Origin: Candidatus Scalindua sp. SCAELEC01
GTDB lineage: Bacteria > Planctomycetota > Brocadiia > Brocadiales > Scalinduaceae
Direction of reading: 5' to 3'
Assembly: GCA_004282745.1 (NCBI GenBank)
Contig: SHMT01000023.1
Span: 1 to 64,000, forward strand
Length of the DNA: 64,000 nucleotides
The position numbers and the translations under genes were made by a program. The notes under the pieces were generated by a model. It was not told the DNA's origin and made no database searches. It worked only from the letters and a program-made list of their open reading frames with translations. This document shows positions 1 to 64,000 of this stretch, piece after piece. Position 1 is the first letter of the stretch. Each line of letters opens with the position of its first letter.

Positions 1-457
1 GTTTCTATTCTAAAAATATAAAATAACACTAAAGGAAAGATAGTATGGGGATTACGCTTTGTCCAACTTTTTGTCAGGAGATTACTAGTGTTAAAGAGCG
101 GCTTCTCTCTACTGGACGACAATTACTACCGCGTAAGCGGTTTCGTTCAACAGTTAAATAGATTGCGACTATGTTATCAGAAATATACAGCCGCCGTATA
201 TTACGAATATCATGACAAATTTTTGTTCCAAAAATAAGACAACATACGTTGTCCTTATCAGACGTTAATTACAAAGAAGTTATTGTATAAAATTACGAAA
301 TAATATTACATCATAAAATGCATTACCATGTTTGAAAAAACAACCGATGTGGCTATCTGATTTTAATCTGAAACGATCCAGAGAATATAGACACTCAGTA
401 ATAACATCCCCCAAAACCTCCTTCAAATGGGGACTTTGATTTTAATTTGATTTAAAT

Positions 458-624
458 CAGTAACGTCCGGTTAGATTTTTGCGTAGGCGGCTTTCGTCAT
501 ACCCGAACGCCTTTATCGGGTATCCAGAGACTCGTTTCATCATAGATTCCCGCTAAAAACATGCGGGAATGACAAGTTTTGGGGCAATAAATTAAATACG
601 CAAAAACCTAACCGGACGATGCTG
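458..624 (+). repeat. family A mobile element, copy A1
   Basis: This 167-bp element has 20-bp terminal inverted repeats at 464-483 and 599-618 that differ at one base, inside a looser outer inverted repeat. The interior, with two small GC-rich palindromes around CCCGAACG and CCCGC, is almost the same as in copies A3 and A4. No target duplication is recognisable here, so this is probably an older copy. Confidence 0.85.
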
Positions 625-717
625 ATAAAATCTAACAACAAAATATTTGATATTGTTACACAGTCTCGAGAAAAAAGAGATTTGCTTTAATGATGACGGT
701 ATTAATTCACATCCTGA

Positions 718-746
718 TTGACAAAATCGAATCGTTCATGTATAAA
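718..746 (+). promoter_or_regulatory. sigma-70-like promoter
   Basis: TTGACA (718-723), a 17-bp spacer and TATAAA (741-746). It would give a transcript with a leader of about 175 nt for the gene at 930. Assigned by consensus only. Confidence 0.6.
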
Positions 747-929
747 TGAATAGGTTGTTTTGTGAGCAAAAGGTATCTACACATCTTGATGTGATCGGTT
801 TAGAGTCAATCACTTAAAAAGTATGTGAATTGATAATGTACAGTGTTGAAGATGCATTTGATTGCCTTAATTACTTCAAGCGAGAAGCATGAAGAGTATT
901 TTTAGAAACAGTCGTAGTGAGGAACAACA

Positions 930-1367
930 ATGAAAAATAAAAGGCTACCCGGTCGCCTGACCGCCGAGATGGTGAAACGTTTTTTGTTTGATGTGAAATT
1001 GAGAATGTTTATCATTTTATCTATTGCTCTGTTTGGGCTTGCGTTTCAGCAGAGAGAGGTAAAAGCAGATATAGATTTAGAAAAAGACGTCTATCTATTC
1101 CTTCATGCGAGTTTTGATCTGGAAGAGAAATCGATAGAGGCCCTGGTTGCAAATGGATTTTCGAAGGAGAGAATCATTGTAGCTACTCCAAGAAATATTG
1201 GGAAAGAGGGCGATTATATGGCGATGCTCTGGCTGCCACCAAAACCGGATCATATAAAGATTCAACAGATAACCAAAGTTGTAGATGTTGAACCTGAAGG
1301 AATGATCGGTTACTGGAAAGGTGTCACAAAAGAGGAGTTATACACTATTCCCTTGGAGTTGGAGTAA
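930..1367 (+). CDS. small exported or membrane-anchored protein, function unknown
   Basis: A 145-residue protein that I do not recognise. Residues 25-41 form a hydrophobic stretch followed by V-K-A at 44-46, which looks like a signal peptide on an unusually long basic N-terminal extension; an internal ATG at residue 26 would give a more ordinary signal peptide. The mature part is acidic, with no cysteines and no motif I can name. A GAGG about seven bases upstream supports the start at 930. The gene stands alone behind a near-consensus promoter and converges on the glycosyltransferase at 1412-2557, with a repeat hairpin between the two stops. Confidence 0.7.
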   Translation: MKNKRLPGRLTAEMVKRFLFDVKLRMFIILSIALFGLAFQQREVKADIDLEKDVYLFLHASFDLEEKSIEALVANGFSKERIIVATPRNIGKEGDYMAMLWLPPKPDHIKIQQITKVVDVEPEGMIGYWKGVTKEELYTIPLELE

Positions 1368-1369
1368 GA

Positions 1370-1416
1370 TTAAGGGTCCAGGAAAGAATACCTTTTTGTT
1401 TTATCCTGGGCCTAAG
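1370..1416. repeat. family D hairpin, short copy D1
   Basis: An imperfect hairpin reading AGGGTCCAGGA ... TCCTGGGCCT, closely related to the sequence at 56676-56722 and to the ends of the 189-bp element at 57602-57790. It lies between two convergent genes, overlaps the stop codon of the minus-strand glycosyltransferase (1412-1414), and could act as a terminator for either strand. Confidence 0.6.
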
Positions 1417-2557
1417 ACAAGAGTTTTTCATAAACCTCTTCAACCCTTTTGGCCATAGGTTCTAAAGAAAATACCTCTTGTGCTTTTTCTAAAGAGGCTT
1501 TCGCAAATCTCTTTCTGAGTGACTCATCCTTAGAAAGAGTTACAAACGCGGTTGCTAAGTTCTCCGAGGTGTCCTCAATGACGAGTCCTGTAGTGTTATG
1601 ATCAACGATTTCCGGTAGCATGCCTCTATTTGCTGCGATTACGGGTATCTCCATTGCCATTACCTCACGTACCGCACGGCAGGATCCGTCTGATCCTGGG
1701 ACGAGAAAGACGTTAAAGTCCATACACGATACAACATCGACATAATCTCCTGTTCTGTAACCAGTATGAATTATCGCATCTGACAGGCCCATCTTCCTGG
1801 CAGGATCTGTCAATAGCTGTTTCTCTTTCGTTCCTCTACCGATAACGAGCATCCGTAATCGGGGCTCTTCTCTCCTGGCGATCTTGAGCGCCTCTAACAG
1901 GACATCAAATCTGCGGTGCGTTTGGATCCTCGCTATAATGCCCACGACAATATCTTCCTTACCTATCCCAAGCTTTTTCCTAAAGCTGCTATGATCGTTT
2001 TGAGGTCTAAATCGTTCGCAGTCGATGGAGGCATCAATTCTGAATATGGCACCATCAGGTAGCCTGAAATTAAGGGCATCGACCTTTCTCGCCTCTTCAG
2101 ATACGTCAATGAGAGCATCCGTAAGTTTTGTGATACAGATGGTGTTTCTCAGACCCCGTACCAATCCAACCCCGTCATGGTTCGTACGAACAATCGGCAA
2201 AAACTTTTTTGCCCGTCTGGCGGCTATTCCACCAACTAAATGGTCATAGCTACGATGTACATGCAACAGATCAAATGCTTCATTATCCATAAAGGCAATG
2301 AGTTTTTTCAGATCACTCATTGCCTGGAAAAATCTAAAATGTTTGTTTAACTTAAATTTTGTTACCGGGACCAATCCACGTTCATATGCGCTCTTTTCAA
2401 CAGATTCAGAATCCGGCGGGAATGGATAATCGTCCATAGCCTTACCGCAGGCAAAGGTGACATCGTGTCCAAACTTTTTTAACGCCACACATAAGTTGAG
2501 CGCAGGTTCGGCCGGTCCCGTCCATTTCCAATCGCTATAGAGATGAAGTATCTTCAT
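1412..2557 (-). CDS. glycosyltransferase, GT4 family
   Basis: About 381 residues, GT-B fold. The start is placed at the ATG at 2557 because MKILHLYSDW begins the first Rossmann strand; the frame continues upstream to 2617, but those 20 residues look unlike any GT4 N-terminus. The C-terminal domain has a nucleotide-sugar region with VGIIAR near residue 205, LVIGRG near 237 and a GSDGSCRAVREVMAMEIP stretch at about 288-305, where the usual E-x7-E lies. It probably adds a sugar to an envelope glycan or LPS core; donor and acceptor cannot be read from sequence. It lies 226 bp downstream of the heptosyltransferase-like gene on the same strand. Confidence 0.85.
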   Translation of the reverse strand: MKILHLYSDWKWTGPAEPALNLCVALKKFGHDVTFACGKAMDDYPFPPDSESVEKSAYERGLVPVTKFKLNKHFRFFQAMSDLKKLIAFMDNEAFDLLHVHRSYDHLVGGIAARRAKKFLPIVRTNHDGVGLVRGLRNTICITKLTDALIDVSEEARKVDALNFRLPDGAIFRIDASIDCERFRPQNDHSSFRKKLGIGKEDIVVGIIARIQTHRRFDVLLEALKIARREEPRLRMLVIGRGTKEKQLLTDPARKMGLSDAIIHTGYRTGDYVDVVSCMDFNVFLVPGSDGSCRAVREVMAMEIPVIAANRGMLPEIVDHNTTGLVIEDTSENLATAFVTLSKDESLRKRFAKASLEKAQEVFSLEPMAKRVEEVYEKLLS

Positions 2558-2783
2558 TTGATTAAAACATGAGGTAAAAACGAAGAAAATTTTATCACAT
2601 ATTTGAGGGAAGCGCAAGGATCATATTGCATTGTGTCAGGACTAAAACCGGAAAAAAATTTGATTCTTGAATTTTGCTATATTTTTATGTAAAAAACAGA
2701 ACAAGAGTTGCGTTTATGCAGAAAATTTGGGTGAGTGGTCTTACAATAGATAAAACCTGCTAAGATGTGCCAGTAGCGGGTGC

Positions 2784-3872
2784 TTACTTCAATGCACACT
2801 CATTCATCATCAACTCCGATGCCGCATCAAAAACATCTTCTGGTAAAATTGTCGTTATGCATTTGGTGTCAGAGCAGGTTCTTCTCCTGCAAGGGCTACA
2901 GGAGACGTCCTTACTCACGACTAGGGAATTACCGTTATAAGGCCCATAAATTACGGGGTCTTTGGGGCCAAATATTGCGACAATCGGTATGCAGAGTGTC
3001 GACGCGATATGCAGTGGTCCCGTATCGCCACCTATAAAGAGAACGGCATGCCGTATGAGTTCGACAAACTGTTTTATCGTTGTTTCACAGGCGATTGTTG
3101 CACGGTTGTTCATTTTATTTACTATCTCGTTAACGATTTCAAGTTCATTAGGTCCCCAAGTGAAAACCACGTTTACATCAAATTTCTCCAAGATCATGTC
3201 GGTTACGAGTGCATAATTTGATGTCGACCACCGTTTGTAAGCGCCATACTCACTGGTGCAAGGGTGTATGATAATGAGGGGTTTCGAAGAGATATTTTTG
3301 GTCTCTAAAAAGGTAGAAACATATTCATGGCACTCTCTCGATAGGGGAAGTTCTGGCTTGAGGAATTGCGTGTCAATGTTCAAACTGCTGAGCAAAGAGA
3401 GGTTCCTGTCTATTCTGTGTATCCTTTTTTGGGAAGGATAGATATGGTATTTTGTGAACAGATAGTTAAACTCTCTGCAGTGACCTCTTCCAAATCCAAT
3501 CCTGTTTTTTGAACCCGTTAACCGAGTCATGATTCCGCTCTTAAGGTTGCCATGAAAATCGAGCACAAAATCATAACTCTCATTGCGAAGCCTGCGATAG
3601 AATGACACGATATCGCTCAAGGTTTCAAAGAAGGTTGTTACTCTAAAAATGTTCCGTTGCCATCTTTTTCGAGGAAATACGATAATTTCATCAATATCCG
3701 GGTGGCCGGAAAGAATGCTACATGCTCTATCCTCAACTAACCATGCAATTTTTGAATTTGGAAAATGATAGCGTAAGGACCGCAATGCAGGGAGAACGTC
3801 TACCACGTCACCCAAGGCGCTAAGTCGTACTATCAAGATTCGCTCGGGGTTATTTTTCACATGAAATTCCAT
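2784..3872 (-). CDS. glycosyltransferase family 9 (heptosyltransferase-like)
   Basis: A 362-residue GT9 protein, the family of LPS heptosyltransferases WaaC, WaaF and WaaQ, which transfer heptose from ADP-heptose to the growing LPS inner core at the cytoplasmic face. Visible hallmarks are the N-terminal LIVRLSALGDVV (13-24), IIHPCTSEYGAYKRW (201-215) and the GGDTGPLHIAS signature (281-291) followed by IFGPKDP. A cysteine-rich segment (C325, C328, C333, C338) near the C-terminus is common in this family. Neighbouring genes (GT4 and an LPS-type kinase) fit a core-oligosaccharide locus. Whether heptose is truly the donor is inference. Confidence 0.9.
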   Translation of the reverse strand: MEFHVKNNPERILIVRLSALGDVVDVLPALRSLRYHFPNSKIAWLVEDRACSILSGHPDIDEIIVFPRKRWQRNIFRVTTFFETLSDIVSFYRRLRNESYDFVLDFHGNLKSGIMTRLTGSKNRIGFGRGHCREFNYLFTKYHIYPSQKRIHRIDRNLSLLSSLNIDTQFLKPELPLSRECHEYVSTFLETKNISSKPLIIIHPCTSEYGAYKRWSTSNYALVTDMILEKFDVNVVFTWGPNELEIVNEIVNKMNNRATIACETTIKQFVELIRHAVLFIGGDTGPLHIASTLCIPIVAIFGPKDPVIYGPYNGNSLVVSKDVSCSPCRRRTCSDTKCITTILPEDVFDAASELMMNECALK

Positions 3873-3880
3873 AATCTATT

Positions 3881-4018
3881 TAGTGCGTGAACGAAAACCC
3901 AGTGTTTGAACCAAAACTGCCCATCCGCTTCGTTGCTGGAGTAATTACTGAATCCTCACGTGTGTTTCGGTTCCAAATCAGCGTGTCTACTGTCTGGGCC
4001 GTTTTCGTTCAAATACTG
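3881..4018. repeat. family B element, divergent copy B1
   Basis: Starts with TAGTGCGTGAACGAAAACCC and ends with GTTTTCGTTCAAATACT. The interior (CTGCCCATCCGCTTCGTTGC) aligns with the CTACCCATCTACTGCGTTGC of the intact copies. The same variant terminus occurs inverted at 60039-60077, so this may be a distinct subfamily. It occupies most of the gap between two divergent genes. Confidence 0.7.
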
Positions 4019-4094
4019 GTTCTCTGTTCATGGATAAATTGTGACTATTTTATACGATAACCTGTGAATCTTTCAATTGCTTTTTGTCTCTTTT

Positions 4095-4123
4095 TTGACT
4101 TTACCCACTAAATTTGTTATAAT
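4095..4123 (+). promoter_or_regulatory. sigma-70-like promoter next to the start codon
   Basis: TTGACT (4095-4100), 17-bp spacer, TATAAT (4118-4123). The expected transcription start near 4130 lies about four bases before the ATG at 4134, which would make the message almost leaderless. No Shine-Dalgarno is visible before that ATG. Confidence 0.65.
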
Positions 4124-4133
4124 TAAAAACCAA

Positions 4134-5192
4134 ATGAACAGAGTTAAATTACCCGACTACTTTACCACTTTAAAAAAGGGGAAGGTGACGCTATTTATTC
4201 ACAAAAAATATGAAGCCCAATTGACGGAACAAGATCTAAATCTCTTGTTTGGTTTATATAGAGACTCCAATCCCCGACCTTCAATCCCTCAATCAAGGGT
4301 ATCATCAAAAGTGTCCTTTCAAGGCCAAGAGAGTCAAGAAACTGAATTTTCCGCATCTTACCATGGAAGAACACCTTGCAAAAGTATTTTTCTGAAAAGT
4401 CTTAATAATGGATGCTTTGTGGTGAGGGACTACTGGCACGGTGGGCTGTTTGGGAAGGTTTTGAGAGATATATTCTGGCAAGGACTGCGTCCAATTCTGG
4501 AACTCGTAATCTGTGAGAAAGCATCAAAAGAGGGAATTGAGACGATAGAGATACTTGCCGTCATAAAAAACAGGGTTTTGGGACCGTTTTATAAGAGTAA
4601 GCTCATTTCAAGGGAGATCAAAAACTCTACAGATCTCATGGAATTACTTTTGAGATATGATCATAAAACTTTTTGTGCACAGAAGAGAGAGATCATTTCC
4701 AAGGTTGCACTTGCAATAAAGGAGTTGCACAAAGCGGGAATTTATCATGCAGACTTGAACTTAAAGAATATTCTTTTGCAAACAGCAAGCGGTGGGGAAT
4801 TCGTTGTCTATATCATCGATTTAGATAAATCCAAACAGTTTAGCCAGTTGAATCCTCAGCGGAGAATGAAGAATCTCATGCGACTTGACAGATCATTGGA
4901 GAAATTCAAGAGAAAGGTTTTGAGGGAAAATAATTTTCATCAGTCGTGTTCATTGTTCATAACGAAAGGAGACAAGGTGCGGTTCTTGAGAGATTATCTC
5001 AGTTGTGATGACACTCGGAGGCCTGTTGCAGCTGTTTCTCCTGATGGAGTCGAAGTGATGAGAAAAGGTCCTGCTACTGATTCGTTTCGTAACCAGAGTA
5101 AATTGTTAAAAATTTCTCTTAAATCGTATCTGTCATCCCACAAAACGCATAGATTTTGGTGGTGGTTGGCAGATCTGTCTGGTAAGAATTGA
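4134..5192 (+). CDS. LPS/Kdo-kinase-like protein (InaA/WaaP superfamily)
   Basis: 352 residues from the ATG at 4134; the frame is open from 4077 but a promoter sits in that extension. The protein kinase-like core is seen in the catalytic-loop motif YHADLNLKNILL (H205, A206, D207), where the lysine of classical kinases is absent as in Kdo kinases, and in IIDLDKS (D229), the equivalent of the metal-binding DFG aspartate. These features match the family that phosphorylates Kdo or heptose in the LPS inner core. The C-terminal 100 residues are basic and poorly conserved. It probably shares a transcript with plsY, 34 bp downstream. Substrate is inferred from family and neighbours. Confidence 0.8.
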   Translation: MNRVKLPDYFTTLKKGKVTLFIHKKYEAQLTEQDLNLLFGLYRDSNPRPSIPQSRVSSKVSFQGQESQETEFSASYHGRTPCKSIFLKSLNNGCFVVRDYWHGGLFGKVLRDIFWQGLRPILELVICEKASKEGIETIEILAVIKNRVLGPFYKSKLISREIKNSTDLMELLLRYDHKTFCAQKREIISKVALAIKELHKAGIYHADLNLKNILLQTASGGEFVVYIIDLDKSKQFSQLNPQRRMKNLMRLDRSLEKFKRKVLRENNFHQSCSLFITKGDKVRFLRDYLSCDDTRRPVAAVSPDGVEVMRKGPATDSFRNQSKLLKISLKSYLSSHKTHRFWWWLADLSGKN

Positions 5193-5226
5193 AACTTTAC
5201 ACACATCAATAGGAAACTTGAAACTT

Positions 5227-5871
5227 ATGCTATTATCATACATCTTTGGTCTTACTCTCTCATACCTAATAGGGGGAATTCCGTTTGGATATCTTATTGC
5301 GATTGCTAAGGGTATTGATATCCGGCAACACGGGAGTGGCAATATCGGAGCCTCAAATGTGGGCAGAATACTTGGAAGAAAGTATGGGATTATCATATTT
5401 GTCCTCGATTTACTGAAGGGGTTTGTATCAGTCTTCTTCATTCCGATCTGCGTCAGTAAAATACCATTCCCAACTACTTCCGGAGATCTGTTAGTAATCC
5501 TTTGTGGCTTATGTTCGATACTTGGTCATGTGTTTCCCCTCTATCTGCGTTTCAGAGGGGGAAAGGCCGTTGCCACAAGTTTTGGGGTCTTTATCTGGCT
5601 GGCGCCGATGGCAGTAGCGATATCACTGGGTATTTGGATTGCAATTGTATTGGTATTTCGCTATGTTTCTCTTGGCTCAATAATAGGTTCTTTGGCCATT
5701 GTAGGGTCTGTCATTGTATTGGATAACGACCCATTTGGAAGAGGCATGTACCTTACCATTCTATCCGTTGTAGTTGCTGTATTGATCCTTATGAGGCACA
5801 GGGCAAATATTCAGAGAATCATCACAGGGACGGAAGCTAAGGTTTTCTCTAAACACTCTCATAAAGAGTGA
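5227..5871 (+). CDS. plsY: acyl-phosphate:glycerol-3-phosphate acyltransferase PlsY
   Basis: About 214 residues with several membrane segments. PlsY transfers the acyl group from acyl-phosphate to glycerol-3-phosphate at the inner membrane, the first step of phospholipid synthesis in most bacteria. The three conserved cytoplasmic loops are present: IGGIPFGYLIA with HGSGNIGASNVGR after it, FRGGKAVATSFG, and the third around FRYVSLGSI. The ATG at 5227 is chosen; a TTG at 5218 in the same frame is possible, but an AGGA at 5211-5214 leaves it only three bases of spacing. The length is normal for the family. Confidence 0.93.
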   Translation: MLLSYIFGLTLSYLIGGIPFGYLIAIAKGIDIRQHGSGNIGASNVGRILGRKYGIIIFVLDLLKGFVSVFFIPICVSKIPFPTTSGDLLVILCGLCSILGHVFPLYLRFRGGKAVATSFGVFIWLAPMAVAISLGIWIAIVLVFRYVSLGSIIGSLAIVGSVIVLDNDPFGRGMYLTILSVVVAVLILMRHRANIQRIITGTEAKVFSKHSHKE

Positions 5872-5894
5872 AAAGAGTTTTGCTGTTTTTTTTG

Positions 5895-6034
5895 ATATAC
5901 CCACTACCACTTTTTTTGCCGTTATCCCCGGATAAAAGGGGACGAGGACTTTACTTGCTCAATTGATCTCGGATTTTGCCTCTCTGCCTGTGGGCATACA
6001 GGCAGGTCCGAAAACCTTTATGAGATGAGCATAA
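5895..6034. repeat. family C element, copy C1
   Basis: Shares with 38205-38459 and 27632-27770 the block CCGTTATCCCCGGA, a TACTYGCTC segment and a terminal CGAAAACCNTTATGAGATGAG. In this copy the TCGGATTTTATCCGA hairpin is interrupted by a small CTGCCTG/CAGGCAG palindrome. It fills the gap between the convergent plsY and the 72-residue gene. Confidence 0.6.
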
Positions 6035-6152
6035 CAAAGGGCTTTGGCCTCTACTGCCGGTTTTACTCAATTTGGGAATCTAATTTTACACAAATATCTG
6101 CACTGAAATTCCAAAAATCATTTTGGAATGAGCGTTCAGGTCCGGATCTTCT

Positions 6153-6371
6153 TTATGGTATAGGCCAGGGGTGATCGTGCTTCTCTTCAACGTGATAGCA
6201 GAACGGCTCCCAGCTAAACTCTTTTTTTGTAATGGGACAACGAAGAGTAACCTTGTTCTCTCCTATGTTGGCAACCTCCCAGTCACCTTCACGTTTGGTC
6301 CCCTCTATCCTGATCTTTTGCCCCACATGAAATGGATAGGGTCTAAAAATTGAAACGTTATGCTTTGTCAT
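6153..6371 (-). CDS. 72-residue protein coupled to queC, function unknown
   Basis: A small protein with one His/Trp-rich C-terminus (HVEEKHDHPWPIP) and a beta-rich middle (GQKIRIEGTKREGDWEVANI). Its start overlaps the queC stop by four bases, so it is almost certainly translated from the same message. I know no family for it. Coupling to queC suggests a role connected to queuosine or 7-deazaguanine metabolism, but this is guilt by association only. The SH3-like strand pattern is an impression, not a domain call. Confidence 0.65.
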   Translation of the reverse strand: MTKHNVSIFRPYPFHVGQKIRIEGTKREGDWEVANIGENKVTLRCPITKKEFSWEPFCYHVEEKHDHPWPIP

Positions 6372-7081
6372 GAAGGCCTCCTATTCTTTTCCAGATAATG
6401 GATTTTATCCACATACCCTGCATCTTCAAATGCCCGTAAGCGTAGTGTACAACTTTGGCATCGACCGCATGCTAGATCATTGTTTTCGTAACAGGACCAG
6501 GTAAGCGGTAGCGGTGCGTTGAGCTCAATACCCATTTTCACTATTTCGAATTTCTTCATCCCAATTAAGGGAGTGACAACTTTGATTTGTGTCGAGGGCA
6601 TTGTTCCCACATCTACAAGTTGATTAAAGACATCATAATACTCTTGTCTACAATCGGGATAATTCGGGCTGTCTTGCTCTACGGCTCCTATGAATATAGT
6701 TTCTGCCTTAATAACCTCTGCCCATGAAACAGCAATTGCGAGTAGGAGAGTATTTCGAAACGGTACATACGTATTGGGCATGGTAGTCTCAGCCTCTCCC
6801 TTATCTATGGGGAGTTTTGTGTCGGTGAGGCTTGAACCTCCAATTTTTTTGAAATGATCTAATCCCGTTATCAATATCTTATCCTCTGGCACATGATAAT
6901 AGTTGGCGATGTTATGAAATGCCATCGATTCGCGTGGCTGAGTTCGCTGAGAATATTGAACATGAAGTAGGGCTACATTATGCTCCTTGTTAGCGACAGC
7001 TAATGTGACGCAGCTGTCAAGACCTCCGCTCAGGAGAACAATTGCTCGTTTTTTTTCAGGTGTTTGCGTCTTTGTTCTCAC
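6368..7081 (-). CDS. queC: 7-cyano-7-deazaguanine (preQ0) synthase QueC
   Basis: 237 residues. QueC converts 7-carboxy-7-deazaguanine, ammonia and ATP to preQ0 in the queuosine pathway. The PP-loop SGGLDS is at residues 18-23. The zinc site is the C-terminal group C197, C205, C208 and C211 (SCYENNDLACGRCQSC). It lies three bases after queE, whose product is its substrate, so the two form a functional pair. Other pathway genes (queD, folE, queF, tgt) are not in the window. Confidence 0.96.
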   Translation of the reverse strand: MRTKTQTPEKKRAIVLLSGGLDSCVTLAVANKEHNVALLHVQYSQRTQPRESMAFHNIANYYHVPEDKILITGLDHFKKIGGSSLTDTKLPIDKGEAETTMPNTYVPFRNTLLLAIAVSWAEVIKAETIFIGAVEQDSPNYPDCRQEYYDVFNQLVDVGTMPSTQIKVVTPLIGMKKFEIVKMGIELNAPLPLTWSCYENNDLACGRCQSCTLRLRAFEDAGYVDKIHYLEKNRRPS

Positions 7082-7084
7082 CTA

Positions 7085-7735
7085 TCAGACACCTCTTGTT
7101 TTGTTTGGCCAGATATACTTATGGAGTTGGAGCTGAAACCGGACATCGAGTTTATCCCTTAGAATGAATTCTGCTAATATTCTTGGTTCTAATGTACCAT
7201 ACACGACACCAAATAGCACGTTAGATTTACTGGTTAAATTATAGGTAATGGTGATCTGTTTTGCCCATTCATAGTCGTCTTTTGTTGATATGACAAACTT
7301 TACGTCATCATTAGGTCTGAGCCTTTCTATATTATCCCAATCCATCTCCCCATGCATATGACTGTCAGGGCATTTAATATCCATCACCCTGATGACGTTT
7401 TTTGGTAGTAAACTGATATTGACGCTTCCATTTGTCTCAACAAATACCTTATATTTCAAGTGAAGGAGTACTCTGATAAGTTCTTTTATATTGTTTTGTA
7501 ACAGTGGTTCTCCACCCGTAATACAGATATTTTTGCAATGAAAAGCCTCTATCTTTTCTTCTATGGTCTGCAAGGACATTTCGACACCCTTATCATATGC
7601 GTATGTAGTATCACAATAGGTGCATCTTAAATTACAGCCTGTTAACCTAATGAATATGCACGGTATTCCTGCATGGGAAGATTCTCCCTGTATGCTCATG
7701 AAGAGTTCGTTTACCATAAGACGTGATTCATTCAT
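7085..7735 (-). CDS. queE: 7-carboxy-7-deazaguanine synthase QueE
   Basis: 216 residues, a radical SAM enzyme that contracts 6-carboxytetrahydropterin to 7-carboxy-7-deazaguanine. The [4Fe-4S] ligands are C34, C38 and C41 (GCNLRCTYC), and ITGGEPLLQ follows as the SAM-contacting GGEP motif. The N-terminal VNELFMSIQGES is typical of QueE. It is the first gene of a queE-queC-72 aa operon. Confidence 0.95.
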   Translation of the reverse strand: MNESRLMVNELFMSIQGESSHAGIPCIFIRLTGCNLRCTYCDTTYAYDKGVEMSLQTIEEKIEAFHCKNICITGGEPLLQNNIKELIRVLLHLKYKVFVETNGSVNISLLPKNVIRVMDIKCPDSHMHGEMDWDNIERLRPNDDVKFVISTKDDYEWAKQITITYNLTSKSNVLFGVVYGTLEPRILAEFILRDKLDVRFQLQLHKYIWPNKTRGV

Positions 7736-7807
7736 AATCGTTATACATTAAGGTTGTTTCGGCAGTTCTCGGTAACTTGCCGGCATCTTTTTTATAAAAG
7801 TCTCTCT

Positions 7808-7836
7808 AGTATAAATGAAAATGGACGTCATGCAAA
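7808..7836 (-). promoter_or_regulatory. possible promoter for queE-queC
   Basis: Read on the minus strand: TTTGCA (7831-7836), 17-bp spacer, TATACT (7808-7813). The -35 is a poor match and the assignment rests on position alone. Confidence 0.35.
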
Positions 7837-8013
7837 GAGAACAGTTTGAGACGATAAGAAATTCATTACCTATATCATGTTATAATCGTGTTTTTATGTT
7901 ATTACTTATCCACGCTGTCGTGAAACATTTTTCTTTAAAATCTATTGTAGTATCATTATACTCCCTTATCCCGTATTTTCTATTTTTTTGAATCGATTGA
8001 GATAGAGCCTCTT

Positions 8014-9624
8014 TTGTTTGATCCGATTAATCTGGAGATATTTAATAACCTATTCTCTTCCCTCTGTGAAGAGATGGGTGTTGTGCTATGCAAATCCTCT
8101 TTTTCTACCAACATCAAGGAGAGGAAAGATTTTTCCTGTGCTCTCTTTGATTGTAGGGGTGAACTTGTTGCACAGGCAGAACATCTACCGGTTCACCTGG
8201 CTTCAATGTCACTATCAGTTAAAGAGGCGATTAAGGCGGTAAAGATGGGGGGAGGTGATTCGGTGATCTTGAATGATCCCTATCGGGGAGGTACACACCT
8301 TCCTGATATAACAGTGGTTACTCCGTTTTTCTCAAAGAGAAGCCGGAAACCAACCTTCTATGTGGCAAACAGGGCCCACCATGCAGATGTAGGGGGGATG
8401 ACCCCGGGATCGATGTGTAATACTACCGAGATTTATCAGGAAGGATTGAGGATCCCACCGGTGAAGATTGTGGAAAGGGGTTCGATAAATGATGAGATCT
8501 TTACGATTATTTCTGCTAACGTGAGGACACCGAGGGAACAACAGTGGGATATCATTGCTCAGATTTCAGCAAATAGAATAGGCAGTGAAAGATTAGGTGA
8601 GTTATGTGATCGGTATGGGTTAAAAGAGGTGGTGAAATATTCTACGGAACTTCAAAACTATTCAGAAAGGGTTATGAGATCGGTAATTCAAGAGATACCT
8701 GATGGAGAATATGAGTTTTGTGATTTCCTTGACAATGATGGCATTTTTGATATACCCGTCAAAATACAAACCAGGATAACGGTGAAAGACAGCAGCATAT
8801 GTGTCGATTTCTCAGGTTCAAGCGGGCAGGTGAAAGGGTGTGTGAATGCTGTGTACGCGGTCACATTGTCCTGTATATTTTACGTCTTTAGGTGCCTGGC
8901 TGATTATGGTATTCCTTCGAATTCAGGGTGCATACGATCAATAAATATTGTTGCTCCTGTCGGTTCAATTGTAAATGCAACACTACCATCTGCTGTATCA
9001 GGAGGAAATGTTGAGACCTCTCAGAGGATTGTTGACGTTATTTTGGGGGCGTTGTCAAAGGCAATTCCGGACAAGATTCCAGCGGGAAGTTGTGGTACGA
9101 TGAACAATCTTACTATTGGTGGTTATGATACGTTCCGGAAACAGGCTTTCACGTACTATGAGACGATTGCGGGTGGTATGGGTGCGAGACCAAACAGAAA
9201 CGGAATAAACGCCATTCAAACCCATATGACAAATACGATGAACACGCCCATAGAGGCAATAGAGCACAATTATCTTTTCAGGATACGTCAATACCAGATT
9301 CGGGAACAATCTGGGGGTGTTGGAAAATTCTGTGGGGGGGATGGCATAGTGAGGGATTTTGAGTTTCTTGGAGATGCTACGGTGACCATACTTTCAGAGA
9401 GAAGGAGGCATCAACCTTATGGCTTACAGGGAGGAGAAGGTGGACAGGTTGGAGAAAATGTATTTATCTCTCAGGGGAAGAAACGTTTACTCCCGTCTAA
9501 GGCCACAGTTATGGCGAAGAGGGGAGATGTATTAAGTATTCGTACACCTGGTGGAGGAGGATATGGTAGGTTGAAACCTGGTGCTACCGGGCGCTTGCGA
9601 GCTGGGAAAGGTACAATTCGATAA
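8014..9624 (+). CDS. hydantoinase B / 5-oxoprolinase-type subunit
   Basis: 536 residues spanning the whole Hydantoinase_B domain (PF02538), which in its known complexes hydrolyses or carboxylates cyclic amides or ketones at the cost of ATP together with a HyuA subunit. Typical stretches are FDPINLEIF at the N-terminus, GELVAQAEHLPVHLASM, NDPYRGGTHLPDI, NRAHHADVGG and the C-terminal GGGGYGR. The start is a TTG; no better start lies upstream in frame and no Shine-Dalgarno is clear. No HyuA gene is adjacent on either side: queE is divergent upstream and a radical SAM gene follows. Substrate unknown. Confidence 0.85.
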   Translation: MFDPINLEIFNNLFSSLCEEMGVVLCKSSFSTNIKERKDFSCALFDCRGELVAQAEHLPVHLASMSLSVKEAIKAVKMGGGDSVILNDPYRGGTHLPDITVVTPFFSKRSRKPTFYVANRAHHADVGGMTPGSMCNTTEIYQEGLRIPPVKIVERGSINDEIFTIISANVRTPREQQWDIIAQISANRIGSERLGELCDRYGLKEVVKYSTELQNYSERVMRSVIQEIPDGEYEFCDFLDNDGIFDIPVKIQTRITVKDSSICVDFSGSSGQVKGCVNAVYAVTLSCIFYVFRCLADYGIPSNSGCIRSINIVAPVGSIVNATLPSAVSGGNVETSQRIVDVILGALSKAIPDKIPAGSCGTMNNLTIGGYDTFRKQAFTYYETIAGGMGARPNRNGINAIQTHMTNTMNTPIEAIEHNYLFRIRQYQIREQSGGVGKFCGGDGIVRDFEFLGDATVTILSERRRHQPYGLQGGEGGQVGENVFISQGKKRLLPSKATVMAKRGDVLSIRTPGGGGYGRLKPGATGRLRAGKGTIR

Positions 9625-9630
9625 AGTGTG

Positions 9631-10725
9631 ATGAAGACTTTTTATCCAAAAAAAATTTTCGTTGAATATGGTATTGCTGATTCTCCTATTACCCTTAGGA
9701 TACTGACTAAATTGCCAGAAGTTCCAATTGAGTATATCGATGATTATCGAAAGATAGCTATTCAGGGTGATACCATTAATGGTGTGTTCAAAGAGAGTAA
9801 AGAGTGTCTGGCACTAGCGGAAAAGAGAGGTGAGATGGTCAAGCAATTCAGGTGCAGGGAGGGTATTAGAGGAGGTACCGAGTATAACATCATTCATGGG
9901 AATAATTGCCTCTTTGATTGTGAGTACTGTTTTCTTCAGAGTTATCTGGGGAATGCGGTGCCCACCGTTTTTGTAAACCACGATGAGATGTTACGTGAAA
10001 TTAGAGACACTATTCTTTCATCTGGGAGAAAAAAGAGCCTGTTTCATGCTGGTGAATTGTGTGACGCGCTGGCCTTTGATGATCTTACGGACCTTTCTCG
10101 CAAACTTGTCTTGCTCTTTTCAGAATTTCCTCAAGCAAGCCTGGAATTAAGGACGAAAACGACAAATATAGACAACGTTATTGATCTCTCCGCTCGTCAA
10201 AAAGCGGGTGAAGGTAATGTTGTCGTCTCATGGACCTTCACTCCCCAGGATTCTATCGATTTGTATGAACACAAAACGCCGTCACTCGATGAACGATTAG
10301 AGGCGGCAGTTAAGGTGCAGAAAGCAGGGTTTCTCATTGGCCTCTGCTTTGACCCCATAATACGTTGTGATGGTTGGTTTCGGAAATATGATGCAATGGT
10401 AACAAAACTATTTAACAGGCTGGATCATACAAAGATCAAGTTTGTCAGCCTGGGTGGTTTTAGATTTCTCTCATCGCTTGCTAACGTAATCAGGGAGAGA
10501 GACCCAAATTCAGACATTTTGTTAGGTGAATTTGTACCGTGCGTTGACGGTAAATATCGCTATTTTAGGCCCCTTAGGGTAGAAATATACCGAAAGCTGT
10601 GGAATCTCATTCGCAAACAGTTCAACGATGAGAAGATATCATTATGTATGGAGTCTCATGAGGTGTGGAATGAGGTGGGAGCGGGTGAGAATACCAAGGC
10701 CAGACTTCCTGATCTCACGGATTAG
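9631..10725 (+). CDS. spore-photoproduct-lyase-like radical SAM protein
   Basis: 364 residues from the ATG at 9631; a GTG three bases earlier is also possible. The cluster motif NNCLFDCEYCFLQ supplies C93, C97 and C100 (CX3CX2C). A further cysteine in GELCDAL lies 44 residues after the last ligand, close to the position of the hydrogen-donor cysteine of SP lyase. These features place it in the SPL family (repair of thymine dimers in spores), but many non-sporulating bacteria carry members of unproven function. It starts three bases after the stop of the hydantoinase-B-like gene, so the two are co-transcribed. Confidence 0.8.
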   Translation: MKTFYPKKIFVEYGIADSPITLRILTKLPEVPIEYIDDYRKIAIQGDTINGVFKESKECLALAEKRGEMVKQFRCREGIRGGTEYNIIHGNNCLFDCEYCFLQSYLGNAVPTVFVNHDEMLREIRDTILSSGRKKSLFHAGELCDALAFDDLTDLSRKLVLLFSEFPQASLELRTKTTNIDNVIDLSARQKAGEGNVVVSWTFTPQDSIDLYEHKTPSLDERLEAAVKVQKAGFLIGLCFDPIIRCDGWFRKYDAMVTKLFNRLDHTKIKFVSLGGFRFLSSLANVIRERDPNSDILLGEFVPCVDGKYRYFRPLRVEIYRKLWNLIRKQFNDEKISLCMESHEVWNEVGAGENTKARLPDLTD

Positions 10726-10793
10726 CATGATACGATAAAACGTTTTTTAATCTTATTCATCATCTTAATCGTAATCAAACAGGAGTTCTGGAT

Positions 10794-12221
10794 TTATTTC
10801 CATCCCCCACCCAGGGCCTGGTACATGGTAACCATTGCATGCATTTGCTGCACTTTCGTTTCAATCAATTCCATTTTAGCCTCCAACGCATCACGTTGGG
10901 TCATTAACACTTCCAGATAATCGGCCCTGGCCGATTTGAACAGCTTATTTGCAAGAGCAATCGACTGGGTAAGCGCCTCCACCTCCTTTTCCTTCATCTC
11001 ATAACTTTTTTTCAGGTTGCTGATCTTTGACAGTGTATTGACAACCTCAATGTAAGCGTTCAGAACAGTGCGTTCATAATTGTAAACAGCTTGTATCTGC
11101 TTTGCATTTGTATTGTAGTAGGCTGCCTTAAGTGCGAGTCTGTTGATCAGGGGCGCCGCCAAATCTCCGACCAAATTATACAGCATGGATTCTGGCCTTA
11201 TTAAATACCTTGGCTCAAATGCCTGATAACCTACGCCCGCAGTAATGTCTAGAGAGGGGTAAAATCTGGCCCTCGCCACCTTCACATCCAGCTTCGCTGC
11301 CGTCAGCTCCAGTTCGGCTTGTTTAATATCAGGGCGGTTGATCAATAATTGTGACGGGATACCGGTATGGATTGTGTCAGGCATCAAATTGTTATAACCC
11401 TGAGAGTTTCGCTGGACAGGCTGAGGGAATCTACCCACCAGAAAGTTGATTCTATTCTCCGTTTCTATGACCTTTTGTTCAATAGTGTACCGATAACTTT
11501 GGTTTTTGAACACCTCTGCTTTAAACTTACGCACTGCCAGTTCGGTGGTTTTCGCTGCTTGTTTCTGTAGCTTTACAACTTTCAGGGCATTTTTTTGGAT
11601 TTCAATGTACTTTTTTACTGCTTCCAGCATGTTATCGAACGCCATCAGTTCGTAATAAGAACTGGCTATTTCGGCAATCAGCTTAGTTACCATGAAATTT
11701 TTTCCTTCAATTGTGGACAGGTACCTCAATGCCGCCGCTCTTTTGGCATTCCGCAGCTTTTTCCAGATATCCACTTCCCATGAAACATTGGCGGATATCA
11801 GATAATCCTGCAGTGTTTCAGGGAATTCCCTATCAGATTTAATATCAAGGTTCTCTTCAACAGCCCCTTCCCTGGTAAACTCGCCTACCTTTTCAGCCCC
11901 GGCTCCCGCTTTAAGTTTGACAAAAGGCAGATACTCCCCTTTTCTCGCTTGCACTTCATTTTTGGTAATAATAATTTCCTGTAAAGTGATATTCAGCTCC
12001 TGGTTATTGTGCAGTGCGGTATCAATCAGGGATATAAGATTGGTATCGGTGAAAAATTCTGTCCAGCTGATCTGTGCGGTATTGGTTGTATCCTGCACAT
12101 CATGATAACTTTCAGGAACGCTGTTTTTTGCTGTTTTCTGTAACAACACAGGTATACAGCCTTTGAATACCAGCGAAATACAGACTATTCCTAAATAATT
12201 CAATATGCTGTTTCTCTTCAT
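10794..12221 (-). CDS. RND efflux outer-membrane factor (TolC/OprM-NodT type)
   Basis: 475 residues. The N-terminus carries a lipoprotein-like signal with C22. Two OEP repeats follow, with long helices rich in A, E, K and Q and conserved features such as LINRPDIKQAELELTAAKLDVKVARA written in shorter form as LINRPDIKQAELEL and ARARFYPSLDITAGVGY. Such proteins form the trimeric outer-membrane channel of an RND pump. It is the last gene of the adaptor-pump-channel set and is separated from the pump gene by 245 bp holding a family B element. Confidence 0.93.
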   Translation of the reverse strand: MKRNSILNYLGIVCISLVFKGCIPVLLQKTAKNSVPESYHDVQDTTNTAQISWTEFFTDTNLISLIDTALHNNQELNITLQEIIITKNEVQARKGEYLPFVKLKAGAGAEKVGEFTREGAVEENLDIKSDREFPETLQDYLISANVSWEVDIWKKLRNAKRAAALRYLSTIEGKNFMVTKLIAEIASSYYELMAFDNMLEAVKKYIEIQKNALKVVKLQKQAAKTTELAVRKFKAEVFKNQSYRYTIEQKVIETENRINFLVGRFPQPVQRNSQGYNNLMPDTIHTGIPSQLLINRPDIKQAELELTAAKLDVKVARARFYPSLDITAGVGYQAFEPRYLIRPESMLYNLVGDLAAPLINRLALKAAYYNTNAKQIQAVYNYERTVLNAYIEVVNTLSKISNLKKSYEMKEKEVEALTQSIALANKLFKSARADYLEVLMTQRDALEAKMELIETKVQQMHAMVTMYQALGGGWK

Positions 12222-12278
12222 AGTATTTAATTTCTTCGAGTACTCTTTTTTTCTTCCCGTAACAATTTTCTTTAATTA

Positions 12279-12424
12279 GTGTTTGAACGAAAACTACCCA
12301 TCTACTACGTTGCTGCAACAATTTCGAAATCCTCAAGTACAATTGTACGTTCCGGTTACGAAATTGTTACGCGCCTTGTACCTGGGCACTTTTCATTCAA
12401 ACACAGGGTTTTCGTTCAGACACT
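12279..12424 (+). repeat. family B element, intact copy B2 inside the RND operon
   Basis: 146 bp, starting GTGTTTGAACGAAAAC and ending TTTTCGTTCAGACACT. It is flanked by the direct repeat AATTA (12274-12278 and 12425-12429), the mark of a 4-5-bp target duplication. The internal arms ACAATTTCG and CGAAATTGT surround a GTACAATTGTAC palindrome. It separates the pump gene from the outer-membrane factor gene. Confidence 0.9.
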
Positions 12425-12466
12425 AATTAGCTTGTTAGCCTTCCGCAGATTTTTTAAGAACTTGTT

Positions 12467-15400
12467 CTAACGTTCTTTTGAATGTGCATCTTCTTCGCTC
12501 AGGCCGGTGGAAAGACCAGAACAAGCGTCGAGATGTTGTACTCTTGATCGTACATATGCTTCGGCAAGGGGTTTGTCGTATTCATCTCTTATGAGTTGGC
12601 GGCCTTCTGCGAGTTTGCCGAATAGGTAATACAATCCGGGAATAACGATTACCCCGAAAACGGTTCCCATAAGCATACCCCCAAGAGAGGAGGAGCCTAT
12701 GGTACGATTACCAATGGCACCGGGACCAGTGGCGATAACCAGGGGTATCAATCCAGCACAAAAAGCAAAGGAGGTCATCAGGATCGGTCGAAAACGAACC
12801 CTCGCGCCTTCTATGGCCGCATCGAGTATGGTCGCTCCCTGTTGATGTTTCTGAACGGCAAATTCCACGATCAGCACGGCATTCTTGGTCAGCAAGCCGA
12901 CCAACATGATCATTCCCACCTGGGAATAAACGTCGTTGGCCAATCCCGTGAGCTTGAGCAGTAAAAACGAACCAAATATTCCAATTGGCAGGGAAAAAAT
13001 AACTGCTAAAGGCAAGAGGAAACTCTCGTACTGTGCAGCAAGCACCAAATAGACAAAAATAAGCACGATAGCAAAGATATAAACCGCTTCATTTCCCCGT
13101 GCGGCTTCATCAAACGAAAGACCTTCCCAGGCGATGTCATACCCCGTTGGCAACGCTTCCTCCGCGACCTCCCGTATCGCTTGTATGGCATCGCCAGTGG
13201 TGTACCCCGATGTGGGAGCCCCCCTGATGGCTGCCGAATTGTATAAGTTGTAACGGGTAATTTCATTGGGGCCCTGTGTTTTTTTGATCTTCATAAATGA
13301 TGAATACGGCACCATCTCATCGGTATTATTTTTTACATACAGGTTCTTTATATCCGATGGGAACCTGCGGTATTCGGGGGCTGCCTGTGTGTAAACTTTG
13401 AAAAAACGGCCAAATCGAATAAATCCTTGCTCATAAGTACTCCCTATCAGAATGTCAAGGTTTTCCATTGCTTTTCCGATAGACACTCCTTTTTGCATAG
13501 CAATTTTGTTGTCTATCTCCAGCTCATATTGAGGATAATTGGCCGCATAAAAGGTAAATAAGCCGGACAGCTCTTTTCGCCTGCGCATGGCGTCCATAAA
13601 TTCACTATTTATTTTTTCAAATTCATGGTAATCCGTAGAATCGGTTTTATCAAGCAGGCGTAGGGAAAAACCGCCTGAAGAACCAAATCCCGGCACAGGA
13701 GGTGGTTCAAAAAACTCTATGATGGCGCCAAGGTCTTTCGCTTTTTCTTCCATTTCCTCTATGATCTCATGAACCGATTGTTCGCGCTCCGACCAGTCCT
13801 TCAGGTTGATCAGACATGTCCCTGCGTTGGAACCCCTTCCTTCGGTCATGATCTCATAACCGGCCAATGAAACAACCGATTCAACACCATCAATTTCTTC
13901 ACAAATTTTTTGCAGTCCTTGGGCTACCTGATTGGTTAATTCCAGAGTGGAGCCCGGAGGGGTTTGTATGATGGCATAGATTGTCCCCTGATCTTCGCCG
14001 GGAACAAATCCTGCCGGAACAACTGTGCTTTCCAGGAATATCCCTGCACCAAATGCCAGCAATATCCCGACAGTGACCAATCTTCTGTTTGCTATTAATT
14101 TCAGCAATCCTACATATCGTCCTGTCAGCTTTTCAAATCCCTTGTTAAAATAGCCGAGCAACCACTTGATCGGTGATTTTTTCCTCGGTTTACCGTGCGT
14201 ATCCTTCAATATGATGGCACACAACACCGGTGTAAGCGTGAGCGCGACAATACCTGAAATAATAATGGAAGCGGCCATCGTAATGGAAAACTGCCGGTAG
14301 AAAACACCTACCGGGCCCGTCATGAAAGCAATAGGGATAAATACCGCTGTCATCACCATAGTAATGGCAATAATGGCGCCACTTATCTCACCCATCACTT
14401 CTTGGGTGGCATTGTATGGCGACAGTTTTTTTTCTTCCATTTTGGCATGTACGGCCTCTACCACCACAATGGCATCGTCAACGACAACACCAATGGCCAG
14501 CACAAGGGCAAATAAGGTGACCAGGTTGATGGAAAGTCCGAAAAGTTGCATGAAAAAGAAGGCGCCAATCAGGGATACCGGAACGGCCAGTGTTGGAATT
14601 AACGTGGAGCGCCAGTCGCCAAGAAAGATAAAGACAACTATGGCTACCAATATAAATGCGTCTCGTAACGTATGCATCACTTGTTCAATAGAGGCATCCA
14701 AAAAATGCGATACATCATAACTGATCTTATAATCCATTTCCGGTGGGAACTCCGCTTTTAATTCTTCCAGTTTTGCCTTTACCTGCTCAATTACATCACT
14801 GGCATTACTGCCGACTGTTTGTTTTAAAACAATTGATGCTGCCGGATGACCGTTAATGCTGGAATAGATGTCAAAAAATTCGCTCCCCAGCTCTACATTG
14901 GCTATATCTTTCAGGTAGAGTATTTCGCCTTCTTCATTGGCCCGAACGATGATATTCCCATATTGTTCCGGATTGTTATACCTTCCCTGGTATGTCAGCA
15001 CATATTCCACCGATTGCGCCTGTATTCCTGAACTTCTCCCTAATCTTCCCGGCCTTCCTATGATGCTTTGCTCCGCCATAGACTCCATCACTTCTTCCGC
15101 CGAGATGTTATATGCCCGCATCCGATCAGGTTTCAACCAGACGCGCATGGCATATTTTCGGCTCCCCAGTATCTTCGCTCTCGCAATGCCTTTAATTCGT
15201 TGTATTTCCGGTATCATTTTGGTATAGGCGTAATTGTAAAGGAACTTTTCATCGGTATCTTTATCTTCACTGTAGAGGTTCACATACATCAACATGCTGG
15301 GTTGTATCGGTGTGATGATAACGCCTTCCCGTTGAACCAGCGGAGGAAGAAGGGGCATTACCTGATCCACCCTTGTTTTCACTCTTATCACCGCTTGATT

Positions 15401-15700
15401 AGGATCAGTGCCGGGTTCAAATACTATCCGGATGGTGGCTTCTCCGGCACTGGTCGCGTCAGATGCTATGTACCTCATTCCCTGGACACCATTGATAGCT
15501 GTTTCCAATGGAATAAGGGTGGACCTAACCAGCACATCTGCGCTGGAGCCCGGATAAGCGATAAAAATATTTACCGATGTGGGAGCGATTGCCGGAAACT
15601 GCGATATAGGAAGCTGTGTTATGGCCAATCCACCCATGAAAACAGTGACGAGCGATATGACAATTGCGAAGATGGGCCTGTGAAGAATTGAACTGAACAT
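12467..15700 (-). CDS. RND multidrug efflux pump, HAE1 (AcrB/MexB) type
   Basis: 1077 residues, a full-length hydrophobic-amphiphilic efflux transporter with twelve membrane segments and two large periplasmic loops. The start MFSSILHRPIFAIVISLVTV matches the family. The proton-relay aspartates are in LAIGVVVDDAIVVVE (D408, D409), and the second-half TM motif GLLTKNAVLIVEFA is intact. HAE1 pumps export drugs, detergents and dyes using proton uptake. It lies 33 bp after the adaptor gene, with which it must be co-transcribed. The C-terminal tail beyond residue 1045 is soluble and not conserved. Confidence 0.96.
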   Translation of the reverse strand: MFSSILHRPIFAIVISLVTVFMGGLAITQLPISQFPAIAPTSVNIFIAYPGSSADVLVRSTLIPLETAINGVQGMRYIASDATSAGEATIRIVFEPGTDPNQAVIRVKTRVDQVMPLLPPLVQREGVIITPIQPSMLMYVNLYSEDKDTDEKFLYNYAYTKMIPEIQRIKGIARAKILGSRKYAMRVWLKPDRMRAYNISAEEVMESMAEQSIIGRPGRLGRSSGIQAQSVEYVLTYQGRYNNPEQYGNIIVRANEEGEILYLKDIANVELGSEFFDIYSSINGHPAASIVLKQTVGSNASDVIEQVKAKLEELKAEFPPEMDYKISYDVSHFLDASIEQVMHTLRDAFILVAIVVFIFLGDWRSTLIPTLAVPVSLIGAFFFMQLFGLSINLVTLFALVLAIGVVVDDAIVVVEAVHAKMEEKKLSPYNATQEVMGEISGAIIAITMVMTAVFIPIAFMTGPVGVFYRQFSITMAASIIISGIVALTLTPVLCAIILKDTHGKPRKKSPIKWLLGYFNKGFEKLTGRYVGLLKLIANRRLVTVGILLAFGAGIFLESTVVPAGFVPGEDQGTIYAIIQTPPGSTLELTNQVAQGLQKICEEIDGVESVVSLAGYEIMTEGRGSNAGTCLINLKDWSEREQSVHEIIEEMEEKAKDLGAIIEFFEPPPVPGFGSSGGFSLRLLDKTDSTDYHEFEKINSEFMDAMRRRKELSGLFTFYAANYPQYELEIDNKIAMQKGVSIGKAMENLDILIGSTYEQGFIRFGRFFKVYTQAAPEYRRFPSDIKNLYVKNNTDEMVPYSSFMKIKKTQGPNEITRYNLYNSAAIRGAPTSGYTTGDAIQAIREVAEEALPTGYDIAWEGLSFDEAARGNEAVYIFAIVLIFVYLVLAAQYESFLLPLAVIFSLPIGIFGSFLLLKLTGLANDVYSQVGMIMLVGLLTKNAVLIVEFAVQKHQQGATILDAAIEGARVRFRPILMTSFAFCAGLIPLVIATGPGAIGNRTIGSSSLGGMLMGTVFGVIVIPGLYYLFGKLAEGRQLIRDEYDKPLAEAYVRSRVQHLDACSGLSTGLSEEDAHSKER

Positions 15701-15733
15701 GATTGCCTTTTTTACCTTTCCTGGGTCCTTACA

Positions 15734-16831
15734 TTATTCCGCGTATAATTCCAGATCAGCCATCACCGAATCAGGCTCCTGAAATTCATAGGTTATTACA
15801 TCCTTATCTCTCACTTTGCGCAAGCCTTCTAAAAGTATCTTATCGCTTTCAGTTAAACCATCTGTCACCACATATATGTGAGGCATTTCTTCACCGATAG
15901 TAATGTGCCTTGATCTTACCACATGGTTTTCATCTATGACAAAAACGTATTTCTTGTCCAGGATCTCAAAGGTGGTTTTCTGCGGGATCAGCAAGGCATT
16001 TGTGAGCAGATCTGTCATTTGGATATTACCTGTTTCTCCGTGCCTTAACAGTCCTTCCGGGTTGGGGAAGGTTGTTCTGAAGGCAATGTTGCCTGTCTCG
16101 TTGTTAAAATCGGCTTCAATGGCGGTAACTACTCCGGGGTATTCAAAAAGCCGATTATTTGCCATCAGTAACTTTACTTCTACCGGGCTGTCGTCTTTTG
16201 TCCTTTTTTTGTAATTTAAATATTCCGCTTCCGGCACATTAAAATACACCCACATTTCACTGTTGTCCGATAAGGTGGTAAGCAGTTCACCTTCTTCCAA
16301 AAGGCTTCCAAGCCTTACACGGAAGCGACCCATCAAACCATCAAAGGGGGCTCTGATCTCCATAAAATCTAAGCGTGCCTGGGCCAATGCCTGTTCAGCC
16401 GTTGCTTTATCTAATCTGGCCTGAGACATTGCCAATTCATTAGGAGATACTACCTTGTTGTCCGCAAGCGACTTTGTATTTAGGTATTCAATCTTTGCCA
16501 TTTCTGCTTCGGCCTGGGCTTTTTGTAATTCGGCCTGCAATATGACGGGCATGATCTGAAACATAAGCTGCCCTTTCTCTACCAACTGTCCTTCATCAAC
16601 AAAAGTCTTCTCTAGGTAGCCTCCTTCGAGTACTCTGAGTTCAATATGTTGTATTGCATGGATTTGACATACGTACTCCCTGGTAATGGAAGTGTCTTTT
16701 CTTGCCGGTCTGGTAACCAGAAATTTGGTTTCTTCTTTTTTATGTTCATGTTTTGTTTCACAGCCTGTATGGCATAGCAGAGCAATCAGGCTTACCGCTA
16801 TGAGCACTCTTTTCATCAATATTTTGGACAT
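15734..16831 (-). CDS. RND periplasmic adaptor (membrane fusion protein)
   Basis: 365 residues, AcrA/MexA-type. An N-terminal signal ending near C24 suggests lipoprotein attachment, though the lipobox is not ideal, and a His/Glu/Lys-rich linker follows. Then come the lipoyl half-motifs around VEKGQLMFQI and APFDGLMGRFRVRLGS with an alpha-hairpin between them (AELQKAQAEAEMAKIEYL), and the beta-barrel. It is the first gene of the efflux operon and bridges pump and channel. No regulator gene is adjacent. Confidence 0.94.
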   Translation of the reverse strand: MSKILMKRVLIAVSLIALLCHTGCETKHEHKKEETKFLVTRPARKDTSITREYVCQIHAIQHIELRVLEGGYLEKTFVDEGQLVEKGQLMFQIMPVILQAELQKAQAEAEMAKIEYLNTKSLADNKVVSPNELAMSQARLDKATAEQALAQARLDFMEIRAPFDGLMGRFRVRLGSLLEEGELLTTLSDNSEMWVYFNVPEAEYLNYKKRTKDDSPVEVKLLMANNRLFEYPGVVTAIEADFNNETGNIAFRTTFPNPEGLLRHGETGNIQMTDLLTNALLIPQKTTFEILDKKYVFVIDENHVVRSRHITIGEEMPHIYVVTDGLTESDKILLEGLRKVRDKDVITYEFQEPDSVMADLELYAE

Positions 16832-17021
16832 TTTATGTGTTTATTATGAAACAGTTAGAAAAATTAAAACGGGTAATTTTCTGCTGAGTTGTTACGCAAA
16901 AAGGGGAGAGAGAGCCTAAAATTGTAAACCTGTTTACATCACCAATGCGTCAACACACGAATGAATCGCTTTAAGCAGCAACGCACATTGATAAAACAGA
17001 ATGCTCCCTATTCAGAAAGAA

Positions 17022-17414
17022 TTATAGTAGGAATACTTCAAAAAGAAGGTAGCAGGCAGGATGGTAACGGTCACAAATCGATAAGGGGGCAGACAGGGAC
17101 GGTAGCGTATTTATCTGATGGGTAAATTGATCTCTGGCGGAACAATATCCCAGAAGAATTCTTTGTTTCTTTTCAGGATCTTCTACCTCCTCCCATTTTT
17201 CAACCAGTAAAGGTGAAAAAGGGAGTTTCAGATGATTACGGTAATCAGCAACAATAGCACTTGAAAAGCCATCTTGATGGGAATCAATCGAAGTCCCACC
17301 TTGCTGATGATTTGACTGAGTCTTAACGGTGCAAGGCTCTGCAAATCCGAAAGAACAGAGAATGCTACTTATAAGGATTAATGAAAGAATTGATCTTGAG
17401 AATTGATTAACCAT
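17022..17414 (-). CDS. small exported protein, function unknown
   Basis: 130 residues that I do not recognise. Residues 1-25 read as a signal peptide (basic start, hydrophobic LSLILISSILCSF, then GFA before the mature chain). The mature part has four cysteines (C28, C91, C113 and C120), which could form disulfides in the periplasm. It is 190 bp upstream of the efflux adaptor on the same strand, with no clear ribosome site. The ORF might be a remnant; coding status is moderately supported by the signal peptide alone. Confidence 0.45.
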   Translation of the reverse strand: MVNQFSRSILSLILISSILCSFGFAEPCTVKTQSNHQQGGTSIDSHQDGFSSAIVADYRNHLKLPFSPLLVEKWEEVEDPEKKQRILLGYCSARDQFTHQINTLPSLSAPLSICDRYHPACYLLFEVFLL

Positions 17415-17801
17415 ACAGACGTAATAGCTTTTTTACCAAAAGGCCAGTAGCGTCCGGTTAGGTTTTTGCGTATTTAATTTATTGTACAAAAACTTGTCAT
17501 TCCCGTAAGTTTCCCGCTTTAAGCGTGCAGGAACAAGCTTTAGCAGGAATCTATGATGAAACGAGTCTCTGGCTCTGGATACCCGATAAAGGTGTTCGGG
17601 TATGACGAAAGCCGCCTAAGCAAAAACCTAACCGGACAACGATGCCATAAGGCAAAAATAATTAATTGATAAAAAATTATTTTTTTGAGATAAATCGATG
17701 ATATTCAAATTATCACTACAAGTCAACTTTATTTTTAGAAAAGTTTCAAAACGAATCGAAAATGCCAGGAATTTGGCAAATACTGTTTAATAGTGAAACT
17801 T
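17415..17801. other. gap between exported protein and glycogen phosphorylase
   Basis: Holds the family A copy A2 (17445-17644). The remaining roughly 150 bases before the phosphorylase stop are AT-rich, and I see no gene or clear terminator in them. Confidence 0.5.
17445..17644 (-). repeat. family A mobile element, copy A2 (inverted)
   Basis: A 200-bp copy in the opposite orientation to A1, A3 and A4, with an interior enlarged by about 34 bp. It is flanked by CCAAAAGGC (17436-17444) and CCATAAGGC (17645-17653), a 9-bp target duplication with one mismatch. The right terminus has decayed relative to the left. Confidence 0.85.
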
Positions 17802-20348
17802 TTATCCAATCGGTATCTTGCTTAAATGCCAAATTTCATCATTGTACTGGTTGATAGTTCGATCACTTGAGAATTTACCAGACCGTGCAATGTTAAGTAC
17901 GACCTTTTTCGCCCAGGAAGTTTTGTCTCGGTATAATTCTGACAATTTGTCTTGAGCCTCTTTATAGGGTATCAGATCTTTGAGAATGAAATACTTATCC
18001 TCATGGACCAGTGAATCTGCGATCTGTTTGAAAATCTCCTTTTCCTCCGGATCACGAGTCAATTCTTCAGAATACAATTGATCAATGATCCTCTGGATGG
18101 CTTCAACTTTACTGCATTCGTCAGCGGGGTTATATCCGCTCTCTCTTAACTGCTTGACCTCATCTGTTCTCAGGCCGAAAATAAACATATTTTCCTCTCC
18201 GATCTCTTGAGACATTTCGACATTTGCCCCATCCATCGTTCCGATCGTGAGCGCTCCATTTAAGGCGAGCTTCATATTTCCCGTTCCCGAAGCTTCAAGA
18301 CCTGCCGTGGATATCTGTTCACTCACATCAGCCGCCGTCAGGAGTATTTCAGCGAGAGATACATTGTAGTTTTCTAGAAACACGATTTTAATCATACCCT
18401 TAATGTCTTGATCATTATTGATAACGTGTGCAAGGACATTGATAAATTTAATAATCGCTTTTGCCATCTCATATCCTGGAGCAGACTTTGCGGCAAAGAA
18501 GAATGTTCTCGGTATGATTACTTTGCTGGGCTCATCTTTTAACTCATTGTATAGCATGAGAATATGAAGGGCATTCAGTAACTGTCTTTTGTACTCATGC
18601 AGTCTCTTGGCTTGGACATCAAATATTGAATCCTGATCAACTTCTATCCTCTCAACTATGTTACCTTTTCCATCCTTGACTGGATTTTGATGGTATACAT
18701 AGTCCTTTAACCGCTCTTTATTCCGATGTTTAATTTCCATGATCGTGTTCAGAAAAGTGTCGTCATCTGCATAGTGTTCCAGTTTTTCAAGTTCTGATAG
18801 ATCCGTTACCCAGCCGTTACCAATTTTGTCTGTTATCAGACTTGCTAGTTCAGGATTGGACTTCAGTAACCACCTTCTTGGAGTGATACCATTAGTCTTA
18901 CAATTAAATTTCTCAGGAAAGATCTCGTAAAAATCAAGGAGAGTTTCCTCTTTCAGTATTTGGGTATGTAGTTCTGCGACTCCATTGACCGAGTGACTCC
19001 CTACGATAGCCAGATTTGCCATCTTCACCTTGCCATCTTCCACGATAGAGACACGGCGTACACGGTCCATGTCTCCAGAGTATAGCTTCCCTACAAAAAC
19101 ACAGAAGTCATGGTTGATAATTTCGATAATTTCAAAATTTCTTGGAAGGATCTCCTGCATCATTGTGACATCCCAACGCTCTAGTGCCTCACTCAAGACT
19201 GTGTGGTTGGTGTAAGCACAGGTCTTGACGGTAATATCCCATGCCTGGTCCCACTCTATCCCCTCTTGGTCAACGAGGATCCTCATCAACTCTGTGACCA
19301 CTAAGGATGGATGCGTGTCATTGATCTGAATGGCTACTTTCTGGTGGAAATGGTCAAAGGATGGATGTTTTCTCTTAAATGTTCTTATGATGTCCTGTAT
19401 ACTGGCCGATACAAGAATATATTGCTGCTTTAAGCGTAGGCGTTTCCCAGAATCATGGTTATCATTTGGATAGAGAATAGACACCATTGTCAGGTCGTCA
19501 TGAGAGAGGACATTTTTTAAGGCTTTTTCATAATCACCTTGATCAAACGCCTTAATATCAAATAGAGTGTAATCAGGAACGGAGGTGCTCCACAACTTTA
19601 AGGTATTGACGGTATTGTTATTAAAACCAACAATGGGGGTGTCAAAAGGAATTGCCGAAACCGTTTCTCCACCTTCAATATCGCTCTTCTGTTTATTCGT
19701 TAAAGCATCCTCTCTTTTAATGCTCCCTCCAAACGTCACGATTACGACGTCCTCTTCGTGCTGGATTTCCCAGGGGTTTCCATGCTGAAGCCACTGGTCT
19801 GGGTGCTCCACCTGGTATCCATTGAGAATATCTTGACGGAAAATCCCGTAATCGTAACGCAGACCATACCCATGACCGGGCAGTTGTAAAGTTGCGATTG
19901 AATCCAGAAAACATGATGCCAGACGTCCCAAACCACCCGTTCCAAGACCAGCGTCCATCTCCCCGTCCTCTATTTCATTTAAGTTTAAGCCAAGGGTTTT
20001 CAAAAGGTCTTCTACCTCTTCTTGTGCCTGCAGGTTTATCATGTTGTTTGCCAGAAACCTACCAGGTAAGTATTCTGCGGAGAGATAATAGAGTTGTTTT
20101 GCATCTTTTTCCTTATATGTCTGGTTTGTGGTAATCCATTTATCCATTATTTTGTCCCGCAGGGCAAGTGCGAGTGCTTTATAGAGGTGGAGGAAAAGCC
20201 TCTGTTTTACCGCTTCATGCACGGTGGTTACACCCTTTAAGCCAAGCCCCAGGGTATTTTTGAGATGATATTCGACATCCTTCTTAAGGGAATCGGTTGA
20301 GGGAGAACTACTGTTTAAGGGAACATCATTTGGGATTTTTTTGTTCAT
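17802..20348 (-). CDS. glgP: glycogen/maltodextrin phosphorylase
   Basis: 848 residues from the ATG at 20348, chosen because GGAG lies six bases upstream; the frame runs 15 codons further. The enzyme releases glucose-1-phosphate from alpha-1,4-glucans with pyridoxal phosphate. Conserved features include LGTGGLGRLASCFLDSIATL near the N-terminus, QINDTHPSLVVTELMRILVD, the sugar-site RITPRRWLL-type stretch (here NGITPRRWLL) and the PLP lysine K693 in EASGTGNMKLALNG. No glycogen synthase or branching gene is in the window. A good sigma-70-like promoter lies about 120 bp upstream. Confidence 0.95.
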   Translation of the reverse strand: MNKKIPNDVPLNSSSPSTDSLKKDVEYHLKNTLGLGLKGVTTVHEAVKQRLFLHLYKALALALRDKIMDKWITTNQTYKEKDAKQLYYLSAEYLPGRFLANNMINLQAQEEVEDLLKTLGLNLNEIEDGEMDAGLGTGGLGRLASCFLDSIATLQLPGHGYGLRYDYGIFRQDILNGYQVEHPDQWLQHGNPWEIQHEEDVVIVTFGGSIKREDALTNKQKSDIEGGETVSAIPFDTPIVGFNNNTVNTLKLWSTSVPDYTLFDIKAFDQGDYEKALKNVLSHDDLTMVSILYPNDNHDSGKRLRLKQQYILVSASIQDIIRTFKRKHPSFDHFHQKVAIQINDTHPSLVVTELMRILVDQEGIEWDQAWDITVKTCAYTNHTVLSEALERWDVTMMQEILPRNFEIIEIINHDFCVFVGKLYSGDMDRVRRVSIVEDGKVKMANLAIVGSHSVNGVAELHTQILKEETLLDFYEIFPEKFNCKTNGITPRRWLLKSNPELASLITDKIGNGWVTDLSELEKLEHYADDDTFLNTIMEIKHRNKERLKDYVYHQNPVKDGKGNIVERIEVDQDSIFDVQAKRLHEYKRQLLNALHILMLYNELKDEPSKVIIPRTFFFAAKSAPGYEMAKAIIKFINVLAHVINNDQDIKGMIKIVFLENYNVSLAEILLTAADVSEQISTAGLEASGTGNMKLALNGALTIGTMDGANVEMSQEIGEENMFIFGLRTDEVKQLRESGYNPADECSKVEAIQRIIDQLYSEELTRDPEEKEIFKQIADSLVHEDKYFILKDLIPYKEAQDKLSELYRDKTSWAKKVVLNIARSGKFSSDRTINQYNDEIWHLSKIPIG

Positions 20349-20467
20349 GCGTACTCCATAAGTTTGGTTTTTTAAATAATCTATCTCATACAAAATAGGT
20401 GGAAAAGAGAGGTATAAAAGTAGTCTACAAACTGTTATCTTAAAACCGACCTTCCTGAAAGATGTAA

Positions 20468-20496
20468 GTTATATGATATAAATATCGTGTCGTCAA
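20468..20496 (-). promoter_or_regulatory. sigma-70-like promoter of glgP
   Basis: On the minus strand: TTGACG (20491-20496), 17-bp spacer, TATAAC (20468-20473). The predicted leader is about 110 nt. Confidence 0.6.
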
Positions 20497-20595
20497 TAAT
20501 TTGTTTGCAAGGTAAGGCATGGCAAAAGCGGGTATTGTCAGCTACAGCAAAAGTTGAAGGGGTTTGTGTCTCCGATTACGGTAAGGTGAAAGCAA

Positions 20596-20614
20596 CGTTT
20601 TCGTTCAAACACTA
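20596..20614 (-). repeat. family B terminus remnant at a stop codon
   Basis: On the minus strand it reads TAGTGTTTGAACGAAAACG, the left end of family B. Its TAG is the stop codon of the cysteine-rich small gene at 20612-20860. Beyond the terminus the sequence no longer matches the family. Confidence 0.55.
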
Positions 20615-20860
20615 TTTAGATTTCAGTCTTCGTAAGGCCAATTTATAGGTCTCTTCGGCCCAGCATAAATCGAAATGTGCACACTTTTTACACTCTCTCA
20701 GACGGCCTCTCTTTTTCATAAGATCTTTTCCGGAAAGGGAAAGTTCCGGTTTTTTTCGTTCTATCAACAAGCAAAACGGTTCAGCCGTTAAACAGCCATG
20801 CTGGTTATGGCAATTATTGCATATCGATCTCTTCTTCTCTGTTTTTTTTGCCATGTTCAA
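20612..20860 (-). CDS. small cysteine-rich protein, probably metal binding
   Basis: 82 residues, very basic, with two groups of cysteines: CNNCHNQHGC followed by a lone cysteine pair near residues 24 and 30, and CKKCAHFDLC near the C-terminus. The spacing suggests zinc knuckles or an iron-sulphur cluster. I cannot name a family. Either M1 or M3 may be the start. The stop codon falls in a family B terminal repeat, so the reading frame may have been cut or reshaped by insertion. Confidence 0.6.
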   Translation of the reverse strand: MNMAKKTEKKRSICNNCHNQHGCLTAEPFCLLIERKKPELSLSGKDLMKKRGRLRECKKCAHFDLCWAEETYKLALRRLKSK

Positions 20861-21130
20861 TCCAAAAAGAATTTGTCATAAAGTGGTTTCTTAAACAACA
20901 AATGACTCTACCATAAATAGGAGGGGCAGACAATGAGAAAAGCATGCAGAAGCGGTTCGAACACTTTCGTAATTGTAAGGTAAACGCAGTATTGGTTTAG
21001 TCAGCGAAAGGTGGAGTACTATTTGAACATGAAATTCGTGAGGAGATGCTACCCTACGTATGAAATTATCCGGAAACATTGGAATGGTCTTTCACGTTAT
21101 GGGGGTTAGTGAAGGGTAGCAAATACCAAG

Positions 21131-21751
21131 TTATTTTTGATTTTTCCCTAAACTGTCCAAAATCCCACGGAAATTTCTTGATTCGATGAAACGTATGCCT
21201 AGTTTATCTGCCCAGGTCAGGATCCCCGTATCAGCAGTTACCAGAATAGCATCGAGCTCTTTCGCCAAGAGGATAAGGTCAACATCCTCCGTACTGTCGA
21301 TGATACCTTCTCTTAAGGCAGAACGATACTTTTTTCGTAGATGTGTGATGGTTTCCGGTTCGGTATCTGTCATTACGTTTCTCACCGCTTGCTCCGCAAC
21401 CCTCAAACCCTTATCGATGCGTAGACGGACATCTTCGATGAGTTCGTAGAGCAAAAAGGATGGAACGCTCATTTCGTATTTCTTTGGAGATCTTTGGAAA
21501 ATCTTAACCTGAAGGTCTTTTGGTATTTTATCAATATCTACAAAATTCATGAGTTCACTATGAATTGAGGGTGGCATGTAGAAAGAGGGCCCGTCCATTT
21601 TACTGATTAAGCGCAAAAATTTTCTTAAGGACGCTGTAGGTGACTTTCCAAAGGAATTACTTACATCGACATTCGTGAAGATACTCGTGTCTATAACAAA
21701 TATCTCTTCTTTTAAACTCTTTCTCTTCTTGTTTTTTTTTACTCTATCCAT
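21131..21751 (-). CDS. RNA ligase partner protein (PIN domain, UPF0278-like)
   Basis: 206 residues. The PIN-fold acidic residues are visible: D21 in [11 protein letters not shown]156/D158 in [22 protein letters not shown] and D174 in the same stretch. Overall sequence, including the [15 protein letters not shown] segment, matches the RNA ligase partner family known mainly from archaea and some bacteria, where it is usually encoded beside an ATP-dependent RNA ligase. No ligase gene is adjacent here. PIN proteins are generally metal-dependent ribonucleases; the actual substrate is unknown. A GAGAG precedes the start. Confidence 0.8.
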
Positions 21752-22057
21752 TATCTCTCATGGAAAAGAAATCGTCAATTTGGGGAATAACATTCGTTTA
21801 TGAGCTGTAAGTATAGTTGTAATAGGTGCTTTCTTCAAGGTTAAAGCCTTTTATTTTATTGGTTATGGTCTCCTTGACACTCTTCCCTGTCGTGTTATAA
21901 TGGAGTTTCAGTATATAAATTTATTATCAATTTCTTATTTCACCCTCAATGTAATAAAAGGTTCCGGTAAAAGGCGTAACCCTGAATGCTCCTGATGAAC
22001 GATGGGGGTAGATAATATGGTAGAATCGTTAGAATTTTTTTATGGGGGCACTGCAAC
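21752..22057. other. divergent intergenic region with strong promoter
   Basis: Separates the RNA ligase partner gene from pcm. It holds the near-consensus promoter at 21874-21901 and a leader of about 150 nt before pcm. A small GGTT...AACC stem is possible in the leader; I see no known riboswitch. Confidence 0.5.
21874..21901 (+). promoter_or_regulatory. near-consensus extended -10 promoter of pcm
   Basis: TTGACA (21874-21879), 16-bp spacer, TATAAT (21896-21901), with the TGT of an extended -10 at 21893-21895. Both hexamers are perfect. It points at pcm, with a leader of about 150 nt. Confidence 0.75.
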
Positions 22058-22834
22058 ATGAAACTGGTGATTATTATAACCGTTGTTGTACTACTTTTTA
22101 GTGTTCTGTTTTGTTGTCTCCCCTTTATGAATGGTATCGGTATGAATGCGATTGTTTTTGCAAAAAAAAGTGTTGAGCAGTTAGAGGAAGAGTATGTACT
22201 TAGGAGAAAGAAGATGGTGAAGTCACAGATAGCGGCCCGAGGTGTGAAAGATAAAGAGGTGCTTGAGGCGATGGAAACAGTACCTCGCCATCTGTTCGTT
22301 CCTGAAGAGTTAAGAGGTTTTAGTTATCGAGATGAACCATTTTCCATTGGGTTAGGGCAAACGATATCTCAACCTTATATCGTAGCACTGATGACGGAGA
22401 TGCTGGAGCTCAATAGTGATGATATTGTACTTGAGATTGGGACTGGTTCCGGGTATCAGGCGGCAGTCTTAGCAACAATTGTACAGAAGGTGTATACAAT
22501 CGAAATAATCGAGGAGTTAGGAATTCAGGCAACGGAGCGGTTAAAGCGCCTTGGATATAGTAATGTGGATGTGAAGATAGCGGATGGTTCATTGGGGTGG
22601 CCAGATAAGTCACCTTTCGATGCCATCATCGTAACGGCAGCAGCAGAAAAAATCCCAAGTGCCTTGATACACCAGTTAAAACGTGGTGGAAGATTGGTAA
22701 TTCCGGTAGATAATGCCTATCTTGGCCAAGATTTGTTAATCGTAGAAAAAGACGATGAAGGAGAGACGGATATAAAAAAAACGATCCCGGTGCGTTTCGT
22801 CCCTCTTGTGAAAGAGAAAGATGGTGTTAAATAG
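22058..22834 (+). CDS. pcm: protein-L-isoaspartate O-methyltransferase, exported form
   Basis: 258 residues. The PCMT domain repairs isoaspartyl residues by SAM-dependent methylation; motif I is IVLEIGTGSGYQAAVL (123-138), preceded by the family block VPRHLFVPEELRGFSYRDEP and LGQTISQPYIVALM. Residues 1-35 are an added signal peptide ending in VFA, so the enzyme should act outside the cytoplasm. A GGGGG about ten bases upstream supports the start. The TAG stop lies at the edge of a family B-like element, so the last codons may have been altered by insertion. Confidence 0.93.
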   Translation: MKLVIIITVVVLLFSVLFCCLPFMNGIGMNAIVFAKKSVEQLEEEYVLRRKKMVKSQIAARGVKDKEVLEAMETVPRHLFVPEELRGFSYRDEPFSIGLGQTISQPYIVALMTEMLELNSDDIVLEIGTGSGYQAAVLATIVQKVYTIEIIEELGIQATERLKRLGYSNVDVKIADGSLGWPDKSPFDAIIVTAAAEKIPSALIHQLKRGGRLVIPVDNAYLGQDLLIVEKDDEGETDIKKTIPVRFVPLVKEKDGVK

Positions 22835-22958
22835 TGGTTGAGCTAAAACTATCCATCTAATTCGTTGCCATACTAATGACGTAATCTCCACGAACATTAA
22901 TATGATCGGGTTTTCAAATCAGCACACCATGTATATTTGCAAGTTTAGTTCAACCACT
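22834..22958. repeat. family B-like element, divergent copy B6
   Basis: Ends GTGGTTGAGCTAAAACT and AGTTTAGTTCAACCACT are inverted repeats, and the left interior CTATCCATCTAATTCGTTGC aligns with the intact copies. The internal palindrome is largely lost, and no target duplication is seen. Confidence 0.65.
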
Positions 22959-23010
22959 ATTTGATGAATCGGTACAAATTGGTACTGGGTCAAGCCCTTC
23001 TGTTTTCTCG

Positions 23011-24201
23011 ATGGTGATGAGCAGCATACAACAATTTGAAGTCGTTATCATTGGTGCGGGGGCAGCGGGCCTTATGTGTGCGCATACGGCTGGTAGGAGA
23101 GGGCGTACAGTCTTGCTTTTGGATCGTGCAGAAAGCGTAGGAGAAAAGATCCAGATATCAGGGGGCGGGCACTGTAATTTTACCAATTTGCTGGTGGGTG
23201 CGGACAACTATTTATCAAATAATCCCCATTTTTGCAAGTCTGCTTTAAAACGTTTTACCCAGTTTGATTTTATTCAGTTGGTTGAAAAGCATAAGATTGG
23301 CTACCATGAGAAAACATTGGGTCAGCTTTTTTGTAATGGAGGCGCAGGCGAGATTGTCAGGCTTTTAGTGGACGAGTGTCTGACCGTAGGGGTAGAGATT
23401 CAGAAGAGATGTGTCGTTAAAAAAATAGAAAAAGAGGGGTATTTCTCTATTACGACAAACCGGGGTAATTATCGGTCAGAATCTCTGGTGATAGCTACGG
23501 GAGGATTATCCATGCTTACAGAGGGGGCTGCCCATCTCGGATATGAGGTGGCGAAACAGTTTGATATTGATATTGTAGCGTGTCAACCTGGTCTCGTTCC
23601 CCTGACACTGAGTACTCAGGTATTGAAGGATATGGAAGGCTTGTCCGGGATATCTGTAGATGTACTGGTTTCCTGCAATGGTCACTCTTTTCATGGATCA
23701 ATGCTCTTTACTCACAATGGTTTGAGTGGCCCCGTGATACTGCAAATTTCAAATTATTGGGGACCGGGAGACGAAATTGTTATCAATTTGCTCCCCGGGT
23801 GTAATATCGGAGAACGTATTGAAAAATGGAAGAGTGAACGGCCAAAAGTTGAGTTGAAAAATCTGATTGGGGAGTTGTTGACCAAGCGTCTTGCCAACCG
23901 ATGGTTAGAACCATCGGTACGGAACAAACCGGTAAATCAGTATAATAGCAGAGAGATCGACGAGATTTTCAATCTTTTTCATAAGTGGCATGTTCTTCCT
24001 GCCGGAACTGAGGGATACCGTAAAGCAGAGGTGACGAGAGGGGGAGTAGATACCAATGAATTATCGTCTAAAACTTTTGAAGCCAAAAGAGTGGGGGGGC
24101 TCTATTTTATCGGTGAAGTGCTCGATGTGACCGGGTGGTTGGGAGGTTATAATCTCCAGTGGGCATGGTCATCAGGATATTGTGCCGGTCAGTATGTGTA
24201 G
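23011..24201 (+). CDS. FAD-dependent oxidoreductase of the HI0933/BaiN family
   Basis: 396 residues. The N-terminal dinucleotide fold is VVIIGAGAAGLMCA near residue 10, followed by LLDRAESVGEKIQISGGGHCNFTN, the signature of the HI0933 flavoproteins. The C-terminal GGYNLQWAWSSGYCAG is also diagnostic. These are soluble flavoproteins; some reduce unsaturated rings, but the role of most members is not known. Start codons at 23011 and 23017 are both plausible. It lies 52 bp downstream of the element that follows pcm and is on the same strand. Confidence 0.88.
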   Translation: MVMSSIQQFEVVIIGAGAAGLMCAHTAGRRGRTVLLLDRAESVGEKIQISGGGHCNFTNLLVGADNYLSNNPHFCKSALKRFTQFDFIQLVEKHKIGYHEKTLGQLFCNGGAGEIVRLLVDECLTVGVEIQKRCVVKKIEKEGYFSITTNRGNYRSESLVIATGGLSMLTEGAAHLGYEVAKQFDIDIVACQPGLVPLTLSTQVLKDMEGLSGISVDVLVSCNGHSFHGSMLFTHNGLSGPVILQISNYWGPGDEIVINLLPGCNIGERIEKWKSERPKVELKNLIGELLTKRLANRWLEPSVRNKPVNQYNSREIDEIFNLFHKWHVLPAGTEGYRKAEVTRGGVDTNELSSKTFEAKRVGGLYFIGEVLDVTGWLGGYNLQWAWSSGYCAGQYV

Positions 24202-24248
24202 TCGTTGAAAAGCTATTTTGTCTATATCATAATCTTGGAGGTGCATAA

Positions 24249-24491
24249 ATGAACATAATACTGTTTCTTGCAATTGGAGCTGTTTCTGGCTGGATTGCGG
24301 GTCTCATTATGAAGGGAAGAGGTTTTGGCTTAATCGGTAATCTTATCGTCGGCATCACTGGTGCTTATATTGGAGGATTTCTTTTTGGATTACTCGGTCT
24401 GACAACGTACGGATTACTTGGCTTATTACTCTCGGCTCTTGCAGGTGCCATAATACTCTTATGGATTATCAGTAGGTTTAAGAAGTCCTGA
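24249..24491 (+). CDS. GlsB/YeaQ/YmgE family membrane protein
   Basis: 80 residues, almost wholly hydrophobic with three membrane segments and many glycines (IGAVSGWIAGLIMKGRGFG, then GNLIVGITGAYIGGFLFGLL). This is the transglycosylase-associated/GlsB family, often induced by stress, with no proven biochemical activity. A GGAGG seven bases upstream supports the start. It precedes the DUF748 gene by 23 bp and is likely co-transcribed with it. Confidence 0.9.
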   Translation: MNIILFLAIGAVSGWIAGLIMKGRGFGLIGNLIVGITGAYIGGFLFGLLGLTTYGLLGLLLSALAGAIILLWIISRFKKS

Positions 24492-24514
24492 ACCCTAAGT
24501 GTTGGAGCTTTTCA

Positions 24515-27500
24515 ATGGGTATTTATTCAATTTACAAAAGTTTATCGGTTCCGAGGAAGTGTGTCGCCATCGCAGCCGCCGTGTTTCTGCTCTATACTAT
24601 TTTGGGTTTTTTTATTGCACCTACAATCGTAAGATCGAACTTAGTGTCAATTTTGACTGAGACATTTGGTCGTCAAGTAGTCGTTGAACAAGTGAGAATT
24701 AATCCATTTGCTCTCTCCTTAACCGTGGGAGATCTTGAAATGAGTGAACCAAATGGAGAGAGATTTTTCCATTTTGACGAGTTGTATGTTAATTTTCAGG
24801 TTTCGTCACTCTTTCATGGTGCATTTACCTTTGCGCAGATCCGCATGGTTGCGCCTGATGGGAAGGTTCAGGTCCTGCCAAATGGACAATTTAATTTTTC
24901 AGACATCATTGCCACACTAGGTACGAGTGTCTCTTCAACCGAACAGAGTGGAGTGTTACCTCCGGTTCTCATATCACAGTTACATGTCGAGCGAGGTCGA
25001 CTTGCATTTAGTGATCTATCACATCAAACCCCTTTCGAAGTAGTTGTGTCTCCAATACAACTTTCGGTAGAGAGCTTTAGTACGAAGGAAGAGAGTGTTG
25101 GTTACTATCGTTTAAGCGCACAGACAAACCAGGGAGAAGGGGTGATGTGTACAGGGGATGTTTCTGTTAACCCTTTGAGTACTCAGGGGACATTTAATCT
25201 CTCTGAATTAAAGACTACTACTGCATGGAAATACATTCAAGATCAGGTTGGTTTCGTAATGTCAGATGGTTTGGTTGACATGGATGGTGGTTACCGTATG
25301 GGGCTCAGTGGTGATACTCTCGAGGTAAAACTTATTGAGGGCACTATGCAACTAGGAGGAATGGTGTTAGTGGAGAAAGGCAATGGCGACGAGTTGCTTT
25401 CTCTCTCTTCTCTTTCCGTAAAAGGTATTGACATTGAACTCGCAAAAATGGAGGCCGAAGTTGACGAAGTGCATGTCAAAGGTCTCAGGGTTCGCGATAG
25501 GCTTGAAAAGGATGGAATGCATTCTCAAAAACTCTTTATTCCTGATAGTGGTAGTGACGGGGGTGCGGGGTTTTTTACGAGTTCAAACAGTGATGCTGAA
25601 AAGGGGCCGGGCTGGCATTTTGCTGTACATGAAGTAAATGTTGAAGCATCTCGCATTTTTATGGAAAATCATACATTACCCGAGATACAGGAGGTAAATC
25701 TTGATCCTGTCACGGTAAATTTGAAAAATCTGAGCAATGAGAAAGGTTCAAAAATGAAACTCTCTCTAGAGCTTGGACTGAATAAAACGGGGGCGCTTCA
25801 TCTGACAGGAGAGGCAGGCATTGACCCTGTTTTTGCCGTTATTCATGCTACCGCCACAAAAGTACCTTTAATATCTTTTCAGCCGACATTGAATGCCTTC
25901 ACAAAGGTCAATATCGTTTCCGGTACCGCAGACCTTGATGGCACCGTTAATTATATGAGTTTGGGAAATGAAGGGCCGGTTGTACGCTATGAAGGTCGTG
26001 CAAAGATTGAGGACTTAAGTATTTCAGACCAAACATTTTCTGAGGATCTGGTTAAATGGGAATCACTATCACTAAACGGAATGGTCTGTAACCTAATGCC
26101 ATATGGATTAAAGATTTCAGACGTTGTTGCCAGTAAACCATACGCTAAGGTAATTATTGGGCAAGATGGTACCATCAATTTATCAACAGTTTTGGCGATG
26201 TCAGAAGGCAAAGGGGGGGAGGAGAAACTCTTCTTATCGAAGGTGTTACCTGCAGAAGTTGACCAGAAGAGAGACGGAGACCTTATTGTAGCTGAAGAGA
26301 CATCCACTTTTGATCTTACCTCTTTTCCCATTAAGGTTGATGAAGTTCGTTTTGAAGATGGATCAGCCGATTTTGCCGACTTCAGCCTGAAACCAAATTT
26401 TGCCACTTACATACACGGCCTAAATGGGACCGTCAAGGGTGTCACTTCAGAGCCGGGAACAAAGGCGGATGTAATACTGACGGGAGAAGTTGACGAGCAT
26501 GCACCCGTAAACATTGCGGGAAAAATAAATCTTTTAAGTGCAAAAAAGTACACAGATTTGTCTGTTGACTTCAAAAATATGGAACTCACTACGGTTACCC
26601 CATACTCTACTAAATTTGCTGGCTATCCAATTGAGAAAGGGAAAATATCGTTAGATTTACATTATAAGCTTACAAAAAATGTACTTGTTGGCGAGAATGT
26701 AATTTTGGTAGATCAGCTTACTCTTGGAGATCGTATTGAGAGTGAAGATGCTATAAAATTACCTATCAAACTTGCGATAGCCTTACTGAAAGATCGTCAT
26801 GGAAGGATTGACATAGACATGCCGGTTCGAGGAGATCTCAATGATCCGAAGTTTAATTACGGTCGTGTTGTCGTGAAGGCGTTCGTGAATCTGGTTACTA
26901 AGATAGTGACATCACCATTTTCTTTCTTGGCGAGACAGGCAGGGGGAGGAGATGAAGACCTTGGATCTGTTGAGTTTGAATATGGTAGATCGGCACTCAG
27001 TGATGGGGAATTGGGGAAACTTGGTAAATTGGCAAAGGCAGTCTACGAGCGACCTTTGCTTATGCTTGAGATTAAGGCATCCGCAGATACCTTGAATGAC
27101 CGGAAAGCACTGGCAGAGCGTGAATTACACAAGAGAATGTTTCCTGAAGGAGGAAAAAATGTCCTGATTGGTCAGGATAATTCCCACACTCAAGAATTGT
27201 CAATATCAGATGAAGAGTACGGGCGTCTCATCATTGAGATGTATAAGAGCAACTTTGGTCATCATCCAGAGAAGCTTTTTGGAAGTGATGGGGTGGAAAT
27301 AATGAAAAATGAGAGTGGTGACCAGAACGCTCAACCCGGAATTGTTGATAAGGTTGAGTTGCCGAATGACAAGGCAAAAATGGTTGAATTCGGAGTGATC
27401 ATAGCGGTAGCCAAGAGACACCTCATCAATAAAATTCTCATTGATGATGCTACGCTGAGAACATTGGCCCAGGAGAGGGCAAAACAGATCAAGAACCACC

Positions 27501-27610
27501 TTATAGAAAAGGGAGTCCCAGATGAACAGATATTTATTTTGGATGTTGAAATCAACGAATCCAAAAATGATGAGAGCATACATACCGCGCTCTCTCTATC
27601 GGCACGATGA
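24515..27610 (+). CDS. large DUF748/AsmA-like envelope protein
   Basis: 1031 residues. A single membrane segment at about 16-37 anchors a long beta-rich periplasmic part. The AsmA-like beginning has IVRSNLVSILTETFGRQVVV and VRINPFALSLTVGDLEMSEP; the DUF748 end has GRIDIDMPVRGDLNDPKFNYG. Proteins of this superfamily are thought to form hydrophobic bridges moving lipids between membranes, or to affect outer-membrane assembly. After the DUF748 core, residues from about 800 form an alpha-helical region rich in charge with an LKIKASADTLNDRKALAE-like run. A GGAG precedes the ATG. Confidence 0.85.
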   Translation: MGIYSIYKSLSVPRKCVAIAAAVFLLYTILGFFIAPTIVRSNLVSILTETFGRQVVVEQVRINPFALSLTVGDLEMSEPNGERFFHFDELYVNFQVSSLFHGAFTFAQIRMVAPDGKVQVLPNGQFNFSDIIATLGTSVSSTEQSGVLPPVLISQLHVERGRLAFSDLSHQTPFEVVVSPIQLSVESFSTKEESVGYYRLSAQTNQGEGVMCTGDVSVNPLSTQGTFNLSELKTTTAWKYIQDQVGFVMSDGLVDMDGGYRMGLSGDTLEVKLIEGTMQLGGMVLVEKGNGDELLSLSSLSVKGIDIELAKMEAEVDEVHVKGLRVRDRLEKDGMHSQKLFIPDSGSDGGAGFFTSSNSDAEKGPGWHFAVHEVNVEASRIFMENHTLPEIQEVNLDPVTVNLKNLSNEKGSKMKLSLELGLNKTGALHLTGEAGIDPVFAVIHATATKVPLISFQPTLNAFTKVNIVSGTADLDGTVNYMSLGNEGPVVRYEGRAKIEDLSISDQTFSEDLVKWESLSLNGMVCNLMPYGLKISDVVASKPYAKVIIGQDGTINLSTVLAMSEGKGGEEKLFLSKVLPAEVDQKRDGDLIVAEETSTFDLTSFPIKVDEVRFEDGSADFADFSLKPNFATYIHGLNGTVKGVTSEPGTKADVILTGEVDEHAPVNIAGKINLLSAKKYTDLSVDFKNMELTTVTPYSTKFAGYPIEKGKISLDLHYKLTKNVLVGENVILVDQLTLGDRIESEDAIKLPIKLAIALLKDRHGRIDIDMPVRGDLNDPKFNYGRVVVKAFVNLVTKIVTSPFSFLARQAGGGDEDLGSVEFEYGRSALSDGELGKLGKLAKAVYERPLLMLEIKASADTLNDRKALAERELHKRMFPEGGKNVLIGQDNSHTQELSISDEEYGRLIIEMYKSNFGHHPEKLFGSDGVEIMKNESGDQNAQPGIVDKVELPNDKAKMVEFGVIIAVAKRHLINKILIDDATLRTLAQERAKQIKNHLIEKGVPDEQIFILDVEINESKNDESIHTALSLSAR

Positions 27611-27631
27611 AATATTTGAGGATGCGCTTGA

Positions 27632-27770
27632 TATACTCATCTCATAATGGTTTTCGGATAAAATCCGAAATAAAACTGAGCGAGTATAACTGCCCGCCTG
27701 AATAACATATCGGGCAGGCAACCAAGATTTGGTTGCCGGTAAAGCCGAAAACCAAATCGGTTTTAGTATA
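27632..27770 (-). repeat. family C element, copy C2
   Basis: 139 bp bounded by TATACT (27632-27637) and AGTATA (27765-27770). Contains GGTTTTCGGATAAAATCCGA and nested palindromes around CTGCCCG/CGGGCAG and AACCAA/TTGGTT. Matches 38205-38459 in the opposite orientation. Confidence 0.7.
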
Positions 27771-27841
27771 CTAAACTGAGGAGATGGAAAAAATTGAGAT
27801 ATGCGAAAATCCTAGTAATGAATCTGGGGGTGATTACCACA

Positions 27842-28360
27842 GTGAGAAAAATGAACTGTTCATTGTTATGTATAGGCATAACAATCGTAGTAATATGTCT
27901 CTCTCTCGTTTCTTGCAAGAGAGCTGAGGAAGTAAAGGTCAAGAGGGTTGAAGAGCGAGTGACTGACAACTCCGAACAGGACGACGGGCTCGCGCAGGCC
28001 ATGAAAAAAGCCTCCAGGGTGATGAGGAGGTTGGCGAGGGCTGTTGAACAGCACGATTGGGTAGAGATGGACATATGGACACAAGAACTCAAAGAGGGTA
28101 TCGGCTATTACTGCGTGGAGCTCTATATGATCGAAAACGATGGTATCTCTAGTGAGTTTATTGTCCTGAGCAACAAATTCATCGGTGCCATTAATAAATT
28201 AATGCTCTGCAGTAAAAAACACGATACAACTCAATTGGACCTGGAATTTGATAGTCTCGTAAAGTCCTGTGACCAGTGCCATGAAATATTTTTTGAAAAG
28301 GTGGGGAGGGAATTGGAGATGGAAGATCTCATAAGTACTTCTCTCAAAGAGAGAGAATAG
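27842..28360 (+). CDS. lipoprotein with a C-terminal CXXCH haem motif (cytochrome c'-like)
   Basis: About 172 residues from the GTG at 27842, chosen because a GGGGGTGAT lies eight bases before it and because it gives a clean lipoprotein signal ending L-V-S-C. The mature protein is helical and acidic. Near the C-terminus is SCDQCHEIFF, a CXXCH motif, in the position it takes in class II cytochromes c (cytochrome c' and c-556), which are four-helix bundles with the haem site on the last helix. It would be a membrane-tethered periplasmic monohaem cytochrome. The frame is open upstream to 27794. Confidence 0.7.
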   Translation: MRKMNCSLLCIGITIVVICLSLVSCKRAEEVKVKRVEERVTDNSEQDDGLAQAMKKASRVMRRLARAVEQHDWVEMDIWTQELKEGIGYYCVELYMIENDGISSEFIVLSNKFIGAINKLMLCSKKHDTTQLDLEFDSLVKSCDQCHEIFFEKVGRELEMEDLISTSLKERE

Positions 28361-28416
28361 GTTATTCACCGGATACAAGTCTTGAAAATTTAAATTTATG
28401 TAGGGGAGGAGTTAGT

Positions 28417-28635
28417 GTGAACGAACATATTTCAATCGATTCTACAGTTTGTCATGGGCAAGCTTGTATTAAAGGGACACGAATTCCCGTACACCAAATT
28501 ATCAGAATGCTTGCCAATGGAGACACATTTGAAGATCTCCTTTATGCTTATCCGTCAATAAAGCAAGAAGATATTTTTGCCTGTCTAGAATATACAGCAA
28601 CCCTTACCGAAGAGCAGGTTACTCCAATCTCATAG
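28417..28635 (+). CDS. DUF433 antitoxin-like protein
   Basis: 72 residues, GTG start with GGAGG nine bases upstream. The sequence DSTVCHGQACIKGTRIPV followed by a helix-turn-helix-like LANGDTFEDLLYAYPSI is the DUF433 signature. In many genomes DUF433 genes precede a DUF5615 PIN-like gene and act as its putative antitoxin, binding DNA and the partner. It ends two bases before the next start, as expected for a toxin-antitoxin operon. Confidence 0.85.
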   Translation: MNEHISIDSTVCHGQACIKGTRIPVHQIIRMLANGDTFEDLLYAYPSIKQEDIFACLEYTATLTEEQVTPIS

Positions 28636-28637
28636 AT

Positions 28638-28994
28638 ATGAAAATATTTGTAGATGAAAATGTTCCCTTAATTACCGTACATACATTGAGAAAGTTGGGT
28701 CACGAAGTGATGGATAATCGTGGTACTCCGGATGAGGGAGTGGCTGACGATCTCTTGTGGGCGAACATACAAAAGAATAACCGTCTTTTGATTACCACAG
28801 ACAAGGGGTTCTCTCAATATCGCTCTGAAGCCCATCATGGGATACTCATTGTCTGTTCGAAAAAACTGAATCAGAGTATAATTCACATCAAAGTAATGGA
28901 GGCGATCCAACAGTTTAACGCCAGAGAGTGGGTAGGTTTGCTTGTGGTGATGCAAGAGACAGTGCAAAGTGTATGGAGAGCCCAGCAGTCGTAG
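28638..28994 (+). CDS. DUF5615 PIN-like toxin component
   Basis: 118 residues. MKIFVDENVP (acidic D6, E7), followed by LRKLGHEVMDNRG and LITTDKGF (D56), is the PIN-like DUF5615 pattern with acidic residues of a possible nuclease site. Together with the DUF433 gene it makes a two-gene type II toxin-antitoxin-like module. Nuclease activity of this group is not well established. Full length, no sign of decay. Confidence 0.85.
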   Translation: MKIFVDENVPLITVHTLRKLGHEVMDNRGTPDEGVADDLLWANIQKNNRLLITTDKGFSQYRSEAHHGILIVCSKKLNQSIIHIKVMEAIQQFNAREWVGLLVVMQETVQSVWRAQQS

Positions 28995-29113
28995 TTGAGG
29001 ATAGAGAAAGGAATATCTCAGACTGAACCTGACCTGCTCCGAACACATAAATATTCCACTTCTTTCAGATTCTGGATTGATTAGATATCCCTATGTACAA
29101 GGCGTAAGACACT

Positions 29114-29632
29114 ATGATTACTCAGAAAAATATTTTCTTGACAGGCCCTCCATCTTCAGGGAAAACTACAATTATCAAGAAGATAATTGAAAGGTTAGCG
29201 TACGCTGCTCATGGGTTTTATACGGAAGAGGAGAGGGTAGGGGGTAAGAGAGTTGGATTTATAATGACAACGCTAGATGGTAAAAGGGGGTATCTCGCTC
29301 ACCAGGATTTTAAGTCTGATTTTCACATAAGAAGGTATGGCGTCAGTATAGAGAATATTGAGAACATTGCTGTACCCTCTCTTGCTCCAGTAAAGGGGAG
29401 TATCATAATCCTTGATGAGATTGGCAAGATGGAATGCTTCTCTTCTGTTTTTAAAGAAGCAGCGCTCAAAGCCCTCGATGCATTAAACATCGTCGTTGGC
29501 ACTATCACGCTTGGAGGGGACGATTTTATCCTGGATATCAAGAAAAGGCGGGATCTGGAAATACATGAAGTTACCGACGATAACAGAAATGCGTTGCCGG
29601 ATTTAATAGTGAGGAAAATTGCAGATTTCTGA
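29114..29632 (+). CDS. THEP1-type nucleoside-triphosphatase
   Basis: 172 residues, matching the NTPase_1/THEP1 family of small P-loop NTPases found in archaea, some bacteria and as human NTPCR. Walker A is GPPSSGKTT (11-19), and the Walker B-like IIILDEIGKME follows near residue 98. These enzymes hydrolyse ATP, GTP and others; the physiological role is unknown. It stands alone, followed by a family A element. Confidence 0.88.
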   Translation: MITQKNIFLTGPPSSGKTTIIKKIIERLAYAAHGFYTEEERVGGKRVGFIMTTLDGKRGYLAHQDFKSDFHIRRYGVSIENIENIAVPSLAPVKGSIIILDEIGKMECFSSVFKEAALKALDALNIVVGTITLGGDDFILDIKKRRDLEIHEVTDDNRNALPDLIVRKIADF

Positions 29633-30153
29633 GAAAATAAAAGAATAAATGGAGAAATGCTAAATTATCAAACAGTGAAATTGATTTCTAACAAATAGAT
29701 AAAACTTGAAAAGGTTGAAATTTGTAACATATTTTCAAGGAAATGCATCATTGTCCGGTTAGGCTTTTGCTTAGGTGGCTTTCGTTATACCCGAACGGCT
29801 TTATCGGGTATCCAGAGACTCGTTTCATCATAGATTCCCGCTAAAAACATGCGGGAATGACAAGTTTTGGGGCAAACAAATTAAATACGCAAAAACCTAA
29901 CCGGACGTTACTGAAGGAAATGGAAAAAAGCAGTGAAAAGTTTTCTCTCTCCCCAGTGTAGCGGTACAGTCTACTCGGTGATCTGCACGGAACACGGCAA
30001 CATCATAAACCCACTTCAATACTCCCAAGAGTAGTAAGATCAATCAAATTATCAGGGTTATTGCATAACTGGTTATCTCATTAATACTTACCAAGTCGGT
30101 TATAAACGTCGTTTCTGTGAGTCACCTAGAGTAGGCACCTGATTGCCACCATC
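29633..30153. other. gap holding family A copy A3
   Basis: Between two convergent genes. Besides the element at 29746-29913 I see no gene, no tRNA and no convincing terminator hairpin with a T-run. Confidence 0.5.
29746..29913 (+). repeat. family A mobile element, copy A3
   Basis: 168 bp, flanked by the exact 9-bp direct repeat AAGGAAATG (29737-29745 and 29914-29922). The right terminus is CGCAAAAACCTAACCGGACG; the left is more diverged (TGTCCGGTTAGGCTTTTGC). Same orientation as A1 and A4. Confidence 0.9.
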
Positions 30154-33100
30154 CTACGTCTGGTAGGTATAGTCTATGAAGGACCAACTCGTACCAATCC
30201 TATACCATAATCTCACATAAACAGTACTTCCATTTATCGGTATTCCTGTTACGGGAAGCGACGTTTGTGTGAAGCCGTTTTGTTTTATAATGTCTTTACT
30301 GCCCGGCCCTGTAGTTCCTACATGGAGTCGGTAGAGGTTCTCCTGAATTCCGGAATTCCATTGGAAGAGAACGGTTGATGTTGTTAATGTCGAGCCTGGT
30401 ATTGGGCTGGCCATCGTAGGTGTATCTCCCGCATTAACGGTTATGGTCACCGTTGCTACGTTGGAGGTTGCACCCAAATTATCATCCACTGTATAGGTAA
30501 AGGTGTCCTGGCCAGTAAACCCTGTGTTAGGAGTATAGTCTGCTGTACCATCCGACAGGGGCACTGCCGTCCCATTGGTCGGTGCTCCTACGATCGTTAC
30601 CGTGGCAGGGTCAATCGTACCGTCTGAATCCGTATCGTTACCAATCACGTTAATATTTACCAGGGTATTCTCGGTAGTTGTCGCTGGGTCATTATCTGCA
30701 ACAGGGGGTACGTTCGCTGCATTGACCGTCACCGTCACCGTTGCCACGTTAGAGGTCGCGCTTAGATTGTCATCTACCGTATAGGTAAAGGTATCCTGGC
30801 CCATAAACGCTGAATTAGGCGTATAATCCACGGTACCGTCTACGTTGGGTAACGCAGTTCCATTAGCCGGAACGGTTACGATCGCTACCGAAGCAGGATC
30901 AATCGTACCGTCCGGATCTATGTCATTACCTACCACGTTAATATTTACCAAGGTCTCTTCCGTTGTCATTGCCGGGTCATTAATGGCTACAGGGGGTACG
31001 TTTACATTGACCGTCACCGTCACTGTCGCCACGTTAGAGGTTGCACCCAGATTGTCATCCACCGTATAGGTAAAGGTATCCTGGCCCGTAAACCCTGTGG
31101 TAGGCGTATAATCCACGGTACCATCAACTTTTGGCACCGCTGTTCCATTGGCCGGTACACTTGCAATTACTACCGTGGCAGGATCAATCGTGCCGTCTGG
31201 ATCTATATCATTGCCTACCACGTTGATATTTACCAAGGTCTCTTCTGTTGTCATTGCCGGGTCATTAATGGCCACAGGAGGTACGTTTGCATTGACCACC
31301 ACCGTTACCGTTGCCACGTTGGAGGTAGCACCCAAATTATCATCCACCGTATAGGTAAAGGTATCCTGGCCCGTAAATCCAGTATTAGGCGAATAATCCA
31401 CGGTACCGTCTACGTTGGGCAACGCAGTTCCATTAGCCGGAACGGTTACGATCGCTACCGAAGCAGGATCAATCGTACCGTCCGGATCGGTATCATTGGC
31501 TATCACGTTGATATTTAGGAGGGTATCCTTGGTTGTCGTCACCGGGTCATCTACCGCACTCGGTGACAGATTAACACCACCCTGTGTCTGGTAGGTATAG
31601 TCGTTAAAGGACCATTTAGTTCCGATCCTATACCATAGCCGTACATACACAGTATTCCCGTTTATGGGTATTCCTGTTACGGGAAGCGACGTTTGTGTAA
31701 AGCCGTTTTGTTTGATAATGTCTTTACTACCCGGCCCTGTAGTTCCTACATGGAGCCGGTAGAGGTTTTCCTGAGTTCCTGCACTCCATTGGAAGATAAC
31801 GGTTGATGTCGTTAGTATCGAGGTCGGTATTGGACTGGTCATCCAAGGTGTGTTTCCGGAGTTTACGGTTATAATCACCGTTGAGGCGTTAGAGGTTGCG
31901 CCCAGATTATCATCCACCGTATAGGTAAAGGTATCCTGACCCGTGTACCCTGTGGTAGGCGTATAATCCACGGTACCATCAGCCTTTGGTACCGCCGTTC
32001 CATTGCTCGGTACATTTGCGACCACTACCGTGGCAGGATCAATCGTACCGTCCGGATCGGCATCATTGCCTATCACGTTGATATTGACCAGCGTATTTTT
32101 TAACGTCACCGCCGGGTCATTAACTGCCATAGGAGGTACGTTTGCATTGACTGTAACTGTCACCATCACGGTCGCCACGTTAGAGGTTGCACCCAGATTG
32201 TCATCCACCGTATAGGTAAAGGTATCCTGGCCCGTAAACCCTGTGGTAGGCGTATAATCCACGGTACCATCAACTTTTGGCACCGCTGTTCCATTGGCCG
32301 GTACACTTGCAATTACTACCGTGGCAGGATCAATCGTGCCGTCTGGATCTATATCATTGCCTACCACGTTGATATTTACCAGGGTCTCTTCAGTTGTAAT
32401 TGCCGGGTCATTAATGGCCACTGGTGGTATATTCGTTGCATTGACCGTCACCGTCACTGTCGCCACGTTGGAGGTTGCACCCAGATTGTCATTCACCGTA
32501 TAGGTAAAGGTATCCTGCCCAGTAAACCCTGTGGTTGGTGTATAGTCCACGGTACCATCGGCTTTTGGCACCGCTGTTCCATTGGCCGGTACACTTGCAA
32601 TTACTACCGTGGCAGGATCAATCGTGCCGTCAGGATCTATATCATTGCCTACTACGTTGATATTTACCAGGGTCTCTTCAGTTGTCATTGCCGGGTCATT
32701 AATGGCCACTGGAGGTATGTTCGTTGAATTGACCGTCACCGTCACTGTCGCTACGTTGGAGGTTGCACCCAGATTATCATTCACCGTATAGGTGAAGGTA
32801 TCCTGGCCTGTAAACCCTGTATTAGGCGTATAATCCACGGTGCCATCCACCTGAGCCACTGCCGTCCCATTGGTCGGTGCACTTCCGATTGTTACCGTAG
32901 TAGGATCAATTGTACCATCGGAGTCCGTATCATTACCGATAACATTAATATTTATCAGGGTTTCCATTGTCGTTGTCGCCGGATCGTTAACCGCCACGGG
33001 GGCTACGTTCGAATTGACCGTTACTGTCACTGTCGCTACGTTGGAGGTTGCACCCAGATTATCATTCACCGTATAGGTAAAGGTATCCTGACCCGTGAAC

Positions 33101-35001
33101 CCAGTGGTTGGTGTATAGTCCACGGTACCGTCTCCTTTAGGCAACGCAGTTCCATTGCTTGGTGCACTTACGATCGTCACTGTGGCAGGATCAATCGTAC
33201 CGTCGGAGTCTGTGTCATTGCCTATCACGTTAATATTTACCAGGGCCTCTTCAGTTGTCATTGCCGGGTCATTAATGGCCACTGGAGGTATATTCGTTGA
33301 ATTGACCGTCACCGTCACTGTCGCCACGTTGGAGGTTGTGCCCAGATTGTCATCTACCGTATAGGTGAAGGTATCCTGGCCCGTAAACCCTGTATTAGGC
33401 GTATAATCCACGGTGCCATCCACCTGAGCCACTGCCGTCCCATTGGTCGGTGCACTTCCGATTGTTACCGTAGTAGGATCAATCGTACCGTCGGAGTCCG
33501 TATCATTACCGATAACGTTAATATTTATCGGGGTTTCCATTGCTGTTGTCGCCGGATCGTTAACCGCCACGGGGGCTACGTTCGAGTTGACCGTTACCGT
33601 CACTGTCGCTACGTTGGAGGTTGCACCCAGATCATCATTCACCGTATAGGTAAAGGTATCCTGACCCGTGAACCCAGTGGTTGGTGTATAGTCCACGGTA
33701 CCGTCTCCTTTAGGCAACGCAGTTCCATTGCCTGGTGCACTTACGATCGCTACCGAAGCAGGATCAATCGTACCGTCGGAGTCTGTATCATTGCCTATCA
33801 CGTTAATATTTACCAGGGTCTCTTCAGTTGTCATTGCCGGGTCGTCTACCGCACTCGGTGGCTGATTGACCCCTCCTTGAGTCTGGTATGTATAATCGAT
33901 AAAGGACCAATGAGTACCGATTCTATACCATAGGCGTACATAAACAGTATTCCCATTTATGGGGATACCGGTTACCGTATACGATGTCGCAGGGAGGTTG
34001 TTTCGCCATAAAATGTCTTTACCACCCGGACCTGTTCCAACATGTAACCGGTACAGGTCTTCTTGTGTTCCCGCATTCCATTGGAAGATAACGGTCGATG
34101 TCGTCAGTGTCGAACCAGGAATTGGACTGGTTATCTCAGGCGTAATTCCCGTTCCCGCACTAACGGTTACAGTCACCGTTGCCACGTTAGAGGTTGCACC
34201 CAGATTGTCATCCACCGTATAGGTAAAGGTATCCTGACCTGTAAATCCCGTGGTAGGTGTATAGTCGACGGTACCGTCTCCTTTAGGCAACGCAGTTCCA
34301 TTGCTTGGTGCACTTCCGATTGTTACCGTAGTAGGATCAATCGTACCGTCGGAGTCTGTATCATTGCCTATCACGTTAATATTTACCAGGGTCTCTTCAG
34401 TTGTCGTTGCCGGGTCGTCTACCGCACTCGGTGGCTGATTGACCCCTCCTTGAGTCTGGTATGTATAATCGATAAAGGACCAATGAGTGCCGATTCTATA
34501 CCATAGGCGTACATAAACAGTATTCCCATTTATGGGGATACCGGTTACCGTATACGATGTCGCAGGGAGGTTGTTTCGCCATAAAATGTCTTTACCACCC
34601 GGACCTGTTCCAACATGTAACCGGTACAGGTCTTCTTGTGTTCCCGCATTCCATTGGAAGATAACGGTCGATGTCGTCAGTGTCGAACCAGGAATTGGAC
34701 TGGTTATCTCAGGCGTAACTCCCGTTCCCGCACTAACGGTTACGACCACAGTCGCTACGGTAGAGGTTGCACCACAAGCATCATCCACCGTATAGGTAAA
34801 GGTATCCTGGCCTGTATACCCTGTAGTCGGTGAATAATCCACGGTACCATCCACCTTTGGCACTGCCGTCCCATTGCTCGGCACACTTCCGATTGCTACC
34901 GTAGTAGGGTCAATCGTTCCGTCTATATCGTAATCATTAGCTATCACATTGACATTGACCAGGGTATCTTTATCTGTCGTTGCAGAGTCGGCATTGGACA
35001 C
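30154..35001 (-). repeat. in-frame tandem repeat array in the phosphatase gene
   Basis: Order along the protein: cadherin-like 1, module W, 2, W, 3 to 9, W, 10 to 13, W. DNA identity is very high with a dominant shift of 573 bp: 33959-34222 recurs at 34532-34795, 32870-33076 at 33443-33649, and 31148-31354 recurs two units away at 32294-32503. Confidence 0.9.
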
Positions 35002-36534
35002 TGGTGGTGTGTTTGTGGGCGCGTTCATAATTACACTATTCATCACATCAAAAACATTGGTATTGTCGAGATAGGCTCCTCGATACGTGTCAGTGCCTGT
35101 TGCATGGGTCGCGAACTGTCCGGCACCAACACCGTGCACATAGAGTGGCACCAAACTGTTTGAGTGATCTCCACTGTTCCACACCCAGTACACGGTCTCT
35201 CCAGCATCAATGAGGTCATTAGGATTCGTATCTACCCAGCTTGCACGTCTTCCACCAGTACCGGAAACAATCTTTTCCAATGCCAGGGTAGTGTCGCTAA
35301 TGTCAGTAAATTTGCCCAGTGGGTCATTGGGGTCGTAACGCGGATCTGATGTATCCGTAATAAATCCTGTGCCGGTAGTGAGGCGACCACACTCATGATC
35401 GGCCGTGACAATAACCAGAGTGTTGTTCCAACTACTACCGTTCGAAGTGTTTTCCACCCAGTCAATGACCGCTTGCACTGCCGCATCAAAATCTCTCTTT
35501 TCCCCTATCATTTCATCCATAATATTGGAGTGTGATGCCCAATCAACAGCACCTCCCTCAATCATGAGTACAAATCCGTTTGTATTACGGTTGAGAACGG
35601 TCAAGGCGGCAGTGGTACTGTCGACAAGTGTCGGGTTTTCCAGGTTCGGGTTAGTTGACACCACTCCCGCAAAGGCGGAATCATCGGCAGTATGGTAGAT
35701 ATGATCGAATAAACCAGCAAGCTTTGTTACACCGGAAGTGTTGGCAGCAGATAGTAGGGAACTACCGCCATCCACGCCGGTTAGTCGTTCCACAAGGGTA
35801 TAAATATTATCATTTGCTACCTTGTTCCTAATTGCAGTATTAACGTATCCATCTCTTCGGTCCCCGATGAGGACATCAACTGTTGGGAATGTTGGCCCAT
35901 GGCCGCCGGCATACAAGTTGGCGGTTGATGAACCGGTAATATTCGGGTCTCCAAAAAAACCCTCATCAGCAATTGCATATCCATTTGACCGGTGGTCATT
36001 GTGAGATGTCCAGGCACCTGGTGTTCCGTGTGACAGGGGCACCGTTGTAACAGCACCAACCGCCTTATTCAATGTTCTTGCAATCTCTCCTATGCTTAAT
36101 AAACGGTCAACATCATCCTCTGTGACACTGATATTCCTTTTTGCCGTCTTTGTACCTGAGTAAAGGGCGCTTGCTGCTGCGGCACTGTCAGTTATTCTTG
36201 TACTACGCTGTGATAAAACGTAATCGAAATTATTCCAACAACTTGTAGTGCTATAACTCCCTCCGAAATGGTAAGTGGATACAAAGTAATTCGGCCATTC
36301 TGGAGCGATCTGGTAATAGGGGATAGTACCCGTATAGGCATTAGTAGCTTCATTATGTTTTATACCATTTCCATCTGCAATCATTAAAATAATGTACTTG
36401 GCACTGGAAGAGCATTGTCCATACGCACCTTCCGTGATAAGGAGGAAAAGGAAAAAGAGTGAAAGACAAAATCTGAATCGCAAAAACCAGCGGTTCTGTT
36501 TTATCCTTTTGTTAACAAAAATTTTATTTACCAT
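30154..36534 (-). CDS. giant exported alkaline phosphatase with cadherin-like repeats
   Basis: 2126 residues. A signal peptide (hydrophobic LSLFFLFLLI, then AYG-Q at 39/40) precedes an alkaline phosphatase domain of about 460 residues. D54 binds metal, S117 in RITDSAAAASALYSGTK is the nucleophile, and GGAVDWASHSN and TADHECG supply further zinc ligands. From about residue 512 come 13 tandem-95 (cadherin-like) repeats of 94-97 residues, interrupted and closed by four copies of a different module with WYRIGTxWSF near its end. The repeats carry the Asp-rich GNDTDSDGTID loop expected to bind calcium. No LPXTG, PEP-CTERM or other sorting tail is visible. GGAG precedes the start. It should release phosphate outside the cell or hold cells to surfaces. 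Confidence 0.93.
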   Translation of the reverse strand: MVNKIFVNKRIKQNRWFLRFRFCLSLFFLFLLITEGAYGQCSSSAKYIILMIADGNGIKHNEATNAYTGTIPYYQIAPEWPNYFVSTYHFGGSYSTTSCWNNFDYVLSQRSTRITDSAAAASALYSGTKTAKRNISVTEDDVDRLLSIGEIARTLNKAVGAVTTVPLSHGTPGAWTSHNDHRSNGYAIADEGFFGDPNITGSSTANLYAGGHGPTFPTVDVLIGDRRDGYVNTAIRNKVANDNIYTLVERLTGVDGGSSLLSAANTSGVTKLAGLFDHIYHTADDSAFAGVVSTNPNLENPTLVDSTTAALTVLNRNTNGFVLMIEGGAVDWASHSNIMDEMIGEKRDFDAAVQAVIDWVENTSNGSSWNNTLVIVTADHECGRLTTGTGFITDTSDPRYDPNDPLGKFTDISDTTLALEKIVSGTGGRRASWVDTNPNDLIDAGETVYWVWNSGDHSNSLVPLYVHGVGAGQFATHATGTDTYRGAYLDNTNVFDVMNSVIMNAPTNTPPVSNADSATTDKDTLVNVNVIANDYDIDGTIDPTTVAIGSVPSNGTAVPKVDGTVDYSPTTGYTGQDTFTYTVDDACGATSTVATVVVTVSAGTGVTPEITSPIPGSTLTTSTVIFQWNAGTQEDLYRLHVGTGPGGKDILWRNNLPATSYTVTGIPINGNTVYVRLWYRIGTHWSFIDYTYQTQGGVNQPPSAVDDPATTTEETLVNINVIGNDTDSDGTIDPTTVTIGSAPSNGTALPKGDGTVDYTPTTGFTGQDTFTYTVDDNLGATSNVATVTVTVSAGTGITPEITSPIPGSTLTTSTVIFQWNAGTQEDLYRLHVGTGPGGKDILWRNNLPATSYTVTGIPINGNTVYVRLWYRIGTHWSFIDYTYQTQGGVNQPPSAVDDPAMTTEETLVNINVIGNDTDSDGTIDPASVAIVSAPGNGTALPKGDGTVDYTPTTGFTGQDTFTYTVNDDLGATSNVATVTVTVNSNVAPVAVNDPATTAMETPININVIGNDTDSDGTIDPTTVTIGSAPTNGTAVAQVDGTVDYTPNTGFTGQDTFTYTVDDNLGTTSNVATVTVTVNSTNIPPVAINDPAMTTEEALVNINVIGNDTDSDGTIDPATVTIVSAPSNGTALPKGDGTVDYTPTTGFTGQDTFTYTVNDNLGATSNVATVTVTVNSNVAPVAVNDPATTTMETLININVIGNDTDSDGTIDPTTVTIGSAPTNGTAVAQVDGTVDYTPNTGFTGQDTFTYTVNDNLGATSNVATVTVTVNSTNIPPVAINDPAMTTEETLVNINVVGNDIDPDGTIDPATVVIASVPANGTAVPKADGTVDYTPTTGFTGQDTFTYTVNDNLGATSNVATVTVTVNATNIPPVAINDPAITTEETLVNINVVGNDIDPDGTIDPATVVIASVPANGTAVPKVDGTVDYTPTTGFTGQDTFTYTVDDNLGATSNVATVMVTVTVNANVPPMAVNDPAVTLKNTLVNINVIGNDADPDGTIDPATVVVANVPSNGTAVPKADGTVDYTPTTGYTGQDTFTYTVDDNLGATSNASTVIITVNSGNTPWMTSPIPTSILTTSTVIFQWSAGTQENLYRLHVGTTGPGSKDIIKQNGFTQTSLPVTGIPINGNTVYVRLWYRIGTKWSFNDYTYQTQGGVNLSPSAVDDPVTTTKDTLLNINVIANDTDPDGTIDPASVAIVTVPANGTALPNVDGTVDYSPNTGFTGQDTFTYTVDDNLGATSNVATVTVVVNANVPPVAINDPAMTTEETLVNINVVGNDIDPDGTIDPATVVIASVPANGTAVPKVDGTVDYTPTTGFTGQDTFTYTVDDNLGATSNVATVTVTVNVNVPPVAINDPAMTTEETLVNINVVGNDIDPDGTIDPASVAIVTVPANGTALPNVDGTVDYTPNSAFMGQDTFTYTVDDNLSATSNVATVTVTVNAANVPPVADNDPATTTENTLVNINVIGNDTDSDGTIDPATVTIVGAPTNGTAVPLSDGTADYTPNTGFTGQDTFTYTVDDNLGATSNVATVTITVNAGDTPTMASPIPGSTLTTSTVLFQWNSGIQENLYRLHVGTTGPGSKDIIKQNGFTQTSLPVTGIPINGSTVYVRLWYRIGTSWSFIDYTYQT

Positions 36535-36687
36535 TTAAAATGTAACTCCTTTCGGTTCGCCATAAAAAAATCGGTTTGACCATTTATGCGATAGTATATT
36601 CGAGTAACGATCGTACAAATTATTTCTCTTAAGAAAATCCCGTATGTAAAGTTTTCAGAACGTTTCCTGAAACGATATCGAATTTGA

Positions 36688-37368
36688 TCACTTTTCCCCG
36701 TTTTTTATTTTCTTAATGAACTTAAGCTGCGGTATAAACGTAAAGTCTCTACTGTCAATCTTATCGTTAAAACCCCGTATACTCAGAACGTTCGTACCGG
36801 GAAGTAGCTCATGGGTGAAACCACTAATGTCTAGGTCCTCATTCATCCTTACCTTGTTGCGAATTATTTCAATCCCATTAAGATATGCGATAAAGGCTCC
36901 GTCTGAATCTATCCTGAGGATGATTTTCTCTATGTTATCAAGATCCTCAACCGTAAATTCACGGCGGACATAGACGTTATCATATCTGTTTTTCATATCA
37001 TTCAGTTTGAATTTTGATTTACTATTTCCATAGCCAAAACCACTCTTTCCTCGAAGCCATTTCTTATCATCAAACCCTATATGGTTCCATTTAGACCGAG
37101 GGTTCTTATCGCCCTTGAATAATTTCCATTGCGCTCCATCCAGGATATCCTGACTTTCAGGTCTTATACTCTCTTTTACGGTCTTCAGTTCCGCACCTTT
37201 AAGATTGTCGGATGGATTTGCCTGCACAGACTGTCCATGTACTCCAAGAATTAAAAGAACTACGACCAAAGTGAGGTAATACGTAAAGGTAGTATAAGAA
37301 TTATTAGCAATTCCATTCCGTACATTAGTGTGAAAGGCAAAATTTTTACTTGTATTGTCAATTTTCAT
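36688..37368 (-). CDS. exported beta-sandwich protein, function unknown
   Basis: 226 residues. A long N-terminal region leads into a membrane/signal segment YLTLVVVLLILGVHGQSVQA, with cleavage plausible after VQA. The rest resembles the galactose-binding-like jelly-roll often attached to planctomycete hydrolases: WNHIGFDDKKWLRGKSGFGYG, then VYVRREFTVEDLDNIEKIIL and IDSDGAFIAYLNGIEI. It probably binds a glycan. It lies 153 bp upstream of the alkaline phosphatase on the same strand, so the two may be co-transcribed. Confidence 0.75.
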   Translation of the reverse strand: MKIDNTSKNFAFHTNVRNGIANNSYTTFTYYLTLVVVLLILGVHGQSVQANPSDNLKGAELKTVKESIRPESQDILDGAQWKLFKGDKNPRSKWNHIGFDDKKWLRGKSGFGYGNSKSKFKLNDMKNRYDNVYVRREFTVEDLDNIEKIILRIDSDGAFIAYLNGIEIIRNKVRMNEDLDISGFTHELLPGTNVLSIRGFNDKIDSRDFTFIPQLKFIKKIKNGEK

Positions 37369-37824
37369 AACGTCTCCATGAGTAATAAAAAATGAATATA
37401 TTTAAACTCTATTATAAACTGCAATCAAAAAAGTTCCCGTAAATTTCCAGATAGTGTATATCTCAAACATATCAACATTCAGCCCAAACAATCTATTCTT
37501 GGGATGGTAGGATAAGTATCTACAGCAAAAATAGCTATTTGTGAGAACTGAAACAAGCAGCCATGGACATTCAACACCCAGGAAGCAGAATCACTGCACT
37601 CATTGTGATAGTAATTTCTGATAGAGTGCCATATACAGCACGACCGTGTATTTTACCACTAAGAGCGAAACACGTCAATATGACAAACCATGACAGCACG
37701 GTAACGTCAAAGTCTTTTGCCACAGTAATCGAAGCAGTTAATATCTCCGGAGGTTCATAAAACGGTTAAGAAAAAAGAGAAACCATAACTATTAGTATGC
37801 AAGATTGGCAAAAAGAGGTAAATA

Positions 37825-37997
37825 GTGTTTGAACGAAAACTCCCAAGCTTGCATACACTTGGAAGGCAAGCCATCTACTGCGTTGCCGCAATAATTTCGC
37901 AATCCTCAAGAACAATTGTACGTTCCGGTTACGAAATTATTACGCGCCTTGTGCCTAGGCACTTTTCATTCAAACACAGGGTTTTCGTTCAGACACT
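37825..37997 (+). repeat. family B element, copy B3 with insertion
   Basis: 173 bp, flanked by AAATA direct repeats (37820-37824 and 37998-38002). Compared with the 146-bp copies it carries about 27 extra bases near the left end, including AAGCTTGCATACACTTGG. Internal arms ATAATTTCG and CGAAATTAT pair perfectly. Confidence 0.9.
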
Positions 37998-38204
37998 AAA
38001 TAAATCGGGACCATCCCGATAAACGTGAAGTGAGAGCAAGAAATTTGATATTCGTCAGATTTGTTCTGTTTTATTTTAAAAACTTTTGCGATACAATCTT
38101 TTATCAGATACTTTGACATGGCCGTGGTTAATAAAATATTAATCCCTAGAATGGCAAAAATCGGCAGGATGAATCCGTTCGGACAGGTAAAGTGCTTTTA
38201 CATA

Positions 38205-38459
38205 ATATAGACAAAAACCGATTTTGTTTTCGGTTTTGCCTGTCCCCGCCAGAAAGAGCGTCTCCCGCCCGGCCTGTCAGCCATTCGGACGGGGGCTGGC
38301 GAACGGCAGACATGTCGGGCGGGCTAAAAACCACATCTTGGCTGCCTGCCCGACATGTCGTTCAGTCGGGCCGTTATCCCCGGACAATAGGCGCTGAGGA
38401 CCTTACTCGCTCTGTTCTTTCTCGGATTTTATCCGAAAACCATTATGAAATGAGTATAT
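38205..38459 (+). repeat. family C element, longest copy C3
   Basis: Contains a chain of palindromes: AAAACCGATTTTGTTTTCGG, CCGCCCG/CGGGCGG-type stems around GACATGTC, and TCGGATTTTATCCGA close to the right end ATGAGTATAT. The right end stops four bases before the hemB stop codon, so it may also serve as the hemB terminator. Confidence 0.65.
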
Positions 38460-38463
38460 TCGG

Positions 38464-39459
38464 TTAGCACTCTTTGAGCCAGCGTGCAGCATCTTTTGCC
38501 CAATAGGTGAGGATAATGTCTGCGCCTGCCCGTTTCATTCCCATTAATGATTCCATGGCAACGTTTTTCTCATCAATCCACCCCTTTTCATGGGCCGCCT
38601 TTACCATCGAAAATTCACCGCTCACGTTGTAAGCGGCTACAGGGTATTCGAAAGTGTCTTTAATGAGCCTGATAATGTCAAGATACGGCAGTGCTGGTTT
38701 TACCATTACAATATCCGCTCCCTCGTCTATGTCCAGAGATACTTCGCGCAACGCTTCCCTCGCATTTGCCGGGTCCATCTGGTATGATTTTCTATCACCA
38801 AAACTCGGTGGCGATTCGGCAGCATCCCTGAAAGGCCCATAAAATGCTGAGGCATACTTAGCTGCATAAGACATTATGGGGATCTCCCCGTAACCGCTCC
38901 CGTCAAGGATAGTCCGGATAGCATCCACACGGCCATCCATCATGTCACTTGGAGCAACAATGTCAACACCTGCGTCTGCATGGGAGAGAGCTTCGCGCGA
39001 GAGGAGCTTTAGAGTTTCATCATTGTCTACTTGATGCTCCCCCGTTTTCTCATCCTTCCTTATATACCCACAATGACCATGGTCTGTATACTCGCACATG
39101 CAGACATCTGTGATGACAAGGATGTTGGAAACATTTTTCTTAATTGCCCTGATCGCTTTTTGTATAATACCGTCTTCAGCATACGCTTCGGTCCCTAATT
39201 CGTCTTTTTTTTCGGGAATGCCGAATAAGATAACGCCAGGTATGCCAAGATCTGCAAGTTCTCGAACCTCTTCTACTAAGGTATCAACTGAGAATTGATA
39301 ATTTCCCGGCATTGAAACGATTTCACGCTTAAGGCTACTTCCGGGACGTACAAAAAGGGGCATAATGAGGTCATTAACTGAGAGATGCTCCTCGCGGACG
39401 AGTGCCCGCATCAATTTGTTACTTCTTAATCTTCGAGGTCGATACTTTGGGAAATGCAT
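38464..39459 (-). CDS. hemB: porphobilinogen synthase (delta-aminolevulinate dehydratase)
   Basis: 331 residues, full length. HemB joins two 5-aminolevulinate molecules into porphobilinogen for haem and other tetrapyrroles. The Schiff-base lysines are K201 ([15 protein letters not shown]) and K254 ([11 protein letters not shown]). The metal-site cysteines C120, C122 and C130 in [14 protein letters not shown] show a zinc-dependent form. AAGGAAC lies six bases upstream of the ATG. It stands alone; other haem genes are not nearby. Confidence 0.97.
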
Positions 39460-39568
39460 GGTATAGTTCCTTAATAAGTGGTCCTAAATTGTTAAAGATT
39501 GCTGACTTTGCCATTCATTGCAATCGATATATCTTATTATATATGCATAATCATTTACGAAATGGTTC

Positions 39569-39596
39569 AGTGTATAATTAAATGTAGTATTGTCAA
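39569..39596 (-). promoter_or_regulatory. possible hemB promoter
   Basis: On the minus strand TTGACA (39591-39596), 16-bp spacer, TACACT (39569-39574). The -35 is perfect, the -10 weak. Predicted leader is about 100 nt. Confidence 0.45.
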
Positions 39597-39717
39597 ATAG
39601 TATTTAAAGGGATGCCAGAAATTCCGTTCATAACGGTGTGCAAGGGGGAATGGGGAACGGGATAGAGAAGACGAGGCAGAGCTTTTACTGATAAACATTT
39701 ATGGGGAGATTTAGCAT

Positions 39718-40287
39718 ATGGAGGAGTTAATACAATTTCTTTTCGAGGTGGGTCATCTGAAAAATGTGGATAGAAGTGGATGGTGGTTACTTGGAAACAG
39801 AGCTCCGGAGAGTGTTGCCGAACACTCGTTCCGCTGTGCAATTGTAGGATATATATTGGCAAAATTGGAAAATGTTGATGTGTCGAAGGTGATTATAATG
39901 TGTCTTTTTCATGATGTTCATGAGGCGAGGACAAATGATCTCCACAAAATAGCACAAGGCTACCTAAAACATGATGAAGCAGAGGCCACAGTTTCAAATG
40001 AGCAGTTCGGACCATTAAAGGCTCATATAGGAGAAGAGATAGAAAGTGTGATAAATGAGTTAGTAAATCAGGAGAGTGAGGAGAGCATAGTTGCCAAAGA
40101 CGCTGATATTTTGGAGTGCGCGATGCAGGCGAGAGAGTATCAGCTCCAAGGCTATGATGCTGCCATTGACTGGGTCGATAGGGCTAAAGAGAGGTTAAGG
40201 ACGGGAGCATCAAAAAAAATGTTAGCAATCGTTGAACACTCTGATCCGAATGAGTGGTGGAAGAAGCTGAAGGAACAGCAGACTTAA
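39718..40287 (+). CDS. HD-domain phosphohydrolase (YfbR/HDDC2-like)
   Basis: 189 residues. The HD residues are H36 in SVAEHSFRCAI, the pair H65-D66 in LFHDVHEARTNDL, and a late aspartate in IVAKDADILECAMQA. The pattern AEHS...HDVHEA...KDAD fits the YfbR/HDDC2 group of 5'-deoxynucleotidases, which remove phosphate from deoxynucleoside monophosphates. The length is normal. It lies alone between hemB (divergent) and thiC (same strand, 289 bp away, with its own promoter). Confidence 0.85.
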   Translation: MEELIQFLFEVGHLKNVDRSGWWLLGNRAPESVAEHSFRCAIVGYILAKLENVDVSKVIIMCLFHDVHEARTNDLHKIAQGYLKHDEAEATVSNEQFGPLKAHIGEEIESVINELVNQESEESIVAKDADILECAMQAREYQLQGYDAAIDWVDRAKERLRTGASKKMLAIVEHSDPNEWWKKLKEQQT

Positions 40288-40496
40288 TTCAATTTCCACC
40301 TCTTGATCTATGAGGTACAAAAAGAGTCCTTGAATGGAAACCCTTTGGTTGAGCAATAACTGCGAAGATACAAGGTTCGATGGTTTTCTTCTGGGAGCAA
40401 ATTCATAAAAGGGTACTTAAGTACTTGATTATCATGGTGTTTGTACAGAAAGTTAGTAGTGAAGTCGTTTTCATTTTACCATATACTAAAAACATT

Positions 40497-40525
40497 TTGA
40501 CAATTCTGGCTTATTATCCTAGAAT
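40497..40525 (+). promoter_or_regulatory. sigma-70-like promoter of thiC
   Basis: TTGACA (40497-40502), 17-bp spacer, TAGAAT (40520-40525). The leader to the ATG at 40577 would be about 45 nt, too short for a TPP riboswitch. Confidence 0.65.
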
Positions 40526-40540
40526 TTTACCATATTCTAG
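40519..40540. promoter_or_regulatory. candidate operator overlapping the thiC promoter
   Basis: Perfect 7-bp inverted repeat CTAGAAT (40519-40525), 8-bp spacer, ATTCTAG (40534-40540). It covers the -10 and the predicted transcription start, where a repressor would block initiation. The binding protein is unknown. Confidence 0.45.
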
Positions 40541-40576
40541 CGGTAATTTTATGTCAGTTAAAAAGGGGAAGAGAGA

Positions 40577-41905
40577 ATGAAGACTCAACTCGATAGGGCG
40601 AGGGATGGAGAGATAACGCCTCAGATGAGCGAAGCGGCAAAATATGATGATGTGAGCCCTGAATTTATCCGTGAGGGTATTGCGAAAGGTCAGATTGTAA
40701 TTTATGGCAATCCGCAAAGAGATGCACGGGTAGTTGGTATTGGGAAAGGGCTTAGAACAAAGATTAATGCGAGCATTGGGACTTCTCCGGATATTATAGA
40801 TTTTGATATGGAAGTGGAAAAGGCACAGATTGCGGAAAAAACCGGCGCTGATACGCTGATGGAACTTTCAACGGGCGGTGATATGGCAGAAGTGAGAAGG
40901 CTGGTGCTTGATGCTACAACATTAACGGTAGGGACCGTGCCTCTCTATGAGGCTGCCATAGGGACTATCAATAAAAAAGGTTCTGTTGTCCACATGGAAG
41001 CAGATTATCTGTTTGAAATTATTGAAAAGCAGGCAGCGGAGGGAATTGGCTTTATGGCAATCCATTGTGGCATCAACCTCATTACCTTAGAACGTTTAAA
41101 GAGACAGGGATACCGGTTTGGAGGGTTGGTGAGCAGAGGTGGCTCTTTTTTGACTGCATGGATGAACCACAATAAGCGGGAAAACCCCCTCTATGACCAG
41201 ATTGATAGACTTATTGATATCATGAAAAAATACGACGTTATCTTAAGTCTCGGAAATGGGTTGAGAGCCGGAGCGGTACATGATAGTACCGATAGGGCCC
41301 AGATTCAGGAGTTAATCATTAACTCAGAGGTTGCAGAATACGCCCAGAAGAGGGGGGTACAAATCATTGTGGAAGGGCCCGGACACATCCCTATTGATGA
41401 AATAGAAGCAAACGTTATCATTCAGAAAAGGATGAGTAATAATGCACCATTTTATATGCTTGGTCCAATTACAACTGATGTCGCACCCGGATATGATCAT
41501 ATCACATCGGCGATCGGTGCCGCTCTGTCATCTCGATATGGCGCTGACTTTATCTGCTATGTGACACCGCCGGAACACCTTGCTCTTCCAAAACCTGATG
41601 ATGTAAGAGAGGGTGTCATTGCTGCCAAGATTGCCGCTCACGTTGGTGACATGGTTAAACTTGGTGATAAAGTAAAAAACCGGGACTTAAAGATGGGTAT
41701 TGCAAGGCGAGATCTTGATTGGAATACACAGTATGAGACTGCCATTACGTCAGAAAAGGCAAAACAGATAAGAGATGAGAGACCACCTGTGGAAGATGAT
41801 ACCTGCACCATGTGCGGGAGTGTCTGTTCACTCAAGGGTGTGAGGGAGTATTACGAAGAGGATTTAAATGGAAGTAGAAAGAAATCCTATTCAACGGCAT
41901 TGTAA
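40577..41905 (+). CDS. thiC: phosphomethylpyrimidine synthase ThiC
   Basis: 442 residues, the short form that lacks the N-terminal extension of the E. coli protein. ThiC is a radical SAM enzyme turning aminoimidazole ribotide into the pyrimidine of thiamine. Family blocks include LMELSTGGD, ADYLFEIIE and VEGPGHIPIDEIEANV. The cluster ligands at the C-terminus are C410, C413 and C417 (DTCTMCGSVCSLKG), spaced CX2CX3C. GGGGAAGAGAG precedes the start. No other thiamine gene is nearby. Confidence 0.97.
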   Translation: MKTQLDRARDGEITPQMSEAAKYDDVSPEFIREGIAKGQIVIYGNPQRDARVVGIGKGLRTKINASIGTSPDIIDFDMEVEKAQIAEKTGADTLMELSTGGDMAEVRRLVLDATTLTVGTVPLYEAAIGTINKKGSVVHMEADYLFEIIEKQAAEGIGFMAIHCGINLITLERLKRQGYRFGGLVSRGGSFLTAWMNHNKRENPLYDQIDRLIDIMKKYDVILSLGNGLRAGAVHDSTDRAQIQELIINSEVAEYAQKRGVQIIVEGPGHIPIDEIEANVIIQKRMSNNAPFYMLGPITTDVAPGYDHITSAIGAALSSRYGADFICYVTPPEHLALPKPDDVREGVIAAKIAAHVGDMVKLGDKVKNRDLKMGIARRDLDWNTQYETAITSEKAKQIRDERPPVEDDTCTMCGSVCSLKGVREYYEEDLNGSRKKSYSTAL

Positions 41906-41993
41906 AACACTTTCCATTTTGTTAAATTTGAGAGAATGTAGCAAGCTCTGTGTCTTTGTGTGAGGGTTAGTAATTTAGGAAAACGGTACAAGT

Positions 41994-42551
41994 ATGGATT
42001 GGCACGTAAACAAAGGGGCAAAGAACTGTTCTTGTTGCCAAAAGCTGTTTGAAGAAGAGGAGGAATATTTCTCTGCACTGTATGACAATGCTGTTGCCTA
42101 TACGAGAAAGGATCTCTGCTTAAATTGCTGGGACATGAAGCATGATGGGGATTTGTTTTCTTATTGGAAAACAAAAGTTCAGAAAAAGTCTGAGCCCGTG
42201 CGGCAATATGCGAACATAGAGGTATTTTATGATCTGTTTGTTCGTTCAGAAAGTGAAGATAATGCTTCAAATAAAAACTTTCGCTATGTTCTTGCTCTCT
42301 ATTTAATGAGAAAAAAAGTGTTAACACTAAAGGCGATAAACCGAGAAAATGGCGATGAGTTTCTGGTACTGCAAAACAGTAAGGAAGAGAAAGAGACGAG
42401 GGTCTTGAATCCGAAACTGAACCAAGAGGGGATACTAGCGGTTAAAGAGGAGATTGGTAACTTGATAGGGTGTTCAACACAAAATGGATCTCAGGAAGCA
42501 GTAAAGGGGGGAGCATCAGCGGTTGCCTCAAACGGTGAAAAGGGTCATTAA
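41994..42551 (+). CDS. zinc-ribbon-like protein, function unknown
   Basis: 185 residues. The N-terminus reads CSCCQKLFEEEEEYFSAL and, some 20 residues on, LCLNCWD: two cysteine pairs that could bind one zinc. The middle is helical (FRYVLALYLMRKKVLTLKAI), and the tail is low complexity with Gly, Ser and Ala. I do not recognise a named family, but proteins with this layout are common as hypothetical genes in planctomycetes (impression, not searched). An AGGA lies upstream. It follows thiC by 88 bp on the same strand. Confidence 0.7.
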   Translation: MDWHVNKGAKNCSCCQKLFEEEEEYFSALYDNAVAYTRKDLCLNCWDMKHDGDLFSYWKTKVQKKSEPVRQYANIEVFYDLFVRSESEDNASNKNFRYVLALYLMRKKVLTLKAINRENGDEFLVLQNSKEEKETRVLNPKLNQEGILAVKEEIGNLIGCSTQNGSQEAVKGGASAVASNGEKGH

Positions 42552-42705
42552 CGGTAGAAAGTAAACTACCCGTCAACTTCGTTAGTTTGATATTGCACAA
42601 ATCACCAAGTATTTGTGAATACTTGTGTACATGAGAATGTTTCGGTAGCACAATCATCTTGACAATTCTTGCCTAATCACAATAGTTACGTTCAAACCCT
42701 AATTA
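42552..42705. repeat. degenerate family B element
   Basis: AAACTACCCGTCAACTTCGTT resembles the left interior of family B, and TTACGTTCAAACCCTAATTA resembles its right end. The centre has an unrelated palindrome around TATTTGTGAATACTTG. Assignment is tentative. Confidence 0.35.
42659..42686 (+). promoter_or_regulatory. possible promoter of the radical SAM/methyltransferase cluster
   Basis: TTGACA (42659-42664), 16-bp spacer, AATAGT (42681-42686). The -35 is perfect and the -10 has four of six matches. Confidence 0.4.
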
Positions 42706-42732
42706 CCGTTTAGGAATACTCTTTAGAATTAA

Positions 42733-44289
42733 ATGTCCATTGTATTATTAGAGCATCCAAGACCGAAAAACCATAAAAGGTTTGCCGATGTGGTAAACAC
42801 CCCTCTCTCCTCCTGTCTCATGACCGGTTACATTGCATCGGTCTTAAAAACCAATGATATCAATACTGAGGTTGTTGATGCAAATCTTCTCGGATGGTCG
42901 TTTTCCAAAACGATCCAGGAGTTAAAAACGAGGAAATTCAGACTTTTAGGGGTCCATCTCGTTTACCTGTGGGAGAAAACGGAGGAAGTATTTGAGATGC
43001 TCGCAGATCTGCGCAAAGAAGGGGTCCATGCACACATAAATCTTTTCGGTCATTTCCCGACTTTTGCATACCGGGATATTCTCTTGAACTACCCTTTCGT
43101 TGACTCTATTACTGTCGGCGAACCAGAGGTTACCATTCAGGAGCTTTCAAAAGCGATTATTACCTGTCAAGGTAAACCAGATTTGCGGACAATCGATGGT
43201 CTTGCATTTCACACTTACTCAAGTGGAAGTAAGAATGGAAAGGCAATGACAGGACATCACCTCATTAATATTCACCGAAATGATTTACCGCAGAAGGCTG
43301 AAACGGTGAAGACGAATCCAAGGTCTGTTGTGTCAAACCTTGATACTCTTCCCTCTCCTTTTCGTTACAATTTTGAGATAGTTAAAAAAAGGGGAATTGC
43401 TACCTATATCCTTGGAAGTCGGGGGTGCTATGGGATCTGCACATTTTGTTATCTTGACCGGTTTTACGGAGATGATTCTACCTGGCGAGGGAGGAGTCCG
43501 GAAAATGTATTTGAAGAAATTGTTGGCATCTATCGAGATTTTGGAGAAACCTATTTCTATTTTGCAGATGCGAATTTTTTTGGACCGGGAAGGAAGGGGA
43601 AGGAACGAGCTGCGACATTTGCCCGTCTTATGATCGACAAAGGGCTACAAATTCGGTTTGGGATAGAGTGTAGGGTAAACGATATTGAGGCCCAGTCACT
43701 TAACCTTCTTGTGGAAGCAGGACTCAAAAATGTCTTTCTGGGTGTTGAAAGCGGGAGCCAGAAATCGCTCAACAGGCTCAAAAAGCAGACGACAGTTGAG
43801 GAGAATAAACGGGCCATACGCATGCTCAGACATCACAAGATTGAACCGAATTACGGGTTTATCATGTTTGAACCCGACTCTACTCTCTGTGATGTGAGGG
43901 AGAACTTTGAGTTTCTCAAAGAAATGGAGATGTTACGAAAACCCAGCATTACGGCGCATCTCCTCTATCACCAACAGGCCATATTCAAAGGGATGGCAGA
44001 TTATGAGACGAGAAAAGAAGATGCCGAATCTGTTTCAAAGTTTCATTATGAGTATCGTTATCATCTGAGAGATGAGAATGTAGCACTCTTGGCTGAAAGG
44101 GTAAATGGCTTTTGTCTCGATATTTTAAACAGACTGTCAGGCGAGAGGTTTGGGGAAAAGGGGACCCTTTCCTGCGATTACGACGAAGAGGATTCAATTT
44201 CGAAGGAGTTGAACCAGGAGCTGATCAACTATTTCGAGAAGAGCTTGTCTTCTTTAGAAAACAACAAATCTTATGACCGATTACGATAA
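42733..44289 (+). CDS. B12-binding-domain radical SAM protein
   Basis: 518 residues. Residues 1-165 look like a cobalamin-binding Rossmann domain (LLGVHLVYLWEKTEEVFEML, INLFGHFPTFAYRDIL, SITVGEPE), though no DXHXXG motif is seen. The radical SAM core begins at GSRGCYGICTFCYLDRF, with cluster cysteines C232, C236 and C239. Further features are YFADANFFGPGRKG and FLGVESGSQKSLNRLKKQTT. This architecture is that of BchE, HpnP-like and many methylating or ring-forming enzymes. Its last 17 bases overlap the following methyltransferase gene, so the pair should act on the same molecule. Confidence 0.88.
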   Translation: MSIVLLEHPRPKNHKRFADVVNTPLSSCLMTGYIASVLKTNDINTEVVDANLLGWSFSKTIQELKTRKFRLLGVHLVYLWEKTEEVFEMLADLRKEGVHAHINLFGHFPTFAYRDILLNYPFVDSITVGEPEVTIQELSKAIITCQGKPDLRTIDGLAFHTYSSGSKNGKAMTGHHLINIHRNDLPQKAETVKTNPRSVVSNLDTLPSPFRYNFEIVKKRGIATYILGSRGCYGICTFCYLDRFYGDDSTWRGRSPENVFEEIVGIYRDFGETYFYFADANFFGPGRKGKERAATFARLMIDKGLQIRFGIECRVNDIEAQSLNLLVEAGLKNVFLGVESGSQKSLNRLKKQTTVEENKRAIRMLRHHKIEPNYGFIMFEPDSTLCDVRENFEFLKEMEMLRKPSITAHLLYHQQAIFKGMADYETRKEDAESVSKFHYEYRYHLRDENVALLAERVNGFCLDILNRLSGERFGEKGTLSCDYDEEDSISKELNQELINYFEKSLSSLENNKSYDRLR

Positions 44290-45280
44290 TCTTCACTATA
44301 TCCATGAACTTGGTTACGGTTATTGGAAGTCACAGGTTCTTTTTGTTGCGGTGGAAATGGACATATTTACGCAGATTGGGGTTTGTGGTAAGAGCGGTAA
44401 AGTTATCGCAAAAGAACTTGGCGCTCACCCCAGGTCAACAGAAATGCTCCTTAATGCCCTTGTCTCACTTGGATTTCTTAAAAAAATGAAGGAGACGTTC
44501 AAGAATACGGCTCTGTCAAAGTGTTATTTAGTAAAAGGTGAGCCTCTCTATCAAGGTGATAGAATTCACCACTTTCACAATTTGTGGGATCCCTGGTCAA
44601 AATTGGGCGACGCAGTGAGGTCGGGGAAACCTACGGCTTTTGATGATGTTCAGGAGGAGGTAGATGAGCAACGATTAAGAGATTTTTTGAAATCCATGCA
44701 CAACATAGGTTCGATCCAGGTAGAAGAGGTTTGCAGAAAATTAAAGGTAAATGAGTATAAAAATCTCCTTGATCTTGGTGGTGGCATGGGGACATATGCC
44801 GTAAGGTTTGCAAAGGAAAATCCAGATTTAAGGGCAACGGTCTTTGATCTGCCCGATGTCATTAAGATAACCGACGAGTATATTAGGGAGTCAGGATTGA
44901 CAGATAGGGTTGAGACGCAGGGCGGAAACTGCCTTAAGCATGGTTTCGGGAGAGGAAGATTTGACATTGTTTTTGTGTCAAATCTATTACATATGTACAA
45001 ACCTGTTGAGAATCGTAACATATTGAAAAAATGTTGGTATTCTTTGACGAAAAAGGGTATAGTCGTTGTTCAAGAATTTGCCTTGAATTCCACGAAAACA
45101 AGTCCCACCTTCGGTACACTGTTTGGTTTGAATATGTTGGTTGGTACATTGGGCGGTGCGATGTACTCGGAGGCTGAGATAAAGGAGTGGTTTGTTAAGG
45201 TAGGTTTTAAAAAGATAAAAAAAATAACCATAAATCGAGATTCGAATTTGATTATTGGATATAAAATGAGTTCTGTTTGA
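44273..45280 (+). CDS. SAM-dependent O-methyltransferase (family 2, CrtF-like)
   Basis: 335 residues. An N-terminal dimerisation helix-turn-helix ([20 protein letters not shown], then [20 protein letters not shown]) is followed by the class I fold with [16 protein letters not shown] (G169-G173). This is the methyltransferase_2 family, which includes hydroxyneurosporene and many natural-product O-methyltransferases. It overlaps the radical SAM gene by 17 bp and is followed at once by an exported parvulin. The likely substrate is a lipid or aromatic compound; which one is unknown. Confidence 0.85.
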
Positions 45281-45303
45281 GTGATATTTTGAAAGGAGTA
45301 AAG

Positions 45304-46248
45304 ATGTTTAAGAAGTTTTGCGTACTAGTTGTGTCTGTTTTCCTTGTCCTTCAATGTTGGGGGATGGTATTGGCAAAGGAAGAGGGGGGGGGAACTGACG
45401 GTGGTGTTGCTATAGTTAATGGAGAAGTCATTCCACATCAGGCTCTTGAAAAGGGGTTGAGTGTTTATAAGAAATTAAATCAAGAGGTAACTGATTCAAC
45501 AAAAAAACTTGTATTAGACCAGCTAATAGAGAAGTTGTTACTCAAACAGTTTGTGAAAGAGCAGGGAATTATAGTCAGTACTGATGAAATTCAGGCGGAA
45601 CTGGAAAAGGTTAAATTCTTTTTCAATTCTAGTCAAAAAGGTTCGGGAGTCACGTTAGAGAAGGTTTTAGAGTCTCGGGGTTCTTCGATTTTCGAATTGA
45701 GAGATAAGATAAGAAATCAGGTTGCTTTGAGTAAGTATCTGGGTAAAAGTATTAAGGCGGATGATTTGAAGTTATATTTTGATTCTCATCAGGATTGTTT
45801 TAATGGAGAAGAGGTAAGAGCAAGCCATATTTTGGTAGATACACGAACTTTGAAAAGCGAGGCAGCGCTTGCTAAGGCGAATGAAAAAATAGAACAGTTA
45901 AAGAAAGAGATTGATAACGGAGCTGATTTTGCTGAACTTGCAAAAAAGAATTCTGATTGTCCCTCTTCTGAGAAGGGTGGAGATCTGGGGTTTTTTGAAA
46001 GAAGAGGCACTATGGTTGCCCCTTTTGCGGATGCAGCGTTTTTGTTGAAAGTAGGAGAGGTGAGTGAACCCGTAAAAACCCAGTTTGGTCTCCATCTCAT
46101 AAAGGTAACAGAGAGGAGAGAGGGGGAAGAGGTCAGTTATGAAGATGAAGAGGTGAAAGAACAAGTTGAGAGTTTTTACCGGGAAGAGAAGACTGAGATC
46201 CTCCTTGAGAGCCTAAGAAAAAATGCCAAGATAGAGATTTTGATGTAA
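45304..46248 (+). CDS. exported parvulin-type peptidyl-prolyl isomerase (SurA/PrsA-like)
   Basis: 314 residues from the ATG at 45304, picked because AGGAG lies six bases before it and a clean signal peptide follows (residues 1-24, ending VLA). A SurA-N-like helical region ([12 protein letters not shown] to ELEKVKFFF) precedes one PPIC rotamase domain at about 170-272, with [12 protein letters not shown] at its start and [11 protein letters not shown] at its end. Such proteins help fold outer-membrane and secreted proteins. It is the last gene before tRNA-Leu. Confidence 0.9.
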
Positions 46249-46257
46249 GGGAAAAAA

Positions 46258-46344
46258 GCCAGAGTGGCGGAATTGGCAGACGCGCCGGATTCAAAATCCG
46301 GTCCTCGCAAGGGGGTGTGGGTTCAATTCCCACCTCTGGCACCA
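46258..46344 (+). tRNA. tRNA-Leu, anticodon CAA
   Basis: Acceptor arm GCCAGAG pairs with CTCTGGC, followed by encoded ACCA. The anticodon stem CCGGA/TCCGG encloses loop TTCAAAA, giving anticodon CAA (codon UUG). The long variable arm and the GGGTTCAATTCCC T-arm fit a class II leucine tRNA. It starts ten bases after the parvulin gene stop. Confidence 0.97.
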
Positions 46345-46347
46345 TGT

Positions 46348-46623
46348 TTAATTTGATTTTTCCAATAAGCCTTGCCTGTGTGGCGTATACTCTTCCCTGA
46401 TTATTGCATGAAACTGAAGGTGCACCTCGGCAATATATAAAGAACCGTCAATAATAGCCAGTTGAATTCCAGTTTTAAGCGTAGGGTAATGTGTATAAAC
46501 GAAATTGATCTCTTTAGGTTGAGTTTCGTTTGTGACGTAATCGGGTGAGGAGGTAAAACAGCACTTGTAGTATTTGCGAACAAAGAGGAGGAAAACGAAC
46601 CGGAGTTCGTCGCTGTACATCAT
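46348..46623 (-). CDS. small protein downstream of the phosphohexomutase, function unknown
   Basis: 91 residues. The start codon follows the mutase stop with no gap (TAA then ATG ATG), which is strong evidence for translational coupling. The beta-strand-rich middle (EINFVYTHYPTLKTGIQLAI, IDGSLYIAEVHLQFHAII) looks like a small globular domain. I know no family. It ends four bases from the tRNA 3' end on the opposite strand. Confidence 0.6.
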   Translation of the reverse strand: MMYSDELRFVFLLFVRKYYKCCFTSSPDYVTNETQPKEINFVYTHYPTLKTGIQLAIIDGSLYIAEVHLQFHAIIREEYTPHRQGLLEKSN

Positions 46624-48129
46624 TTAATTCTCGGAAGATATCTTTAATGCTTTTAGAATCTCCATAGAGGCGGCATTAAGAGTTACGACACGTTCCTCGG
46701 TTACTGACTCGTTATAACAACGAAACTCGGGTGCATTTCCGGAGGCGCGCAGGTGGATGACTTCATCACTATCGAACGTCATGCGCAACCCGTCGGTGCG
46801 GTCGATGCTACAACAACTGCCACAAAGGTTTCCAAAGATCTCCGTGGCCCTGGACTTATCTTCTGTTTCATCTCCGGTATTGAAAAGAGCCATAATGGAG
46901 TTGCTCTTTTCCTGAGGGAAATTCATCAATCGGTCACTTGCCGTATAACGCTTGGGAAGAGAGGTCGCAAGTTCGGAAATTTTCTTGCCTTCCCTGGCGG
47001 CAAGCAGAATGATGCTCAGGTGGACGATAACGGCATCACGTGTTGGTAAGGCACGGAGCCTCTTTCCAAATAGCGGAATGTCTGAGTTGGTAAGGAATCC
47101 GCCGTTTGCTTCGTAACCGACTACCACTTTTGCTCCACCCTTACTCGCGTCAATCATAGACTCAATAACAAAGGGCGATCCTATTCGTGTGCGGCTCACA
47201 CTCTTGAAATATCCGGTTTTTTCAACAGCGCTATTACAGCTGACGGGAACACTGACGGAGTCAGCACTCAGGTACCTTGCGCAGAGAATGCCAGCCACGT
47301 CACCGCGCAACCATCTGCCTCTTTCGTCAAAAATCAACGGACGATCACCATCACCATCGGTTGATATAATTGCGTCAAAAGATCCCGTTTCTGCCCATTT
47401 TATAGCTAACTCAAGGTCTTCCGGACGAATTGCTTCAGTATCTACGGGAACAAATGTTTCAGATCTGCCCAGAGCGACCGCCTCTGCCCCGAGGCCTTTG
47501 ATAATGTCCAGGAGAATGTCGCGTCCAACAGCTGAGTGTTGATAGATACCAATACGTCTGCCGCTCAGGCAGTTGTCTGGGAAGAGATCCAGGTATCGTG
47601 CGATATACCTATCACGGGCTGTACTCAAAGGAGCAAACTCCTCTACAGGAGGAAAAGTAAAACTCGCGTCTTCAGTAAAGAGGTTATCGTCAACGCGTAC
47701 CAACTGTTCGCGAATACCGACTTCATCCTCTTTTAAGATCTCTCCTGTAGGCTTGTTAAATTTTATACCGTTTCGGTCGGCGGGGATATGACTGCCGGTC
47801 ACCATTATCGATGGTATCTGGTTAACAATACCGTATAAGGCGACAGCCGGAGAAGGTATCTTACCACAATTGACCGGGAGATAACCCATGTCAGCAGTTG
47901 CCCGGCGTACAGCCTCAATTATCCTGTCTGTACTCGGGCGGTAGTCCCCGGCAATCGCAACCTCTGTGCCACTCTTCTTCAGTTCACCGGTAGACTCAAG
48001 GTAGTGGAGGAATCCCTTTGCATATACATAGCATACCAAATCTGTCATATCAAGGGCTCGACCGCGTGCGCCACTCGTACCAAACTTTACGTTGCTGCTG
48101 ATCATCAAATCCTGAACTTTAATTTTCAT
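46624..48129 (-). CDS. phosphomannomutase/phosphoglucomutase
   Basis: 501 residues of the alpha-D-phosphohexomutase superfamily, which interconverts hexose-6- and hexose-1-phosphates. Features are VKFGTSGARGR (14-24), the phosphoserine loop VTGSHIPADRNG with S113, the metal loop STDGDGDRP, the sugar-binding GFLTNSD stretch and the C-terminal LRASGNAPEFRCY. TGSHIP in place of TASHNP is a usual variation. GGAAGAG precedes the start. It is divergent from the mannose-glycan locus at 48569 and could supply mannose-1-phosphate for GDP-mannose; glucose specificity cannot be excluded. Confidence 0.88.
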   Translation of the reverse strand: MKIKVQDLMISSNVKFGTSGARGRALDMTDLVCYVYAKGFLHYLESTGELKKSGTEVAIAGDYRPSTDRIIEAVRRATADMGYLPVNCGKIPSPAVALYGIVNQIPSIMVTGSHIPADRNGIKFNKPTGEILKEDEVGIREQLVRVDDNLFTEDASFTFPPVEEFAPLSTARDRYIARYLDLFPDNCLSGRRIGIYQHSAVGRDILLDIIKGLGAEAVALGRSETFVPVDTEAIRPEDLELAIKWAETGSFDAIISTDGDGDRPLIFDERGRWLRGDVAGILCARYLSADSVSVPVSCNSAVEKTGYFKSVSRTRIGSPFVIESMIDASKGGAKVVVGYEANGGFLTNSDIPLFGKRLRALPTRDAVIVHLSIILLAAREGKKISELATSLPKRYTASDRLMNFPQEKSNSIMALFNTGDETEDKSRATEIFGNLCGSCCSIDRTDGLRMTFDSDEVIHLRASGNAPEFRCYNESVTEERVVTLNAASMEILKALKISSEN

Positions 48130-48568
48130 TTTCTCTTCCGTTAATTAATCCTGCACAATCTCATCGTTTGGTTTCAGTACAATTCAGTAGCGTCCGGTTA
48201 GGTTTTTGCGTAGGTGGTTTTTGTCATACCCGAACGCTTTTATCGGGTATCCAGATACTCGTTTCATCCTAGATTCCCGCTAAAAACATGCAGGAATGAC
48301 TGCATTTGGGCAATAAGTTACTCACGCAAAAACCTAACCGGACGCTACTGAGTACAATTATAAAATGTAATCAAAAATTGTCCAATTATTAATTCCTCTT
48401 TATGAAACGATATACTAATTTGATTTTTCAAGAAAAGAAGAAAATATATATTTTTTGCTCGCCTGTTATTGTATAATGCTTTTTTGCCGTTAACCATGCT
48501 ACAATCTAAAATAGTGTTTCACGGTTATTCTAATGTAAACTGACTTTTGTTTTATTAAGGTAAGAAGT
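48130..48568. other. divergent intergenic region with family A copy A4
   Basis: Between the phosphohexomutase and the first glycosyltransferase. Holds the element at 48185-48350 and a TATAAT at 48471-48476 without a convincing -35. Confidence 0.5.
48185..48350 (+). repeat. family A mobile element, best copy A4
   Basis: 166 bp with perfect 26-bp terminal inverted repeats (48185-48210 and 48325-48350, beginning CAGTAGCGTCCGGTTAGG). Flanked by exact 9-bp direct repeats AGTACAATT (48176-48184 and 48351-48359), a target duplication. No coding capacity. Confidence 0.95.
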
Positions 48569-50845
48569 ATGAAATTACACGTTCCAACACACATCATTCC
48601 AAAGCGCACTACCAGCAAGATTGTCTTTGTCGGAACATATGTACCTCGCAAGTGCGGTATTGCCACATTTACTTATGACATTTTTCATTCGATAGCGGAA
48701 GAAGCGAGGTGCGGTAATTGTGGTGTGATCGCTATAAACGATAAGACGGAAGGATATGCCTATCCACAGGATGTCGTGTTCGAGATTAACCAGAACGATA
48801 TCCAGAGTTATCGGGTAGCTGCCGATTATATTAACCTATCGGGTATGGATGTTGTGAGTGTCCAGCATGAATTCGGGATTTTTGGAGGTGAAGGGGGCAA
48901 TAACATCGCTTATCTGCTGGGAAATCTGAAGAAACCGGTAGTTACTACGCTTCATACGGTTAACAGTTTTTTAGAGAGTCACTATAATGACTCATTTAGA
49001 AAGGTTGCAAACCTTTCAACTGCATTGGTTGTCATGAGCAACCAGGCAAAGCAAATTGTTAGGGATGTGTATGGTGTTTCGGAAAAGAAGATACATGTTA
49101 TTCCCCATGGTATCCCTGATGTGCCCTTCGTCGACCCAAGCTTTTATAAGGATAAATTTGATGCTGAAGGGAGATTTGTGATACTGACATTTGGACTTCT
49201 CAGCCCCAATAAAGGGATTGAGATGGTATTAAATGCATTGCCTGAAGTTGTTAAAAAGTATCCTAAAGTAGCCTACCTAGTTCTTGGAGCAACCCATCCA
49301 AATGTTAAACATCTTCAAGGTGAGGAGTACCGTCTGTCACTGCAGATGTTGGTCAAAAAACTGAAACTTGAGCAAAACGTTTTTTTTCACAACAGATTTG
49401 TTGAAATCCATGAACTTTGTGAGTTTATAGGGGCATGCGATTTATATATTACCCCTTATCTGGGAAAAGAACAGATTGTTAGCGGCACATTGGCATATGC
49501 CTTTGGAATGGGCAAGGCGGTTATTTCAACACCATACCGGTATGCGCAGGAAATGTTAAAGGATGGTTGCGGAAAACTGGTTGAATTCGGAGACCATGAC
49601 CATCTCACGAAGACCATTATAGGTCTTATTGAGAATAGTGCGGAGCGAAATAGAATACGTAAAAAAGCCTATGCGATAGGGAGAAATATGATATGGAAGG
49701 AAGTGGCAAGGCAATACAATAATGTATTCGAAAAAGCCCTTAATGAATACACCATTTCAGGGAGAGGAAGAAGTTTGCAAAAGAGGTTTGTGGAGCATAA
49801 CCCAATACCAGAAGTAAAACTCGATCATCTCATTAGGTTGACGGATGATACCGGCATTATCCAGCATGCTACGTATGGTATCCCGAACAGGGACTCGGGC
49901 TATTCGGCTGATGACGTTGCCAGGGCCTTGGTTGTGGTTCTTCAATATTACACGCAATTCCAGGATGAGAAGGTCTTACCTCTTGCAGAGATATATATAA
50001 GTTTCTTACACCATGCACAGCTAAAAGATGGTCGTTTCCATAACTTCATGAATTATAAACGGGAGTTTATCGATGACGTAGGGAGCGAGGATACATGGGG
50101 CCGTGTTTTGTGGGCAATTGGTTGTGCTATTTATATAAAATCAAATCATCAAATTCAATTACTGGCCAGAGAACTCTTTGGAAAGGCGATAACCAACCTC
50201 GAATTGACACATCCACAGGCATTGAGCTATGCAATTCAAGGATTTTACTATTTTCTCCGCAAATATGAAGGTGCAACACAGGAAAAAAGAATTCTACAAG
50301 ATATGGCAGATAAATTGATAGAGTGTTATGAAACGCACAAACGGGAAGAGTGGCACTGGTTTAGTGATTCTATTACGTATGGATACGGTAAGATTATTGA
50401 AGCCTTATTACTTGCCTATAAAATTATTGAGTGTGATAAATACAGGGAAACGGCCTTTACGTGTCTTGATTCTCTAACGGAGAGATTGTATAGTAATGAA
50501 TATTTTGATTTCGTAGGCAATAAAGATTGGCTGAAACGAGATGGGGAAAGAGAATACTACGATCAGCAACCGATTGATGCAGGTTATTTGGTTCAGACGT
50601 ATCTTGCTGCGTACGATGTAAGTAAGGATACGAAGTTTCTGGATTTGGCCCAGGCGGCCTTCGAATGGTTTCTCGGTCGGAATCGAAACGGAGAATCAAT
50701 CTATGATTTTGTCACCGGGGGATGTAAAGATGGACTGGGACAGCATGGGGTAAATCTTAACCAGGGCGCAGAATCCATTATCTGTTTCCTGCTCGCTTCT
50801 CTCGATATTATAAAATACGAAACCGTAAAGACACTTGTGGAGTAA
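48569..50845 (+). CDS. glycosyltransferase fused to an alpha-barrel-like domain
   Basis: 758 residues. The first 400 are a GT-B glycosyltransferase: VGTYVPRKCGIATFTYDI at the start, VQHEFGIFGGEGG, VIPHGIPDVPF, then KEQIVSGTLAYAFGMGKAVIS where the E-x7-E motif of GT4 would be; the second glutamate is missing. From about residue 425 a second part (DHLIRLTDDTGIIQHATYG, then repeated helical pairs with Trp, Tyr and His) resembles an alpha/alpha-toroid such as those in glycan-modifying enzymes. It opens the mannose-glycan locus. AAGGTAAG precedes the ATG. Donor GDP-mannose is an inference from the neighbours. Confidence 0.85.
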   Translation: MKLHVPTHIIPKRTTSKIVFVGTYVPRKCGIATFTYDIFHSIAEEARCGNCGVIAINDKTEGYAYPQDVVFEINQNDIQSYRVAADYINLSGMDVVSVQHEFGIFGGEGGNNIAYLLGNLKKPVVTTLHTVNSFLESHYNDSFRKVANLSTALVVMSNQAKQIVRDVYGVSEKKIHVIPHGIPDVPFVDPSFYKDKFDAEGRFVILTFGLLSPNKGIEMVLNALPEVVKKYPKVAYLVLGATHPNVKHLQGEEYRLSLQMLVKKLKLEQNVFFHNRFVEIHELCEFIGACDLYITPYLGKEQIVSGTLAYAFGMGKAVISTPYRYAQEMLKDGCGKLVEFGDHDHLTKTIIGLIENSAERNRIRKKAYAIGRNMIWKEVARQYNNVFEKALNEYTISGRGRSLQKRFVEHNPIPEVKLDHLIRLTDDTGIIQHATYGIPNRDSGYSADDVARALVVVLQYYTQFQDEKVLPLAEIYISFLHHAQLKDGRFHNFMNYKREFIDDVGSEDTWGRVLWAIGCAIYIKSNHQIQLLARELFGKAITNLELTHPQALSYAIQGFYYFLRKYEGATQEKRILQDMADKLIECYETHKREEWHWFSDSITYGYGKIIEALLLAYKIIECDKYRETAFTCLDSLTERLYSNEYFDFVGNKDWLKRDGEREYYDQQPIDAGYLVQTYLAAYDVSKDTKFLDLAQAAFEWFLGRNRNGESIYDFVTGGCKDGLGQHGVNLNQGAESIICFLLASLDIIKYETVKTLVE

Positions 50846-50987
50846 TATCGTTTTCATTAAGCTGTACCTAATTGAAAAATTTTATTCAGGTAAAATCGTT
50901 CCTAAATGAGATGTTGAGTAATTTCAGATTATGAGCAATTTAAAAAACGGTTAATCAGGAACGATAACCAAAGGAAGAAATGTATAT

Positions 50988-52223
50988 ATGACAAATAATA
51001 ATCCGCCTATTGTGATGATTTCCAGTTACCCTCCGCGACTCTGTGGTATTGGGACTTTTTGCGAAGAGGCGCGGGAATTTATTCAAAAACGTCATCCGGA
51101 AAGAGACGTTCTCGTAATATCCCATACCGATGGAGAAGGAGAGGGGGTCTATCCCATAATAGACATGGATAAACGAGAATGGTGGAAACCTGTGTCAAGA
51201 AAGATCGAAGAGTTGAGGCCCTACGCTGTCCATATTCAACATGAATACGGTCTTTATGAGTACAGAGATACCTATGGCCGAGGTGATGGGAACAGGGGGT
51301 TCCTGACCCTTCTTGATGCCATTAATGAGTGGCCGATTGTAGTTGAACCACACACAGTACACGGTAGATTAACTGAATTTGAAACCCAGTTTGTTCACGA
51401 CCTTTGTGTGCGAGTCGACATTGTGATATTAAAATGTCACTACCAGAAGTGGCGACTGGAGTGGACGTTTCCTGGCCATAAGTGGAAAGTTCCGCATAAT
51501 ATCATGATAATCCCCCATGGCGCAAGACCCGATAAACATTGGTCCCCATCCGAAATGCCTGAGGTGCGCAAGGAGATAGGACTTGATAAAAGAGCTTATA
51601 TCAGTGATCACCTGGTTGGTCTTACCGGATGGATACAATCCAACAAGAGATGGGATATTTTAACCTCCATGTGGGAGGATATCGTCTTGGAGATTAAGGA
51701 AGAAACTGGTGAGGATTGGGACCTGTTGGCGGCCGGCACTATTCGGGATCCTGCTCATCAACAGGAGTATGATAAGTATAAGACGGATGTTGAACTTCTT
51801 GAAAAAAAGGGCTTGGCACACTATTACGAATTCATACCGCGTGGCGATATCTACTATAAGGTGATGGCTGTTTGTGATTTTATTGTCCTCCCATCTACTG
51901 ATGAGACCCAGTCAGGAACCTTGGCAAGGATTATCGCTTTGAATAAACCATATATTACCACAGCACCAATGGAGGGCCTCACATCCCAAACACTTGAGAG
52001 TGAAGGCGGACTTCTCTTTACTACCAAAGAGATGTTAAGAAAAAAGGTCGTAAGGATGGCCTGTGACGAGAAATTACGTTTCCAGTTAGGAAATAATTTA
52101 AGGCATTACCTTGATAAAGTCGTATCGTGGGAAGTGGTCGCTACAAAATATGATGAATCCTATGGGATGGCGAGAAATGCAAAGCTAAAGGGTAAAAAAA
52201 TAGAGATACCACCAGAATTCTAA
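50988..52223 (+). CDS. glycosyltransferase related to the preceding gene
   Basis: 411 residues. The N-terminal SSYPPRLCGIGTFCEEA and HIQHEYGLYEYRD are clear counterparts of CGIATF and QHEFGIF in the gene before it, and STDETQSGTLARIIALNKP carries the same SGTLA in place of the usual second glutamate of E-x7-E. The middle has IIPHGARPDKHW and GLTGWIQSNKRWDIL. The two genes are paralogues of one subfamily; this one has no C-terminal extension. AGGAAG precedes the start. It probably builds or extends the same glycan. Confidence 0.85.
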   Translation: MTNNNPPIVMISSYPPRLCGIGTFCEEAREFIQKRHPERDVLVISHTDGEGEGVYPIIDMDKREWWKPVSRKIEELRPYAVHIQHEYGLYEYRDTYGRGDGNRGFLTLLDAINEWPIVVEPHTVHGRLTEFETQFVHDLCVRVDIVILKCHYQKWRLEWTFPGHKWKVPHNIMIIPHGARPDKHWSPSEMPEVRKEIGLDKRAYISDHLVGLTGWIQSNKRWDILTSMWEDIVLEIKEETGEDWDLLAAGTIRDPAHQQEYDKYKTDVELLEKKGLAHYYEFIPRGDIYYKVMAVCDFIVLPSTDETQSGTLARIIALNKPYITTAPMEGLTSQTLESEGGLLFTTKEMLRKKVVRMACDEKLRFQLGNNLRHYLDKVVSWEVVATKYDESYGMARNAKLKGKKIEIPPEF

Positions 52224-52242
52224 AAATTTAAGGAAGGAAGTT

Positions 52243-53211
52243 ATGTATAAAATTGAGAATAGAGAGTGCGGAGAACTTTTTACACGCTATAGTAAGAACC
52301 CCATATTGTCCGCATCTGACTGGCCATACTGTGTTAACTCTGTTTTCAACGCAGGCGCAACGACTGTAGGTGGTGAAACCCTGCTGCTGGTTAGGGCTGA
52401 GGATAGACGAGGTATATCTCACCTCACGGTTGCCCGGAGTAAAGATGGTTTTTCAGACTGGAAGGTTGATGCAAAACCAACATTTGTTCCGGACCCTGAA
52501 AATTATCCGGAAGAGATATGGGGTATTGAAGATCCACGGATTACAAAACTGGATGAAGGGGATAATTGGGGAATCACGTATACTTCATTTTCAGTGGCAG
52601 GGCCGCTTGTCTCTCTGGCTACAACCGAAGATTTCCGACAATTCAAAAGACTGGGCAGTATTACCCATCCGGAGAATAAAGACGCAGCCCTTTTCCCCTG
52701 CCGTTTTAAAGGGCGCTGGGCCATGATACACCGTCCATCTACCACATTTAATTTGGGCGCGCATATGTGGATATCTTTTTCCCCGGACATGAAACACTGG
52801 GGTGAGCATCGCATCTTAATACCCGCTCGAAGGGGTGCATGGTGGGATGCTAATAAAATCGGACTCAACTCGCCGCCACTGAGAACGGACGAAGGTTGGT
52901 TGATACTCTACCACGGCGTCAGACAAACGGCAGCAGGATCGATATATAGACTCGGACTCGCGCTGCTGGATCTCGATGATCCGACGAAGCTGATCCGTCG
53001 TAGTGATGAATGGATATTCGGACCAGTTAAGATGTATGAACGGATAGGAGATATTCCGGATGTGGTATTTCCGTGTGGGTGGGTCTTAGATGAAAAAAAG
53101 GATGAAATCAGGTTATATTATGGTGCTGCTGATTCCGTTATGGCTGTTGCGACAGCAAGTTTTAGTACTGTTATGAGTTACATAAAATCGTGTCCAAAAG
53201 TGGACGTGTAA
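52243..53211 (+). CDS. GH130 mannoside phosphorylase
   Basis: 322 residues, five-bladed propeller of family GH130, whose members split beta-mannosides with phosphate to give mannose-1-phosphate, or run in reverse. D97 in the invariant GIEDPRI is the catalytic acid; LLLVRAEDRRGISHL (R51 and neighbours), WGIEDPR, the central RPSTTFN and the late YHGV line the phosphate and sugar sites. AGGAAGGA lies five bases upstream, and the gap from the glycosyltransferase is only 19 bp. Which linkage it uses (beta-1,4 or beta-1,2) cannot be told by eye. Confidence 0.93.
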   Translation: MYKIENRECGELFTRYSKNPILSASDWPYCVNSVFNAGATTVGGETLLLVRAEDRRGISHLTVARSKDGFSDWKVDAKPTFVPDPENYPEEIWGIEDPRITKLDEGDNWGITYTSFSVAGPLVSLATTEDFRQFKRLGSITHPENKDAALFPCRFKGRWAMIHRPSTTFNLGAHMWISFSPDMKHWGEHRILIPARRGAWWDANKIGLNSPPLRTDEGWLILYHGVRQTAAGSIYRLGLALLDLDDPTKLIRRSDEWIFGPVKMYERIGDIPDVVFPCGWVLDEKKDEIRLYYGAADSVMAVATASFSTVMSYIKSCPKVDV

Positions 53212-53292
53212 ATGGAGGTTTTTTTCAATTAACATCCATGGCCTATTGTATCAGCCATAACGAATCATGAGAATAGTCCTTTATATAAATCA

Positions 53293-54663
53293 ATGAAAAT
53301 TGCATTGTTAAGTCCTATCGCCTGGAGAACACCGCCAAGACATTACGGCCCCTGGGAACACATCGTGTCCATATTATCAGAAGGCCTTGTAAGAAGTGGG
53401 TTTGACGTTACACTTTTTGCCACGGGAGATTCCATAACGAAGGCTAGACTCCAGGCAGTTGTCCCACGCGGATACGAGGAAGAGAGGGAATTAGACCCAA
53501 AGGTCTGGGAATGCCTTCATATCTCAAACCTTTTTGAGCAGGCGGATGAATATGACATTATCCACAATCATTTTGATTTCCTTCCTCTGACGTATACCGA
53601 TCTTGTTGCTACCCCGGTAGTAACAACCATACATGGGTTCTCGTCACGTAACATACTCCCTGTCTACAAGAAATATAATGGCAAGGTCTCTTACGTCTCA
53701 ATAAGCGATGCGGATAGAAGTGGTGAACTTGATTATGTTGCTACGGTACATCACGGCATAGAGGTCGACAAATTCAGTTTCCGCGAACAGCATGGTGACT
53801 ACCTTCTGTTCTTTGGTAGGATACATCATGATAAAGGGGCCTATGAGGCTATTCAAATGGCGAAAAGATCCGGCATGAATCTAGTCATTGCCGGTATTGT
53901 ACAGGACAGGGATTATTTTGAGACAAAGGTTGCTCCTTACCTGGATGATTCAACCATCAAATACATTGGTCCTGTTTATGCTGATAAGAAAAATGAATTA
54001 TTGAAGAATGCGTTTGCGTTAATTCACCTGATTAATTTTGATGAACCATTCGGTTTGAGTCTTATTGAGGCTATGGCCTGCGGGACACCAGTGATAGCTA
54101 TCCCCAGGGGTGCAATTCCAGAGATTATTGATGATGAAAAGAGCGGTTTTCTTGTAAGAAATATTGATGAAGCGGTAGCTGCACTAAGGAAGATTCCAGA
54201 ATTGAAGCGAGTAGATTGTCGAAGAGTTGTCGAAGAAAAATTTAGTGCTGATAAGATGGTGGACAATTACAGAAAAGTGTATAGACAAATACTTCAGAAT
54301 CCAAAACCGAATGCAAGAAGGGCATCTCCTCCATGGGGCAAGTGGGAGGTATTATTGGATGAACCCAATTATAAAGTAAAGAGAATAACGGTATTGTCTG
54401 GAAAAAGACTGAGCTATCAGAAACATTTCAAAAGAAAGGAACATTGGATGGTAGTGGAGGGGAGGGCGGTGGTAACTCTGGACGATAAGGAAATATGCCT
54501 CAAGAAAGGGGATACAGTAGATATCCCTCAAGAGGCAGCACATCGAATAGCTAACAGAGAAAACGAACAGATGACGTTTATAGAGGTGCAACAGGGAGAG
54601 TATTTTGGAGAGGATGATATTATTCGTCTTGAAGATGATTATGGAAGGGCACGAGAAGGTTAA
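53293..54663 (+). CDS. GT4 glycosyltransferase fused to a phosphomannose-isomerase cupin
   Basis: 456 residues. Residues 1-335 are a standard GT4 enzyme: start MKIALLSPIAWRTPPRHYGP, HHGIEVDKF, LLFFGRIHHDKGAYEAI and a complete E-x7-E (E251, E259 in DEPFGLSLIEAMACG). Residues 347-452 are the cupin that ends AlgA/ManC-type enzymes: PPWGKWEVLLDEPNYKVKRI, the metal ligands Q376, H378, E383, H384 and H417, and EVQQGEYFGEDDIIR. In ManC this domain converts fructose-6-phosphate to mannose-6-phosphate. The pyrophosphorylase part is absent. Fusion to a glycosyltransferase ties mannose supply to transfer. Confidence 0.9.
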   Translation: MKIALLSPIAWRTPPRHYGPWEHIVSILSEGLVRSGFDVTLFATGDSITKARLQAVVPRGYEEERELDPKVWECLHISNLFEQADEYDIIHNHFDFLPLTYTDLVATPVVTTIHGFSSRNILPVYKKYNGKVSYVSISDADRSGELDYVATVHHGIEVDKFSFREQHGDYLLFFGRIHHDKGAYEAIQMAKRSGMNLVIAGIVQDRDYFETKVAPYLDDSTIKYIGPVYADKKNELLKNAFALIHLINFDEPFGLSLIEAMACGTPVIAIPRGAIPEIIDDEKSGFLVRNIDEAVAALRKIPELKRVDCRRVVEEKFSADKMVDNYRKVYRQILQNPKPNARRASPPWGKWEVLLDEPNYKVKRITVLSGKRLSYQKHFKRKEHWMVVEGRAVVTLDDKEICLKKGDTVDIPQEAAHRIANRENEQMTFIEVQQGEYFGEDDIIRLEDDYGRAREG

Positions 54664-54682
54664 ATTTGTGTGCCATTAACTA

Positions 54683-54828
54683 GTGTTTAAACGAAAACTA
54701 CCCATCTACTGCGTTGCTGCAATAATTTCGCAATCCTCAAGTACAATTGTACGTTCCGGTTACGAAATTATTACGCGCCTTGTACCTAGGCACTTCTCAT
54801 TCAAACACAGGGTTTTCGTTCAGACACT
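54683..54828 (+). repeat. family B element, copy B4
   Basis: 146 bp, flanked by AACTA (54678-54682) and AATTA (54829-54833), one mismatch. Internal arms AATAATTTCG and CGAAATTATT pair perfectly, with T-A at the position where B2 has C-G. Confidence 0.9.
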
Positions 54829-55039
54829 AATTACCGGCCCTCAAAAAAAGGGATGTACTGGTGGAAACGGTATGAACATGATGAGGTAATGGGTGATTTC
54901 TTGTTGATACTCTATTCCTCCTAATCAAAAAAAAATCTGAAAATTAAAACATTATTTTATCTTGCGTTCATGATTGATGTGTGATAGGATGGTGTTTCAC
55001 TGGTTGTTATGTTGTTTTCTCTATAGTATATTTTATATA

Positions 55040-55075
55040 AAGGCCACAAGGTTTCCAATCTTGTGGCCTTTTTTT
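55040..55075 (+). terminator. intrinsic terminator in front of the cold-shock gene
   Basis: Stem AAGGCCACAAG (55040-55050) and CTTGTGGCCTT (55060-55070), nine-base loop, then five T and more T-rich sequence. It sits 43 bases before the csp ATG with no gene upstream to terminate, so it may be a leader attenuator or end a small RNA. Confidence 0.8.
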
Positions 55076-55117
55076 ATTTTTTTACCTTTTACTATAATAA
55101 GGGGGGTGATATTCAGT

Positions 55118-55318
55118 ATGCAAAATGGAACGGTTAAGTGGTTTAACGACTCAAAGGGATTTGGCTTTATTTCTCAGGAAAACGGAGATGATGTCTTTGT
55201 TCACCATACCGCAATCCAGTCTGATGGTTTTAAAAGCCTTTCAGAGGGAGACGAGGTAGAGTTTGAAGTCGAAGAGGGCCAAAAGGGTAGCAAGGCTTCA
55301 AATGTTGTCAAAATGTAA
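55118..55318 (+). CDS. cold-shock protein, CspA family
   Basis: 66 residues, an OB-fold nucleic-acid-binding chaperone that melts RNA structure. RNP1 KGFGFI and RNP2 DVFVHH are intact, and the chain begins [17 protein letters not shown]. The start at 55118 follows GGGGGGTGAT by seven bases; the frame is open 48 codons further up but only noise is encoded there. It is bracketed by two hairpins and two family B elements. Confidence 0.95.
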
Positions 55319-55432
55319 AAATATTAATAAGGCGTACTCATATATTTTATACTGTATAATCTATCGAAAGAGAGTTGTTGGTAATAATTAATATAGGGTA
55401 GTTGTAAAATATTATTGTAATGATGACGTAAA

Positions 55433-55470
55433 AGCCCCCAATATTCATGAAAGGGTATCGGGGGCTCTAT
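55433..55470 (+). terminator. probable terminator downstream of csp
   Basis: Stem AGCCCCC (55433-55439) and GGGGGCT (55460-55466), extended by AATA/TATC with a mismatch, followed by CTATTTATTT. The T-run is imperfect. Element B5 begins eight bases later, inside the T-rich tail. Confidence 0.55.
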
Positions 55471-55477
55471 TTATTTA

Positions 55478-55623
55478 GTGTTTGAACGAAAACTACCCAT
55501 CTACTACGTTGCTGCAACAATTTCGAAATCCTCAAGTACAATTGTACGTTCCGGTTACGATATTGTTACGCGCCTTGTACCTGGGCACTTTTCATTCAAA
55601 CACAGGGTTTTCGTTCAGACACT
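55478..55623 (+). repeat. family B element, copy B5 upstream of an exported protein
   Basis: 146 bp, flanked by exact ATTTA direct repeats (55473-55477 and 55624-55628). Nearly identical to B2. Its right end lies 16 bases before the ATG of the next gene. One arm has a single mismatch (CGATATTGT). Confidence 0.92.
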
Positions 55624-55638
55624 ATTTACGCAGAATAT

Positions 55639-56481
55639 ATGCAGAGAATAAAGAAAACATTTTATATCAGCCTTATTGCACTTGGCTTTATCAATCTGGT
55701 AGGATCTCTCTTGCCTCTGTTTAACGCATGTACGAAACAGGCATATGCTGGAGAAATTCAAATATCTGCTGAAGATCAATATGCAATAACCGAAATCAAA
55801 AATAGGCAGACAGCCACTGGGAGTATAGTCTCAGAGCATGTAAATAAAAAGGATAACGGGCAGACTACGGTTAAGTTGCTGGAAATTCCTGAGCACCAAT
55901 TAGTAGACATAATCGGGCAGTGGGAACAAATTGGACATAAGATTGATGGTGATACAATTAATGATACAGATTTTATAAAATATTTAATCAACAATGCTGA
56001 TATTAAATCATTCAGCTATACGGCAAACATGCCGATGCTTTACTTTCTTGTAAAGCACGAAATAGCAGAACCAATACTATATGGCGGTCAGATAAAGAAG
56101 TTTTTTAAAACAATATCATTCAGGGGATGGTTTAAGATTGCGGGTGCTTTAGATGCTCAAGGTAACTATGAGAAAGGTTATGAACACCTGGGCACACAAA
56201 AAGAGGCACTCATAGATCTGTTTAAGGGGGTTTTAGCAAAAACGGTAAAGGGTAGTTATACGATTGTTGAACTCTATACGGATGGAAATGGGGAGAGAAA
56301 GGGAAGGTTTATGTTCTTCACGTCACCTGAACAAACGGAACCAACTTTTGTTCAACCAATAGATGCTATGGCCGCATTTGTATTAACCTACCTGAATCTG
56401 GTACAAGATAACCCCGGAGACGTTGATGTAAAAAAAGATCTTACCATACCTATTGTTCAAAGATTATTAACCAAAGCGTAA
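55639..56481 (+). CDS. exported protein, function unknown
   Basis: 280 residues. Signal peptide of about 38 residues (basic MQRIKK, hydrophobic ISLIALGFINLVGSLLPLF, then AYA-G). The mature chain is mixed alpha/beta with GQWEQIGHKIDGDTINDTDF, FFKTISFRGWFKIAGAL and a C-terminal helix bundle. I do not recognise a family. The start codon is only 16 bases after a family B element, so promoter and most of the leader must lie in or before that element. No Shine-Dalgarno better than GCAGA is visible. Confidence 0.75.
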   Translation: MQRIKKTFYISLIALGFINLVGSLLPLFNACTKQAYAGEIQISAEDQYAITEIKNRQTATGSIVSEHVNKKDNGQTTVKLLEIPEHQLVDIIGQWEQIGHKIDGDTINDTDFIKYLINNADIKSFSYTANMPMLYFLVKHEIAEPILYGGQIKKFFKTISFRGWFKIAGALDAQGNYEKGYEHLGTQKEALIDLFKGVLAKTVKGSYTIVELYTDGNGERKGRFMFFTSPEQTEPTFVQPIDAMAAFVLTYLNLVQDNPGDVDVKKDLTIPIVQRLLTKA

Positions 56482-56785
56482 TATTACGCCATTTCATCTC
56501 AAGAGATGAAATGGGGGTTAATCATGTAACCAAAACCGCATTCTTACCAGCCAAGAAACCATAAGTGAAGGTTTGTAATATCCATTTTTGTCTGTTTACC
56601 GTCTATTTTTAAAGATTAAATACTCATACTTTGCTCATCCCTCTACGTGTAATTTCTTTTACTATTGTTCACACATAGGGTGCAGGAAAAAATACCTTGT
56701 TTTTTCTTCCTGGGCTCATAGGGCATCTTTCTATCTTATCAGTTGCGCTACCTTATTCAAGGGAGCGATAAAAAAGGAGAATTCT
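56482..56785. other. gap between two exported-protein genes
   Basis: Holds the family D hairpin D2 (56676-56722). The open frame across this stretch is not coding: a Shine-Dalgarno and signal peptide fix the next gene at 56786. AGATGAAATGG-type inverted sequence near 56490-56515 could be a weak terminator. Confidence 0.45.
56676..56722. repeat. family D hairpin, short copy D2
   Basis: AGGGTGCAGGAAAAAATACC ... TTCCTGGGCTCATAGGG, an imperfect hairpin matching D1 (1370-1416) and the ends of D3 (57602-57790). Confidence 0.6.
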
Positions 56786-57523
56786 ATGAAGATGGTTGTA
56801 AGTTTTGTAATCACTCTATTGTTGCTTTTGTCTTCACAAATAGTTTTTGCAGAGCCTGAGATGGTATTTGTTAAGGGTGGCTGTTTTGAGAGGGGAGACA
56901 TATTTGATGAGGGAGAGGATGATGAAAATCCGGTGCATGAGATATGTGTGGATGATTTTTATATAGGTAAGTACGAGGTGACACAAACGGAATGGTCGCA
57001 AATAATGAGGATAAGATCTGATGCTAACGGCAGTGGCAACTATCCGGTACACAATGTGAGTTGGGAGGATGTTGATAATTATATAATAAAGTTAAATGAA
57101 AAGAGTGGTAAAAAGTACCGATTACCAACAGAGGCAGAGTGGGAATATGCAGCCAGAAGTGGAGGAAAGAATGAACGGTGGGCAGGAACAAGTGATGAGG
57201 CTGAACTGAAAGATTACGCATGGTATGGAGATAATTCAGATCGAACGACACACCCGGTAGGCCAGAAGAAGCCAAACGGGTTGGGCATACATGATTTGTC
57301 TGGAAATGTATGGGAGTGGGTATTTGATAATTATGATGGGCAATATTATGGAAACTGCGGTAAAGATAACCCCATTGGACCTTCAGTTGGGTTTTATCGT
57401 GTTCTCCGTGGTGGATCCTTACGAGACACGTCGATGGATGTTCGTACAGCAGCTCGAGACAGACGCATACCAATGGATTGGTCTAATAATGAAGGTTTTC
57501 GATTAGTTCTTTCCCTCTATTAG
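56786..57523 (+). CDS. exported FGE/SUMF-like protein lacking the catalytic cysteines
   Basis: 245 residues from the ATG at 56786, set by GGAG six bases upstream and a signal peptide (VVSFVITLLLLLSS ending VFA). The FGE-sulfatase fold (PF03781) is clear: MVFVKGGCFERGD, IGKYEVTQTEWSQIM, PVHNVSWEDV, YRLPTEAEWEYAARSG, GIHDLSGNVWEWV and VLRGGSLRD. True formylglycine-generating enzymes have two cysteines just after GGS; here that stretch (LRDTSMDVRTAARD) has none. It is therefore probably a binding or structural relative rather than a sulfatase activator. Confidence 0.88.
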   Translation: MKMVVSFVITLLLLLSSQIVFAEPEMVFVKGGCFERGDIFDEGEDDENPVHEICVDDFYIGKYEVTQTEWSQIMRIRSDANGSGNYPVHNVSWEDVDNYIIKLNEKSGKKYRLPTEAEWEYAARSGGKNERWAGTSDEAELKDYAWYGDNSDRTTHPVGQKKPNGLGIHDLSGNVWEWVFDNYDGQYYGNCGKDNPIGPSVGFYRVLRGGSLRDTSMDVRTAARDRRIPMDWSNNEGFRLVLSLY

Positions 57524-58038
57524 CCGTATTTTTTACAAGATGCGTGGGTGGAGGAGGAAACCCTGCGAACAATTCTGAATTATGTTCTCACGATGTCTGT
57601 TCTTAGGGTTCAGGAAAGAATAACTTGTTGTTTTATCGCGCTCAGTTTTATGTCAGATTTGGTCGATCTGACCGACCAGGACCGCAGGTGTAGCCTAAGC
57701 TACAGCGAGGATGCTGCGAGTGAAGAGCGGCCGAAGGTGACCTGAAAATAAGATGCGAGAACAACAAGTTATTCTTTCCTGGGCCCTTAGTATGCGATGG
57801 TAAATTAGCCATTGAAGTACCTGTATCTTTCTGGTAGTATAAATGGCCTTCATTTGTTTGTGACTACTTACTTTGCAAGGTCTGTGAGAGTCTCTATGGT
57901 GTATAGGCAGCACTACTGGCTTACGTAGGAACGAGAGACACGCTTAACCTGGAACGTAATAATTTTTTAGATGCGAAGGGGAATATATTCTTTTTTGCTC
58001 CTCCCTTTCTTTAGTTTTAAAGCTTATCCACAACAATT
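57524..58038. other. region between FGE-like gene and hflK with family D element
   Basis: Contains the 189-bp element D3. Between 57791 and 58038 I see only a weak promoter candidate (TTGAAG at 57812, TAGTAT at 57835, 17-bp spacer). Confidence 0.45.
57602..57790. repeat. family D element, long copy D3
   Basis: 189 bp with terminal inverted repeats of about 30 bp (GGAAAGAATAACTTGTTGTT on the left, its complement on the right, with few mismatches). The interior has small palindromes such as GTAGCCTAAGCTAC. No coding capacity and no clear target duplication. Confidence 0.8.
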
Positions 58039-59037
58039 ATGAGTGATGACTACAGAAGACAACCCGATTTCAAGTTTGATAGCGTACAGCTTGAACCCTT
58101 CAAAAAGTATATAATCCCTATTGCCATTGTTTTGGCCATTATCATCATTGGATACTCCTCGTTTTATACCGTAAAGGCAAATCAGGAAGCTGCGATATTG
58201 AGATTTGGTCGGTATACAAAGACTGTTGGCCCTGGATTGCACGGCAAGCTGCCATTTGGAATTGATAGGGTCTACATCGGAGAGGTAAAGCGTATTTATA
58301 ACGAAGAGTTTGGCTACAGGACTTTGCGTTCTGGTAGAGAAAGCGCCATAGATTATGATTTCAGAGGTGCGAAAGATGTCTCATTGATGTTAACGGGCGA
58401 CAGGAACTGTTCAGTAGTCAATTGGGTTGTAAGGTACAAAATCAAAGACTTAAAGGCATTTCTCTTCAATGTGAGAAATGTAAAGGACACTATACGAGAT
58501 GTTTCTGAAGCGGTAATGAGAACAACCATAGGCGATAGATCAATCGATGAGGTCTTGACGGTAGGGAGACGGGACATTGAAGAGCTTGCGAGAGAAAAGA
58601 TGGAGAACCGTCTCGATCTGTATGGTTGCGGAATAGATATCCAAGTGGTCAATTTAAAGGGTGTTGATCCACCTTCTCAGGTAAAAGACGCATTCGATGC
58701 CGTTAATAAGGCAGTTCAGATGAGAGATCAGATAATCAACGAAGCTGAAGGAAAAAAGAATAAGATAATCCCGGCTGCCAGGGGAAAGAGAGAGCAGGTT
58801 ATCATGGAGGCGGAGGGGTATAAAGTGAAGAGGATAAATGAGGCAACGGGTGACACCAAGGCATTCCTGGCTGTATTGATGGAGTATGAAAAGGAAAAAG
58901 ATGTGACAAGACGAAGGCTCTATCTTGAGACGATGGCAAAAGTGCTCCCGGAATGTGAAGAGATCTATATTATTGATAAAGACCAGAAAGGCCTTCTGCC
59001 GTTTCTTAACCTGGGGGAGAGCAAATTACCACAATGA
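58039..59037 (+). CDS. hflK: HflK, modulator of FtsH protease
   Basis: 332 residues. A single membrane segment at about 24-46 precedes a SPFH/prohibitin domain that starts FYTVKANQEAAILRFGRY and ends with the helical IINEAEGKKNKIIPAARGKR. HflK and HflC form a cage around FtsH in the inner membrane and control its access to membrane substrates. Compared with E. coli HflK it lacks the long glycine-rich N-terminus. The stop overlaps the hflC start by four bases. Confidence 0.92.
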   Translation: MSDDYRRQPDFKFDSVQLEPFKKYIIPIAIVLAIIIIGYSSFYTVKANQEAAILRFGRYTKTVGPGLHGKLPFGIDRVYIGEVKRIYNEEFGYRTLRSGRESAIDYDFRGAKDVSLMLTGDRNCSVVNWVVRYKIKDLKAFLFNVRNVKDTIRDVSEAVMRTTIGDRSIDEVLTVGRRDIEELAREKMENRLDLYGCGIDIQVVNLKGVDPPSQVKDAFDAVNKAVQMRDQIINEAEGKKNKIIPAARGKREQVIMEAEGYKVKRINEATGDTKAFLAVLMEYEKEKDVTRRRLYLETMAKVLPECEEIYIIDKDQKGLLPFLNLGESKLPQ

Positions 59038-60035
59038 AACCACGCGCACAGATTTTGATAATAATTGCAATAGTAGTAGTGGTCGGAGCCATTATCATTG
59101 GTTCTAGCGCATTCTACGTAGTAGACGTAAAAACGCAGGCAGTCGTAACGCAGTTTGGTAAACCGGTGAGAACGGTAACAGAACCAGGGTTACAGGTAAA
59201 AACCCCATTCATCCAAATGGTGATATATTTTGAGAACAGGATTTTAGGCTGGGATGGAGAACCGAGTGATATTTTAACAAGGGATAAGGAAAACATTGGC
59301 ATTAATACGTGGGCGCGATGGAGAATTGTTGACCCCTTAAAATTTTATACATCTCTGGGGCGGGAAAGTAGTGGACAAGGTGTGCTGGATGAGGTCATTG
59401 GGGCAGCCGTGAAGAATGTTATAAGCACATATCCCCTGAACGAGATCCTCAGAGACACAAACCGAAAGCTTGTCTATACTACCGAGGAGTTAGAGGATGC
59501 AGAGAGGCAAAAGAAGATCCATATCGACAAGGGGAGAACGAATTTGGTAGAAACAATTCGGGATATGGCAAATAAGGGCTTAGCGGAAAGATACGGGTTG
59601 GAACTCCTGGATGTACGGATCAAGCACATCAACTATGTGGCGACTGTGATACCTAAAATATTCGATAGGATGCGTTCGGAAAGGATGAGGATAGCCAGCA
59701 AATACGAATCTGAGGGTAGGAGGGAAGAGGCGGAGATATTGGGTCAGATGAAGAGAGAGCTGGAGGGGATCGAATCTGAGGGGTACAAGGTTGCCATAGA
59801 AACCAGAGGTGTAGCTGATGCTGAAGCAATTAGGATTTATGCGAATGCATATAAAAAGGCACCTGAATTCTACACATTTACGAAGACCCTTGAGACCTAT
59901 GCGAAGACAATCAGCAATAAGACCCGTCTGATATTGAGTACTGATAGTGACTATTTTCAGTATCTGAATAGTTCGATGGGCAGAGAGAAAGATGAGAAGC
60001 CAGATGCACTACCTCAGCAAATAATTGAGGAATAG
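59034..60035 (+). CDS. hflC: HflC, modulator of FtsH protease
   Basis: 333 residues. N-terminal membrane segment at about 8-27, then AFYVVDVKTQAVVTQFGKPV, the SPFH core, RFRVVDPLKFY-type stretch (here RWRIVDPLKFYTSLG) and the helical RMRIASKYESEGRREEAEIL. It is the partner of HflK and translationally coupled to it. The gene pair stands apart from ftsH, which is not in the window. Confidence 0.93.
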   Translation: MKPRAQILIIIAIVVVVGAIIIGSSAFYVVDVKTQAVVTQFGKPVRTVTEPGLQVKTPFIQMVIYFENRILGWDGEPSDILTRDKENIGINTWARWRIVDPLKFYTSLGRESSGQGVLDEVIGAAVKNVISTYPLNEILRDTNRKLVYTTEELEDAERQKKIHIDKGRTNLVETIRDMANKGLAERYGLELLDVRIKHINYVATVIPKIFDRMRSERMRIASKYESEGRREEAEILGQMKRELEGIESEGYKVAIETRGVADAEAIRIYANAYKKAPEFYTFTKTLETYAKTISNKTRLILSTDSDYFQYLNSSMGREKDEKPDALPQQIIEE

Positions 60036-60038
60036 GGA

Positions 60039-60077
60039 GTTTTGGTTCAAACACTGGGTTTTTTCGTTCACGCACTA
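60039..60077 (-). repeat. family B terminus remnant (B1 subfamily)
   Basis: GTTTTGGTTCAAACACTGGG then TTCGTTCACGCACTA: the inverse complement of the left end of B1 (3881-3918) with one inserted base. The rest of the element is not recognisable. Confidence 0.6.
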
Positions 60078-60286
60078 GGTAGTTTCAAGCTTATGAGCTT
60101 CCTACTTTAAAGCAAGCTTTGGTAGTAGTTGTTCGTGTTATTGATTTTACCATTATTAACCAATATACGCATAACAGCTACTCCGACAGTAGAACATTCC
60201 TCAACAATTACACTTTCATTCCACGTTATTAATCTAGTACACAGGTTATCGTGCAATACTCTCTAGTAAAGACTGAGACCCACGAC

Positions 60287-60586
60287 TCACTTCTCTGTGG
60301 AGTACTTAACGTTTGGAAGCAATGTTGTTTTTTGTCTGAACAGTTTCATAATCCAACGACGGCCAGACCGTGCGGCATCGGGACCGGCCAGCAGAAATCC
60401 AGCGATCAACAGGATCCAGCTTGCGACGTATGATGCTGTTGCAAGCTGGTACCAAAGCCAGACTTTCCCACCGAGGGCAAGCGTAACAAAGAGAAATGTT
60501 GGTGCCCAGAGGATATAGCTGACTACAACCAAGATGAATCCGATTTTGAGCAGCAATCTTTTTCTCTGTTTGTTTCCAGTGATCAT
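60287..60586 (-). CDS. small two-segment membrane protein, function unknown
   Basis: 99 residues with two hydrophobic stretches (GFILVVVSYILWAPTFLFVTLAL in shorter terms residues 16-38, and about 48-67), basic ends and no motif I know. A purine-rich GAGAGAAG lies upstream of the ATG. It probably sits in the inner membrane. It is followed at a distance by nothing on its strand and could be a single-gene unit. Confidence 0.6.
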   Translation of the reverse strand: MITGNKQRKRLLLKIGFILVVVSYILWAPTFLFVTLALGGKVWLWYQLATASYVASWILLIAGFLLAGPDAARSGRRWIMKLFRQKTTLLPNVKYSTEK

Positions 60587-60650
60587 CTCATCTTCTCTCT
60601 TGGGTTTTAATATTTAAAGAATACTCATCTGATGGGGAAAAATAAAATAT

Positions 60651-60983
60651 CTATCTTACATGGCAAGACCCACAGCAGCTTAAAACTTTATTTTCTATTT
60701 GACCCCAGAGAACTTCTCCGGTCTTTCCTTGATCAACAACATCATTAAGATGTTTTCTTAATGCCGAACTCCTTTCATCGGTAAAGGTTCCTTGAAATGG
60801 TATTCTATACATCTCTTTTTCATTAATAGAAACTAAGAGTTTACCATTGTCTACAAAATTACCATTATCCTGTCTGTCTTTTTCTAAACAGAGATACGCA
60901 AGCTTTACCATTTTATTCAATCTGTCTTTGTATTGTATAATAGGTAATCTTATATCTTTATCATTTATTGTTGTTTTTTTCAT
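60651..60983 (-). CDS. small protein ending in a CXXCH motif, function unknown
   Basis: 110 residues from the ATG at 60983, chosen over 61010 because GAAGGAAAAG lies before it. The middle has KMVKLAYLCLEKDRQDNGNF and a beta-rich stretch. The chain ends LSCCGSCHVR, which fits CXXCH, but no signal peptide is present, so covalent haem attachment is unlikely; the cysteines may bind metal instead. No family recognised. Confidence 0.55.
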   Translation of the reverse strand: MKKTTINDKDIRLPIIQYKDRLNKMVKLAYLCLEKDRQDNGNFVDNGKLLVSINEKEMYRIPFQGTFTDERSSALRKHLNDVVDQGKTGEVLWGQIENKVLSCCGSCHVR

Positions 60984-62356
60984 ATTTGTTTCTTTTCCTT
61001 CTGTTTGCATTTTGGTGGTTATAAGTGTTTCTCATTCTTAATAGGCTTGTAAAAGTTAACTTAATCGTGAATATTTTTTCTGGTGATAAAAACAGAGTCG
61101 TGGCTAGATTCCTCTTGTAAATTCTTTTTGATTTTCAGGACACGATTTAACCTGAACGTCCATTTTTTTCAATCACAAAGTCCTCGGAAGTTTTTGCCCG
61201 GGAAAAATCCTCGACTGAGCAGTACAATGGGCTGTGACCTTAGACTCTGGTTGTGTGGAATCGAAAAATCAGAATTTCTCGAAAACGCATTCACTGGAAT
61301 TCCAGAAATTATTTTGCAAAGTGCAAAGGATATAACTGCAAAGAATATGTACGAGAAAAGTTTACTATGAGGGTGATAATCGACTACTCGTAAGGAGCTT
61401 CTTAGAGAAAGTAAACTGAGTTGAATAAGAAGTTGGGAAGAGAGTACCGATACGTACCGTAAGCACAGATACACAATTACTATATGTCAGTCTAAACTAT
61501 AAATATAAATTAGCAAGGGATAAAATAAAAAAACTTTTTACCAATTCAAACTACTATGGATATTGTAACGTTTAAACGAGAAGGGAAAGCTTGTTGTTTC
61601 AAGTGGTGAGCCCGGCCTGTAATTGATAAGAATGTATAGACAGTAAACTTTAACAAAACATATCTATTTTTCCTATTTGTTTTGGTACTATACTCATCGC
61701 GAATTGATTTTTGGAATTTCTGGGCAAGAGTTTGCCTGAAATTTTGATTTTTCGATTGAACAAAACCAGAGCCTTGGTGCTATCAAGGCGAGGATATTGT
61801 GATTGAGAAAGATCTAAAGGTCTGGTGAAATCGGGTTCTGAAAACCGAAAACTAATTTGTGGTGAGTATATCCTTTACTTTGTCAGAACACACAAGATTA
61901 CTAGTATCATAAATTTATCAAAATAGTTTTATATCCAACTATTCACAGTGGCATATGAAGCATGGTTTATGTTATAAGCAATTACTGAACGCTGAATTTA
62001 TTGCTATTTGATAAAATCTGGCTACTATTTAAAAAAAGGATAATGAAATATTTTGCACGCTGAACAAAATCCGTTAACACATTAAGTTATCTGTTTTCAG
62101 TGTGATACATTTCATCAATTTTCATAAATAGGTGAGATTATTTACCAGACTTTCCCTTTCATGATAACAATTAATGTATTACTTCTCAGTTAGTTGGCAT
62201 GTGATTTGTGGGTAACAAGTTGTCTGTACTAATGAGTAATTCATTTACTTGTAATATCTCTTTTAAATTTCAGTTGTATCACTTTCGCATGCACTGATGA
62301 GAGAAGAAATATTTTTATTGAATCTGCATCATACATTGGACTGAGGAAATCTTGAT
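60984..62356. other. 1.4-kb gene-free region before the metal-efflux gene
   Basis: AT-rich. The only structure I can support is an inverted repeat at 61689-61870. A 95-codon frame at 61083-61370 lacks a ribosome site and recognisable features. There is no regulator gene or obvious metal-responsive operator before 62357. Confidence 0.5.
61689..61870. repeat. inverted-repeat element, possible family C relative
   Basis: Bounded by TATACTCA (61689-61696) and TGAGTATA (61863-61870), the same octamers that end C2 and C3. The interior differs but has CGAAAAC-type ends and two small stems (GGCAAGAGTTTGCC; CCTTGGTGCTATCAAGG). Confidence 0.5.
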
Positions 62357-64000
62357 ATGAACAATTTATCTAATTCTCAATGGGGCAAGCAATTAATTGT
62401 TAAATATAAAAAACAGCTCATCATCGGGCAACTTGTATCGGTGTTCTGCCTAGGGATTTTTTTCCACTGGATTTTCTCAGATTCGGTAAAGAGGGTACCT
62501 ACAAACGAAACGGGTATGTCTGTTCAGCTCGAAATGGAGAAACCGAAGTTCTGGACATGTTCCATGCATCCAAATATCCAGAAACAGGGGGCTGGGAAAT
62601 GCCCTATCTGTGGGATGAACCTTATTCCGGTAGCTTCTACAGCTACGGGTAAGGAACTGTCAGGCATGCGGCAGATCGTTATCAGTGATGCCGCTCGCGC
62701 AATGATGAAGATAGAGACTACGCCTGTTGAACGACGTTATGTAACTGCCGAGGTAAGGATGGTGGGTAAAGTTGATTACGATGAGACCAGACTGGGATAC
62801 ATAACCGCCTGGATATCCGGCCGTCTAGATAGTCTCTACGTGGATTATACAGGAGTGGAGGTAAAGAAAGGTGACCATATGGTATACATATACAGCCCAG
62901 AGCTCTATTCAACGCAGGATGAGTTGATACAGGTTTTGAAACGTTCACGAGGGCAAGAAGGGAATGTTTCTGTTTTTCCGGATGTTGCTGATTTACTTGA
63001 ACCTGTTCGAGAAAGATTGCGGTTGTGGGGAATGAACAGGGAGCAGATACAGGAAATCGAGGAGAGTGAAAAACCGTCCGACCATTTAACCGTCTACTCT
63101 CCCATGAGCGGAATTGTAATTCAGAAAAACCGCCAGGAAGGAGATTACGTAAATACAGGTGACCGTATTTACACGGTGGCCGACTTGAGCCATGTATGGA
63201 TTATGATGGATGCTTACGAGTCCGATCTTGTCTGGTTACGATATGGCCAGGAAATCATTTTTACTACAGAGGCTTATCCAGGCGAGGAGTTTATCGGGAG
63301 AATAGCCTTTATCGACCCGGTACTGAATGATAAAACCCGTACCGTGAAGGTGCGGGTCAATGTGTCAAACCTTTCCGGTAAACTGAAGCCGGAGATGTTT
63401 GTGCATGGGATTGTTCGGACGCAGATTTCAACCGGTGGAAGAGTCATAGATCCGCATATGGTTGGAAAATGGATATGCCCGATGCACCCGGAGATCATAA
63501 AAGAATACTCCGGAGAGTGTGACAGTTGTGGCATGCCGCTGGTGCGAGCCGAATCACTTGGCTATGTTGCCGTAGACCGGGAGGAAGTGTCCAAGCCTTT
63601 AGTAATTCCTGTTACCGCTGCTTTAGTGACCGGTACACGGGCTATTGTCTATGTAGAACTCCCTGATACTGACCAGCCTACGTTCGAAGGACGGGAGATA
63701 GTGCTTGGACCACGGGCCGGCGATTACTACCTGGTTCGAAGTGGCATGAAGGAAGGTGAGATAGTCGTTACCAACGGAAACTTCAAGATTGACAGTGCTG
63801 TCCAGATCCTGGCCAAACCAAGTATGATGACACCTGAGGGTGGAGGAGACGGAGGGCACCATCACGGCGGTGGAGAAAAACCCACTAAAGCCGGACAGGG
63901 GGAAATGATGGCTCCAGGCAGCGTCCCCGCAGAGTTCCACAGTCAGTTGCAGATGCTGCAATTTGCCTACGAGGCTATATCAAAGGCAGTTGAGTTGAAG
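62357..64000 (+). CDS. CusB-like metal-efflux adaptor with two heavy-metal-binding motifs, partial
   Basis: 548 codons up to the window edge, no stop reached. A membrane anchor (about 21-41) precedes a heavy-metal-binding domain, CSMHP...CPICGM (C68, H71, C82, C85, M87). Then comes the CusB-type adaptor core: beta-barrel and lipoyl halves with GYITAWISGRLDSLYVDYTG, LTVYSPMSGIVIQKNRQEGD and LSHVWIMMDAYESD. A second metal motif, CPMHP...CDSCGM, starts at C374, C388. A Gly/His-rich linker follows, and a further C-terminal domain begins. It should pass Cu(I) or Ag(I) to a CusA pump expected just beyond the window. GAGGAAA precedes the start. Confidence 0.92.
   Translation, partial: MNNLSNSQWGKQLIVKYKKQLIIGQLVSVFCLGIFFHWIFSDSVKRVPTNETGMSVQLEMEKPKFWTCSMHPNIQKQGAGKCPICGMNLIPVASTATGKELSGMRQIVISDAARAMMKIETTPVERRYVTAEVRMVGKVDYDETRLGYITAWISGRLDSLYVDYTGVEVKKGDHMVYIYSPELYSTQDELIQVLKRSRGQEGNVSVFPDVADLLEPVRERLRLWGMNREQIQEIEESEKPSDHLTVYSPMSGIVIQKNRQEGDYVNTGDRIYTVADLSHVWIMMDAYESDLVWLRYGQEIIFTTEAYPGEEFIGRIAFIDPVLNDKTRTVKVRVNVSNLSGKLKPEMFVHGIVRTQISTGGRVIDPHMVGKWICPMHPEIIKEYSGECDSCGMPLVRAESLGYVAVDREEVSKPLVIPVTAALVTGTRAIVYVELPDTDQPTFEGREIVLGPRAGDYYLVRSGMKEGEIVVTNGNFKIDSAVQILAKPSMMTPEGGGDGGHHHGGGEKPTKAGQGEMMAPGSVPAEFHSQLQMLQFAYEAISKAVELK

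Follow-up and report, generated by a model that had tools for sequence, protein, structure and literature searches.

Where one copy of a palindrome in the anammox bacterium Candidatus Scalindua has C facing G across its arms, another has T facing A. The palindrome at 54683-54827 is the case in point, and it raises two questions. Is a folded DNA or RNA hairpin under selection here, for transposition or as a transcribed structure, as a sequence-only reading of this DNA supposed? If it is, does selection act on the insertion at this locus or on the element that spreads?

Four close copies and one change

The window (the whole stretch of 64,000 nucleotides analyzed here) holds four close copies of the palindrome, at 12279-12423, 37825-37996, 54683-54827, and 55478-55622, and several decayed copies besides. 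A search for the central GTACAATTGTAC with one mismatch allowed finds four instances in the window where 0.12 are expected. The reported copy, its parts, and its relatives are as follows, with the basis of each in brackets.

54677..54682, no strand: left target duplication TAACTA; the right one is TAATTA at 54828-54833, with one mismatch (sequence, family-wide test of target site duplications)
54683..54827, + strand: reported MITE copy, 145 bp, GTG...CAC, T-A state (sequence, alignment, model match 54682-54829)
54723, + strand: reported pair, 5' base T, column 41 (sequence, alignment, column states)
54770, + strand: reported pair, 3' base A, column 88 (sequence, alignment, column states)
54737..54739, - strand: conserved internal loop, 3' side, TCA on plus and UGA on minus, columns 55-57 (2-5 changes per column, against a hairpin mean of 8.8 elsewhere)
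54755..54756, - strand: conserved internal loop, 5' side, TC on plus and GA on minus, columns 73-74 (2-3 changes per column)
54741..54752, no strand: apex GTAC-AATT-GTAC, with a conserved stem and a tetraloop that is hypervariable in the family (sequence, per-column changes)
12279..12423, + strand: copy in the C-G state; TAATTA duplicated exactly, 12273-12278 and 12424-12429 (sequence, alignment, model match)
37825..37996, + strand: copy in the T-A state, centre reading GAACAATTGTAC, 27-bp left-arm insert, TAAATA duplicated exactly (sequence, alignment, model match)
55478..55622, + strand: copy in the C-G state, one mismatched stem position, TATTTA duplicated exactly (sequence, alignment, model match)
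3901..4032, + strand: diverged copy; another piece lies on the minus strand, 3881-3923 (model match 81 bits)
22833..22958, + strand: diverged copy (model match 67.5 bits)
40326..40480, - strand: strongly diverged copy (model match 37 bits)
60033..60077, + strand: right-end fragment (model match 21.6 bits, E 1e-4; end repeat)

The change itself is as the sequence-only reading described it. The arms read ACAATTTCG and CGAAATTGT at 12279-12423, against ATAATTTCG and CGAAATTAT at both 37825-37996 and 54683-54827, and the pair that differs is C at 12319 with G at 12366 in the first copy, T at 54723 with A at 54770 in the reported one. The fourth close copy, 55478-55622, has C and G at the reported pair and, higher in the stem, a T.T mismatch (ACAATTTCG/CGATATTGT). 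What does not survive is the statement that all copies keep the central GTACAATTGTAC. It is exact in only three of the four, the copy at 37825 reading GAACAATTGTAC, and genome-wide the four bases of the apical loop change fastest of all: about 17 changes are inferred for each of these columns, the overall figure being about 9.

How many events do these copies represent? Within the window the alignment links the reported change to other subfamily markers, and in a tree of the family the window's change falls on one branch, leading to 66 copies. The four copies by themselves therefore amount to a single event.

The left-arm insert of about 27 bp in the copy at 37825-37996 (CCCAAGCTTGCATACACTTGGAAGGCAAG) is present too in a copy elsewhere (L051). 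It looks like the mark of a shared sub-subfamily or of a recombinant. The window contains other repeats as well. A second palindromic family, with end GTCCGGTTAGGTTTTTGCGTA and arms about 110-145 bp apart, is found at 456-626, 17452-17637, 29753-29906, and 48184-48351 and looks like another MITE family. A third inverted repeat, at 57602-57790, has 31-bp arms (CTTAGGGTTCAGGAAAGAATAACTTGTTGTT) lying 127 bp apart.

A foldback MITE with ISNCY-type ends

The reported palindrome belongs to a foldback MITE of ISNCY type in Candidatus Scalindua, of which it is a single copy. The element is 145 bp long, non-coding and without a gene of its own, and it ends in the inverted repeats TAGTGTTTGAACGAAAAC and GTTTTCGTTCAGACACTA. 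It is flanked by 6-bp TANNTA sequences. Out of 99 copies, 75 have the same six bases on both sides, and 88 have matching bases at the variable NN, as opposed to 13.8 in shuffles. An 18-bp end, TAGTGTYTGAACGAAAAC, from which the family assignment is drawn, is common to the Scalindua MITE and to 1.89-kb elements of genomes taken, by kinship, to be Brocadiaceae, which encode a full ISNCY transposase (470 bits to NCBIfam NF033593, transpos_ISNCY_1). These autonomous elements duplicate TANNTA too (TATTTA in L117, TAAGTA in L129 and L132). The likeness stops there: the Brocadiaceae insertion sequences carry their transposase gene, whereas the Scalindua element is geneless, the hairpin in its interior is unrelated, and its right end is present a second time further in. 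An ISNCY transposase would thus move the MITE in trans, or would have done so in the past.

Is that transposase in the same genome? The Brocadiaceae protein finds no homologue there at E 0.001 in an assembly of 104 contigs, and the first stretches of the genome contain no autonomous parent with the same ends. Assemblies of this kind often lose multi-copy genes, so the absence is not decisive. Nor is a matching transposase in the same genome what defines a MITE; membership by the ends stands. A truncated ISNCY-type transposase gene does lie at the end of one of the genome's own contigs, C1, where the contig end cuts it (L166 10036-10281). Upstream of it, beside a TAGTTA site, is a different but related end, TAGTTTTTGTACGGAAAT.

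There are hundreds of copies in the genome. The exact central palindrome GTACAATTGTAC occurs 138 times genome-wide and the element ends, with at most two mismatches, 481 times. In 731 kb of contigs the covariance model finds 94 copies or fragments; these contigs were picked for holding matches, so that only a rough figure for the whole genome can be drawn from them. The copies analyzed come from sampled stretches and are a subset of the full set. Among 59 Brocadiales genomes the model of the core matches solely in two Scalindua genomes. A 130-bp element in another Scalindua genome (L116 7840-7969) is without the extra terminal-repeat copy.

Several known elements invite comparison. Closest are 135-bp elements of Brocadiaceae (L119 1749-1884, L121 1797-1931, L123 2150-2284, L124 2142-2276), which share the ISNCY ends, flanks of TANNTA type, and a strong hairpin interior, though the hairpin is a different one (TGTCATTTCGA...GAGAAATCT...TCGAAATGACA) and lacks the GTAC apex. 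REPINs need RAYT (Y1-type) transposases, whereas the ends and the TANNTA duplication of the Scalindua MITE point to an ISNCY enzyme. REPINs are non-autonomous hairpin elements that replicate as a population within one genome (Bertels and Rainey 2011, PMC3116915), and in this the Scalindua MITE is like them. The Correia or NEMIS element of Neisseria is a MITE of about 150 bp with terminal repeats and a foldable transcript (PMC10969869); it resembles the Scalindua MITE in size class and in having terminal repeats but differs in its ends and its target. ERIC of the Enterobacteriaceae is a short, intergenic, imperfect palindrome with a similar apex (GGAGC-TTAC-loop-GTAA-GTGA), and membership in it was considered and rejected. 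The model matches the 127-bp ERIC exactly on the core but weakly (14.1 bits, E 0.27), there is no likeness beyond the apex, the host group is different, and the shared ISNCY ends are not found in ERIC. No Rfam family is matched by the Scalindua element, and the open-licence literature yielded no description of the family, nor of MITEs in anammox bacteria. The family thus appears to be undescribed, while MITEs with hairpins are already a known kind.

The fold and its covariation

From the outside in, the hairpin consists of end repeat, middle arm, central stem, internal loop, GTAC stem, and tetraloop; the reported pair, columns 41-88, belongs to the central stem. Two partners are open to the left end: the true right end and the second, inner end copy. 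In the window the right end of the reported copy can be seen as two tandem copies of the terminal repeat, inner and outer, at 54788-54827. The minus strand of two copies is predicted to form a single long hairpin with the inner end copy, at -54 and -56 kcal/mol (z about -6.3 to -7.0), where the plus strand of the same two reaches -40 and -47 kcal/mol. The minus strand is the better folder in 29 of 39 divergent copies, which share ancestry.

Rates of change are uneven along this structure. The tetraloop is the fastest part, at about 17 changes per column, and the five columns of the internal loop are among the slowest (3.0 vs 8.8 changes per column, p = 0.001, the columns having been chosen post hoc). 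The loop reads GA and UGA on the minus strand, where tandem G.A pairs are possible. On that strand, among 151 copies, G.A is kept in 141 and A.G in 146, and the neighboring purine-U in 142 (A-U in 114, G.U in 28).

Covariation in a large alignment is the test that the sequence-only reading had proposed for its hairpin, and the outcome is positive. A FastTree tree was made of 151 distinct copies, ancestors were assigned by parsimony, and 47 foldback pairs were scored against 300 simulations that kept the number of changes in each column and scattered them over the branches. Changes from one Watson-Crick pair to another on a single branch number 34, compared with 10.2 +- 3.1 expected, and none of the 300 simulations reaches 34. 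Columns 41-88 show six independent two-sided changes (TA>CG twice, CG>TA, TA>AT twice, TA>GC). Where the outer ends pair with each other, there is no excess (1 vs 3.9). Several of the compensatory events lie on short branches, with 3 to 8 changes in all; some lie on long ones, for which the reconstructed ancestors are uncertain.

The excess is specific to the foldback register. Double hits number 60 in register and 27-44 when one side is slid by 1 to 8 columns; on branches with no more than 15 changes the figures are 29 in register and 4-18 slid. A second method agrees: 25 divergent copies give a covariation score of 0.162 vs 0.119 (0 of 500 shuffles), falling to 0.05-0.09 when slid. A test of all pairs in the manner of R-scape, about 10,000 of them, finds no single pair with E < 0.05. 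That test is the weaker one because subfamily history dominates its statistic. Even so, its best two pairs are both structural (E 0.68 and 5.1), with the reported pair ranking second, and the same two stand at about 0.003 and 0.02 when the test is confined to structural pairs. Over the evolution of the subfamilies both members of stem pairs have changed time and again, and they have done so in foldback register.

Might this be an artefact of subfamily history, in which blocks swapped between subfamilies carry both arms together? Subfamily markers do dominate the all-pairs statistic, and mosaic-looking copies exist (L031, L057), but block exchange should lift neighboring registers equally, and the short-branch figures just given make the idea very improbable.

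Source elements, insertion sites, and copying errors

If each copy served its host as a hairpin, mutations in paired sites should be seen less often once a copy has settled. They are not. The 92 private mutations of 88 recent copies give rates of 0.0074 per site per copy in paired columns and 0.0076 in unpaired ones, and not one of the 92 is compensated. Copies, then, are not visibly kept paired after insertion. The idea of a hairpin under selection thus divides: covariation upholds it for the lineages of the element, and private mutations, which ignore pairing, go against it for single insertions.

I propose that selection on source elements keeps the fold, a reading I hold to be somewhat better than an even bet. 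Only elements able to fold would go on producing copies. Compensated stems would build up in the source lineages and be carried by the founders of subfamilies, and individual copies would decay regardless of pairing after insertion, as recent copies do. The fold would be needed for copying, and the acting form may be single-stranded or cruciform DNA during transposition, or the minus-strand RNA.

The main rival requires no selection on the fold. In template switching between the arms during replication, or quasipalindrome correction, one arm is copied onto the other, a process known to produce one-step compensatory changes and to maintain hairpins (PMC8794818). It would fit the facts that the excess lies in double changes on the same branch, some of them on branches with three changes, rather than in separate steps of repair, and that paired columns are unprotected in recent copies. 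Several observations speak against it as the only cause. Mismatches are not restored above chance (21+37+43 observed vs about 28+22+52). Nearly every copy retains a mismatched and conserved internal loop near the apex. Of the asymmetric apical loops that are common (TTGA, ATTA, AAGG), none is ever found inverted, and the 92 private mutations include no double change, though only about 2 would be expected. Gene conversion as the only force keeping the arms alike, a possibility the sequence-only reading had itself raised, is disfavored, as is template switching in that role, which I regard as unlikely.

The other rival is that the element is transcribed and that its RNA hairpin acts where it has inserted, as a terminator, in mRNA stability or processing, or as a small RNA, with the host selecting for it. 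The placement of copies is suggestive: 147 of 158 lie outside ORFs of at least 90 codons (ORFs being called by length only), often near gene ends. The better folding of the minus strand points the same way, and ERIC and Correia are reported to affect mRNA via RNase E or RNase III (PMC10969869). In Correia or NEMIS RNA processing is reported at the level of the locus (PMC10969869), whereas the Scalindua MITE shows no constraint at that level. The minus strand shows an apparent excess of G.U over A.C in all copies (251 vs 119), but this is close to the neutral ratio given by private mutations (17 vs 9), and G.U is not visibly favored beyond that ratio on either strand. Orientation to neighboring genes is near random (46 vs 31, p = 0.11; 77 vs 53 downstream). 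Equal private rates and near-random orientation together argue against a host function of each copy, as does the lack of an Rfam match, and the G.U ratio gives no sign in its favor. Covarying pairs are what a structured RNA family would show, and DNA-level causes would account for them too. RNA function at individual loci was rejected on the private mutations, and a transcribed structure at work in each insertion is not supported; the explanation as a whole is improbable.

The apex prompts a wider speculation. On the minus strand it reads GGAGCGTAC-loop-GTACGTGAGG, and the same arrangement is found in an enterobacterial repeat in prophage contigs, a Yersinia phage, and the pyrH-frr gap of E. 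coli. That repeat (L205-L217) is about 120 bp long and occupies a median of 5 places per E. coli genome; the Rfam model of Xanthomonas sX9 matches it below threshold. Most of the enterobacterial apex sequences, which were chosen by the motif, score 23-29 bits with the covariance model (E about 1e-5 to 5e-4 in 89 kb). They came from pattern scans of a very large collection, and with so large a search space and motif-chosen sequences the match is not significant and homology is not claimed; the likeness is a lead only. The exact motif is present in 1 of 294 genomes of the phylum and in no plasmid, and a pattern known from other phyla has no match in viral contigs. The minus strand, with its covarying stems, nearly invariant tandem-GA internal loop, and GTAC apex, might be a structured nucleic acid required for propagation, with an apical unit common to unrelated enterobacterial palindromes and hence a host factor or mechanism shared by foldback MITEs, but I consider this a long shot.

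Compensatory change is usually read as proving that an RNA is functional. In this case it is found in a mobile repeat whose single copies give no sign of being kept paired, so structure can be selected, or can arise through mutation, at the level of the element as it spreads. This calls for caution in the discovery of RNAs by covariation. Its copies run to hundreds and fall into clear subfamilies, and a candidate transposase family can be named; the Scalindua MITE thus offers a good test bed for the question of why bacterial MITEs are so often long palindromes.
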